Of a DNA stretch of 39,892 bases, positions 1-39,892 are shown one piece after another. A program made the translations under genes and the position numbers. The stretch spans positions 1-39,892 of the IMG/VR virus record IMGVR_UViG_3300021131_000019. One strand, 5' to 3'. This DNA comes from a virus. The notes under the pieces are model-generated. The model saw only the letters and a program-made list of their open reading frames with translations. It had not been told where the DNA came from and searched no databases. Position 1 is the first letter of the stretch. Each line of letters starts with the position of its first letter.

Positions 1-99
1 TATACACCTGCTAAAACAAAAGCATACGAAGAAGAAATCCGCGATGCTGCCAAGCAAGCAATGGGTGTCTCAGAGCCGTTAGCCGGTGCTGTAAAGGTT
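1..99. repeat. Left copy of 99-bp terminal overlap
   Basis: Bases 1-99 are identical to bases 39794-39892. Joining the ends over this overlap keeps one open reading frame (RusA) intact. This is what a circular contig looks like when the assembler repeats one k-mer length at the ends. It is more likely an assembly overlap than a biological terminal repeat, because it lies inside a coding gene and its length is odd and k-mer-like. Confidence 0.95.
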
Positions 100-339
100 T
101 ATGTGATGTGTGCTTACCCAATGCCTAAGTCAATGAGTAAAGCAGACCGAGCAAAGGCCCTTTTAGGCGATTTGAAGCCTACTAAGAAGCCTGACCTAGA
201 CAATGTAGCCAAAGCTCATTTAGACGCTTTAAACGGCGTTATTTACGTTGATGATGCTCAGATTGTTAGGCTGCAAGTGAGCAAGGTTTACGGTGAGCAT
301 CCGTGTGTTGAAGTTATTGTTATGGAAGATTTGCAATGA
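1..339 (+). CDS. rusA: RusA-like Holliday junction resolvase, C-terminal part (gene continues from 39704)
   Basis: This is the 3' part of a gene whose 5' end is at 39704-39793. Across the circular join the protein has 142 residues, close to the usual RusA length of about 120-140. RusA is a dimeric endonuclease that cuts four-way DNA junctions symmetrically, here probably to resolve recombination intermediates before packaging. Seen in the sequence: an N-terminal GSPQGKGRPR segment (residues 11-20) and the acidic catalytic cluster KPDLDN (D95, D97) followed by VDD (D114/D115), which match the three catalytic aspartates known for E. coli RusA. The downstream zinc-ribbon gene starts at 336 and overlaps the stop (ATGA). 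A start at 61 would remove the N-terminal substrate-binding part and should not be used. Confidence 0.93.
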   Translation, partial: YTPAKTKAYEEEIRDAAKQAMGVSEPLAGAVKVYVMCAYPMPKSMSKADRAKALLGDLKPTKKPDLDNVAKAHLDALNGVIYVDDAQIVRLQVSKVYGEHPCVEVIVMEDLQ

Positions 340-635
340 AATGCCCTGAATGTGGAACTTGGACAGAAGTTTTAGAGACAAGAAAGCATGGAGAGAATGG
401 GAAAAGACGTAGATATGAATGTGCAAACGAGCATAGATTTACAACATTGGAGCAAGTAGTCGATGGAATCTCCGTTCAACTATCCGGAAGGACCGCCAGA
501 ATGGTTCAAGGAATTGCAAAGGGAAAAAAGACGAGCCTACCGAGCGAAGAAGTTAGGCCGACCTATTGGCAAATGGGGAGGTTACAGGAAGGGAGCAGGG
601 AGGCCGAGGGAGAAGGATTACACACATACGGTTAA
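336..635 (+). CDS. Small zinc-ribbon protein (NrdR-type finger only)
   Basis: The first 40 residues look like the zinc ribbon of the transcription factor NrdR: C3-x2-C6, then RRRYEC (C29) and H33, followed by RFTTLEQ. The fourth ligand is a histidine instead of the usual cysteine. The ATP-cone domain of NrdR is missing, so this is not a ribonucleotide-reductase repressor. A DNA- or RNA-binding role is an inference. It starts in an ATGA overlap with rusA. From residue 43 on the reading frame overlaps the next gene (463-732) by 173 bases, and its C-terminal half is low in family-like character, rich in G, R and E. Either the tail is a passenger of a long overlap or a frameshift lies near 455-463, where a stop (TAG) sits in the neighbouring frame just before the next ATG. 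Confidence 0.7.
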   Translation: MKCPECGTWTEVLETRKHGENGKRRRYECANEHRFTTLEQVVDGISVQLSGRTARMVQGIAKGKKTSLPSEEVRPTYWQMGRLQEGSREAEGEGLHTYG

Positions 636-732
636 CCTAAACCTCAACACTATTCAAGTGTCAGCATTGTTAGACATGGGTGAGGGCGATATTCGCAAAG
701 GATTGGAAGCCCTTATCAATCGTTATATGTAA
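463..732 (+). CDS. Small basic protein, possible ribbon-helix-helix/AT-hook DNA binder
   Basis: An 89-residue protein. Residues about 20-50 are very basic and contain GRPIGKWGGYRKGAGRPR, with two GRP cores like AT-hooks. Residues 53-89 (TVNLNLNTIQVSALLDMGEGDIRKGLEALI) have the strand-helix-helix rhythm of ribbon-helix-helix or MetJ/Arc-type domains. This suggests DNA binding, perhaps as a small regulator in the early-right operon. It is followed after 9 bases by the next gene, with AAAGGA as ribosome-binding site for that gene. It overlaps the upstream zinc-ribbon frame over 173 bases; codon sense here favours this frame. Confidence 0.65.
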   Translation: MESPFNYPEGPPEWFKELQREKRRAYRAKKLGRPIGKWGGYRKGAGRPREKDYTHTVNLNLNTIQVSALLDMGEGDIRKGLEALINRYM

Positions 733-741
733 AGGATTGTT

Positions 742-1068
742 ATGAATGAAGAAGACGCATTTAGAGCTATTGACTTTGTAAAGAAAAGCGCAGAGCAATA
801 CGGCCAAGCTAAGGCCGATGTGAGCTACATAGAAAAGTATTTGACCAGCCTAAAAAGCGAGTTGATGGGCGAGGAAACAGGAACGCTGGGTGCAAAAGAA
901 GCGTATGCCTACAGTCACCCACGCTACAAGGATCAACTGCAAGCCCTCAAAATAGCGGTAGCAGAAGAAGCAAAGCTCAAATACCTACTAGAAGCAGCCA
1001 AGATGACCATTGAGGTCTTTAAGACGCTGGAGTTTAGTAAGCGTGTAGAGATGAGGGCTTTTCAATAA
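742..1068 (+). CDS. Conserved phage coiled-coil protein of unknown function
   Basis: A 108-residue, mostly helical protein with many A, K, E and L. The pattern (two long helices, with a central GAKEAYAYSHPRYKDQLQAL segment) is one I recognise from many small proteins in early operons of proteobacterial phages, but no function is known to me. No catalytic motif, signal peptide or membrane segment is visible. It starts after an AAAGGATTGTT ribosome-binding site and its stop forms a TAATG overlap with the 28-codon gene that follows, so it is translationally coupled to it. Its position between rusA and the YbcO-like nuclease suggests a recombination- or replication-linked role (inference). Confidence 0.8.
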   Translation: MNEEDAFRAIDFVKKSAEQYGQAKADVSYIEKYLTSLKSELMGEETGTLGAKEAYAYSHPRYKDQLQALKIAVAEEAKLKYLLEAAKMTIEVFKTLEFSKRVEMRAFQ

Positions 1069-1154
1069 TGTGGCCGTTTCCTACTAAGCTGCCGCCCAGC
1101 AAACCTGGAGAGCCTAAATTTAACCCCGATAACTTTGAAGAAGCACCTTTTTAA
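1068..1154 (+). CDS. 28-residue proline-rich microprotein
   Basis: The reading frame MWPFPTKLPPSKPGE...EEAPF is only 28 codons long. Its ATG overlaps the stop of the upstream gene (TAATG at 1066-1070), and its TAA overlaps the ATG of the downstream YbcO-like gene in the same way (1152-1156). It therefore fills the interval exactly, which is strong evidence that it is translated. Six of the 28 residues are prolines, so it is probably unstructured. Function unknown; it may also serve to couple translation of its neighbours. Confidence 0.6.
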   Translation: MWPFPTKLPPSKPGEPKFNPDNFEEAPF

Positions 1155-1528
1155 TGTATAGATCAAACGACCTATTAGCCCTTGCTGAAGGGCAACCATG
1201 CTTGTTAGGAATTAGCTCAAGGTGCTTAGGCTCAGAAGGCTCTACAACGGTTGCAGCGCACTCAAACAGCTATCAGCATGGGAAAGGTAAGGCAATCAAG
1301 GCTGAGGACGTATACACGGTCTGGGCGTGTTATTACTGCCATGAGGTGCTGGATAGTGGTAAGAAGTTGGGAAGAAAAGAAAAAGAAGAAGCCTTTGACC
1401 AAGCGCATCTAAAACAAATAGAAGAGTGGACAAAGATAGCCACCAACCCAACAATCAGACCTTGGAAGAAAAAAGTAGCAGAAGATGCTATTAGATATTT
1501 AGCTAAAAAGCACTTGGTAGAAAATTAA
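1154..1528 (+). CDS. YbcO-like (DUF1364) HNH-type nuclease/recombinase
   Basis: A 124-residue protein with the hallmarks of the DUF1364/YbcO family: an AEGQPCL start motif (C16), C24, the AAHSN segment (H36), HGKGKAIKA, and ACYYCHEVLDSGK (C59, C62, H63). These cysteines and histidines would form a zinc-bound beta-beta-alpha nuclease core. Members of this family sit in the nin-like region of lambdoid prophages, often near rusA, and are thought to act in phage recombination. The context here is the same: RusA lies five genes upstream. It is the last gene of the early-right operon and is followed by non-coding repeats. Its start is fixed by the TAATG overlap. Confidence 0.85.
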   Translation: MYRSNDLLALAEGQPCLLGISSRCLGSEGSTTVAAHSNSYQHGKGKAIKAEDVYTVWACYYCHEVLDSGKKLGRKEKEEAFDQAHLKQIEEWTKIATNPTIRPWKKKVAEDAIRYLAKKHLVEN

Positions 1529-1543
1529 GCCGCCCCTAAAAAT

Positions 1544-1575
1544 TTGATGGGGGGGTCATTTATTGATGGGGGGTC
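1544..1575 (+). repeat. Direct repeat of TTGATGGGGGGTC
   Basis: TTGATGGGGGGGTC (1544-1557) and TTGATGGGGGGTC (1563-1575) lie 19 bases apart and differ by one G. The purpose is unknown. Long G-runs are rare outside the two control regions of this genome. Confidence 0.7.
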
Positions 1576-1608
1576 TTAAACCACAAACAGACCCAAAAAC
1601 ACCCATCG

Positions 1609-1718
1609 GATTATCTGATTATCTAACCCCCTCCCCTCATATAATCGGAGATAATCGGTCAAAATAATACATAATCACGCTATATAATAACGCTATATAA
1701 TCACGCTGATAATCACAT
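1609..1718 (+). repeat. Iteron-like AT-rich tandem repeats (candidate replication origin)
   Basis: Three 13-bp units follow each other without gap: ATAATCACGCTAT (1671), ATAATAACGCTAT (1684) and ATAATCACGCTGA (1697), with a partial fourth ATAATCACAT at 1709. Upstream are two AGATAATCGG-like units (ATAATCGG at 1641 and 1651) and, in the opposite orientation, GATTATCT twice in tandem (1609-1624). All share the core ATAATC. Such phased AT-rich repeats outside genes are typical of phage replication origins or of multi-site operators. Which of the two cannot be decided from the sequence. Confidence 0.6.
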
Positions 1719-1769
1719 GGCAAAGCAAAGCCCTAGCCAAGCGGCTATTTTAAAAGAAAACACCAAACA

Positions 1770-1790
1770 AAGCCCCTAATTTAAGGGCTT
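1770..1790 (-). terminator. Leftward rho-independent terminator
   Basis: AAGCCC (1770-1775) pairs with GGGCTT (1785-1790) around a short loop. On the minus strand the stem is followed by TTTGTTTGGTGTTTTCTTTT, a T-rich tail. It lies about 30 bases after the stop of the last leftward gene (1819), so it probably ends the leftward operon. Confidence 0.6.
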
Positions 1791-1818
1791 GATACTATGC
1801 AATGCGAATCGGGTTTTT

Positions 1819-2019
1819 TTATAATGATTCAATTGCGTTATAAAGCGGCAGAATCACGCTCTGGTATGTCATACCGCCGTCAGTAGGAATGACGTTTACA
1901 AACTGAGCGCCGCTCTCTACTGGCTTACTCAATCGTTGGATCATCACGGGCGCTTCGTCATAGTCAGGGCCAAAGACATAGGCAAAGCCTGACCCGCTGG
2001 GTGTGATAGTTTCAAACAT
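1819..2019 (-). CDS. Small hypothetical protein, last gene of leftward operon
   Basis: A 66-residue protein of unknown function, starting MFETITPSG. The start at 2019 is chosen over an upstream in-frame ATG at 2037 because AAGGGGTTTAACT precedes it, the same leader that is found at three other genes of this operon. The upstream ATG has no such site. No membrane segment, cysteine pair or known motif is visible. It lies beyond the strong terminator at 2123-2146, so it is expressed by read-through or from an unseen promoter. Confidence 0.7.
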   Translation of the reverse strand: MFETITPSGSGFAYVFGPDYDEAPVMIQRLSKPVESGAQFVNVIPTDGGMTYQSVILPLYNAIESL

Positions 2020-2055
2020 AGTTAAACCCCTTAACATAAAAAAAGGTCAATCAAA

Positions 2056-2077
2056 CGCCTACACAAAAGCATAGGCG
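2056..2077 (-). repeat. Inverted repeat CGCCTA/TAGGCG in leader of last leftward gene
   Basis: CGCCTA (2056-2061) and TAGGCG (2072-2077) form a perfect 6-bp stem with a 10-base loop. It lies between the terminator at 2123-2146 and the gene starting at 2019. It could be a leader hairpin or a weak terminator; on the minus strand TTTGATTGACCTTTTTTT follows. Confidence 0.45.
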
Positions 2078-2122
2078 AAGCAATGATAAGCCAGCCACTA
2101 AAGGCCAGCCTAAGCAATAGAG

Positions 2123-2146
2123 ATAAAAAAAAGGGCCGAAGCCCTT
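2123..2146 (-). terminator. Strong leftward terminator with UUCG tetraloop
   Basis: On the minus strand AAGGGC-TTCG-GCCCTT is followed directly by a run of eight T. The UUCG loop closed by C-G is exceptionally stable. It starts just 3 bases after the stop of the gene at 2149, a textbook position. It splits the leftward operon and should reduce expression of the final gene. Confidence 0.9.
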
Positions 2147-2148
2147 AG

Positions 2149-2334
2149 TTATCGGTAATACCGAAGCCCATCAATAGGGCAAACAATCCATTGTTTTAGA
2201 TCGCCGTTAGCTTTTGCCCATAGAGAGCGGGGAAATTCTTTATAGTGTGTTGCACCATGTCCAAAACGAATTTCGCTTGGTGTCGGGTTTCTATGCGCCG
2301 TGATAGAACGATCAGGATCAATGAAATCAAACAT
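2149..2334 (-). CDS. Small hypothetical protein
   Basis: A 61-residue protein starting MFDFIDPDRS and ending IVCPIDGLRYYR. It is rich in aromatic and charged residues. I do not recognise the family. The start is supported by AAGGGGTAAACC immediately before ATG. The stop codon of the gene upstream (2345) overlaps this ribosome-binding site. A strong terminator follows. Confidence 0.75.
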   Translation of the reverse strand: MFDFIDPDRSITAHRNPTPSEIRFGHGATHYKEFPRSLWAKANGDLKQWIVCPIDGLRYYR

Positions 2335-2344
2335 GGTTTACCCC

Positions 2345-2617
2345 TTAATGACGTGATGCGGCTTTTTGTTTGTTCATTTCATACCATGCGGCAAGCCATT
2401 TTTTGGCTTCGCTTGTAGTTTTAAAAATGAAAGGTTCAATAACAGAACCGTGGGCGGCTTGATAGTGCGTGCCATAGTCAAGAACGGTTAAATCATAGCT
2501 CGCAAATCCATCTTCACGCATTTCACACTCAAGAACCGCGTCATATGCTTTTAAACAATTAGGGTTGAACACTTCCATAGTGAAGCCTGAAGCTGGCTTA
2601 AATTTTAAGATTGACAT
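2345..2617 (-). CDS. Small hypothetical protein
   Basis: A 90-residue protein. The segment DGFASYDLTVLDYGTHYQAA followed by FIFKTTSEAKKWLAAWYEMN suggests a small alpha/beta fold in which the last helix (residues about 68-85) is amphipathic. No known motif. It begins after AAGGGGTAAACG, the leader shared in this operon. It lies 3 bases after the stop of the hydrophobic 30-residue gene upstream. Confidence 0.8.
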   Translation of the reverse strand: MSILKFKPASGFTMEVFNPNCLKAYDAVLECEMREDGFASYDLTVLDYGTHYQAAHGSVIEPFIFKTTSEAKKWLAAWYEMNKQKAASRH

Positions 2618-2620
2618 CGT

Positions 2621-2713
2621 TTACCCCTTGAGAAACATAAGAACAGCGGCTGGGCCAGCGAATAAGGCCACAAAGACAATCGCTAAGGCCAGATCAATAA
2701 AAAATTGTTTCAT
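2621..2713 (-). CDS. 30-residue single-span membrane microprotein
   Basis: The frame MKQFFIDLALAIVFVALFAG... continues through PAAVLMFLKG and encodes one hydrophobic helix over residues 4-27 with a lysine at each end. Its ATG overlaps the stop of the gene upstream (ATGA at 2710-2713), and its TAA lies inside the ribosome-binding leader of the gene downstream, so it fits the operon exactly. It is too short for most gene callers. A role at the host membrane is likely, but which one is unknown. Confidence 0.65.
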   Translation of the reverse strand: MKQFFIDLALAIVFVALFAGPAAVLMFLKG

Positions 2714-2988
2714 TCTTCATCCCCTGAGTGACGATCCTCAAGCATTTCAATAGCCCAATCTAAAGCCTGATTGAATCCATCACCGTCATACTTACGGCTT
2801 ACATATGCCAAGACTGTTTTTATGTCTTCGCTTGACGGCTTAATCTTGCTTTCGTTGCTATCTAGTTGATCAATAACATCATCAACAGATACTGTCACCA
2901 TGTCAAAGATGCCCAGCTTTTGGCTTACTTGGAAGCGGAGCATATAAAGTTCACGATCTGTCAATCCATCTAAAATAATTGTGTTCAT
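2710..2988 (-). CDS. Small acidic hypothetical protein
   Basis: A 92-residue acidic protein. The first half (LTDRELYMLRFQVSQKL, then VDDVIDQLDSNE) looks helical; the second half has YVSRKYDGDGFNQALDWAIE and an acidic end DRHSGDEE. I do not recognise it. The start follows AAAGG eight bases upstream, within a 20-bp leader that is 18/20 identical to the leader of the first gene of the operon (2998-3017 against 3582-3601). Confidence 0.8.
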   Translation of the reverse strand: MNTIILDGLTDRELYMLRFQVSQKLGIFDMVTVSVDDVIDQLDSNESKIKPSSEDIKTVLAYVSRKYDGDGFNQALDWAIEMLEDRHSGDEE

Positions 2989-3071
2989 TGTTTGCTACCT
3001 TTAAGTGTTACTTTCTACTAGATGCACATTGCATCCAATAGCCCTAGCAAGTAAGGCTATTAGCTAAAATG

Positions 3072-3269
3072 TTAAGCGGTTACAGCTTCAATAGCTGGCG
3101 AATCCGTGCATATACAAACAATGCGTTCAAACCTAAGTGCACCCGCTAAAGTGCAAACAGTGACATTCTTGCCCGTGTGTGTGTAGCTCTCAACACGCAT
3201 GCGTTTACCATGCACCGTGATGATCTGGCCGATCTTGTAAGATTGTTTAGGGATAAAAGCGAATTTCAT
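3072..3269 (-). CDS. Small hypothetical protein, possible beta-barrel
   Basis: A 65-residue basic protein with alternating hydrophobic residues (YKIGQIITVHGKRMRVESY, then VTVCTLAGALRFERIVCI). This rhythm suggests a small beta-barrel such as an SH3- or KOW-like fold; that is inference. The start follows GAGGGGTAAATT, the shared leader. It is the second gene of the leftward operon, 10 bases after the first. Confidence 0.8.
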   Translation of the reverse strand: MKFAFIPKQSYKIGQIITVHGKRMRVESYTHTGKNVTVCTLAGALRFERIVCICTDSPAIEAVTA

Positions 3270-3279
3270 AATTTACCCC

Positions 3280-3567
3280 TCAAACGGCGATGTAGTTTGT
3301 GCAACGATGACGACGGCGTGCGTCAAACCCGTTAGGTTTGCGTTGACCTTTGATGAGCAAAGCATCAATGCTAAAGCCTTTGCCGCTCTCAAATTCTCGT
3401 TCTTTGATGAGCTTTTCTTTGAGTTCTTGAACTCTTGCTTCAACCCGATCCAACGAGCCCTCATAGTATTCACGGTGAACCGTTGACATTGGGTAAGTAG
3501 TAACAAAACCCTCAATAGCACCGCGCTCCGATGGCGAAGCGTGAATAATGAACTTATATGATTTCAT
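3280..3567 (-). CDS. Small hypothetical protein, first gene of leftward operon
   Basis: A 95-residue basic protein starting MKSYKFIIHASPSERGAIEG. A charged helix covers residues about 38-62 (LDRVEARVQELKEKLIKER). The C-terminus is strongly basic (KGQRKPNGFDARRRHR), which suggests nucleic-acid contact. No family recognised. As the first gene behind a good promoter (3629-3657) it is probably made early and in quantity. The ribosome-binding site AAAGGGAG lies about 10 bases before ATG. Confidence 0.8.
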   Translation of the reverse strand: MKSYKFIIHASPSERGAIEGFVTTYPMSTVHREYYEGSLDRVEARVQELKEKLIKEREFESGKGFSIDALLIKGQRKPNGFDARRRHRCTNYIAV

Positions 3568-3628
3568 GGTGAATGATTCTCCCTTTAAGGTTTACTTTCT
3601 AAGATGCCCTGATGTAGAGCATGGATAG

Positions 3629-3657
3629 ATTATAAGCACACCTATACACCAGAGCAA
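3629..3657 (-). promoter_or_regulatory. Leftward sigma70-like promoter
   Basis: On the minus strand TTGCTC (3657-3652) and a perfect TATAAT (3634-3629) are separated by 17 bases. It lies about 60 bases upstream of the first leftward gene. Confidence 0.75.
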
Positions 3658-3729
3658 CAAAAAAGCACAAAAAAACTCAACTGAAAACCCTAATGGTTTT
3701 ATATACAGTAGTTAGTTAAAAGCTATCGA

Positions 3730-3754
3730 CACTTGATTATTGATAACTCAAGTG
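3730..3754. repeat. Inverted repeat CACTTGA-N11-TCAAGTG
   Basis: The 7-bp arms are perfect (3730-3736 and 3748-3754). The centre-to-centre distance of about 18 bp fits a dimeric repressor site on one DNA face. It lies upstream of the leftward promoter. No T-tract follows, so it is not a terminator. Confidence 0.5.
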
Positions 3755-3759
3755 AATCA

Positions 3760-3906
3760 ATGGCCATTGGCAAAGATCGTGCCAAGTTAACCCAGCAAGT
3801 AAACAAAGCAGGGCAAAACATAAGACGGAAATCGCGTAAAGAAAAAAGAAAAGAAAAGCACCAAGTTCTGTCTGTCTTCTTTCACTTCATAGAGGGAAAA
3901 CAGTAA
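3760..3906 (+). CDS. Possible 48-residue basic ORF (weak)
   Basis: ATG at 3760 opens a frame of 48 codons whose central part is extremely basic (IRRKSRKEKRKEKH). The ribosome-binding site is poor (AAGTGAATCA), and the frame overlaps the GTAAGAGA repeats. It may be spurious in an AG-rich control region. Confidence 0.25.
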   Translation: MAIGKDRAKLTQQVNKAGQNIRRKSRKEKRKEKHQVLSVFFHFIEGKQ

Positions 3907-3923
3907 GAGAAACAGTAAGAGAG
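3901..3923 (+). repeat. CAGTAAGAGA tandem pair
   Basis: CAGTAAGAGA occurs at 3901-3910 and 3913-3922 with a 12-bp period. The core GTAAGAGA recurs in the opposite orientation at 4177-4211. Confidence 0.75.
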
Positions 3924-4057
3924 CATGAGAGCCAGATCAAAAGCATCAGCGACTATTAAATTGAATATAAGTTAATCACTACTAAAACAAAAACATAAAA
4001 GAGAGCGGCCCCTCCCTAAATCTTTTCATCCCCCCCTATTCTCAGAGGGAAAGCGTA

Positions 4058-4080
4058 GGGGCAGGGGGGAGGGGGTAGGG
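4058..4080 (+). other. G-quadruplex motif
   Basis: Four G-tracts of 4, 6, 5 and 3 bases (4058-4061, 4064-4069, 4071-4075, 4078-4080) are separated by one- or two-base loops. This meets the usual G3+N1-7 rule with very short loops, which favours a stable structure. Further G-runs follow at 4097-4102, and a run of seven C lies at 4030-4036. Confidence 0.8.
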
Positions 4081-4154
4081 CTGGAGCGGTGGCAGAGGGG
4101 GGAGGCCCAGTCACCCATTCCCAAATTTTTTACAAAAACTTTTCTAAGTCAGCT

Positions 4155-4160
4155 TATACT
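4155..4160 (+). promoter_or_regulatory. Rightward -10 element for late genes
   Basis: TATACT within CTTATACTACG lies about 78 bases before the first late gene. The -35 is weak (TACAAA region around 4131-4137), so an activator or a phage factor may be needed. The paired ACTCTCTCTTAC repeats lie in the untranslated leader just downstream. Confidence 0.45.
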
Positions 4161-4176
4161 ACGCACCAGAGTGTTT

Positions 4177-4211
4177 ACTCTCTCTTACAGGAAATGGACA
4201 CTCTCTCTTAC
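4177..4211 (-). repeat. ACTCTCTCTTAC direct repeat (inverse of GTAAGAGA pair)
   Basis: ACTCTCTCTTAC occurs at 4177-4188 and 4200-4211, 23 bp apart. Its reverse complement contains GTAAGAGAG, the core of the pair at 3901-3923. Two direct copies therefore face two inverted copies across about 250 bp. Confidence 0.75.
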
Positions 4212-4237
4212 GGTAAAACGACACCAAAGGAATAGAA

Positions 4238-4744
4238 ATGAGATGGGAACTGATTGATCCGAGGACGGATGTAGAGGCTGTTGTAGAGATGGCTGATGGG
4301 ATTTACGGGGCTGAGAGTGATGGATTTGTGGTGAGGGACAGGAATGTGTTTAGACAGCACGTTACTGTTACGGCTACTAATCAGTTGTTTGATAAGAGTA
4401 AAGAGTTCTTAGCGGGATGCTGGAACGGGGAGAAGTTGCTGGGGTATTGTTGGTTTGACCGTGGTGGATATACGACTTATTCTAGGGATGAGATTAGTAA
4501 TGCTAAGTTCCACCATGTTGACCTTGCGTTGCCGGTAAGAACGAGGTATAAACTGATTAATGCGATGATTGACCAGCACATATTGTGGGCGGCACATTGC
4601 GGTATTCCTGTTATTTGTTCGAGCAGCATACGGTCGGAGCAGGATGCCTTCTTGAAAATTCATGCAAAACGTGGTTTTAAGGTAAATGGATCGTATGCTT
4701 GGGGTCGTACATCTGAGCTATTGGAGAGAATGAATGCTTCCTGA
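4238..4744 (+). CDS. GNAT-fold acetyltransferase-like protein
   Basis: A 168-residue protein with the layout of a GNAT N-acetyltransferase: an N-terminal helix region, a central strand pair (LLGYCWFDRGG), the HHVDLALPVRTRYKLINAMID segment in place of the acetyl-CoA loop and helix, and a C-terminal AFLKIHAKRGFKVNGSYAW (residues about 140-158), where GF is the usual end motif. The canonical Q/R-x-x-G-x-G/A loop is not clear, so activity is uncertain. It is the first late gene, upstream of and overlapping by 11 bases the candidate small terminase, a position where many podophages carry a GNAT-like protein. It may modify a virion or host protein (inference). Confidence 0.65.
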   Translation: MRWELIDPRTDVEAVVEMADGIYGAESDGFVVRDRNVFRQHVTVTATNQLFDKSKEFLAGCWNGEKLLGYCWFDRGGYTTYSRDEISNAKFHHVDLALPVRTRYKLINAMIDQHILWAAHCGIPVICSSSIRSEQDAFLKIHAKRGFKVNGSYAWGRTSELLERMNAS

Positions 4745-5162
4745 AAAAATTCGGGCCTCCGGCGAAAAGGTAACTACACCTGAAGAGCTTGCATATCGTA
4801 AAGAAAAGCGGGCTGCTAAAAAAACAGGACAAGTTATTGAAAAAGCCAAGTCTGTTGGTCGGCCTAAAAGTGTTGTTAATCGGGTTACTGAATACGGTGC
4901 TTTGTTTAACCGTATGAATGATGAACGTGCTGCTGTTGGCTTGCCTCCATTAAAGACTGCTATGGAGGTGTTAATTGATGCCATGCAAAGCGAAGAGATT
5001 GATCTAAGGGATAAGGCTAGGATTGCTGATAAACTAGCACCGTTTGAATCTTCTAGAGCGCCGATTATTTCTATTGAGCACGTTAATAATGTTCAAGAGA
5101 AAGAGGAAGTTGATGCTGATGAAGCATTGGCTGATTTTTTGTCTGCCTTAAATAAGGTGTAA
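4734..5162 (+). CDS. Candidate small terminase subunit
   Basis: A 142-residue protein with a basic N-terminal half (KEKRAAKKTGQ, KSVGRPKSVVNR) and a C-terminal helical part ending in an acidic tail (EKEEVDADEALADFLSALNKV). The segment LRDKARIADKLAPFESSRAP resembles the linker found in small terminase or terminase-like DNA-recognition proteins of several phage groups. TerS binds the pac site and loads TerL. Its place a few genes upstream of terL, its size and its charge fit; I cannot see a certain HTH motif. The alternative is an unknown DNA-binding protein, with TerS being the 213-residue protein at 5869. Confidence 0.5.
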   Translation: MLPEKIRASGEKVTTPEELAYRKEKRAAKKTGQVIEKAKSVGRPKSVVNRVTEYGALFNRMNDERAAVGLPPLKTAMEVLIDAMQSEEIDLRDKARIADKLAPFESSRAPIISIEHVNNVQEKEEVDADEALADFLSALNKV

Positions 5163-5165
5163 ACT

Positions 5166-5309
5166 ATGCCGTTGAAAAAGGGTAAGTCTGAAAAGACTTT
5201 TAAAGAAAACATCAAAACTGAAGTTAAAGCTGGGAAGCCAGATAAACAAGCAGTTGCGATCGCTTATGCTATGAAGCGTGAATCTGGCAAAAAACGAAAG
5301 GTGAAATAA
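5166..5309 (+). CDS. 47-residue basic phage protein (DUF6496-like)
   Basis: The frame MPLKKGKSEKTFKENIKTEV...KQAVAIAYAMKRESGKK is a small basic protein of a type I recognise from many phages (usually MPLKKGKS...I...GKP.KQAVAIA). Function unknown; the high lysine content suggests DNA contact or a minor virion component. Its TAA overlaps the next ATG (TAATG). Confidence 0.85.
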   Translation: MPLKKGKSEKTFKENIKTEVKAGKPDKQAVAIAYAMKRESGKKRKVK

Positions 5310-5626
5310 TGCACTACACATCTGGAAATAATGCTCCCACGCTGATGGCTCAAGCGCCTAACCGTGTGGGTAACAAGTCTAAGTTTGTTGCTACCGGCAA
5401 AGGTGGCGCTACTGCTGAGACCCGTCCTGAAGGCTCTACTATGTATGGCGAAGGCCATGAAGTTAAGATGAAGCCAAAAGGTTCTCCTGAAGCTGGCCGT
5501 GGTCAAAAAGTGACTGCCAAGCGCGGCAAAGGTACTGATGGTCCCGCTACTAACAACGGCTTTTTGGGCAGCGAAGACAAACGAGTGCGTGGCTCGTTGT
5601 ATCGCGGCAATAACAAGGATTGCTAA
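5309..5626 (+). CDS. Basic, low-complexity hypothetical protein
   Basis: A 105-residue protein rich in glycine, lysine and threonine with few hydrophobic residues (KMKPKGSPEAGRGQKVTAKR), so it is probably disordered. No motif. It is coupled by TAATG to the preceding basic protein and followed 3 bases later by another small gene. The three together look like a set of small DNA-associated or capsid-decorating proteins before the terminase; this is inference. Confidence 0.75.
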   Translation: MHYTSGNNAPTLMAQAPNRVGNKSKFVATGKGGATAETRPEGSTMYGEGHEVKMKPKGSPEAGRGQKVTAKRGKGTDGPATNNGFLGSEDKRVRGSLYRGNNKDC

Positions 5627-5628
5627 TC

Positions 5629-5859
5629 ATGTCCGGATATGGTCGCGTAATTTCTGGTGGTGCACAAGTTTCCAAAGGAAACAACACCAAACAAATTAAC
5701 GACAAATTGGAAGGCTTTGAGGAAAAGCATGAGCGGTCTGAAAAGATTGCTGGTGCTGTTCGTGAAGGCATGAACAATGTCGTTATGGAAGGACCCCGCC
5801 GTCTTAAAGTGAACGGTGGTAAATTCGAGGCTAACAAGTCTAATTACACATACAAGTAA
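5629..5859 (+). CDS. Small hypothetical protein
   Basis: A 76-residue protein starting MSGYGRVISGG. The start at 5629 is preferred to an upstream TTG at 5620 because ATG is better placed behind AAGGAT. A central charged helix (KLEGFEEKHERSEKIAGAVREG) is the only structural element visible. Unknown function. Confidence 0.75.
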   Translation: MSGYGRVISGGAQVSKGNNTKQINDKLEGFEEKHERSEKIAGAVREGMNNVVMEGPRRLKVNGGKFEANKSNYTYK

Positions 5860-5868
5860 AGGAAAAGT

Positions 5869-6510
5869 ATGGCAACGTATGATATTGATGCTTTAAAAGC
5901 AGACTTACCCACGGCTAAAGAGCTGGCTCAGTTTGTCTATGACCAAACAGGGCTGGCGCTTAACCTTGTTGGCCGCAAAAAAGATGACCAGTACATCGCA
6001 GCTAAAAATGCTTTAGAAGGAAAAGTCGTTCCTAAAGAGTTCATTACTACGGACAACCCGTATGTGGACAAACGGGAAATGATTCCTGTGGATGAGGTTA
6101 AAAAGGTTCCTCCTCGCTCATCTACATTGCCTCCTACTGATACGCAAATTCATCAGTTTGTGGCTACAAATATGCCTCACCCGCAAGACCCGCAATCGGA
6201 TCACAAGGTGCAAATTTGTTTCCGCAAATACAGTAATGAATTAATTACTTACCAAATTGTTGGCCCTCTGGTTCAGCAAGCTGTTGGCACTCGTATCAAT
6301 AAGTTTGGTCAAACAGTTCCTGAACGCTATACCTGGATGGACCCACGCACACCTGAAACTGTGTTGCGTAATCCTGATGGCACGTTTACTAAAGATGGCC
6401 GAGGTCTTTACACATACTGCGCCGGTGAAAAAGGTGCTGGTATTTGGACTTTGATTGACAAGCGCATGATGGAAGTCACCGCTAAAAACATTACCAATCC
6501 GTGGGATTAA
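5869..6510 (+). CDS. Conserved hypothetical protein in packaging module
   Basis: A 213-residue protein starting MATYDIDALKADLPTAKELA after AGGAAAAGT. The first 50 residues read like a helical domain that could hold an HTH. Residues about 65-110 are proline-rich and extended (IPVDEVKKVPPRSSTLPPTD). The remainder is mixed alpha/beta. I do not recognise it. Its position before terL makes a packaging role possible, including that of small terminase if the protein at 4734 is not that. Confidence 0.75.
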   Translation: MATYDIDALKADLPTAKELAQFVYDQTGLALNLVGRKKDDQYIAAKNALEGKVVPKEFITTDNPYVDKREMIPVDEVKKVPPRSSTLPPTDTQIHQFVATNMPHPQDPQSDHKVQICFRKYSNELITYQIVGPLVQQAVGTRINKFGQTVPERYTWMDPRTPETVLRNPDGTFTKDGRGLYTYCAGEKGAGIWTLIDKRMMEVTAKNITNPWD

Positions 6511-6699
6511 ATGGAAGATTTCGCAACCGTCTTTAGAGAGCGTCTATCTGGTCAGGCTGAAGCTTGCGCCCGTAAAACGCTTGAATGGCTGCAAAAAGAC
6601 CTCCAAGGCGCCCATAAACTGGAACCTGAACAGGTCTATTATCTCGCTAGTGCCGCAGAAATTCTGCTGACGTTGCGCGATACCTATGGCAAAAAGTGA
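6511..6699 (+). CDS. Small helical hypothetical protein
   Basis: A 62-residue protein made of two or three predicted helices (FRERLSGQAEACARKTLEWLQ; VYYLASAAEILLTLRDTYG). It starts right after the upstream stop, and its last five codons overlap terL by 14 bases. It may assist terminase assembly (inference from position only). Confidence 0.75.
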   Translation: MEDFATVFRERLSGQAEACARKTLEWLQKDLQGAHKLEPEQVYYLASAAEILLTLRDTYGKK

Positions 6700-8278
6700 A
6701 GCTAGTGATTACGTCCAGCCAGTATTTAAAGACAGGGCGTTAAAGCATTTAGTGAAGTTGGCTGGTGGCAAGAGCGTTGTTAAGCTCTTTACCCCAGACC
6801 AATACAAAAAGATGATGCTTGCCAGGGACAAGATTGCACATGATATGCAATTCAATGCCCTGAAATGGTTTCGTCCTTTTCCTTATCAGCAAAAATTTTT
6901 TGAAACCGGCAATAAATTTACCCGCCGTGGCATGATTGCTGCCAACCGCGCCGGTAAAACCATTGCATCTACATACGAAACCGCATACCACCTAACTGGC
7001 CGCTATCCCAAAGGCTGGAAAGGCAAGACGTTTGACGGTCCAATTATTGCTATGTGCGCTGGTGAATCCTGGGAGCAGGTCGCCAAAACGCTACAGTCCA
7101 AGATGCTTGGCTGTGATGATATTAAGCAGGGTTATAAATTAGGAACCGGCTCAATCCCCAAGGAGTGTATTGATGATAAAAGTATGCGTACTGACGGGGC
7201 TAATGTACTTGCTATTGAAATTTGGCATACAACCGGAGGTAAATCCAAGTTGTATTTCTCCAACTACACCCAACAAGTCCGTCACCTGCAAGGTTTTGAG
7301 CTTGATTTAGTTGTATTGGATGAGCAGCCGCCAGACGAGACATTCTCTGAGTTGGTTGTGCGTACCGCAGCGCGTAATGGGCAGGTCATTTGCTCATTTA
7401 CACCGCTCAAAGGTATGTCAGGGCTTGTGCGTAAGTTTTGGGATAGTGTAGACGGGTACACACACGTTCGCGTTACATGGGATGACGTGCCGTATGAGAA
7501 TGAATGGGGTGAGCCATTCTTTACAAAGTCTGAACGTGAGCAGTTGGCTCGTGACTTTATGCCGTGGGAACGCGAATGCCGTATGAATGGTATTCCGCTG
7601 GTCGGCCAAGGTGTTGTATTTCCTATTTTGGATTGGCCAATTTATAAAACTTCTGACATTGATTTCAAGAATAATGAAAAGCTTGAACGACTAATCAGCT
7701 TTGACTTAGGGATCAAGAATGACCCAACTGTTATTTCCTTTTTATTTCGCGATCCTTTTACAGAAAATATCTACTTACATCGCCAGATTAAAGTGCCTAG
7801 CGGTGAAACACCTGACGAGTATGTTCACTATCTTCTTGATAGAGAATCTAGGGGGGTTCCTATCGCTTTACCACATGATGCTGGACAAGCTGGACGATAT
7901 ACATTAACCGAGCAATCGGTGCGGGAAGTTTTTGAGGACAATTACGGTCTCAATGTTATAGCTGGTGCTATACTTAACCCAGCCAATGACCAAGGCAAGG
8001 TTACTAACCATAAATCTTATGGTATTAACGTCATGCGGATTGGCATGGAACGTGGGTCTTTAATGATTAACGAAGATTGCAAGGCATTTTTGGACGAAGC
8101 ACGAAATTATGCAATTGACCAAAATGGCCGTTTTAGCGATCCTGATGACCATATTGACTCAGCACGAATTGGAATATTAGCGTTGATTCAAGGCCACGGA
8201 GAATCATTAGTAAGCCATGCTAATAACTTTGCAAAGCGTAGAATCGCTCCTATTGAGGGCAAAGTCCAAAGGATTTAA
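6686..8278 (+). CDS. terL: Terminase large subunit (ATPase-nuclease)
   Basis: The 530-residue packaging motor protein. The N-terminal ATPase has a Walker A-like AANRAGKT (85-92), a Walker B LDLVVLDEQ with D212-E213, and motif III SFTPLKG (237-243). The C-terminal RNase H-like nuclease starts near residue 336 with LISFDLGIKNDPT (D340), followed by LPHDAG (D398) and DDHIDSARIG near the end, which supply the metal-binding acids. It pumps DNA into the prohead through the portal and cuts it when full. The length is usual. The A-N-R-A-G-K-T variant is common in terminases of P22- and SU10-like podophages. A headful mode fits the circular assembly. Confidence 0.95.
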   Translation: MAKSEASDYVQPVFKDRALKHLVKLAGGKSVVKLFTPDQYKKMMLARDKIAHDMQFNALKWFRPFPYQQKFFETGNKFTRRGMIAANRAGKTIASTYETAYHLTGRYPKGWKGKTFDGPIIAMCAGESWEQVAKTLQSKMLGCDDIKQGYKLGTGSIPKECIDDKSMRTDGANVLAIEIWHTTGGKSKLYFSNYTQQVRHLQGFELDLVVLDEQPPDETFSELVVRTAARNGQVICSFTPLKGMSGLVRKFWDSVDGYTHVRVTWDDVPYENEWGEPFFTKSEREQLARDFMPWERECRMNGIPLVGQGVVFPILDWPIYKTSDIDFKNNEKLERLISFDLGIKNDPTVISFLFRDPFTENIYLHRQIKVPSGETPDEYVHYLLDRESRGVPIALPHDAGQAGRYTLTEQSVREVFEDNYGLNVIAGAILNPANDQGKVTNHKSYGINVMRIGMERGSLMINEDCKAFLDEARNYAIDQNGRFSDPDDHIDSARIGILALIQGHGESLVSHANNFAKRRIAPIEGKVQRI

Positions 8279-8280
8279 CA

Positions 8281-10431
8281 ATGTTTGACAAGCAAAACGT
8301 AATTATCCAAAACCTGTCTAGCGAATCAGGCCATCGCGGTCTGACCGAGCGGGTAGCGCATGAGATTTACGTCAAAATGGTTGATTACCTGCGGCTGACT
8401 CAATCAAAAAACACTTACAACCGCTTCTCCGACTACCATTATTTGCAAATTCCTGTCGCCAATTCGACAGAACCTGTTCGCGGTATTGATTACATCCATC
8501 CAGTTGTTACTCCTGGCATTGATTACGCCACAGCCGTGATTACTAAGTGCCTGATGCCCGATGGCAAGGTCAACTTTGAGTTTGAACGCTTTACAGAAGA
8601 CGACACCATTCAGTCTGAACAAGCGACTGACATGGTTAAGTACTTTATCAACAGCAAAAACAATTCTTACCAAATCATTCGTGATTGGGCGCAAGACAGC
8701 CTGTTGCACAAAAACGGTATCGTGATGGTTACGCCCATCCGTGAGCAAATTGTTCAATACAAAGAAGTTGACGGCACTTTGGATCAGCTCCGCGTGTTTG
8801 AAACAATGGCTGCTGACAAAGGTCTTACACCTAAGTTGCAAGATAAGGAAAAGATTGACGTACAAGTTGGTCAAGCCTTGCAACAAGCCATGCAAGGTGG
8901 TAATGCCGCTCAACAAATTAACGCATCGCTCAAAGACAACACCGTATATCGTGCTAAGTACAAGCTGACAGGCTATTCAACTAACATCAAGATTAAGCAC
9001 GTTGCCCAACACTATTTTGTGTGTAATCCAACGATTCCTTCAATTGAGATGCAAGATTTCTGCGGTTTTTATGAGCCAATGACGATCCATGAAGCCAAGT
9101 TACTTCACCCGTATATTGATCTTGAGCAGTTTGCTGACCATGCTGCCTATGGTCCTGCTGGCGCATATCAGGCTGGCGCTTTGGAAAACGATTTGGCTCT
9201 CCATGCAAGAGATTCGACACCCGTCCCAGGTCAAGGTGTCATTGCCTCGCAAGGTGCTGACCGTTACTCTCGCGTGGTCATGCTTACTTACGCTTGGCTG
9301 CGCCGCGATATTGATGACGATGGCGAAGAAGAGCTTGTGGAATGCTGTTTCTCGGGTTCCTACGTTATTTACGCAAAGCAAGTAGACTTTATTCCGCTTG
9401 CCAATATGTGTCCCAAGCCAATCGTGGGCAACTTTTTTGGCTACTCAATGGCAGAGCGTCTTGTGCCTTTGCAAGAATACTCTACCTCGATTGCTCGTGC
9501 TGAAATGGCATTTGCCATGCAATCGTCTACACCTCGTATTGGTGTAAACCCTGAGTTTGTGGACGCAGAAGAAATCCAACGTGGTGTCAGCGCCATGTTT
9601 ATTCTGGATCGCAAATTTGACCCCGCCAAGCACGTTTTTGAGTTTGCCCCTATGCAGGGTAACCTTGGCTACGTTCAAAGCGCCATGGAGCGTTTTGAGG
9701 CCGATAAGATGGCTTTGATTGGCATGACCTCGCCAAGCGATGTGTTGAACCCTGAAGTCATGAAAGATGGCAACAGCGGTTACAAGTTGCAATTGGCTAT
9801 GGGTCCGAACCAACTGATCCAAGACGAAATGGTCAAAAACTGCGCCATTGGATTACGCGATGCGATCTATTTGGTGTGGAAAACCATGATTCAGTATGCT
9901 GACGATTACAACATCCAGCAACTGGCTCATCATTGCGCTGAAGGCAAACCATTTATGGATGCCATGTCGGTTGAGAACTATGAGTTTATTGACCGCAAAA
10001 TGATTAACATCGACTTGGCGCTGGGTTTCATGTCTGATGAAAACCGTTTGACCCGTCAAAAGATGATTACAGCGGCTCAGACTGAGTTTGCTGCGGCCAT
10101 GATGCAAGTTCCTCCATCTTGCCCTGAGATGTTTGAGAAGTTGCGCCGTCCTTACGAAGACACGTTGCGTGTGTTGGGTGTTAAAAACATTGATAGCTAT
10201 TTGCCCACAATGGACGAAGCTGTCAAGATCATGCAAGCTAACTCACAAAAACCGCCTACTCCTGAACAGCAAGAAATCAGCAGCAAAGTGGCGCTGAATC
10301 AAGCTAAGGCACAAAAAGATCAGGCTGATACAGCTATGATTGTAAAAAAGACGCAAAACATCGATTTTGATAATGCGATGGTCTTTAAAGCCGCACAAGA
10401 AAACAAGGTAAAAGCTGTAGAAATGGAATGA
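8281..10431 (+). CDS. Portal protein (P22/SU10 type)
   Basis: A 716-residue protein immediately after terL. The size and order (terL, portal, small gene, scaffold, coat) identify it as the dodecameric portal of the P22-like family, through which DNA enters and leaves. It has a long alpha/beta N-terminal part (HPVVTPGIDYATAVITKCLMPDG), a central body with ATVLNPEV-like stem region (SPSDVLNPEVMKDGNSGYKL near 480), and a long helical C-terminus rich in Q, A and K (VALNQAKAQKDQADTAMIVK), like the barrel of P22 gp1. A Q/A-rich insert (QALQQAMQGGNAAQQINASL) lies near residue 200. Confidence 0.85.
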   Translation: MFDKQNVIIQNLSSESGHRGLTERVAHEIYVKMVDYLRLTQSKNTYNRFSDYHYLQIPVANSTEPVRGIDYIHPVVTPGIDYATAVITKCLMPDGKVNFEFERFTEDDTIQSEQATDMVKYFINSKNNSYQIIRDWAQDSLLHKNGIVMVTPIREQIVQYKEVDGTLDQLRVFETMAADKGLTPKLQDKEKIDVQVGQALQQAMQGGNAAQQINASLKDNTVYRAKYKLTGYSTNIKIKHVAQHYFVCNPTIPSIEMQDFCGFYEPMTIHEAKLLHPYIDLEQFADHAAYGPAGAYQAGALENDLALHARDSTPVPGQGVIASQGADRYSRVVMLTYAWLRRDIDDDGEEELVECCFSGSYVIYAKQVDFIPLANMCPKPIVGNFFGYSMAERLVPLQEYSTSIARAEMAFAMQSSTPRIGVNPEFVDAEEIQRGVSAMFILDRKFDPAKHVFEFAPMQGNLGYVQSAMERFEADKMALIGMTSPSDVLNPEVMKDGNSGYKLQLAMGPNQLIQDEMVKNCAIGLRDAIYLVWKTMIQYADDYNIQQLAHHCAEGKPFMDAMSVENYEFIDRKMINIDLALGFMSDENRLTRQKMITAAQTEFAAAMMQVPPSCPEMFEKLRRPYEDTLRVLGVKNIDSYLPTMDEAVKIMQANSQKPPTPEQQEISSKVALNQAKAQKDQADTAMIVKKTQNIDFDNAMVFKAAQENKVKAVEME

Positions 10432-10432
10432 T

Positions 10433-10765
10433 ATGAAAAGCCTAGTATTGAATATCAGGGATTATTTTAATCGCCGCACAAGGGCAGCAGACATTGATAC
10501 TCGTGCATCACAAACGAGGCATCAACTAATTATTGACAATGCTGCTTGTGCTGCTAGATTACTCAAGAATGAAGATTTTGCATTGTTGTTCAATCTGTAT
10601 CGTTTTTCTGTGTTGTCACAGTTAGAAGATGTAAAAACAGATGCTGAACGTATTGAATTGTCGTATTACATAGCAGGTGTCCGTGATTTTGTCGTATTTA
10701 CCGAGAAAACCGAACATTTATCTAATGTATTAAATGAAAAATTGAAAGCTAAGGAAAAGGTATAA
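10433..10765 (+). CDS. Small hypothetical protein between portal and scaffold
   Basis: A 110-residue, mainly helical and basic protein (MKSLVLNIRDYFNRRTRAADIDTRAS at the start). It starts one base after the portal stop and ends 3 bases before the scaffold ATG. No motif recognised. Head-assembly helper is an inference from position. Confidence 0.75.
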   Translation: MKSLVLNIRDYFNRRTRAADIDTRASQTRHQLIIDNAACAARLLKNEDFALLFNLYRFSVLSQLEDVKTDAERIELSYYIAGVRDFVVFTEKTEHLSNVLNEKLKAKEKV

Positions 10766-10768
10766 AAT

Positions 10769-11881
10769 ATGTCAGACGTAACTGCAACCGCAGCCGCCCC
10801 TGAGCAAACTGGTAGTGTTAATCTTGCCGACTCTATCGCCTCGATGATTGCCGCTAACAAGCGTAACAATCCGAGGGTTGAAGGAGCCGAGCCGCCACCA
10901 GCGGGACAAGAGGAAGCGAAAGCCGAATCCCCCGAGGCGACTCCTGAAGAGGGAGCCGAACCTGAAGGTAGTTCAACTGAGTCTGAAGAAGGCGCAGAAC
11001 TTGAAAGCGCAGAAGAACCCAGCGAAGCTGTAAGTGATTCCGTAAACTTTCTTGAGTTTGCCAAAGCTAACCCTAAAGCCATCATTGAAATCCCTAATAA
11101 GGATGCCGAAGGTGGGGTAATTAAACTTACCGCTGAACGGGCAGCCGCCATTCTTGGACAAGGAAGTGCTATCCATGAAAATGCGCGTAAGCTTAAAGCC
11201 GAACGTGCCGATTTTGAAGAGTATGAAGCCAAGCGAAGAAGTGAGCTTGATGGATTGCAAATTGGTTTAGAGTTGACTATGGTTCCGCAGCTTGAAAATG
11301 CTGCTAACGACCTAGTAACTCTCCAAGGCTATAACCAGCAATGGACGCAAATCCTGAATAGCGCAACAGACCCAGTAAAACAAGCAGAAGCTCGTGCTGC
11401 TATTAAGCAAAACGCAGAACTGATTGAAGAAAAGTCTGAATTTATTCGTAGTAACCGTCCTAAAGTTGAGAATTTCTTTAATCAACGAGCAAGTTTTGTA
11501 AAAGAAACTCTCGAAAAAGCTCGTCAAAGTTTTAGTGATAAAGAATTAGCCAACAAAGCCAACTTTAACGAACTTCGTGAACGGTTGGAAAAGGATTGGA
11601 AAGGCGCAAAGAGTAGCTATATCCCTGGTGTGCCAAACCTTGATTTGGTTTCTAGTGATGAATACTTGTTGGGGTTGATTCGTGACGGTATGAAATTCCG
11701 TGATGGTCCAACCGTACGAAATGCTGGTGGCTCATTGGCCGCTGCAAGCCGTCAAACAGGTAAAGCTAAAACTGCTGCTGATACACAGGCTGAAGAACTT
11801 CAAAAACGTGCTGCTAAAGGCGATAAGGCCGCTACGCGAGACCTTTTGGCTACATTTATCGCGTCTAAAAAACGTAAATAA
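10769..11881 (+). CDS. Putative scaffolding protein
   Basis: A 370-residue protein lying between portal and major capsid. The first ~90 residues are disordered and very acidic (EGAEPEGSSTESEEGAELES), followed by long charged helices over residues 120-250 and a basic C-terminus (KGDKAATRDLLATFIASKKRK). Acidic N-terminus, coiled centre and basic, coat-binding end are typical of internal scaffolding proteins that guide prohead assembly and then leave or are degraded. No protease domain is visible in it or nearby, so release without cleavage, as in P22, is likely. Confidence 0.75.
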   Translation: MSDVTATAAAPEQTGSVNLADSIASMIAANKRNNPRVEGAEPPPAGQEEAKAESPEATPEEGAEPEGSSTESEEGAELESAEEPSEAVSDSVNFLEFAKANPKAIIEIPNKDAEGGVIKLTAERAAAILGQGSAIHENARKLKAERADFEEYEAKRRSELDGLQIGLELTMVPQLENAANDLVTLQGYNQQWTQILNSATDPVKQAEARAAIKQNAELIEEKSEFIRSNRPKVENFFNQRASFVKETLEKARQSFSDKELANKANFNELRERLEKDWKGAKSSYIPGVPNLDLVSSDEYLLGLIRDGMKFRDGPTVRNAGGSLAAASRQTGKAKTAADTQAEELQKRAAKGDKAATRDLLATFIASKKRK

Positions 11882-11906
11882 CCTTTTTAAATTTTAGGAG
11901 TTTTTA

Positions 11907-13064
11907 ATGTCTACTATTACCTCTACCACGCTTGGTAACGGCAATGGCCCGTACCAAACCGACATCGTTGTCAAAGACCTCGACTTGACCGTTTCCAACT
12001 ACGTTAAAGATCGTACGCCTGTTACTAACATGGCTATGAGCAAAAAACGTAAGATCAACTCTACTCTGCACATTTGGCCTATCGATTATTTCCGTACGCC
12101 TAACCTGAATGCAGCTTTGGAAGGTGCATCTGTTACAGCATCTTTGGCTGATTCCAACACCCGTGCTAACTTGGGTAACTACACTCAAATTTTCACGACC
12201 GTGATTGGCGCTACAGGTACTGCTCGTGCCGTTGAACAAGCTGGTGGCGATCCCCAAGCTTACCAAGAAGTCAAGCAATTGACTGAAATCATGTTTGACG
12301 TTGAGTTGCAAATGGTTCGTGCTGACGGCGCTTCCATCAAATACTCTGGTCAATCGTCTAGCCAAGCTTCCAGCCCCAACAACGGTCGCCGTTTTGGTTC
12401 GCTGTATTCTTTCGCTGGTACACGTTCGGGCAACGATACTGACGGAACTTCCGTGTTGAACTTGGCTGCTTCCGAAAGCAATGACACCACTACCGCTGTT
12501 GACACTAACACTCCTTTCAACGGTGTGTTGTCTAACGCTGGTTTGGGTTATTTCAGCTTCGGTTCTAACGAAACATTGCAAGCTTTCAGCCCCGTGTTGT
12601 ACAAACAACTCGTGACTGTTGCTGAACAGCGTTTCAACGCCAAGATTACCAACATCATGGCCCCCGTGTCGCAACGTACCTACATTTCGGACAACATTGC
12701 TCAATCACGTTCGATTAACCGTTTTAACCCTGCTGACAAGGGTGACACGATTGGTACTTACGAAGGTGACTTCAACTACACCTACCAAATCGATGACAAC
12801 TGGATCATGGATCAAACTGGTGCTGATAACACCAGCATCTTGTTCCTGAACCCTGATGTCGTTCAATGGGGTAGCTTGCGTGAACTTGGTCCTAACAACG
12901 AAGTGTTCTCTAACGCTGACGCTTCCTTGGATCAATACATCATGGAAGGTACATTGATTGTTCGTAACCCTGCTGGCGTTGCTGTTTTGGCCGCTATCAC
13001 ACCCTCGAACACTTTGGTTACTACACCTCGTCCGAGCGCACAAGTTAAACGCTACCAAGCGTAA
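11907..13064 (+). CDS. Major capsid protein (DUF5309/SU10-like)
   Basis: A 385-residue protein in the coat position, right after the scaffold, with a strong ribosome-binding site (TTAGGAGTTTTTA). The N-terminus has the DUF5309/SU10-type pattern: YVKDRTPVTNMAMSKKRKIN (residues 32-51), followed by an extended arm, an acidic helix near residue 120 (QAYQEVKQLTEIMFDVELQM), and a beta-rich C-terminal part (VVQWGSLRELG, MEGTLIVRNPAG). It should adopt the HK97 fold. The codon use differs visibly from neighbours (many AAC, TAC, TTC and ACC codons), as expected for the most highly expressed protein. Two hairpins follow the stop. Confidence 0.88.
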   Translation: MSTITSTTLGNGNGPYQTDIVVKDLDLTVSNYVKDRTPVTNMAMSKKRKINSTLHIWPIDYFRTPNLNAALEGASVTASLADSNTRANLGNYTQIFTTVIGATGTARAVEQAGGDPQAYQEVKQLTEIMFDVELQMVRADGASIKYSGQSSSQASSPNNGRRFGSLYSFAGTRSGNDTDGTSVLNLAASESNDTTTAVDTNTPFNGVLSNAGLGYFSFGSNETLQAFSPVLYKQLVTVAEQRFNAKITNIMAPVSQRTYISDNIAQSRSINRFNPADKGDTIGTYEGDFNYTYQIDDNWIMDQTGADNTSILFLNPDVVQWGSLRELGPNNEVFSNADASLDQYIMEGTLIVRNPAGVAVLAAITPSNTLVTTPRPSAQVKRYQA

Positions 13065-13071
13065 TAACTGG

Positions 13072-13092
13072 AAAGGCCCTCCGGGGCTTTTC
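13072..13092 (+). terminator. Terminator-like hairpin after coat gene
   Basis: AAAGGCCC-TCC-GGGGCTTTT followed by a short T-rich end lies 8 bases after the coat stop. It probably reduces transcription into the tail genes and so helps set a high coat level. Confidence 0.65.
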
Positions 13093-13120
13093 TAAAGTAT
13101 TCTTAGAGTCCTTTAGAAAA
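13088..13120 (+). repeat. Perfect 10-bp inverted repeat
   Basis: TTTTCTAAAG (13088-13097) and CTTTAGAAAA (13111-13120) are perfect arms around a 13-base loop. The first arm shares bases with the T-tract of the preceding terminator hairpin, so the two structures compete. The ribosome-binding site of the next gene follows at once. Confidence 0.8.
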
Positions 13121-13135
13121 CTCCTGGAGAAAAGT

Positions 13136-13648
13136 ATGGAATTGAACCTCAATAATGAAGAAGCACGTCTAAACGAAGACTACTTTATGAAGGGTCAGCT
13201 TGAAGCTGGCATTGATGGCGTACTCCGCAGAAACGATAAACTTTTTAATGAGGTTAAGTCAGGCAATTGGTCGCAGACCTTTACTCATAAAGACGGCCAC
13301 ATCAAGTACAAGATTGGCGGTCAAGATGGTGAGCGTTACATTCAATATGAACAAGATAACGTGGAAGCCATGCGTCAGTTTTGCAAAGAGCGCAGAGAGT
13401 TTTATCAAAAATATGGTACTGATAATCCCTTTTTTGCTGGCACATTTCATGCTATGGAGCTGCCTAAATGCTTTGCATACGAGATAAGCAATAAGTGGTT
13501 TAACAATCGTCCTTGGGATTTAATTAAGCTGGACAAAAAAGACAAGATTTTGTTCTACGCGATTGTTAATACATATTACTCAGACTTCGTATGTCATCCT
13601 ACTGGTAAGATACCTTTACCATATAATCCAATCATTCCTACCAAGTAA
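13136..13648 (+). CDS. Hypothetical protein between coat and adaptor
   Basis: A 170-residue protein starting MELNLNNEEARLNEDYFMKG behind TGGAGAAAAGT. It is rich in charged and aromatic residues, with W and Y clusters (KWFNNRPWDLIKLDKKDKIL) and no membrane segment. I do not recognise the family. In this position other podophages place head-completion or decoration proteins, so it may be a minor head protein. It is placed behind competing hairpins that may lower its expression. Confidence 0.75.
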   Translation: MELNLNNEEARLNEDYFMKGQLEAGIDGVLRRNDKLFNEVKSGNWSQTFTHKDGHIKYKIGGQDGERYIQYEQDNVEAMRQFCKERREFYQKYGTDNPFFAGTFHAMELPKCFAYEISNKWFNNRPWDLIKLDKKDKILFYAIVNTYYSDFVCHPTGKIPLPYNPIIPTK

Positions 13649-13657
13649 GGACAGCAA

Positions 13658-14644
13658 ATGGCAAGCTTTATCCAATCAGCAAACGTGCTAGTAAGTCGTG
13701 TGGCTTCTTGGGTGGGCGCTATTCCTGTTTCTACAACCAGCACAGCTAGTAGCTTTAATGCTACAACTTTTGTTATTACAGCAAGTGCTTCTGTTACTGG
13801 TATTGCTGTTGGCGACTTTATTAGCAACTCAACAATGGGTCCTTTTACCCTTGTTACTGCTGTTTCTGGTAGCACAATTACTGTCAATGATCCTGATGGC
13901 GTATGGGCGGCGGCCACGTTGCCTGCAACTATTGTTAAGTTGCCGTCTAACGTAGTTTCTGAGATTCTGTCGTGTATTCAGCTTTGTGAGCTAAAGATGC
14001 GTACTTGTGAGCTACCTGCTCTGCGTACAAATCCTTATGACGCTACAAATCCTACTACGCTGACTACTGATGCTCAAGGTATGGCGGCTATTCCGGCTGA
14101 CATGAACTGGCCTATTTTGTTTTTCCAACAAACACCTAATAGCTCAGTAACACCAGGAACACCTCAAGCCAACATGGGTCCTTGGATCATTTATGACCGT
14201 GTTGGTGACCGCGAAATCATTCGCCGTAAGATGATTGACCAGTTGTACGTCAAGCCTTTTGGCGTGCCTCGTGTTATTCGCGCTTCGTTCTCTGAAGTTG
14301 GTCCTAACTATGTGTTTACTCCTAGCCCTGGCGCTGGCGTTGTAATCAATGCGTATTACATTCGCACATTCCCATTCTTGTTTAGCCCGACACAAAGCAG
14401 CACTTATCCTATTGTGATGAGCAACGCTGTGCTGGCTTCATTCCCTGAAGGTTATTTGTACGGCACTTTGTGGGCTTACTACAGCAAGAATAAGAACAAT
14501 GAAGAAGCTGCTAAGTGGGAAGCAGAGTTTGATGATGCTTACGGCTTGATTGAAGACCAGAACTTCAAAGATAAATGGCATGGCGGCGATCAGCATTTGA
14601 CTTCTGAATTTCAGCCTCGTGACTACCGTTATTCTTATAGGTGA
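13658..14644 (+). CDS. Head-tail adaptor protein (SU10 adaptor-like)
   Basis: A 328-residue protein. Residues 10-95 form a beta-rich, T/S/V-rich domain (TTFVITASASVTGIAVGDFI; VSGSTITVNDPDGVW), an insertion of bacterial-Ig-like character. Residues 100-328 are the conserved part: ILSCIQLCELKMRTCELPAL, then DMNWPILFFQQTP, IIRRKMIDQLYVKPFG, and a C-terminal helix pair (EGYLYGTLWAYYSKNKNNEEAAKWEAEF) typical of adaptor proteins that bind under the portal and form the first tail ring. Order coat-x-adaptor agrees. The N-terminal extra domain is unusual for the family. Confidence 0.75.
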   Translation: MASFIQSANVLVSRVASWVGAIPVSTTSTASSFNATTFVITASASVTGIAVGDFISNSTMGPFTLVTAVSGSTITVNDPDGVWAAATLPATIVKLPSNVVSEILSCIQLCELKMRTCELPALRTNPYDATNPTTLTTDAQGMAAIPADMNWPILFFQQTPNSSVTPGTPQANMGPWIIYDRVGDREIIRRKMIDQLYVKPFGVPRVIRASFSEVGPNYVFTPSPGAGVVINAYYIRTFPFLFSPTQSSTYPIVMSNAVLASFPEGYLYGTLWAYYSKNKNNEEAAKWEAEFDDAYGLIEDQNFKDKWHGGDQHLTSEFQPRDYRYSYR

Positions 14645-14648
14645 TTAA

Positions 14649-17408
14649 ATGGCTACAAGTGGTTTATATGGCAATTCATCCAACAATGCTGTTATTGCCA
14701 GCCCTGGCGCTGAGTCAGTCAGCCTTTACGGTGCAACGGTCAACTTTGGCGTAACTGGTCCAACAGGTCCTACTGGCCCAACAGGTCCTACCGGCGCACC
14801 ATCTACTGTTGTTGGCCCTACTGGTCCTACGGGAGCTACTGGTCCTACTGGTACGCAAGGCACTCAAGGTATCACAGGCCCGACAGGACCTACTGGTAGC
14901 CAAGGTTTAATTGGACCAACTGGACCTACCGGAACACAAGGTATTCAAGGCCCTACAGGGTCTGTTGGCGCTACAGGTCCTACTGGCGCACAAGGTAACG
15001 CTGGTCCTACAGGTCCAACTGGTACGCAAGGCGCTACAGGTATTACTGGCCCTACTGGGCCTACAGGCGCTCAAGGCACTCAAGGTGTAGTTGGTCCTAC
15101 TGGGCCTACAGGATCACAAGGCAGCACAGGTTTAACAGGGCCAACGGGTCCAACTGGCGCTCAAGGTATTCAAGGCAACACAGGTCCTACAGGACCAACA
15201 GGTACGCAAGGTGCGGTGGGTAATACTGGACCTACAGGTCCGACAGGCAGCACAGGCACAACAGGTAACACAGGTCCTACAGGTCCTACCGGCGCTCAGG
15301 GTAGCTTATATGCTACAACTAGCACAACAAGTCTTACGCTTGCACTTGGCACTCAAAGTTTAACTGTTGGCACAGGGCTTTCTTACACCGTTGGTCAACC
15401 AATTATTATTGCTTACAACGGCAGTAATTACATGACAGGTACTGTTAGCAGCTATAACGCCAGCACAGGCGCTATGGTTGCAAACATTACTATGTTTGTT
15501 GGCCTTGGCACTTATTCCTCTTGGACTGTTAACTTAAACGGTGCTGCCGGTCCTCAAGGCCCAACAGGTCCTACAGGTACTGCTGGTGCTAATGGTCCAA
15601 CAGGTCCTACTGGCGCACAGGGAACACAAGGCAATACAGGTCCTACAGGCCCTACTGGAACAACCGGAGCTATTGGACCAACAGGTCCTACTGGAAATAC
15701 AGGTGCTATTGGCCCTACAGGGCCTACTGGCAGTATTGGTGCAATTGGGCCAACTGGACCAACAGGAACAACTGGAGCAATCGGGCCAACCGGACCTACT
15801 GGTTCCACAGGAAGCACAGGCCCTACTGGACCGACAGGCGCAGCATCGACAGTCGCTGGTCCTACAGGGCCAACCGGCAGTCAAGGTCCTACTGTTTATC
15901 CTGCTGCTGGTATTGCTAATTCAACTGGTACAGCTTGGGGTACAAGTTACTCTATAAATGTAGCTAATGGCATTCCAGTATTTGATGCCAATAAAAACCT
16001 AACAACAAATTGTTTGTTTGAAGGTTATACAAGCCAAGCTGCAAGCGGTACAACATTAACGCTTACTGCTGCTTCTGTACAAAATTGGGCTATTAGTGGT
16101 TCTGGTGGTCAAACAATTCAGTTGCCTAATGCAACTACGCTACCTGCTGGCGCTACGTTTACGTTTAACAATAATCAATCAAGCGGCACAATTGTTATTC
16201 AAAATAACTCTGCGACTACTATTGCCACGGTGCAATCTGGTTCGTATATTACGGTTGTTTTGCTAAATAATTCAAGCGCAGCAGGTTCGTGGGATTATCA
16301 TAATTCGCCACCTGCTAATGCAAGTTGGTCAACTAACACGTTGAACTGGACTGGTTCATATACAAACGGCACATGGAATGGTAATGTTATTGGACCTGCT
16401 TATGGCGGTACAGGTGTTGCAAATAATGCGGCAAATACTATTACATTTACTGGCGCATATTCTCTTGGGCTAACATTGTCTGCGAATACTGCTTTGACTT
16501 TGCCAACTTCAGGCACAGTTACAGCTTTGGGGAATACAACAACTGGATCAGGTTCTATTGTGCTGGCAACATCGCCAACTTTAGTGACTCCGGCATTAGG
16601 AACTCCAGCTTCAGGCAATTTCAGCACAGGCACATTTACTTGGCCCACGTTTAATCAAAATACTACCGGCACAGCGGCCAACATTACCGCTACTAGCAAT
16701 TCAACCTTAACCACTTTGAGTGCACTAAGTTTGCCGGGTTCGCAAGTTAGCGGAAATATTTCGGGTAATGCGGCCAACGTAACTGGTATTGTTGCTATTG
16801 CAAACGGTGGTACTAACTCCACAGCCACAGCAACTGCTGGCGGCATTGGTTATGGCACAGGTACAGCACACGCATATTCTGCGGTTGGCACTTCTGGACA
16901 AGTTTTAACTTCTGCTGGCGCTAGTGCGCCTACATGGACAACTCCGGTAGCAGTAGGTACAGCCAATACTTGGACAGCTACACAGACGTTTAACGGCTCT
17001 ACAAGCACGTTTGCCACTACCTTGCTGGACAGCAACGAAACGGTCAACGTGGTGGCTGCTGCGCCCTCTGCTACGACTAACTTTTACGTTCAAAGCGGCT
17101 CGGTTCAATATTACACAACCAGCGCTGCTAACAACTGGACGCTGAATATCGCCTTCAGTTCTGGCACAAACATGAACACAGCTTTGTCAACAGGCCAATC
17201 GGTTACTTTCACGCTGATTACTACGCAAGGCTCTACGGCTTACTACAACAACGCCGTGACAATTGACGGTACATCGGTAACGCCTAAGTGGATTGGTGGC
17301 GCTCCTAGTGCTGGTAATGCGTCTGGTTTGGATGTGTACCGCTATGCTGTCGTTAAAGTTGGGTCTGCATCTTATACCGTACTCGCAAGCCTGACACAAT
17401 ACAAATAA
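14649..17408 (+). CDS. Collagen-like tail fibre
   Basis: A 919-residue protein with two collagen-like blocks of uninterrupted Gly-X-Y triplets: residues about 34-217 (61 triplets) and 298-414, mostly GPTGPTG and GAQG/GTQG. A beta-rich module of about 80 residues separates them. The remainder (415-919) is beta-rich, Thr/Asn/Ser/Gly-rich fibre with typical phage segments ([36 protein letters not shown]) and a final domain ending VLASLTQYK. Collagen triplets form trimeric rods, so this should be a trimeric fibre shaft with a receptor-binding tip. Proline sits in position X and threonine in Y, the bacterial/phage way of stabilising the helix without hydroxyproline. Confidence 0.88.
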
Positions 17409-17417
17409 GGAATAGCG

Positions 17418-19394
17418 ATGCCATTGCAACAAACCTCAGGTAATGACACGCAAGATGCGTATGGCGGTGGTAAAGCCGTTGTTCCTACTTACATAGAAAA
17501 TGTGTTCAGTACCTATTTGTATACGGGTACTAATGCTGCTCAATCCATTAATAATGGTATTGATTTGGCAGATTATGGTGGTTTAATTTGGTTTAAAGAT
17601 AGAACAAGTGTTTTTAGGCATGGACTTTTTGATACAGTAAGGGGGAGAACAAAATTTTTATATACAACAGATACAACTCCACAATACACATCTACTGATA
17701 CAGTTACAAGTTTTAATACAAATGGTTTTTCATTAGGTGTAGATAATGGATGGGGTGGGGCAAATGGAAATATAGGAGACAATTATGTTTCTTGGACATT
17801 CCGTAAGCAGCCAAAGTTCTTTGATGTCGTGACTTATACGGGTAATGGTACTGCTGGTAGAACTATTGCTCATAATTTAGGTTCAACACCAGGTTGTATT
17901 ATTGTTAAACGAACAGATACAACAGGAGTTTGGGCCGTTTATCACAATGGATTAAATGGCGGTACAACACCTGAACAATATTATTTGTGGCTTCAATCTA
18001 GTAATACTGAAACATCTGATTCAACATATTGGAATAATACTGCACCCACAACAACTAATTTTACTGTTGGAACATCAACAGATGTAAACGCTTCAGGCGG
18101 TTCTTACATTGCATATATATTTGGCGCAGGTGGCACAGGTGGTTTTGGATTAACAGGAACACAAGATATTATTAGTTGTGGGTCTTTTACTGCTGATGGA
18201 AGTGGTAATGTATCAGTTACTTTAGGGTGGGAACCACAATGGGTTTTAATTAAAGATATAAGCAATAGTAGCAATTGGTTAATAGTTGATACTATGCGTG
18301 GCAATCCAACATTACCCCAACCTTGTAATTTTTTAAGGCCAAATACATCACAAGCAGAAGGAACCACTACTGGTGGAGTAACCCAACCAACAGCAACTGG
18401 TTTTAATGGAACAAGTTTTAATTCTGGTGATAGTTTTATCTACATAGCCATACGCAGAGGCCCAATGGCTGTGCCTACGGATGCGACTAAAGTTTTTACA
18501 ACAAGCCGTGACCCAAGTACTGCTATTCCTCAAACATTAACAACAGGGTTTCCTGTTGATTTAAGCATTACTACTGACCCATCAACCATATCAGACCGAA
18601 ATGTGATGGACAGATTGCGGGGTAGTTCAACAAGTGCGACTGTTTGGGTTAACACAAATGCTACTGATGCAGAGTCAAGTACAACAGGTGCTGGAATTGG
18701 TTTAGACAACAACACAGGTATTGTTGATAATTGGAATGGCGCAAGCGGAACTACTTTTTGGAATTTCAGACGCGCCCCCGGCTTCTTTGATGTGGTTTGC
18801 TATACAGGGACGGGCGTTTTAGGACAAACGCAATCACATAATCTTGGCGTTGCGCCTGAGTTGATGATTGTAAAAAACAGAGATGCTGCTGTTTATTGGC
18901 CTGTATATGTTTCAAGTCTTGGCGCAACAAAAGGGTTGTACCTAAATACCAACGATGCACAGCAATCATTTGGTAATGTTTGGTGGAATTCTGTTGCTCC
19001 AACATCAACAACTTTGACGTTTGGACAATATGGAGCAACTGGCACTGCTGGCAATAATTATGTTGCATATCTCTTTGCAACCTGTTCAGGTGTTTCCAAA
19101 GTTGGAACATACACAGGCAACGGCTCAACACAGACTATTAACTGTGGTTTTGCTGCTGGCGCTCGGTTTGTGCTTATCAAGCGCACCGATAGTACTGGCA
19201 ATTGGTACGTCTACGATACAGCCCGTGGCATGACTACATCGACTGACCCGTATTTGCTGCTTAACAGCACAGCGGCTCAAACCGCTACACTTGGTTCTGT
19301 GACCACAGTAACCACAGGTTTTGCAGTCAATGCTGCTGTTTTGGCGGCAATCAACACCAGCGGCGCAACGTACATCTATCTTTCCATAGCGTAA
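17418..19394 (+). CDS. Tail fibre with duplicated DUF7483-like domains
   Basis: A 658-residue protein. It contains at least two copies of one unit: WTFRKQPKFFDVVTYTGNGT with AHNLGSTPGCIIVKR (from residue 126), and WNFRRAPGFFDVVCYTGTG with SHNLGVAPELMIVKN (near residue 450). Each unit continues through a YWNNTAPT/WWNSVAPT segment and a YIAYIFG/YVAYLFA strand. Shorter related repeats (VLIKDISNSSNWLIVDTMRG; VLIKRTDSTGNWYVYDTARG) close each half. This is the DUF7483-type domain found in phage fibres and probably carries receptor binding. The first half uses more AT-rich codons than the last, which suggests recent exchange. It follows the collagen fibre by 9 bases. Confidence 0.82.
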   Translation: MPLQQTSGNDTQDAYGGGKAVVPTYIENVFSTYLYTGTNAAQSINNGIDLADYGGLIWFKDRTSVFRHGLFDTVRGRTKFLYTTDTTPQYTSTDTVTSFNTNGFSLGVDNGWGGANGNIGDNYVSWTFRKQPKFFDVVTYTGNGTAGRTIAHNLGSTPGCIIVKRTDTTGVWAVYHNGLNGGTTPEQYYLWLQSSNTETSDSTYWNNTAPTTTNFTVGTSTDVNASGGSYIAYIFGAGGTGGFGLTGTQDIISCGSFTADGSGNVSVTLGWEPQWVLIKDISNSSNWLIVDTMRGNPTLPQPCNFLRPNTSQAEGTTTGGVTQPTATGFNGTSFNSGDSFIYIAIRRGPMAVPTDATKVFTTSRDPSTAIPQTLTTGFPVDLSITTDPSTISDRNVMDRLRGSSTSATVWVNTNATDAESSTTGAGIGLDNNTGIVDNWNGASGTTFWNFRRAPGFFDVVCYTGTGVLGQTQSHNLGVAPELMIVKNRDAAVYWPVYVSSLGATKGLYLNTNDAQQSFGNVWWNSVAPTSTTLTFGQYGATGTAGNNYVAYLFATCSGVSKVGTYTGNGSTQTINCGFAAGARFVLIKRTDSTGNWYVYDTARGMTTSTDPYLLLNSTAAQTATLGSVTTVTTGFAVNAAVLAAINTSGATYIYLSIA

Positions 19395-19399
19395 TATGG

Positions 19400-19405
19400 T
19401 ATACT
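19400..19405 (+). promoter_or_regulatory. Possible own promoter (-10) of inserted endonuclease-like gene
   Basis: TATACT in GGTATACTTGG lies 28 bases before the ATG at 19433, with only a weak -35 (TATCTT, 17 bases upstream). Free-standing homing endonuclease genes often carry their own signals. Confidence 0.3.
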
Positions 19406-19432
19406 TGGCAATAACTTAACAAAGGGGTTGCC

Positions 19433-19987
19433 ATGTATTCCAACGTTCAATCAACCAAATTTTTAAAAGTGTACAAAGCTCAAAAATCAAATGCAAAAAC
19501 AAGAGGGATTTCTTTCTTGTTGACGTTTGAGCAATGGATGGAAATTTGGATGGCTTCAGGAAAAATAGAACAACGAGGACGCGGTGCAAACAAGTTTTGT
19601 ATGTGCAGAAACGGCGATGTTGGGCCGTATGAGGTTGGAAATGTGTTTATTGGAACTGGTCGGGAAAATGTTAAAGCTGGCAATCTTGGAAAAGAAATGA
19701 CGCAAGAAGTGCGTGACAAAATTTCACAAGCAAATAAAGGTAAGCCTCATGAATGGTCGCGTGGAGATAAAAACCCAATGCACAGACCAGAAGTAAAAGC
19801 TAAAATTAGCGCGGCAACTGGCGGCGCAAATCATTACAAAGCTATGGGAGTAACAACTCCACAAGGATTCTTTCCAACAGCAAAAGCGGCTGCTGAAGCT
19901 ACGGGAATAAAAAAGCCAACAATTGAATGGCGGGCACGTCATCAAAAGTTTGGTTTTAGTTACGGAAACAACCTCGCAATCGCATAA
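19433..19987 (+). CDS. NUMOD-containing homing endonuclease-like protein
   Basis: A 184-residue protein. Residues about 40-70 contain RGRGANKFCMCRNGDVGPYEVGNVFIGT, a segment common to phage-inserted endonuclease-like proteins. Two NUMOD3-type repeats follow: EMTQEVRDKISQANKGKPH and NPMHRPEVKAKISAATGGANH, and then a NUMOD1-like helix-turn-helix (FFPTAKAAAEATGIKKPTIEW). These modules bind DNA in homing endonucleases of the HNH and GIY-YIG type. A full HNH catalytic motif is not clear, so the enzyme may be of another or degenerate class. It sits between the fibre gene and the tail chaperone with a small gap on both sides, as expected for a mobile insertion. It could also act as a regulator. Confidence 0.7.
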   Translation: MYSNVQSTKFLKVYKAQKSNAKTRGISFLLTFEQWMEIWMASGKIEQRGRGANKFCMCRNGDVGPYEVGNVFIGTGRENVKAGNLGKEMTQEVRDKISQANKGKPHEWSRGDKNPMHRPEVKAKISAATGGANHYKAMGVTTPQGFFPTAKAAAEATGIKKPTIEWRARHQKFGFSYGNNLAIA

Positions 19988-19996
19988 GGACAAATC

Positions 19997-20455
19997 ATGG
20001 AATTACGACTGAAATCAACAGGTCAAGTTATGTTTGAGAGCGAACTGCGCTCTTACTTGGCAGCAAACAACGGCCCTTCTTACGCTCAACTGACTGTTGA
20101 AGTCATGGAAGCTATTGGGGTTGACCCTGTTCTGGAAGGCCCACAAGCCACGCCTACACGCTATCAAGTGGCATACCGTGATGGTGTCCAAGAAATCGGC
20201 GGTCAATGGTTTACCAAGTATTCTGTTGCCGATATGGATGATGAAGCCAAGGCAGCAATTGATGCAGCCCAAGCAACATCGGTACGCCAACAACGTGACG
20301 ATAAGCTGTCTAAATGCGATTGGACACAAGTTGCTGATGCGCCAGTAGATAAAGCGGCATGGGCAACATACCGTCAAGCCTTGCGTGACTTGCCTAAAGA
20401 AGCTGGCTTTCCTTGGGATATGACTTGGCCTACTGAACCTACTACAAATGGCTAA
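19997..20455 (+). CDS. Tail fibre assembly chaperone-like (Phage_tail_APC type)
   Basis: A 152-residue protein. The C-terminal 55 residues carry the signature of the phage tail assembly chaperone family: RQQRDDKLSKCDWTQVADAP, then AAWATYRQALRDLP and FPWDMTWPTEP. The N-terminal part (LRLKSTGQVMFESELRSYL) resembles the linker of Tfa-like fibre chaperones. It probably helps folding or trimerisation of the fibres encoded just upstream, from which it is now separated by the inserted endonuclease-like gene. The stop overlaps the next gene by 8 bases. Confidence 0.85.
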   Translation: MELRLKSTGQVMFESELRSYLAANNGPSYAQLTVEVMEAIGVDPVLEGPQATPTRYQVAYRDGVQEIGGQWFTKYSVADMDDEAKAAIDAAQATSVRQQRDDKLSKCDWTQVADAPVDKAAWATYRQALRDLPKEAGFPWDMTWPTEPTTNG

Positions 20456-20789
20456 TACATACACCTGGACAATTAAATCAATGTCCACGCTGCCATCACC
20501 GCCAGCGCCTATTAACAACTATGTTGTAAATGTTCAGTATGTTGTTAGCGCCAACAACAATCTGACACCGCCAACTATTGCATCTATCAATACGTCAGCT
20601 AATTTTTCTATTGATACGACAACAAACCCTACACCTTACTCTCAACTTACAGAGCAACAGGTGCTTGGTTGGATTCAAGCCATGCCTAACTTAGTAGCAA
20701 ATACTGAGAGTGGGCTGGATGCTCAAATCAATTTGATTCTGAACCCGCCTGTAACCCCTAGCGTTACACCTTTACCTTGGTCTACTTGA
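20448..20789 (+). CDS. Conserved small phage protein (DUF7936-like)
   Basis: A 113-residue protein beginning MANTYTWTIKSMSTLPSP. The YTW-I-S-M start and the closing EQQVLGWIQAMPNLVANTES segment are of a type common in fibre regions of environmental phages. It contains many T, N and P residues, and lacks cysteines. Function unknown; a virion or fibre accessory protein is likely from the neighbourhood. It starts inside the end of the tail chaperone gene. Confidence 0.75.
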   Translation: MANTYTWTIKSMSTLPSPPAPINNYVVNVQYVVSANNNLTPPTIASINTSANFSIDTTTNPTPYSQLTEQQVLGWIQAMPNLVANTESGLDAQINLILNPPVTPSVTPLPWST

Positions 20790-20825
20790 TGGCATAATAA
20801 GCTAGGTTTTATTTAAAGGAATAGT

Positions 20826-21011
20826 ATGTTTAATTTGAATTTGAACGAAGACGAAGTTGTTCTTATCCTTCAATCTTTGGGCATGATGCCTAGCAAAATT
20901 GCTGCTGTATCACAAAAGGTACAAGAGCAAGCTGTAGCTCAAAAGCAAATTATCACCGGCTCCCCTGCTGCTACCGTGGCCCCCGTTGAGACCGTTGAGG
21001 TCAAAGAATGA
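20826..21011 (+). CDS. Small hypothetical protein
   Basis: A 61-residue protein behind AAAGGAATAGT. Residues 8-40 form an amphipathic helix pair (EDEVVLILQSLGMMPSKIAA) and the rest is A/V/P/T-rich. The stop overlaps the start of the glycosyltransferase (ATGA). Such short proteins after fibre genes are common; function unknown. Confidence 0.75.
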   Translation: MFNLNLNEDEVVLILQSLGMMPSKIAAVSQKVQEQAVAQKQIITGSPAATVAPVETVEVKE

Positions 21012-22057
21012 AGATAGCTGTTTCGGCTATATCAAAAAATGAAGAAGGTTTTGTAAAGCGTTTCTGTGAATCAGCAAAAGATGCAGATTTGATCTGTATT
21101 GCTGATACTGGAAGCACAGATAACACCGCTTCATTGGCCCGTGAGTGTGGTGCTGTAGTGCATGAAATTTGCATAACGCCTTGGCGCTTTGACCATGCTC
21201 GAAATGCTGCTCTTGCTCTGCTTCCTAAAGATATTGACGTTGTTATCAGCCTTGACCTTGATGAAATGCTAGAACCTGGGTGGCGTGAAGAGATCGAGCG
21301 TGTATGGGTAGAAGGTACGACTCGCCTACGCTACAAGTTTGATTGGGGCTGCGGCATTTCCTTTTACTATGAGAAGATTTTTGCTAGACACGGTTACTTC
21401 TGGTGGCATCCAGTACATGAATATCCTCGATTCGACCAACGAATTAATGAGGTTTATGCCCACACCGATATGCTTTTGGTCAGCCATCATCCTGATCCTA
21501 GCAAGTCTCGTGGTCAATATATGCCACTATTGGAATTGTCGGTAAAAGAAGACTCTACTTGCCCTCGTAACGCCTTTTATTACGCTAGAGAGCTAACTTT
21601 TTATAACCGCTGGGATGAGGCTATAAAAGCCCTACATTCTTACCTTGAGATGCCACAAGCTACTTGGCAGAATGAGCGGTGTTATGCAATGCGTTTACTT
21701 GGTAAATCGTATCAAGAAACGAATGACTATTGGGCTGCGTTAAAATGGTATAGATTAGCTTGTGCTGAAGCGCCAATTACCCGTGAACCTTGGGTAGATT
21801 TATCCTTGTTTTCTTATATAAATGGGATGTGGCTAGAGTGCTATACAGCCGCTAAACAAGCATTGAATATCACCAATAAGGAAGAAGTCTATACCGCTGA
21901 TCCTAGCGTATGGACTGAGAAGCCTTATGACCTTGCGAGCATAGCTGCTTGGAATATGGGGATGAAGGACGAAGCTATTGAATTGTGCAAAAAGGCTTTA
22001 GAATTTAACCCAACTGATACTAGACTTATCAATAATTTAGAAAAAATGGTAACTTAA
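21008..22057 (+). CDS. Family 2 glycosyltransferase with C-terminal TPR repeats
   Basis: A 349-residue protein. Residues 1-170 are a GT-A glycosyltransferase: AVSAISKNEE at 4-13, IADTGSTDNT (31-40) for nucleotide-sugar binding, and the metal site SLDLDEMLEPGW (81-92, D-x-D). Residues 180-349 consist of TPR-like helix pairs (NAFYYARELTFYNRWDEAIK; YAMRLLGKSYQETNDYWAAL; ASIAAWNMGMKDEAIELCKK). It should transfer a sugar from an NDP-sugar to an unknown acceptor. It is unusual between fibre and tail genes: it may glycosylate a virion protein or change the host surface against superinfection. No membrane anchor is visible, so it is cytoplasmic. It ends with TAAATG directly at the next gene. Confidence 0.88.
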   Translation: MKIAVSAISKNEEGFVKRFCESAKDADLICIADTGSTDNTASLARECGAVVHEICITPWRFDHARNAALALLPKDIDVVISLDLDEMLEPGWREEIERVWVEGTTRLRYKFDWGCGISFYYEKIFARHGYFWWHPVHEYPRFDQRINEVYAHTDMLLVSHHPDPSKSRGQYMPLLELSVKEDSTCPRNAFYYARELTFYNRWDEAIKALHSYLEMPQATWQNERCYAMRLLGKSYQETNDYWAALKWYRLACAEAPITREPWVDLSLFSYINGMWLECYTAAKQALNITNKEEVYTADPSVWTEKPYDLASIAAWNMGMKDEAIELCKKALEFNPTDTRLINNLEKMVT

Positions 22058-23674
22058 ATGAGTGACTATTCCCGTGTCCGTACGCCATTCGTAAACATGA
22101 GCTTTACGCCAGATGTGCCAAGTAATGCTCTTGGTCCGAATGAGTACAACATCGGGCTAAATGTTGAGTCAGACGTGCGTGGGGTAAAAAACGTAGATGG
22201 TGAAGTTAATGTGCTATCTAATATCCCGGGTACTGTCATTTATATGGCTGGCGGTTTCCGTAATAATAATCAATGGGTTTATATTTGTGCTACTGCTCAA
22301 GGAAAGTGGTACATGGTTACCTCTTCTGGCATCAGTAACATTACGCCAGGAGTAGGTGCAAACCCTAACGTAGCTTTGTCTGGCTACTCTGATGCCTTGG
22401 ATATTACTGGTTCGTGGGTTGGTGAGGTTTTCTTTTTAAACGACACCATTAATCCTCCCATGTATTTTGGTCCTACGCAGACTGAAATCTATCTGTATGA
22501 CCATGCTCCTAACAACTATGTTTGGAATTACGAGTCAACATTAGGTGTAACCGCCGTCCAAGCCGGTTTCATGCGTAACTATTCCTCGCCTAACGTGGGG
22601 AACATCTTGGTGGCCGGTAACCTTACTAAAACCAAGAGCGGTACAGTAACCAACTATCCAACTACTGTTCGTTGGTCGCAAGCGTTTGCTATTACTGGTG
22701 AGCCAGCAACTTGGAATCCAACAATTACCAACGTGGCTAACGAGCAAGAAGTGGCCGTTCGTGGTCCTTTGATTGACGGCTTTTACTTAGGTGCTAACTT
22801 CTATTTGTGTAGCTATTGGGATACGGTCATTATGGCTCCCTTGGCTTATCAAAGCTCAACAGCGCCAGTATTCTCAGTCGCACCTTTCAGCATTGGCCGT
22901 GGCTTGCTTAATCAAAATTGCTGGGCCAACGTAGATAACGTAGTCTTTGGTGTTGATGCGCGAGACATTTGGATGTTCAACGGTACAGAATTTATACCGC
23001 TTGGCAATCAAAAGGTTAAGAAATACTTCTACGCTAATTTGAACCCTGCTTATTACAACCATGTGTTCTTGGTCAACAACTCGGCCAAGTATCAGATCGA
23101 GATTTACTATCCTGATCTGACCTCAAGTGGTTATTGCAATAAGATGATTTCTTATCGTTATGACTTGCAGATTTGGAACGCACCTAAAACAGTACAGAAT
23201 GCTTGCATGGGTTGCGAGTCGCCGGTTCTCACATCGGGTCAGTTCAACATTGCTTCACGCTGCGTAACCTACGCTCAAGGCGATACAACTAATTCTCAGC
23301 TTGTCCAGACCGCTCAAGGAACATCCTTTAATGGCTCTGCTATTAATGCTTTGTTCCAGCGCGACAACATCGCTATGGCTGACGAAAAAGGTCCTATTCC
23401 TTACAGCAGCAAAATTTACACGCACCGTGTCTTGCCTGAAGTTGCTGGTAGCGGAACAATTAGCCTTACTGTTGGCGGCTCTGATTCGATCTCTCAAACG
23501 CCTTGGTATGGTGATCCAGGTATATTGAAGCTTGGGACAGGCGCACCTTGGGTAGCAACTACTCAAAATAATGTGCGTCTTGCCTCTATCAAAGTAGCGT
23601 CTAACGATACAACTTCAGCATGGAATCTGACGGCCATGAACTGGCAAGTCACTAAGACTGAGGACGCTTTCTAA
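22058..23674 (+). CDS. P22 gp10-like tail hub/DNA stabilisation protein
   Basis: A 538-residue beta-rich protein. It starts SDYSRVRTPFVNMSFTPDVPS and continues NEYNIGLNVESDVRGVKNVDG, like the N-terminus of P22 gp10 and its relatives, which begin with a strand-rich segment and form the tail nozzle that closes the portal after packaging. Several WD-like or propeller-like segments follow (VEYICATAQGKWYMV-type; VVFGVDARDIWMFNG; YHVFLVNNSAKYQIEIYYP). The location with the adaptor upstream and ejection proteins downstream supports the assignment. The stop overlaps the start of the next gene by one base (TAATG). Confidence 0.75.
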   Translation: MSDYSRVRTPFVNMSFTPDVPSNALGPNEYNIGLNVESDVRGVKNVDGEVNVLSNIPGTVIYMAGGFRNNNQWVYICATAQGKWYMVTSSGISNITPGVGANPNVALSGYSDALDITGSWVGEVFFLNDTINPPMYFGPTQTEIYLYDHAPNNYVWNYESTLGVTAVQAGFMRNYSSPNVGNILVAGNLTKTKSGTVTNYPTTVRWSQAFAITGEPATWNPTITNVANEQEVAVRGPLIDGFYLGANFYLCSYWDTVIMAPLAYQSSTAPVFSVAPFSIGRGLLNQNCWANVDNVVFGVDARDIWMFNGTEFIPLGNQKVKKYFYANLNPAYYNHVFLVNNSAKYQIEIYYPDLTSSGYCNKMISYRYDLQIWNAPKTVQNACMGCESPVLTSGQFNIASRCVTYAQGDTTNSQLVQTAQGTSFNGSAINALFQRDNIAMADEKGPIPYSSKIYTHRVLPEVAGSGTISLTVGGSDSISQTPWYGDPGILKLGTGAPWVATTQNNVRLASIKVASNDTTSAWNLTAMNWQVTKTEDAF

Positions 23675-26088
23675 TGGCATACAACATTGCCTCTAATGCA
23701 AGCACACAGCAGATTACAAATGCTGTTAATTACTTGCTGGCTAACTTTGGTAGCGCCACTAACGTCAATCAAGTGACGGGTGCTATCACAGGCCCTGGCA
23801 ACGTAATCATCGCTTACTTGTACAAGTACTTGGATGTTAAATACGCTACAAGCTATGACGGCTCACAAGGCTTTAGCAACTCGCCAACAGGTGCTACTTA
23901 CTACGGTCTGCGTAATACCAACTCTAATGCTGACGACTCAAACTACGCAGATTACGTATGGTACAACACGGTAGGTTTTGGCAATACCAACTTTCTTTAC
24001 TACATTGTTACTGGTGGCCGTAGTATTCAGTTTGCTGTTGCATCAGCTCCTCCTGATACTGGCTGGGTGCAAGCTACCGGCTATTACATTGATCTCGATA
24101 TAGTTACATCTGGAACAACGCCTGTCATTCAAGAAGGGTTTGTTTCTTACTTTACGCCAGGATCATTTCTAGTTCCCCGCACAGGAAGCCCTCTAGCTCC
24201 TGTATTTACCAACATTACACCTGCTTTGTATTCGACAGACAAAGGTTCTGTTGTTCAATTTAGTACTGGTCAGACTGATACTGACGTAAGCTTTACAAAT
24301 AATACATGGCGCATCGGTAATTCATCGACTACTGGCTACGCTGACATATCCAAAAACAATCTCACGATTGGCGATCCAAGTTTAGTAGCAACCTATGCTC
24401 AATGGCCTCAGCCTACGGCCATGCCAAACAGCCCTGCTTTCTTGACTGTTCCTGTTCGCTATAAGAATTCTTTAGGTCAAGTTACTCAGTCAAATCCTGT
24501 TGTATTGCAGTTTGTCTATTCGGACCCTGGCGCTCAAGGCCCACAAGGTGTCGGCATCGACATTTCTGGCTATACATCTTTTGTTCAGAACAGCGGTGGT
24601 GCGTTTACCCCTACTTCGGCCACCTTGACAGGTTTGTTGACAAACGTCACATCGCCTACATACTCATGGACAATTTCAGGCGCTACACCAACCAGCGCCA
24701 CCACAGCATCAGTAGTTGTTACTCCAACTTCTAGTAGCACAGGCGTTACAGCAACACTTACTGTTACGGGCACTAACATTAGTGGCTCATTGTCTAAGAC
24801 AGTTAACTTGCCTGTCGTATATGACGGCGTACCTGGACAAGCCGGTGCTAACGGTCAAATGTCGGCATTCCCAACCATCTATATTTGGACGGGAAGCGCT
24901 ACACCTCCTACAAGGCCGTCAACCACCTCTACCTATACTTGGTCTACCGGCGCATATACAGCGCCTTCTGGATGGTCTACAACAGCTCCCAGTAACACAA
25001 CTCCAGGTAATTACTTGTGGGCAATTACCTATCCTTTGACAGTTGTAGCTACAACCACAACTTCAACCCTTGATTGGACTAACACCGGAAATGCAATTAG
25101 GGCAATTGCATACAACGGTGCTGTTGGAACTGCTGGTTCAGCAACTTATGTGGTGTATCGCACAGCAAACGATAGTTCTGCTCCTACCAACGCTGAAGTA
25201 AACGCTGTTATTGGCCGCAATCCTGTTGCTGGCGACAACGTAACTGTTTCTTATAACAATCAAAACAACGCAACCATCTATAGATACACAACGTCTTGGG
25301 TGTTATCTACTACCTACATTACTGGTAGCTTGATTGTTCAAAACACAATTACTGCTGACAAGCTTAGTGTTAATAGCTTATCTGCTATAAGTGCAAACCT
25401 TGGAACTGTTACGGCAGGTACGTTGACGGCTGGCACTACATTTGCTGGAGCGCTAAGTGCTGCTACTGGTACTTTTTCTGGAACTTTAACAGTTGGAAGT
25501 TCACCAGCAATTTCTGGCTCTACTATGACCGGTGCTGGTGCTGTTATTAACACTAACGGCACATTTGCTTTAGGTAATTCGTCACAGAATTTAACTTATA
25601 ACGGCAGTACAATAAAACTTAACGGTTTTATTAACACTTCTAGTGCAAGTCAGTCTGCTGTCTACATCAATCAAGGGACAACGCCGACATATATTCTTGC
25701 ATTGAATGGCAATTCAGGAACAGGTCAATCGTTAGTAACGATAACTGGGACTATTCAATTTGCAGGTAGTTTTGGCTCAGGTGTAACGCCTTCATTAGTT
25801 GATGGCGACATAACAGCATATGTGCAAGGTTCTGCAACTGCATCTTATGGAGATATAAACATATTTGCTGTTCCAGGACTTATAAGTTCATCTAGTAATT
25901 CGTATATTGCACAAATACCTTTTACTATAACAATGCTTGCTAACTTCACATATAGCGGATATTACGAAGTTGTGCTTAAAGTTAAATTCGCTTCTTTTTT
26001 GGATAACAACGGATCATCAATTACTGCAAGTTCATGGAATAGTGCTGTTACATATAACGCAATATTATTCCAACCTCTTTTAAGCTAA
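23674..26088 (+). CDS. Large tail fibre/spike with J-like (DUF1983) region
   Basis: An 804-residue protein. The N-terminal ~170 residues form a unique domain (ASTQQITNAVNYLLANFGS; YKYLDVKYATSYDG) that probably attaches to the tail. Then come Ig-like, T/S-rich repeats (SYTWTISGATPT; VVVTPTSSSTGVTATLTV), a short collagen-like GAQGPQG, and the linker IVQNTITADKLSVNSLSAIS with NLGTVTAGTLTAG (about 545-590), characteristic of the central-fibre region in lambda J and DUF1983 proteins. The C-terminus is a new beta-domain (about 680-804). A third long fibre-like protein in this genome, it is probably a central spike or a receptor-binding fibre. Codons become more AT-rich in the last 130 codons, hinting at tip exchange. 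Confidence 0.75.
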   Translation: MAYNIASNASTQQITNAVNYLLANFGSATNVNQVTGAITGPGNVIIAYLYKYLDVKYATSYDGSQGFSNSPTGATYYGLRNTNSNADDSNYADYVWYNTVGFGNTNFLYYIVTGGRSIQFAVASAPPDTGWVQATGYYIDLDIVTSGTTPVIQEGFVSYFTPGSFLVPRTGSPLAPVFTNITPALYSTDKGSVVQFSTGQTDTDVSFTNNTWRIGNSSTTGYADISKNNLTIGDPSLVATYAQWPQPTAMPNSPAFLTVPVRYKNSLGQVTQSNPVVLQFVYSDPGAQGPQGVGIDISGYTSFVQNSGGAFTPTSATLTGLLTNVTSPTYSWTISGATPTSATTASVVVTPTSSSTGVTATLTVTGTNISGSLSKTVNLPVVYDGVPGQAGANGQMSAFPTIYIWTGSATPPTRPSTTSTYTWSTGAYTAPSGWSTTAPSNTTPGNYLWAITYPLTVVATTTTSTLDWTNTGNAIRAIAYNGAVGTAGSATYVVYRTANDSSAPTNAEVNAVIGRNPVAGDNVTVSYNNQNNATIYRYTTSWVLSTTYITGSLIVQNTITADKLSVNSLSAISANLGTVTAGTLTAGTTFAGALSAATGTFSGTLTVGSSPAISGSTMTGAGAVINTNGTFALGNSSQNLTYNGSTIKLNGFINTSSASQSAVYINQGTTPTYILALNGNSGTGQSLVTITGTIQFAGSFGSGVTPSLVDGDITAYVQGSATASYGDINIFAVPGLISSSSNSYIAQIPFTITMLANFTYSGYYEVVLKVKFASFLDNNGSSITASSWNSAVTYNAILFQPLLS

Positions 26089-26096
26089 GGATATAT

Positions 26097-26474
26097 ATGG
26101 GTGCAATGGGTCCAGCCGTACAAAACGGCAGTCAAAACACAGGCGCTAAAGGCATGGGTAGCAACTCGTCTAATGGCAGCTCAAGCGTAGGCGCACCAAC
26201 CGGCAAAGGTATGTCGATTGGCAACGGTAATATTACTTACCCAGGCCAAGGTGGTCAACCTGCTATGGGTCAAGCACCCGCATCCATGCAACAAGGTCCT
26301 AATGGTCCTGTAGCTATTACTGGACAAAATGTTGATACATCAGGTCAACAACAAGTTGGCGGTGCTTATAACCGATCTAATCCATATCAGAATACAATAC
26401 AACCTTGGAATGTTTCTGGCATGACCGGCCAAAACACAAACAATTTCCACGCAGGGAAAGGTAAGGGTGCTTAA
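26097..26474 (+). CDS. Gly/Gln/Asn-rich small virion-type protein
   Basis: A 125-residue low-complexity protein with few charged residues (SNSSNGSSSVGAPTGKGMSI; GQAPASMQQGPNGPVAITG). It lacks a hydrophobic core and is probably unstructured. It lies directly before a similar A/Q/N/G-rich protein, and both end with a short basic, glycine-rich tail (GKGKGA / GKGKGVSAS). They may be co-packaged ejection or tail-tip proteins (inference). Confidence 0.7.
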   Translation: MGAMGPAVQNGSQNTGAKGMGSNSSNGSSSVGAPTGKGMSIGNGNITYPGQGGQPAMGQAPASMQQGPNGPVAITGQNVDTSGQQQVGGAYNRSNPYQNTIQPWNVSGMTGQNTNNFHAGKGKGA

Positions 26475-27323
26475 ATGGGAATGGGTAAATCATCAGGTAG
26501 TCAAACTACCCAGCTAACGCCTGAACAAACACAGGCACTACAAGCACAGACAAACTTTCTTACCAATACGATTTTCCCTGCGTATCAAAGTACGATTTCT
26601 GGCGCACAAAACGTATATAACCAAGTAAATCCTAACGCTACTGCTGCTGCCAACAATGCTATTAACGTAGCTAGTCAAACAGGCCAAACATCCCAAAATG
26701 CTGGTAATTTTGGTGTGAACTATGGAACAACCGGCCAAGGCCAAATGGCCGCTTATAACCAAGGTCTTGGACAAGCTTTTACAGGTGCTGGCGCTAATAC
26801 TTTGTCTCAGTTGTTTAGCCCTGACTATGAAAAGCAACAAGTTCAAGCCGCTTTAGAGCCAGGATATGAATCTGCTTTGCAAGCTCAAGCCGGTCAGAAC
26901 GCCATGTATGGTGGCGCTGGTGGTCTTGGTTCTGCCCGTCAAGCTTTGGCAGATCAAAACTTACAAAGCCTTACAGGTATGCGTCAGTCTGCTGCTGCTG
27001 CTGGCGCTCAATCGCAGGTCGAGCAAAACCGTATGGCCGCTGCCAACTCAATCTTAGGTGCTGGCATGAACGCATCTACAGCCGCTCAAGCTGGTTATGC
27101 TGGTTTGGCAAATCAAGGTGCAAGCAATCTTAATGCCGCGAATCAAGCCGCTGCTGCAAATATCGGTTATACACAAACACCACAAAACACATATAACCAA
27201 TACGCATCTACTATTTTTGGTGTGCCAACTGCTAACACTACGCCTAATTTTGCTGGTACTCAAAGTTCTAAAAATACTGGCAAAGGCAAAGGTGTTAGTG
27301 CTTCATCTTTTGCGGGGCAATAA
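26475..27323 (+). CDS. Ala/Gln-rich putative ejection (internal virion) protein
   Basis: A 282-residue protein almost devoid of charge, with long A/Q/N/G-rich helices (ALQAQTNFLTNTIFPAYQST; GMRQSAAAAGAQSQVEQNRM; AAQAGYAGLANQGASNLNAA). The composition and position resemble small ejection proteins such as P22 gp7 or T7 gp14, which leave the capsid and insert into the cell envelope. No enzymatic motif. It begins 1 base after the stop of the preceding gene. Confidence 0.7.
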   Translation: MGMGKSSGSQTTQLTPEQTQALQAQTNFLTNTIFPAYQSTISGAQNVYNQVNPNATAAANNAINVASQTGQTSQNAGNFGVNYGTTGQGQMAAYNQGLGQAFTGAGANTLSQLFSPDYEKQQVQAALEPGYESALQAQAGQNAMYGGAGGLGSARQALADQNLQSLTGMRQSAAAAGAQSQVEQNRMAAANSILGAGMNASTAAQAGYAGLANQGASNLNAANQAAAANIGYTQTPQNTYNQYASTIFGVPTANTTPNFAGTQSSKNTGKGKGVSASSFAGQ

Positions 27324-27325
27324 TC

Positions 27326-27634
27326 ATGGCCGGACTAATCAATTACGGTTTTGCTAATCCGCAGCAATTCTCTGATTACACAAAATACATGGGTATTGAT
27401 CCCATGACGGCAAACTTTGCAAAGCCGCCCGCTCAAACACAATCTGTTTATGCTGTGCCGCCACAACAAATGGGTCCACCACAACAAGGTGTTGTGCCAT
27501 TAACTTTTAAACAGGATTTGCAAAATACTGTAGCTCCTATTACAGACACTATGTCTACTGCTAAAAGTCAAATGATGAGCGGTATTAAAAGTGCTGGTAG
27601 TGGCTTGTTGAATTCCATCATGGAATTATTCTAA
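27326..27634 (+). CDS. Small hypothetical virion-region protein
   Basis: A 102-residue protein: MAGLINYGFANPQQFSDYTK at the start, a central proline/glutamine-rich part (AVPPQQMGPPQQGVVPL), and a C-terminal amphipathic helix (MSGIKSAGSGLLNSIMELF) that could touch a membrane. Located within the group of putative ejection genes. No known motif. Confidence 0.7.
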   Translation: MAGLINYGFANPQQFSDYTKYMGIDPMTANFAKPPAQTQSVYAVPPQQMGPPQQGVVPLTFKQDLQNTVAPITDTMSTAKSQMMSGIKSAGSGLLNSIMELF

Positions 27635-27643
27635 GGATAAAAA

Positions 27644-29194
27644 ATGCCTGATACCAGTTTTGACATTCCAGCAGAAATACAAAAGCAAAATGATGCGGCT
27701 GCTGCCCAACATCAAGAACAACACCTGCCTGTTGCACAGTCTTTTATAACTCTTGTTAACCCTAATTCAACAGGGACAGATCGAGTTCAAGCTGCTGAAA
27801 AGTTTAAAAACTTTGCTGGTTCTGATGATTCTCGTCCTTGGGATGCTATTCGCGGTGCTTTGCATTTAAATGTTTTTGATGTTTACAAAGCATTAACAGG
27901 TGGCGCAGACCAACGTATTCCCGCTTACGATAGCAATGGCAATCAATACTTCAAGGTTTATAACCAACGCACAACTGCTTTGAATCCTCAAGGTGAATTA
28001 CGCCGTATTGAGGACATGAAAGGCAATCCCCTTACTACTGACCAAGTTCAAGCTATTGGTCCTGTTACTTCACTTGCTGAAGTGCCCATGCACGACAGGC
28101 CATTTTTTCAAGCCAATCAAATTACTGCTAAAGATGCGGCTTCTGCTCAAGCTGGTAATTGGAATGATTTGCAAAAGAAAGCGGCAACAGGAGTATTAGC
28201 AGTTCCTGACATTAAAGCAATTACTTCTGATAACAGAGAAATTCTCAAGCGTCTGCAACCTTACTCAGTAAATCCTAAAACACTTGCTTTGTTGGCTGGT
28301 GTTAATGATTTGCGTACAGGCAACGCACAAGAATTTTCGCAACAACTTGATCGCCTGAATGAATTTAAAAAAGGAAATGGAACTAATCAGGATTGGGAAG
28401 ATTTTTCTAAACAAAATGGCGGCATTACATTTGGTTTAAATTATTCAGAAGGTAAAGGTTTGACCAATACTAAAGGTCAAAGAGCAAGCGATGAAGAAAT
28501 AAATAGAAATGTTGCAACGGCTCGTGCTTCTTCTAGTTCTACTAATGCAATTTCTGCTCGTAAAGCCGATTTGTTAACCAAGGCTCAATTAGAAGCTTTC
28601 GGTGGCGATTTGAATGCCTTTAATGATTATCAAAGACTTGTTAACAACGAAGCACAAAAAGCTAATTTGATTAACAGCATTGAAACTCAAGGCGGCATCG
28701 GTATCGCCAAACCTAACATTCCTTTACAACATGGCGATAGTTTTGCTGTTGCAGCTACCAAGAATGAAATGGATGATGCCTATGCAGATTTGCTATCGCA
28801 TTATTCCAAAACAATTTTGGGCGCACAAAAAGGCTTGAATGGTAGAACTCCAGGAATTGGTGAAATTGAAAGTGCTATTGCACAAAATCCATACGTTGCA
28901 AAACGTAAACAGGATTTGTATTCAACTATTCATCAAATTGAAGAAGCATCTAAACCTTTGAATGCACAAATTAGCGCACAACCTGTTAACCCTGCTTTAT
29001 TAAGCACGCCTACACTTGCTTCTACTAATCCAACAGCTAACACTCGTCCAAGTGCTGTCATGCCTAATTTAGCACCTGCTACAACACCGGCTGCGGTTCC
29101 TGTTCGTGCAGCAGTACCTTTAGTGGCCGCAACACCAGCCACTAAACCAAAAAGATCATTGGCAGAAATCGGTAAGAAATTCGAGGTGAAATAA
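27644..29194 (+). CDS. Putative internal virion (ejection) protein, 516 residues
   Basis: A long, soluble, mostly helical protein (residues 1-430) with a low-complexity A/P/T-rich tail (430-500: NPALLSTPTLASTNPTANTR and similar) and a basic end KRSLAEIGKKFEVK. Such helical proteins with A/P-rich tails after the tail genes are typical for ejected proteins of podophages (P22 gp16/gp20, T7 gp15/gp16). I see no transglycosylase motif. The final TAATG overlap couples it to the next ejection-type gene. Confidence 0.7.
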   Translation: MPDTSFDIPAEIQKQNDAAAAQHQEQHLPVAQSFITLVNPNSTGTDRVQAAEKFKNFAGSDDSRPWDAIRGALHLNVFDVYKALTGGADQRIPAYDSNGNQYFKVYNQRTTALNPQGELRRIEDMKGNPLTTDQVQAIGPVTSLAEVPMHDRPFFQANQITAKDAASAQAGNWNDLQKKAATGVLAVPDIKAITSDNREILKRLQPYSVNPKTLALLAGVNDLRTGNAQEFSQQLDRLNEFKKGNGTNQDWEDFSKQNGGITFGLNYSEGKGLTNTKGQRASDEEINRNVATARASSSSTNAISARKADLLTKAQLEAFGGDLNAFNDYQRLVNNEAQKANLINSIETQGGIGIAKPNIPLQHGDSFAVAATKNEMDDAYADLLSHYSKTILGAQKGLNGRTPGIGEIESAIAQNPYVAKRKQDLYSTIHQIEEASKPLNAQISAQPVNPALLSTPTLASTNPTANTRPSAVMPNLAPATTPAAVPVRAAVPLVAATPATKPKRSLAEIGKKFEVK

Positions 29195-31020
29195 TGGGTG
29201 ACGCAGAACAATTTGTATCAGAAGCTCTACAAGAAGGGCACTCGATGTCCGATATCATTGAGGCTATGAATCAGCACCCAAATCCTTCATTACAAGGGTT
29301 TGCTAAAAACTGGAATCAAGTAGCAAGTCAACCTACTTATCAACCTGGAATGGGTCCAGCATCTATTCCAGAAACTACTAATCGCGGTCAAGAAATTACA
29401 CCTTTATTAACTCAAGGCGTGAATTACGCTTTAGAAAATCCTGTTCATGCTTTAGGTTATGGCGCTGGTGCTTTAGCAACTTTAGGCGCAGGTGGTGTTG
29501 TAGGTCGCCGTTTGGCTAATTCAGCATTTGATGCTGTAGACGCGGCTCGTTCACGTTGGTTTCCAAATGCTATGGAAAAAAACGAATCTGCCAAAACAGA
29601 AGCTTATACAAGCCAAGTAGCAGCACAAAATGCAGCGGCACAAAGAGAACTGGCGCAAAACCAAGCTGGTTCACAAGCGCCTGAAGTTGACGCTCATGAA
29701 GAACATTTGAAAGAGCAAGAACGACTTCAAGCGGCTGCTAAAACAAGGCAACAAGAAGCTTTGGCCGCACAAGCCGAAGCAAAACTTGAAGCTTTGAAAA
29801 CTAAGGGTGTTAAACCTGAAGGCAAAGCTAGAGCTGTCAGTCCACAAGATCAAGCAATCTTAGATGCTATTGCCCGTGGTAATGTGAAGCCAGTATCAGC
29901 AATTACCCCAGCTCCTCCTCCTACTAATATTGGCGCACCTGCTCCAACAGCAGCACCATCGCCAACAGCAGTTGCTACACAACAAACAGCACCTATTCAA
30001 TCAACAGAAAATATTGCTGCTGAAACGCCAAAAGAACAAAGACCCATAAGTAATGGGAATAAGTTTGATGTGTTAATGAATGTTGCTGGCGGCAACGAAC
30101 AACCACAACCTGTTACATCTGCTACTGAAACAGAAAAAGCACCCGCTTCAGTAAATCAAAATACAGCACAAGTAAAAACAGCATTACCTGAAGGCGGTCG
30201 ACCGCCACCAGCAGAAGGTATGTTGCGTGGCAATCCAAATCTTCCTGACTTTCCTGGCACTAAACAAGGCGAAAGCTTTTTAAGTCAAGCTCATGGAAAA
30301 TTGGACAATGGTGTTTTTAATACTTTAGGTCCTAAAGGATATGAACAAGCAGTTTTGGATAACGGTGGCAAACGATTTGGTAATGCAAAAGAAAATTATC
30401 AATCTGAGCTTAATGACATTCTGAAAAATTACGCCGATAAGCGCAAAGCCGCTGGAGAACCATTAAACACAGAAAGGTCTGTTATTTCTGCTAATCGTGA
30501 AGCATTAAAACAACAGTTATCTTCACAAGGTTTATCAGAAGAAGCAATTAAAGCTGAAGTCAATAAAGTTCATCCATATCCTTCTAATGCTGGATCATTA
30601 GCAAAAGTTGGCGCTGCTGGTGCTTTAATTGGTTTAGCTAATATTGCTAATGCAGCTACTTCAAAAGAACGTGCTAATGCTCTTGGCGAAACTGCTATGG
30701 GATTAATTCCAAGCGCTGGTCAAGCTTTGTTATATTCAAAAGAAGCTGGCGCACCAACTTTGGATGTTGGCAGTATTTTTGAAGGCAATGCTAAAGCTCG
30801 TGACTTAGAAAAAACACGACCTGGTTTTATGAAAGCTCTTAGCGAAGTTGTTTTGCCTAAAGGAATGACTAGCGAAGGCAAAAATAAGCGTCTACAAGAT
30901 TTAATTGATAATCCTCCAGCCGTATTTACTGATGCTGAAAAGTTACAATCAGAAATGCAAAAACGATCAGCACGAGGCGGTCGAATCATTGGTGCAATTT
31001 CACCCCCATCTAGGAAGTAA
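29194..31020 (+). CDS. Putative large internal virion (ejection) protein, 608 residues
   Basis: A 608-residue protein. Near residue 85-112 there is a hydrophobic, glycine-rich segment (VHALGYGAGALATLGAGGVV), then a long A/Q/E/K coiled region (AAQRELAQNQAG to LEALKTKG, about 145-210), an A/P/T-rich disordered part (235-340), a conserved folded block (FPGTKQGESFLSQAHGKLDNG; 350-460), and a second hydrophobic segment near 470-495 (LAKVGAAGALIGLANIANAA). Two membrane-compatible segments and coiled coils in the last structural gene before lysis genes match ejection proteins that form a channel through the periplasm. No peptidoglycan-cleaving motif is visible. Confidence 0.7.
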   Translation: MGDAEQFVSEALQEGHSMSDIIEAMNQHPNPSLQGFAKNWNQVASQPTYQPGMGPASIPETTNRGQEITPLLTQGVNYALENPVHALGYGAGALATLGAGGVVGRRLANSAFDAVDAARSRWFPNAMEKNESAKTEAYTSQVAAQNAAAQRELAQNQAGSQAPEVDAHEEHLKEQERLQAAAKTRQQEALAAQAEAKLEALKTKGVKPEGKARAVSPQDQAILDAIARGNVKPVSAITPAPPPTNIGAPAPTAAPSPTAVATQQTAPIQSTENIAAETPKEQRPISNGNKFDVLMNVAGGNEQPQPVTSATETEKAPASVNQNTAQVKTALPEGGRPPPAEGMLRGNPNLPDFPGTKQGESFLSQAHGKLDNGVFNTLGPKGYEQAVLDNGGKRFGNAKENYQSELNDILKNYADKRKAAGEPLNTERSVISANREALKQQLSSQGLSEEAIKAEVNKVHPYPSNAGSLAKVGAAGALIGLANIANAATSKERANALGETAMGLIPSAGQALLYSKEAGAPTLDVGSIFEGNAKARDLEKTRPGFMKALSEVVLPKGMTSEGKNKRLQDLIDNPPAVFTDAEKLQSEMQKRSARGGRIIGAISPPSRK

Positions 31021-31022
31021 TC

Positions 31023-31259
31023 ATGAACGATATGCAGTTAATCGTTAATCTTATCGGCGGCGCTGGCCTTGTCTGCCTTGGCTGGTTTGCCAAAGAACTT
31101 TGGGATGCTGTCAAAGATTTGAAACTTGACCTTGCTAGACTGCGCGAAGAACTGCCTAAAGAATACGCAATGAAGTCAGATATGCAAATCATGTTTGACA
31201 AGATTGACGCTAAGCTGGATAGGCTGATGGACAAGCTTGAAAACAAGGCAGATAAATGA
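31023..31259 (+). CDS. Single-span membrane protein with coiled coil in lysis cassette
   Basis: A 78-residue protein. Residues 6-25 (LIVNLIGGAGLVCLGWFAKE) form one membrane helix; residues 30-75 form a charged coiled coil (DLKLDLARLREELPK; DKIDAKLDRLMDKLENKADK). It resembles a DUF7201-type accessory protein found next to phage holins. It could be an antiholin, a pinholin-like protein or a spanin-like adaptor. The stop overlaps the next gene (ATGA), and the next is coupled in the same way to the endolysin. Confidence 0.75.
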   Translation: MNDMQLIVNLIGGAGLVCLGWFAKELWDAVKDLKLDLARLREELPKEYAMKSDMQIMFDKIDAKLDRLMDKLENKADK

Positions 31260-31522
31260 ACTTTATACAAACCATTAAGGATTTGCTGACAGGCAAAGAT
31301 AACCAGACATTTGATCTAGGTCGAGTGTCTTGGATTACTTCTATGGCTACTCTTATCGGCCACAGCTTGTGGAGTGCTTATAACCATACAGTTGTTGACT
31401 TGGCTCAACTAGCACAAGCTATCGGTATTGTTGCTGCCTCTCATGGCGCTGCTTTGTGGGCTAAAGCAAATACTGAACCAGAACCTAAATTACCACCTAC
31501 ACCTGAACCACCAGCATCATGA
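31256..31522 (+). CDS. Putative holin
   Basis: An 88-residue protein with two likely membrane helices: residues about 25-42 (VSWITSMATLIGHSLWSAYN) and about 49-69 (LAQLAQAIGIVAASHGAALW), followed by a proline-rich, charged cytoplasmic tail (EPEPKLPPTPEPPAS). The GRVSW...GAALWAK pattern is that of small phage holins in proteobacterial phages. Holins accumulate in the inner membrane and open at a set time to release endolysin. It lies between the membrane protein and the endolysin with ATGA overlaps on both sides. Confidence 0.78.
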   Translation: MNFIQTIKDLLTGKDNQTFDLGRVSWITSMATLIGHSLWSAYNHTVVDLAQLAQAIGIVAASHGAALWAKANTEPEPKLPPTPEPPAS

Positions 31523-31968
31523 ATGAAGCATTAGAATTTGATAAGCAAGGTTTTGATTTAACTATGCTGAGTGAGTCTCTAATGCTAGAGGCTTACCCTG
31601 ATCCCGCTACAGGATCACATCCCTACACCATTGGCTACGGCCATACGGGTCCTGAAGTTCACCCTGGAATGCGTATCACACAAGGTGTTGCGCTGTCTTT
31701 TCTAGTAGATGACGTTATCAAATGTGAGAAAGCTATTAAGAATCTTGTGGAAGTGCCTCTTACACAAGAACAATTCGATGCGCTTGTTGACTTTACTTTC
31801 AATTTAGGTGTATATAATCTGGCTAATTCGACTCTGTTGAAGCTTATCAATCAGAAGCGAATGATGGAAGCTGACCGCGAGTTCTTTAAATGGAATAAGG
31901 CTGGTGGGAAGGTATTAAATGGTCTTGTAAAACGAAGGGCGGCAGAAGCTGCAATGTTTGATGTTTAG
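31519..31968 (+). CDS. Endolysin, GH24 (T4 lysozyme-type) muramidase
   Basis: A 149-residue glycoside hydrolase family 24 enzyme that cleaves the MurNAc-GlcNAc bond of peptidoglycan. The catalytic residues are visible: E19 in LSESLMLEAYPDPA, D28, and T37 in YTIGYGHT. The FDALVDFTFNLGVYNLANST helix and the closing LVKRRAAEAAMF are typical of the family. The usual length is 145-165. There is no signal peptide or SAR anchor, so export depends on the holin. The loop between D28 and T37 is three residues longer than in T4 lysozyme. Confidence 0.95.
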   Translation: MNEALEFDKQGFDLTMLSESLMLEAYPDPATGSHPYTIGYGHTGPEVHPGMRITQGVALSFLVDDVIKCEKAIKNLVEVPLTQEQFDALVDFTFNLGVYNLANSTLLKLINQKRMMEADREFFKWNKAGGKVLNGLVKRRAAEAAMFDV

Positions 31969-32446
31969 TCTTGTATTGCCATTTCTGTCTTTATACAAAC
32001 GCTGGTTTGAAATAGGCGTTATTGCTTTGGTTTTTGCTGGATGTGTGTACGGCGTACATACATACGACAAGTATCAACAAAGCATAGGTGAAGCCCGTGT
32101 TCAAGCTTTGTGGGACAAAGAAAAAGTAGAGTCTGCCGCCCTGACAGTAAAACGTACTGAAGAACTGCAAAAGGAAAAGGATGATGCTCTTAATCAAGCA
32201 GATCAACACCGCAAAGCATTACTTGCTGTTGCCGCTAGTGCTTCTAAGTCTAGTCGGGTGTTCGACAGCACCCTCGCAACCAACCTTGCAACCGAGTCTC
32301 AAGCTTCCAGAGATGCCCTTGCCATCTACACCTCAACCCTCAGTTCCGTACTCTCAGAGTGCCAACGAGCGTATACAGGAATGGCAAAAGAAGCTGACGG
32401 TCACGCCTCAGACTCCTTGATGTACCAGCGAGCGTGGCCGAAATGA
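31961..32446 (+). CDS. Rz: i-spanin (Rz-like)
   Basis: A 161-residue inner-membrane spanin: a short cytoplasmic N-terminus, one membrane helix at about residues 16-35 (FEIGVIALVFAGCVYGVHTY), then a long periplasmic coiled coil (VQALWDKEKVESAALTVKR; TEELQKEKDDALNQADQHRK) and a C-terminal part able to bind Rz1. ATG 31961 is preferred to the TTG at 31958; the gene overlaps the end of the endolysin. Rz and Rz1 fuse inner and outer membranes in the last step of lysis. The complete Rz1 gene lies inside it in another frame. Confidence 0.88.
   Translation: MFSLVLPFLSLYKRWFEIGVIALVFAGCVYGVHTYDKYQQSIGEARVQALWDKEKVESAALTVKRTEELQKEKDDALNQADQHRKALLAVAASASKSSRVFDSTLATNLATESQASRDALAIYTSTLSSVLSECQRAYTGMAKEADGHASDSLMYQRAWPK
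32181..32420 (+). CDS. Rz1: o-spanin lipoprotein (Rz1-like), embedded in Rz
   Basis: A 79-residue outer-membrane lipoprotein read in the +1 frame relative to Rz and lying wholly within it. It has a signal sequence with lysines K6 and K12, a hydrophobic stretch LLLPLVLLS, the lipobox SLVGC with lipidated Cys27, and a proline-rich mature part (STAPSQPTLQPSLKLPEMP). AAGGAAAAGG lies just before the ATG. Embedding of Rz1 in Rz is known from lambda. The mature protein ends in a charged helix (ANERIQEWQKKL). Confidence 0.9.
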   Translation: MMLLIKQINTAKHYLLLPLVLLSLVGCSTAPSQPTLQPSLKLPEMPLPSTPQPSVPYSQSANERIQEWQKKLTVTPQTP

Positions 32447-32784
32447 AAGTAAAGAATGTGCCTAACAAGGATCAAGCAGCATCCTTTCATAAGCACATAT
32501 TGTATTGGCAACAGAAACTCAGTCTTTTAGATTGGCGCATTGAAAAGATCAACAGAGTTCCACGGGGTGCGATGGCCTGTGTGAGCTTTGATCCAGACGC
32601 TAGGCTGGCTATGTATCAGCTTGGTGATTTTGGCAGCGTAGAAATCAATGAAGAGTCTTTAAAAGAGACAGCACTTCATGAAGCATTGCACATCCTGTTG
32701 TATGACTTTAGACACCATAAAGACGATGAAGGTGTCGAACATCAAGTCATCAACATCCTGGAAAAGCTACTCATGGAGTTGTAA
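32443..32784 (+). CDS. Small HExxH zinc-metallopeptidase-like protein
   Basis: A 113-residue protein containing LKETALHEALHILLYDFRHH, in which HEALH (79-83) is the zinc-binding HExxH motif, and a downstream EGVEHQ that could give a third ligand (gluzincin- or SprT-like arrangement). The start at 32443 is set by an ATGA overlap with Rz. Similar short HExxH proteins are found in many phages; substrate unknown. It may act on a host or virion protein late in infection. Its stop overlaps the start of the next gene. Confidence 0.75.
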   Translation: MKVKNVPNKDQAASFHKHILYWQQKLSLLDWRIEKINRVPRGAMACVSFDPDARLAMYQLGDFGSVEINEESLKETALHEALHILLYDFRHHKDDEGVEHQVINILEKLLMEL

Positions 32785-33944
32785 TGGAAGACTTATCTTA
32801 TTTAACGCAGTATGCGACAGCACGACAGCTTGATTATTTAGAAGCAATTCAAAAGCATGGCAGCAATAACAAGGCTGCTAAAGAATTGAACATTAATCGG
32901 CGCATCATTGACCGAGCAATCAGGCAACTAAAGTTTGTTGCTGCTACTCAAGGTCTAGCCCCTACTTATGACATGGTTCACCCTGTTCCTGATGGGTTCA
33001 ATGTCAAAGGTGTTTCTACTTACTACGGCGATGATGGCAAGGTCAAAGGTCAATGGGTCAAGACCACAGCCGCTGCTGACAATGCTCTCAAGATTCGTGA
33101 TGCCTTTGTCGATGCCATGCGGGATGATTTACCTCGCTTTGACCCCATCAACAAAAACGTCATTACCGAAGCATCCCTACTGAATGTGTTTGTGTATGGT
33201 GACCCGCATATCGGCATGAGAGCTTGGGCTGAAGAATCGGGCGAGAACCACGATTTAGCCTTGGCTGAGACCTTGTTCACGGCAGCGCACGAAGACCTCG
33301 TAAAACGCGCTCCAGCGGCCTCCACAGCGATTATTTTGAACCTTGGCGATTACTACCATGCTGATGATGGCCGTAACGTCACTTTACGCTCTGGTCACAA
33401 CCTAGATGTTGATGGCCGCTATCAAAAGGTGCGTAAGGTTGGCTTCAGAATTTTGCGGTCTATGATTGATATGACATTGGAGCGCCACGATCAAGTTATT
33501 GTGTGGAATATCCCCGGCAACCATGATGACTTTTCAGCCATCGACCTCAGTTTGTGGTTGGAGATCGCTTACGAGAAGGAGCCACGGGTACAAGTTGACA
33601 CGAACCCATCGAAGTTCTACTTCTACAAACATGGGAAAACTATGCTTGCAGCGACTCACGGTGATACTTTGAAGCCCGATCAAATGCTTGGCGTCATGGC
33701 TTCTGACAAAGCAGAGATGTGGGGTCTCACGAGCTTCCGGTACGCTCACATTGGACACGTTCATCATAAAACCATGAAAGATTTGCCTGGGGTGGCTGTT
33801 GAGACACATCGGGTGTTACAACCGTCTGACCTGTATGCTCACTCACATGGTTATCGCAGCCAACGTGACGCTACTTGCATCACCTACCACGACACCTACG
33901 GGGAATACGCTAGGACCGTTGTAAACCCAGCGATTGTTAGCTAA
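32784..33944 (+). CDS. HTH-calcineurin-like metallophosphoesterase
   Basis: A 386-residue protein. Residues 12-50 (ARQLDYLEAIQKHGSNNKAA then ELNINRRIIDRAIRQL) are a helix-turn-helix of the kind used by phage regulators and terminases. Residues 135-335 are a calcineurin-like phosphoesterase with the complete metal set: GDPH (D140, H142), LGDYYH (D189), GNHD (245-248), ATHGD (H292) and IGHVH (H325/H327). It is likely a DNA- or RNA-directed phosphoesterase or nuclease targeted by its HTH. The stop overlaps the convergent minus-strand gene by 8 bases; no terminator separates the two. Confidence 0.88.
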   Translation: MEDLSYLTQYATARQLDYLEAIQKHGSNNKAAKELNINRRIIDRAIRQLKFVAATQGLAPTYDMVHPVPDGFNVKGVSTYYGDDGKVKGQWVKTTAAADNALKIRDAFVDAMRDDLPRFDPINKNVITEASLLNVFVYGDPHIGMRAWAEESGENHDLALAETLFTAAHEDLVKRAPAASTAIILNLGDYYHADDGRNVTLRSGHNLDVDGRYQKVRKVGFRILRSMIDMTLERHDQVIVWNIPGNHDDFSAIDLSLWLEIAYEKEPRVQVDTNPSKFYFYKHGKTMLAATHGDTLKPDQMLGVMASDKAEMWGLTSFRYAHIGHVHHKTMKDLPGVAVETHRVLQPSDLYAHSHGYRSQRDATCITYHDTYGEYARTVVNPAIVS

Positions 33945-34134
33945 GAATCTGGCGGCTGGAGTAATACTCTCCCATAGCTGCCATTTCGTCATCGCTGATA
34001 GGTGTTGCCATGTCGAACAACTCACCTGACTCAGCCAGCTCATAAATCTCGTCTATCAGGGCATCCAGTTCTTCTTGAGTGCCTTCAAACTCGTCAAAGC
34101 ATCCTGGGGCGAATTCAACTTTTAGTTTTTGCAT
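33937..34134 (-). CDS. Small acidic hypothetical protein, end of early-left operon
   Basis: A 65-residue, strongly acidic protein starting MQKLKVEFAPGCFDEFEGTQ, with a helical acidic centre (EELDALIDEIYELAESGE). Behind GGAGCCACT. It lies beyond a terminator (34144-34178), so may be transcribed by read-through. Unknown; acidic small proteins of this type are sometimes DNA mimics, but there is no proof here. Confidence 0.75.
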   Translation of the reverse strand: MQKLKVEFAPGCFDEFEGTQEELDALIDEIYELAESGELFDMATPISDDEMAAMGEYYSSRQILS

Positions 34135-34143
34135 AGTGGCTCC

Positions 34144-34178
34144 AAAAAAATGGGGGTACTTGCTTTCGCTTTCCCCCC
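34144..34178 (-). terminator. Leftward terminator after SSB-like gene
   Basis: On the minus strand GGGGG (34177-34173) pairs with CCCCC (34156-34152) around a loop that contains the small palindrome GCGAAAGC, followed by A and seven T. Just upstream GTCC-TATC-GGAC (34182-34193) forms a second small hairpin. Confidence 0.65.
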
Positions 34179-34224
34179 TAAGTCCTATCGGACAACTACG
34201 AAACCACTATATCACTTACTAATG

Positions 34225-34512
34225 TCAGAACGGCACGTCATTATCCATGTCGTCAAACCCTGAACCGCCTCGACCAGAAGGAGCGCCACGGCGTGTAGGC
34301 TGGCTGCTCTGACGGGCAGGACGGTCACCATCAAACGGCTCACGAATCGATACTTTACCATCCCAATTACCTGCTGGGATAGTATCAAGGTTTAACCACT
34401 TGTCACCTTTGTCACCTTCGAAAAATGAGCCTAACTTTGCATAGCGTTTTTTCTTCTCGCCATTTTGTTCGTACTCACCAACTACTGCTACCAAATCAAA
34501 TCGTTTAAACAT
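34225..34512 (-). CDS. SSB-like single-stranded DNA-binding protein
   Basis: A 95-residue protein. The N-terminal 60 residues are beta-rich (FKRFDLVAVVGEYEQNGEKK; RYAKLGSFFEG; KWLNLDTIPAG) like a small OB-fold. A disordered G/R/S/P-rich linker follows (QSSQPTRRGAPSGRGGSG), and the end is DDMDNDVPF, matching the acidic DDDIPF tip by which bacterial SSB recruits partners. It probably coats ssDNA and works with the annealing protein encoded directly upstream. Strong ribosome-binding site AAGGAG. It is shorter than bacterial SSB and without the standard OB signature. Confidence 0.75.
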   Translation of the reverse strand: MFKRFDLVAVVGEYEQNGEKKKRYAKLGSFFEGDKGDKWLNLDTIPAGNWDGKVSIREPFDGDRPARQSSQPTRRGAPSGRGGSGFDDMDNDVPF

Positions 34513-34513
34513 A

Positions 34514-35146
34514 TTAAGCTCCTTTTGCTTTCTTCAACGCCGTTCTCACCTTGGAATCAAGCTGATTAAACAGCCACACTTTTTGGTCAGCCTCTAGTGC
34601 TGCCTCTTCTATCATTGCAAGAGCATTGGCTGCTTTGCCATCATTTACTAGGTCAACGGTAGTCGCTGCCATGTCTCGCAAGAAGTCTTTCTCGTTTTCG
34701 TCAATGGTGTCTTCACCAATGCCGCCACGAGGCGTTACAACAGGAGAGGGTCCTTTTCTAGCCACTTCACCCTCTTCTGGAAGGTCTTCACCCGCGTATA
34801 TATAGAGACCCAAGCCATGCAACGACACCGCTTTGGTCATGCAACGCATGATGGCCGTGTTAACTGCAAAGCTATCAGGGTTCAGGATAGGTTTGTTGCG
34901 GTAGTCCATAACAGGCAACTGGCAGGTCATTGGCTTGTCAAACATGGTGACGGTTACCCACACCATTGCTGTGCCGTTAATGTCCATGTAGCACTTGTCA
35001 TTGAACATCTCGACCTTGAAGGTGGCCTTTGGATCGGCCTTTAACACCTCTGCCCAAGCCCAAGCCCAGCTTAGGTATGTCAGGTTGTTTTTACGCTCTG
35101 TATGGTCGTTTACGTTAGTGGCTAGTAGGTTCTTGATCTGTTCCAT
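34514..35146 (-). CDS. Sak-type single-strand annealing protein (DUF1071)
   Basis: A 210-residue recombinase. The N-terminal 130 residues match the Sak/DUF1071 pattern: RKNNLTYLSWAWAWAEVLKA, then VTVTMFDKPMTCQLPVMDYR and AVNTAIMRCMTKAVSLHGLG followed by LYIYAGEDLP. Sak belongs to the Rad52-like annealing proteins that pair complementary strands in phage recombination and DNA end repair. The C-terminus (from 140) is linker plus helices. SSB-like partner follows directly downstream, RusA and YbcO lie in the right arm. An exonuclease partner (Exo or RecE-like) is not visible. Confidence 0.9.
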   Translation of the reverse strand: MEQIKNLLATNVNDHTERKNNLTYLSWAWAWAEVLKADPKATFKVEMFNDKCYMDINGTAMVWVTVTMFDKPMTCQLPVMDYRNKPILNPDSFAVNTAIMRCMTKAVSLHGLGLYIYAGEDLPEEGEVARKGPSPVVTPRGGIGEDTIDENEKDFLRDMAATTVDLVNDGKAANALAMIEEAALEADQKVWLFNQLDSKVRTALKKAKGA

Positions 35147-35366
35147 TTACTTTTCCTAGTTTGTTATACATTTCTGCCGTTATTTCATTCATTGCTGCCA
35201 ATGCTTGTTTGAACGATTCAACTGAAGCACGTTCAACTACATACTGAATCTCTTTTTGCAGCTCAGGAAGCAGCGCCAACACCTTGTCGCCACCGTCATA
35301 AGAGCCGCCTAAAGAAATCCTTGTCAGGTAGCTTTCTATTTCTTTAAATATTTCATCTATTCTCAT
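35115..35366 (-). CDS. Small hypothetical protein
   Basis: An 83-residue helical protein (MRIDEIFKEIESYLTRISLG; QALAAMNEITAEMYNKLGK). The start at 35366 is chosen because it overlaps the upstream stop as ATGA; a longer frame from 35429 is possible but runs through the neighbour. It overlaps the Sak gene by 32 bases. No motif recognised. Confidence 0.7.
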   Translation of the reverse strand: MRIDEIFKEIESYLTRISLGGSYDGGDKVLALLPELQKEIQYVVERASVESFKQALAAMNEITAEMYNKLGKVNGTDQEPTSH

Positions 35367-35560
35367 TTGCTTTCCAATAGCTTTTCTAAATCGTGAATTG
35401 ATTTGTCTTTTTGCTCGATCTTTGCACACAGTTGACGAATTTGTGTTTCGAGAGCGTTGATGCGATATTCCATGCGAGGAATGTCTTCGCGATCATCGCG
35501 GTAATGTTGCTTTGCATAAGTTTTAATGTTGTCGATGATGACGTCTGGGTTGATTTTCAT
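35363..35560 (-). CDS. Small coiled-coil protein
   Basis: A 65-residue protein whose C-terminal two thirds form a coiled coil (YRINALETQIRQLCAKIEQ then KDKSIHDLEKLLESK). The start and stop both overlap neighbours as ATGA. Function unknown. Confidence 0.75.
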   Translation of the reverse strand: MKINPDVIIDNIKTYAKQHYRDDREDIPRMEYRINALETQIRQLCAKIEQKDKSIHDLEKLLESK

Positions 35561-35739
35561 GATTTGAATATGTAGAAGAGGATTAAAAATAAGGCAAACC
35601 CGCCGAGTATAAGAGCCGCTCTCTTAATGTTTTCAAAGTCCTCCATACCTGTATTAGCTATCTTAAAGATAGCTTGACCATCAGTTTCAAACCGGCACTC
35701 GTCCAATGTACGGGGGGTGCGTAAATGCGTTGCTTTCAT
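35557..35739 (-). CDS. Small protein with C-terminal membrane anchor
   Basis: A 60-residue protein: about 40 soluble residues, then one hydrophobic helix at residues 41-57 (AALILGGFALFLILFYIF) and KS. This is a tail-anchored layout. It starts behind AAAGGAAT with an ATGA overlap. A membrane-directed early protein of unknown function. Confidence 0.75.
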   Translation of the reverse strand: MKATHLRTPRTLDECRFETDGQAIFKIANTGMEDFENIKRAALILGGFALFLILFYIFKS

Positions 35740-35948
35740 ATTCCATTCCTTTCGTATAACTCAGTTCTCAAATAAACACACAAATCCAATACTTCCTCGT
35801 AAGCATCTTGTAAAGTATCCCGCCCGTTGTGAGGTTGTAGGGGGGTCTTGTATTTCTGACGGCCAAAAAAGTCTCTGGCAATCATGTCTTTCATTACTAA
35901 ATCCCAGGCTGCTGGGTATTTGTTGGGGATGGGATCAGGCTGTTCCAT
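35736..35948 (-). CDS. Small MazG/dATP-dGTP diphosphohydrolase N-domain-like protein
   Basis: A 70-residue helical protein with KYKTPLQPHNGRDTLQDAYE followed by EVLDLCVYLRTELYER. The NGRD-DAYEE-LDL-VYLR pattern is that of the small all-alpha proteins grouped with the dATP/dGTP diphosphohydrolase N-terminal (MazG-like) family of phages. The E-E-x-x-D arrangement could bind a metal and nucleotide. At 70 residues it is only the core, so enzymatic activity is uncertain. The stop overlaps the next start (ATGA), and its first 52 bases overlap the HTH gene upstream. Confidence 0.65.
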   Translation of the reverse strand: MEQPDPIPNKYPAAWDLVMKDMIARDFFGRQKYKTPLQPHNGRDTLQDAYEEVLDLCVYLRTELYERNGI

Positions 35949-36277
35949 ACATTGTCCAAGCTAGGAGTTGTTAATAATTTCTTTCGAGCGCGGTAGTTAG
36001 CCGCTATCTGAGCGCGGGTCAAAGTTGACCGTTTCGCATCAGGTTTCTTGCCAATCATAAAGATCGGTTTGCAATCACGTCCTTTGCTGTCTTTTTCCCA
36101 ATCAGCAATATGGACCGCCCTTGCTTTGTGAAGCGCCCTCGTGTATTGATACACGGTTTGCTTGTGCAATCCTGTTTCTTCTGCAAGCTCGTCAGCAGAC
36201 CTTGTGCCTTCCAGTAGCAGCTTAATCAGGATCGCATAACTTAACGCATTCATTCTCACCACGACAATATCTTCCAT
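35897..36277 (-). CDS. Winged-helix/HTH regulator-like protein
   Basis: A 126-residue protein. Residues 15-60 (AILIKLLLEGTRSADELAEE and TGLHKQTVYQYTRALHKARA) are a clear winged HTH. The C-terminal part contains LTRAQIAANYRARKKLL, a second basic helix. It follows another HTH protein directly, so the two may form a regulatory pair in the early-left operon. An alternative start at 36253 (MNALSY) is placed behind GGTGAG right after the upstream stop and is at least as likely as the one at 36277. Confidence 0.75.
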   Translation of the reverse strand: MEDIVVVRMNALSYAILIKLLLEGTRSADELAEETGLHKQTVYQYTRALHKARAVHIADWEKDSKGRDCKPIFMIGKKPDAKRSTLTRAQIAANYRARKKLLTTPSLDNVWNSLIPSPTNTQQPGI

Positions 36278-36555
36278 TCACGCTCGTTACGGCCAGCTTT
36301 AGATTTAACGTGCCGACCAGTTAAGACCACTACGCCGCCACGGTGCATCTCACCAAGCCTACGAGCGATTTGAGCGCCGTCCAGACCTGTCACCTCTGCG
36401 ATGCCATCCTTGCCCATAGGCCCGTGAGCGCGTAAAGCTTTAAGGATGACCTGATAGTGGCTGGCTGCTACTTTCTTAGCTTGTTGAGCCGCTAATTTGC
36501 TTGTAATGGGGTCTGAAATACGAGCCTTAGTTAGCTCCCACAATTCTTTAAGCAT
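36256..36555 (-). CDS. Winged-helix DNA-binding protein
   Basis: A 99-residue protein. Residues 30-75 (SHYQVILKALRAHGPMGKDG, then IAEVTGLDGAQIARRLGEMH) form a winged HTH, followed by a wing VVVLTGRHVKSKAGRNEREW. It is a candidate regulator, possibly of replication or early transcription. Its ATG overlaps the stop of the membrane microprotein upstream (TAATG). Confidence 0.8.
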   Translation of the reverse strand: MLKELWELTKARISDPITSKLAAQQAKKVAASHYQVILKALRAHGPMGKDGIAEVTGLDGAQIARRLGEMHRGGVVVLTGRHVKSKAGRNEREWKILSW

Positions 36556-36680
36556 TACTTTCTCCTATTAAATAATTCATCATGGACTTGCTCCCAAAAG
36601 TTAGGGAACAGGTTGTCCAAGATGAGAACAAAAACAAAAGCTATAAAACCTGCCATTAAAAAGAATGTGAAGTCTGCCAT
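36555..36680 (-). CDS. 41-residue membrane microprotein
   Basis: The frame MADFTFFLMAGFIAFVFVLI then LDNLFPNFWEQVHD has one hydrophobic helix (residues 4-21) and a charged C-terminus. The ATG overlaps the stop of the 36-residue gene upstream (TGATG) and its TAA overlaps the next ATG (TAATG). This exact fit supports translation. Confidence 0.65.
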   Translation of the reverse strand: MADFTFFLMAGFIAFVFVLILDNLFPNFWEQVHDELFNRRK

Positions 36681-36790
36681 CAGAACATCACCAGATCGAA
36701 GTAAGCCCTCACGAACTGTTTAGCAGCCTCAAAACGGCCACGGCTTCGTGCGAGTCGATACATAGTCTTTGCGTAATCCATGCGAGTCAT
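36680..36790 (-). CDS. 36-residue basic microprotein
   Basis: The frame MTRMDYAKTMYRLARSRGRF then EAAKQFVRAYFDLVMF is a single amphipathic, basic helix with R and K on one side and aromatic residues on the other. Ribosome-binding site GAAAGGGAAA. It is coupled by TGATG to the next gene. It could bind nucleic acid or membrane. Confidence 0.6.
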   Translation of the reverse strand: MTRMDYAKTMYRLARSRGRFEAAKQFVRAYFDLVMF

Positions 36791-36792
36791 TG

Positions 36793-36960
36793 CTATTTCC
36801 CTTTCAGTTTTTTCTGCCAACAAAAGTTACAAATCCACTTACTACCCATATCTACGCCACCTGCTTGCTCTTTTTTTTCATTGCACCGGCTACATTCTTT
36901 GAGGGGGCGTGTATTTTTTAAGCCCCCAGGCAATCCAAGGGCTGTTTTTAAAAAGCTCAT
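36793..36960 (-). CDS. 55-residue zinc-ribbon microprotein
   Basis: The protein has two CxxC pairs, ECSRC (C23, C26) and ICNFC (C44, C47), with 17 residues between: a treble-clef or zinc-ribbon finger. N- and C-termini are basic (KKLKGK). Such minimal ribbons in phages often bind host RNA polymerase or DNA. Start in a TAATG overlap with the gene upstream. Confidence 0.7.
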   Translation of the reverse strand: MSFLKTALGLPGGLKNTRPLKECSRCNEKKEQAGGVDMGSKWICNFCWQKKLKGK

Positions 36961-37169
36961 TAATCAACCTCAACTTGTTGATTCAAAATCATTTCTTCAA
37001 TCATTTCGATATATTCTTCTTTGATAGCGTGAGTGACATCTTTATCACCGCAAAAAATGGCCTCAACTTGGCATTCAGGTTCAATGCGAGGCTCAAAGCG
37101 TGAGCCACGTTCTCCTGGTTCATAGTTGATCTTGATAACAAAACCTTCGTAATCTATGTAGTCAATCAT
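36960..37169 (-). CDS. Small acidic hypothetical protein
   Basis: A 69-residue protein: MIDYIDYEGFVIKINYEPGE, then ERGSRFEPRIEPECQVEAIF, and a helical acidic end (EEYIEMIEEMILNQQVEV). Behind GAGGTGACAAC, nearly the same leader as the gene upstream (GAGGTGACAGC). Function unknown. Confidence 0.75.
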   Translation of the reverse strand: MIDYIDYEGFVIKINYEPGERGSRFEPRIEPECQVEAIFCGDKDVTHAIKEEYIEMIEEMILNQQVEVD

Positions 37170-37178
37170 GTTGTCACC

Positions 37179-37388
37179 TCAGTTAATGCAATATTGATAA
37201 GCCATTTCAAACACCAGATCGCTATAAGCCTCTGACAACTCACAGAGTTCTTCATCAGTCAGGGGTTCTTTGGTGTCAGCCCAAAAGCCGTCATTGAAAT
37301 GGGCTTCACAAAAGTCTGGGTAATCGCGGCTGTCAACGCCGCCAACAGACAGATCAAGAATCTCACGGTTTTTGTAGACGATTCTCAT
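37179..37388 (-). CDS. Small acidic hypothetical protein
   Basis: A 69-residue protein with an N-terminal beta part (MRIVYKNREILDLSVGGVDS) followed by DYPDFCEAHFNDGFWAD and an acidic helix (LTDEELCELSEAYSDLVFEM). Similar in size and layout (beta start, acidic helix end) to its neighbour at 36960, so the two may be distant paralogues. The start overlaps the upstream stop (ATGA). Confidence 0.75.
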   Translation of the reverse strand: MRIVYKNREILDLSVGGVDSRDYPDFCEAHFNDGFWADTKEPLTDEELCELSEAYSDLVFEMAYQYCIN

Positions 37389-37564
37389 GCTGTCACCTCG
37401 ATTTGAACGGTGGAAGCAACACGGTCAGCCGTGGTCTTGAAGCAAGCAAGAATGGTTGCCCATTCGTTGACCTGATCCATAGACCATTCGTGTTCGTGGT
37501 TGGGTTTGTATTTTTCCAAGTAGGCTGCTGCCCGTTGGATCATGTGCAAGTCGATGCTATTCAT
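37385..37564 (-). CDS. 59-residue hypothetical protein, first gene of early-left operon
   Basis: The frame MNSIDLHMIQRAAAYLEKYK then PNHEHEWSMDQVNEW encodes a small helical protein. Ribosome-binding site is weak (GAAAG, nine bases from ATG). It lies about 50 bases downstream of the leftward promoter (37614-37643) and its stop overlaps the next start (ATGA), so it is the operon's first gene. Function unknown. Confidence 0.65.
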   Translation of the reverse strand: MNSIDLHMIQRAAAYLEKYKPNHEHEWSMDQVNEWATILACFKTTADRVASTVQIEVTA

Positions 37565-37613
37565 ATAAGTACTTTCGTATCAAACGTCCCTGCGATGTGC
37601 TGAACGTGACGCT

Positions 37614-37643
37614 AGTATAACCACACTTATCAATCATGGTCAA
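37614..37643 (-). promoter_or_regulatory. Leftward early promoter (PL-like)
   Basis: On the minus strand TTGACC (37643-37638) and TATACT (37619-37614) are 18 bases apart. Both are close to the sigma70 consensus. It drives the early-left operon. Confidence 0.75.
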
Positions 37644-37650
37644 CACTATT

Positions 37651-37667
37651 TGTAAAGAATTGTAAAG
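37651..37667 (+). repeat. TGTAAAG direct repeat, possible Cro operator
   Basis: TGTAAAG occurs at 37651-37657 and 37661-37667, exactly 10 bp apart, so both copies lie on the same DNA face. They sit between the leftward promoter and the cro-like gene, where a regulator would control both directions. Confidence 0.45.
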
Positions 37668-37717
37668 TATAGGTCTGCCTAAGTTGTGATAACATAGCGC
37701 ATCTTATAGGAGTGTGT

Positions 37718-37900
37718 ATGGAATTCTCAAAGGAAAAGGCGATTCAACTTGCTGGTGGTCAGCAGCGCCTTGCAGAGCTACTAGGCATCAGCCAACCATC
37801 GGTAAGCCAATGGAAAAAAAATGTGCCTATAGCTCGTGTGTGGCAGTTGCGTGTTTTGAAGCCGGATTGGTTTATTTTGAAAGAAGCTGAACCAACCTAA
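37718..37900 (+). CDS. Cro-like repressor (P22 Cro/YdaS type)
   Basis: A 60-residue protein. Residues 8-35 (AIQLAGGQQRLAELLGISQP then SVSQWKK) form a helix-turn-helix; the GISQPSVSQWKKNVP core is very close to that of P22 Cro. ATG 37718 lies 5 bases behind AGGAG; a GTG at 37712 falls inside that site and is rejected. It should bind operators in the adjacent 150-bp gap and control both early promoters. A rightward -10-like TGTGATAACAT lies at 37686-37696 without a good -35. No CI-type partner gene is present between the divergent operons. Confidence 0.88.
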   Translation: MEFSKEKAIQLAGGQQRLAELLGISQPSVSQWKKNVPIARVWQLRVLKPDWFILKEAEPT

Positions 37901-37947
37901 ATTTTTGTGATACAGTTCTTTCCGTTGCTGTGGTAGGCAATGAATTT

Positions 37948-38017
37948 AAGCCGTTTAGTGTAATGAGCCACCCCACTTTGGGGCTACCACTGGTTCATTA
38001 CCCTAAGCGGCTTTTTT
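37948..38017 (+). terminator. Long composite hairpin terminator after cro
   Basis: AAGCCGTTTAG (37948-37958) pairs with CTAAGCGGCTT (38003-38013), and GTAATGAGCCA (37960-37970) with TGGTTCATTAC (37991-38001), with only wobble pairs and a one-base mismatch. CCCC-ACTTT-GGGG forms a small inner hairpin. A run of six T (38012-38017) follows. The position just after cro recalls lambda tR1. Confidence 0.85.
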
Positions 38018-38076
38018 GTTTTCTTCCACTTAGACAGTATTTTTTAATGAAAGTAAATCTTGAAAGGAAGTTATGT

Positions 38077-38211
38077 ATGCGACCGTACTCCAGACGAAAC
38101 CAGAGAGCCTACATGGGCTGCTTGGAAGAGAACATAGGGCAACGATCCACCCCGTTGATAACCCTCCTGAACTGTGTGCGAGGTATCAGACAAGTTAAAG
38201 GGACATGGTGA
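38077..38211 (+). CDS. Short ORF before replication gene (frame uncertain)
   Basis: Two overlapping frames compete behind GGAAG (38066-38070). ATG 38077 gives 44 residues (MRPYSRRNQRAYMGCLEENI...) with good spacing, and its TGA overlaps the next ATG (TGATG), as is usual here. ATG 38073 gives 41 residues (MYATVLQTKPESLHGLLGRE...), ending at 38198, with a ribosome-binding site that is very close. I prefer the first because of spacing and coupling, without certainty. Confidence 0.45.
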   Translation: MRPYSRRNQRAYMGCLEENIGQRSTPLITLLNCVRGIRQVKGTW

Positions 38212-38666
38212 TGACAAGACCTTTAACGAATGAATCGCATCCTCAAGGGGAAGCTGGTGCTAAAGCATGGGCTTGGTGTGAGAGCTTCTCACCCTTGGGG
38301 AACCTATGGGAAAACGATATGGAACCTTTTGAACAATTCTGGGAAGCATGGCCGAAGTCAACTCGCAAGGGTGCTAAATCAAAGTGTCGGCAGAAATGGA
38401 TAAGTGCCGACTATTCCGTAGATTTAGAGCAAATCATCAAGCACGTTGAGTGGCTAAAGACTACAGACGATTGGAAAAAACAAAACGGCGCGTTCATTCC
38501 AGCACCGCTTGTCTATCTCAATCAAGCAAGGTGGGATGGGGCTGAAGTTCCTGAGCTTAGAAAGCCTGTAGACACACTTAAAACCATCCAAGAAGAGCGT
38601 GAAAAGACTGTGCCCATGCCAGCACATATCCGTGAGAAATTAAACGCTTTAAGAGGCCGCAAATGA
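38211..38666 (+). CDS. Replication-associated protein (phage replisome-organiser C-domain-like)
   Basis: A 151-residue protein. Residues about 35-105 contain FEQFWEAWPKSTRKGAKSKC followed by WISADYSVDLEQIIKHVEW and GAFIPAPLVYLNQARWDGAE. The FWEAWPK...K...P.P.VYLNQ.RWDG pattern is the C-terminal domain typical of phage replication initiators of the O/DnaD-like kind, which interacts with DNA or helicase loader. The N-terminal origin-binding winged helix of full-length O is absent, so either it is a short variant or it recruits a host factor. The start at 38211 (TGATG overlap) is preferred to 38205. Confidence 0.7.
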   Translation: MTRPLTNESHPQGEAGAKAWAWCESFSPLGNLWENDMEPFEQFWEAWPKSTRKGAKSKCRQKWISADYSVDLEQIIKHVEWLKTTDDWKKQNGAFIPAPLVYLNQARWDGAEVPELRKPVDTLKTIQEEREKTVPMPAHIREKLNALRGRK

Positions 38667-39262
38667 TAGATTTTGTTGTGGTTCAAGAGCATCCAGATTT
38701 TTTGCTTTATGTTGATAAGTTGCAAAAGCTAAATGCTGAAGCTTTGTCGTTTTATCCAACACAAGTTTTTGAACGTGAATTGGAAAAAGGACGGCTTTTT
38801 TTAGGTCTTTTGAATGGACAACCTTGTGGATATATTTACATGGGAGCGCAAGGTGTTCATGTTAAATGCCATCAAGTTTGCATTCAATATGACGCTCGTA
38901 TGAGGCACTATGGTGCTGCTTTAGTTTCAGCTATGGAAGAGTATGCAAATGAAGGTTACGCAACTTCTGTTTCTTTGCGATGCGGCTTTGATCTTGATGC
39001 AAATAAATTTTGGAAATCTTTAGGTTATGAAGTTGTAAGCATTGTTGATGGTGGTGCAAGGCGCATGAGAAAAATCAATGTTTGGCGTAAACAATTAGCG
39101 CCTGAATTATTTGAAACAATTGCTCTTGAACCTGCCGTTGGCAAAACAAATTCTACTGTTTGGAGAAAAAACAAATCTACAGGTTTAATAACAGGATTTT
39201 CGCGCGGTAAAGCATTGTCAGATTACAGAAAAATTATTGTTGAAAAAAATGAACTTTTATAG
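38663..39262 (+). CDS. GNAT-family acetyltransferase
   Basis: A 199-residue protein. Residues 1-135 resemble a GNAT domain: GRLFLGLLNGQPCGYIYMGA for strands 3-4, CHQVCIQYDARMRHYGAALV where R-x-x-G-x-A forms the acetyl-CoA loop, and NKFWKSLGYEVV as the closing motif. Residues 140-199 are a basic tail (KTNSTVWRKNKSTGLITGFS) with no similarity I know. It would transfer an acetyl group to an unknown acceptor, perhaps a DNA base, a protein or an antibiotic. Its AT-rich codon use, different from the neighbours, suggests a later acquisition. ATGA overlap with the upstream gene. Confidence 0.78.
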   Translation: MIDFVVVQEHPDFLLYVDKLQKLNAEALSFYPTQVFERELEKGRLFLGLLNGQPCGYIYMGAQGVHVKCHQVCIQYDARMRHYGAALVSAMEEYANEGYATSVSLRCGFDLDANKFWKSLGYEVVSIVDGGARRMRKINVWRKQLAPELFETIALEPAVGKTNSTVWRKNKSTGLITGFSRGKALSDYRKIIVEKNELL

Positions 39263-39270
39263 GAGCAAAT

Positions 39271-39471
39271 ATGGGCAAAGGTAGCGCAAGAAGACCGACA
39301 GACGAAAAAGCATACGCATCGAATTGGGATGCAATTTTTGGAAAGAAAAAAGATGAGAAACCATTACAACCAGGAAGAATTGGAAGCAGCCAGGATTCTG
39401 GACTTGGTGAGGCTGGGAGACAAGACAGTCCCTTGGACAACGATAACGTGGGCACTCTGGGTGCTAGGTGA
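39271..39471 (+). CDS. Small conserved phage protein with unusual overlapping tail
   Basis: The first 33 residues (MGKGSARRPTDEKAYASNWD then AIFGKKKDEKP) match a short protein commonly seen in phages that starts M-x-K-G-S-x-x-R-P. The remaining half lies completely in a 119-base overlap with the next gene and has a poor, G/S/D/R-rich sequence. The conserved part probably carries the function. Confidence 0.75.
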   Translation: MGKGSARRPTDEKAYASNWDAIFGKKKDEKPLQPGRIGSSQDSGLGEAGRQDSPLDNDNVGTLGAR

Positions 39472-39490
39472 CGCTGTTGGCCTCAACTAA
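39353..39490 (+). CDS. 45-residue conserved phage protein
   Basis: The frame MRNHYNQEELEAARILDLVR then LGDKTVPWTTITWALWVLGD is a small helical protein of a type that occurs in many phages (pattern AARxLD-VR-G---P---ITWAL-V-GD). It overlaps the upstream frame by 119 bases and ends inside the next gene. Function unknown. It is missed easily because of its length and overlaps. Confidence 0.7.
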   Translation: MRNHYNQEELEAARILDLVRLGDKTVPWTTITWALWVLGDAVGLN

Positions 39491-39707
39491 TCCTTACGAA
39501 GGCATCTTGCATCAGTTGTTAGAGACTGAGGCGAGAGAGTGGCTTAAACGCTATGCTGATAAGTCAAGAGAGGTTGGCGTTGGTGCGGCACGAACGTGGT
39601 GGGAAGACACCATCATTGACATAGAGAAAAAAAGAGGAAAACCTGCAACTGATATGTTAAGAGTAGCAATGAACAAAGAAGTAGCAAAGAGAAAGGCAAA
39701 GAAATGA
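39468..39707 (+). CDS. Small hypothetical protein before rusA
   Basis: A 79-residue basic protein (TEAREWLKRYADKSREVGVG; TWWEDTIIDIEKKRGKPATD), mainly helical. The start is probably GTG 39468 or TTG 39477; no ATG is available before residue 64. It overlaps the 45-residue gene by 23 bases, and its stop overlaps the ATG of rusA (ATGA). Function unknown. Confidence 0.7.
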   Translation: MTLLASTNPYEGILHQLLETEAREWLKRYADKSREVGVGAARTWWEDTIIDIEKKRGKPATDMLRVAMNKEVAKRKAKK

Positions 39708-39892
39708 CATTTATGGTCACCTATCGGGTTGAAGGCTCACCGCAAGGCAAAGGACGGCCACGGTTTCGCAATACTGGCAAGTTCGTACAAATTTATACAC
39801 CTGCTAAAACAAAAGCATACGAAGAAGAAATCCGCGATGCTGCCAAGCAAGCAATGGGTGTCTCAGAGCCGTTAGCCGGTGCTGTAAAGGTT
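39704..39892 (+). CDS. rusA: RusA-like Holliday junction resolvase, N-terminal part (continues at base 1)
   Basis: The start ATG at 39704 overlaps the stop of the preceding gene. Codons 1-30 lie at 39704-39793, and the frame continues with base 1 of the window. The last 99 bases repeat the beginning, so residues encoded by 39794-39892 are the same as those of 1-99. See the entry at 1-339 for the active-site residues. Confidence 0.93.
   Translation, partial: MTFMVTYRVEGSPQGKGRPRFRNTGKFVQIYTPAKTKAYEEEIRDAAKQAMGVSEPLAGAVKV
39794..39892. repeat. Right copy of 99-bp terminal overlap
   Basis: Identical to bases 1-99. After removal of one copy the circle measures 39,793 bp. Confidence 0.95.

Follow-up and report, generated by a model that had tools for sequence, protein, structure and literature searches.

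The seven small leftward genes at positions 1819-3567 of IMGVR_UViG_3300021131_000019 occupy an accessory-gene hotspot, a slot with conserved flanks and variable content very probably shared across a family of freshwater podoviruses, and on balance we favour the reading that they form an early, exchangeable host-takeover or counter-defence locus. The window analysed is the whole virus record, 39,892 nt in length. End-to-end comparison of the record showed that bases 1-99 are identical to bases 39794-39892, and from this exact recurrence the record very likely represents a circular genome, closed at 39,793 bp, with an overlap left by the assembler. The phage, with its genome of about 39.8 kb, is a member of a freshwater podovirus family. 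Profile searches identified rightward late genes encoding terminase (6686-8278), portal, major head protein, tail fibres, endolysin and a spanin-like protein, and a separate leftward block encoding a Sak-like annealing protein. A further rightward block encodes a Cro/repressor-like HTH protein, located at 37718-37900 in a divergent control region, and a replication initiation protein, and runs past the record end into RusA and HNH genes. No integrase match was found among the scanned proteins of this phage. The leftward cassette lies between a rightward HNH endonuclease gene (1154-1528, PHROG 131), which is the left flank of the hotspot, and a rightward gene (4238-4744) for a conserved 168-aa protein, which is the right flank and opens the terminase/late operon; the label acetyltransferase-like for this protein is our own, with no PHROG match. 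The cassette is transcribed opposite to the late genes, as an earlier note made from the sequence alone had stated.

The seven ORFs proposed in that note (95, 65, 92, 30, 90, 61 and 72 aa) were all confirmed in place. They are real genes and not chance ORFs, since a codon-based gene caller trained on long ORFs from related phages picks all seven and since differences from relatives are mostly synonymous in five of them. The exception to the proposed coordinates is the start of g7, which the gene caller places at 2019 (66 aa, with an AAGGGG ribosome site), a better choice than 2037. Strong purifying selection acts on g1 (dN/dS 0.04-0.16 against relatives), g2 (0.14), g4 (0.13-0.38), g5 (0.05-0.09) and g6 (0.08-0.10), an overall range of 0.04-0.38 in which pairs with saturated dS were given no ratio, and differences are concentrated at third codon positions. 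Support for g3 and g7 as genes consists of codon score and ribosome-binding site. From the upstream end, all on the leftward strand, g1 (3280-3567, 95 aa) is the first cassette gene, with a basic conserved C-terminus and 12 IMG/VR relatives (65-95%), and g2 (3072-3269, 65 aa) belongs to a widespread small phage family with 97 relatives. The acidic g3 (2710-2988, 92 aa), called by the codon model, is an orphan for which sequence searches found no relatives, and its end overlaps by 4 nt with g4 (2621-2713, 30 aa), a predicted single-pass membrane microprotein; hydrophobic proteins of 30-32 aa similar to g4 recur across relatives' cassettes. There follow g5 (2345-2617, 90 aa; nine IMG/VR loci, eight of them full-length and at 73-94% identity), g6 (2149-2334, 61 aa; PHROG 38643, 66 viral loci) and g7 (1819-2019, 66 aa), which lies downstream of a terminator at 2146-2131 and has one relative (94%).

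The earlier note had seen no recognisable family in any of these proteins. This remains true of structural families, but g6 is a member of PHROG 38643 and g1, g2, g4 and g5 are metagenomic phage families with up to 97 relatives. Searches of g1-g7 against Pfam and PHROGs found no known anti-defence or takeover protein and no virion or lysis family, and no HTH family was present, so that an Aca-type regulator of anti-CRISPR operons was not found; g1, g2, g5 and g6 gave no match above noise against PDB sequences. Structure prediction, which the note had proposed as a check, gave moderately confident AlphaFold2 models for g1 (pLDDT 80.6) and g6 (pLDDT 80.3). A fold search with the g1 model returned no PDB match, and one with the g6 model returned no PDB match and only two uncharacterised viral proteins, so these models neither support nor exclude the proposed role.

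Comparison with relatives defines the slot. Of 80 terminase relatives sampled, 42 loci, a few of them near-duplicates, extend far enough to show it, and in each the HNH and acetyltransferase-like genes enclose 1-8 small genes, all leftward. These runs hold 168 leftward genes with a median length of 84 aa and not one rightward gene. The flanking terminase-side clusters 5, 4 and 3 are present in 42 of 42 loci, while the slot content falls into 77 families, 54 of them singletons, with a median pairwise Jaccard index of 0. Hardly any of g1-g7 recur in the slots of close relatives, where they are represented by a g6 homologue in L087 and remnants in L067 and L070; the slot of L033 holds a weakly similar g4-type membrane protein. 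The same arrangement is seen in the public record MW202484, annotated by others, in which ten leftward CDS without assigned function (39125-41399) occupy this slot and directly precede the late operon located at the record start. We found no published description of the hotspot in the open-licence literature.

The cassette families extend well beyond this podovirus family. Members of the g1, g2, g4, g5 and g6 families occur in phages with terminases of other lineages, and operons headed or joined by g1, g2, g5 or g6 diverge from the terminases of several lineages. The operon faces the terminase or its small-subunit-like neighbour in 65 of the 80 loci with a visible divergent neighbour, a count in which some small-subunit-like clusters were assigned by position and not by profile. 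RecE/YqaJ or RecT genes lie downstream on the operon strand in 13 loci, and a primase/helicase gene does so in L007; all of these are genes commonly used early by phages, although same-strand runs do not prove a single transcript. Of the loci fetched with g2, 17 encode an ArdC-N-domain protein of 75-101 aa, often with its gene directly beside g2, and the one member tested matched at 29.8 bits (cut-off 22.6). The protein is not present in the window phage and none was seen in the 42 same-family cassettes. ArdC of plasmid R388 defeats type I restriction, its protease activity being dispensable and its N-terminal domain binding single-stranded DNA (PMC7213743), and ArdC-N has been placed among early conflict proteins (PMC5512222). 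By analogy, the co-occurrence of ArdC-N with g2 hints at conflict, with anti-restriction action of the domain alone being putative.

Other recurrent operon families are GP88, DUF7227, a beta-clamp-like protein (PF02767) and DUF7249, and NinX (PF10765) also occurs. The beta-clamp-like protein, of 206-228 aa and resembling DNA polymerase III beta clamp (L043:2573-3211, L072:3246-3866, L019:4160-4846, L255:4502-5125), is labelled a RusA-like resolvase by one PHROG family, probably a misannotation. The earlier note had named membership of the seven proteins in known structural families as grounds against its reading; among 96 representative proteins from such operons no structural family appeared in the matches listed (the first 25 of 47 PHROGs and 16 of 16 Pfam families), and a Pfam match to XhlA fell below the cut-off.

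A profile search matched g6 to PHROG 38643 over residues 9-61 (53 residues, E 5.1e-16). It carries the motif HRxPTxxEIRFGxGATHY...DDGLRYYR, and R15, P17, T18, E21, G25, A28, H30 and K47 are invariant in an alignment of 44 sequences. Relatives are found in the named phages RcBigEagle, RcRios, CcrPW, CcrColossus, ACF1 and JWF: in the Caulobacter jumbo phage CcrPW the relative (gp27) lies inside the annotated terminal repeat, in CcrColossus (gp26) within the redundant genome end, in the Rhodobacter phage RcBigEagle it is the last gene, and in ACF1 and JWF it lies within runs of small genes. Judged by its database distribution the family is essentially viral, because a set of 84,980 species genomes yielded relatives in no more than 3 loci and a search for plasmid relatives found none. 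In other phage contigs (L138, L139, L141 and L131-L133), g6-family proteins carry N-terminal extensions or a mid-protein insertion of about 30 residues.

The expression signals on which the earlier note had based a private operon fared less well. The candidate leftward promoter TTGCTC-17-TATAAT (3629-3657), with a 61-nt leader to g1, has a perfect -10 element (TATAAT, 3634-3629) and a spacer of 17 nt, but its -35 element (TTGCTC, 3657-3652) matches consensus at 3 of 6 positions; its z-score is 1.5, 3 of 60 shuffles were equally good, and a promoter scanner listed no promoter at 3629-3657. Across 41 loci, sigma70-like sites were not enriched upstream of the equivalent operon (mean z 0.01), and TATAAT occurred there in 3 loci against 6 expected. 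Being neither above shuffles nor conserved, the promoter was rejected as an argument for a private early operon. Phage-specific or leader-borne expression signals are possible. The claim of dedicated terminators was borne out. Positions 1-6000 contain 12 terminators on both strands against 5.8 in shuffles, and three leftward ones lie at the cassette: a strong intrinsic terminator, AAGGGCTTCGGCCCTT-TTTTTTTT, at 2131-2146, a second terminator-like hairpin at 2056-2077, and a terminator-like hairpin after g7 at 1770-1790, which faces the rightward HNH operon. The first two lie between g6 and g7, and because the best leftward terminator separates these genes, g7 may be transcribed on its own or reached by read-through. 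A leader GCATCT-TAGAAAGTAA-CTTAAAGG is common to g1 (3570-3610) and g3 (2989-3025), and GAAAGTAA occurs upstream of 13 of 167 hotspot genes, compared with 1 in a set of 424 late or long genes. AAGGGG-type ribosome sites precede 14% of cassette genes in the window and its relatives and 0.8% of late genes, which favour AGGA sites.

Between the cassette and the late operon lies a divergent non-coding region (3568-4237), and in almost all relatives a non-coding region, mostly of 600-1500 bp, likewise separates the two. In the window it contains a conserved G-rich element at about 4026-4135, within the stretch 4020-4140 adjoining the terminase operon, which is partly common to 27 of 43 relatives; across the family the region often holds this element, with CCCCCCTA copies, GGGGGTAGGGCTGGA and GGGGGGCCCACTCACCCATTCCCAAA. 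Packaging sites of the cos or pac kind would be looked for beside terminase genes, and this G-rich region is a candidate packaging site. Contig ends cluster loosely within it, scattered rather than at one base, and do not define a packaging terminus, since assembly breaks at G-runs would give the same pattern; the element is a spot where metagenomic contigs tend to break. No long terminal repeat was seen in the window phage. In lambda, packaging runs toward the late genes and the right end enters first; were packaging to start in this non-coding region and follow that direction, the cassette would lie at the end that leaves the virion first. Repeats of CTCTCTTACNG lie at 3901-3923 and 4177-4213, two copies on each side in opposite orientation, and the match count was equalled in 1 of 100 shuffles. 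The motif is not conserved in relatives, and shared regulation through it was rejected, as was a structured RNA, for which there was only a sub-threshold chance match to Rfam.

Taken together, these observations are best accommodated if the cassette is one allele of a hotspot in this podovirus family, with the packaging-proximal non-coding region separating it from the terminase operon, from which its transcription diverges; at this hotspot small, independently acting genes would be swapped between phages through mosaic recombination. Host RNA polymerase would transcribe the operon shortly after the DNA has entered the cell, and the operon may be among the first DNA to enter, like the right end of lambda. 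On this view every protein would have a binding partner in the host, for instance RNA polymerase, a nuclease, or an enzyme of restriction or of another defence, and that of g4 would be the membrane. Early expression is probable. From sequence comparison we hold with modest confidence that the locus serves mainly counter-defence or takeover, because of the turnover at the hotspot, the sharing across lineages, the ArdC-N association, the early-type genes on the same strand and the g6 relatives in terminal repeats. The few recognisable operon neighbours count against it, being mostly DNA-metabolism proteins or proteins without assigned function (GP88, beta-clamp-like, HNH, NinX) and not anti-defence proteins. 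The conclusion of the earlier note, that this is a host-takeover or anti-defence cassette, is therefore partly supported, though by evidence other than the reasons it gave, and its argument from a private promoter fails.

An unlikely alternative, on the model of the nin region of lambdoid phages, is that the exchangeable cassette genes assist replication and recombination; the small proteins would then serve the DNA metabolism of the phage itself and not counter-defence. The same-strand RecE/YqaJ, RecT, RusA and primase/helicase genes of other lineages, the PF02767 beta-clamp-like and PF10765 NinX proteins among operon families, and the RusA and HNH genes to the left of the window cassette are all in agreement with such a role. 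However, the window cassette is on its own strand, away from the replication and recombination genes, its extreme turnover without a conserved core gene is a poor fit to an essential role in DNA metabolism, and the co-occurrence of ArdC-N points toward conflict. It is more improbable still that these are morons, that is, late or constitutive accessory genes, for example for superinfection exclusion, with no tie to early takeover. The cassette's own terminators, the predicted 30-aa membrane protein g4, the Cro/repressor-like HTH protein elsewhere in the genome and the inverted pair of CTCTCTTACNG repeats, which faces the cassette and the late operon and could mean shared control, would be consistent with this; against it stand the lack of an integrase match among the scanned proteins, the scarcity of g6 relatives in species genomes, which is not that of a typical prophage gene, the failure of the CTCTCTTACNG motif to be conserved in relatives, and the presence, in other lineages, of recombination and replication genes on the operon strand. 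That the ORFs are spurious, or the remnants of decaying genes, is very hard to credit: they are small, and g3 and g7 are orphan or near-orphan, but low dN/dS, third-position bias, ribosome sites and lengths conserved in relatives argue otherwise, and selection on g1, g2, g4, g5 and g6 contradicts it.

If the takeover or counter-defence reading is correct, a terminase-divergent position would guide the discovery of anti-defence and takeover proteins without known similarity, much as the leading region did in plasmids. Being small and of wide distribution, g2 and g6 lend themselves to immediate screening. More tentatively, many aquatic phages of unrelated packaging lineages may share a terminase-divergent hotspot beside the packaging site that enters first and is the phage counterpart of plasmid leading-region anti-defence islands; g1, g2, g4, g5 and g6 together with about 200 other families would in that case represent a large undescribed store of counter-defence and takeover proteins.

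Among known systems, the nin region and delayed-early accessory genes of lambdoid phages likewise form a small, exchangeable and mostly dispensable run, and a NinX homologue is present in one related operon; in contrast, the cassette described here lies opposite the late-gene strand, outside the replication operon, and has no nin gene. PHROG 38643, the family of g6, has no assigned function. The cassette can also be compared with the terminal-repeat small-gene regions of phiCbK-like and Colossus Caulobacter phages, and with the pre-early region of T5 (PMC3556154). The g6 relatives CcrPW gp27 and CcrColossus gp26 sit in those Caulobacter phage regions among many small genes without assigned function; the window phage, a podovirus of 39.8 kb, has only g6 in common with them. 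The anti-defence islands in the leading regions of conjugative plasmids (PMC11541004) similarly consist of small, mostly uncharacterised genes at a fixed place by the site of DNA transfer and processing, with anti-restriction genes in some members. The present cassette, whose entry order and anti-defence action are putative, differs in being carried by a phage and in having the terminase operon as its constant neighbour.
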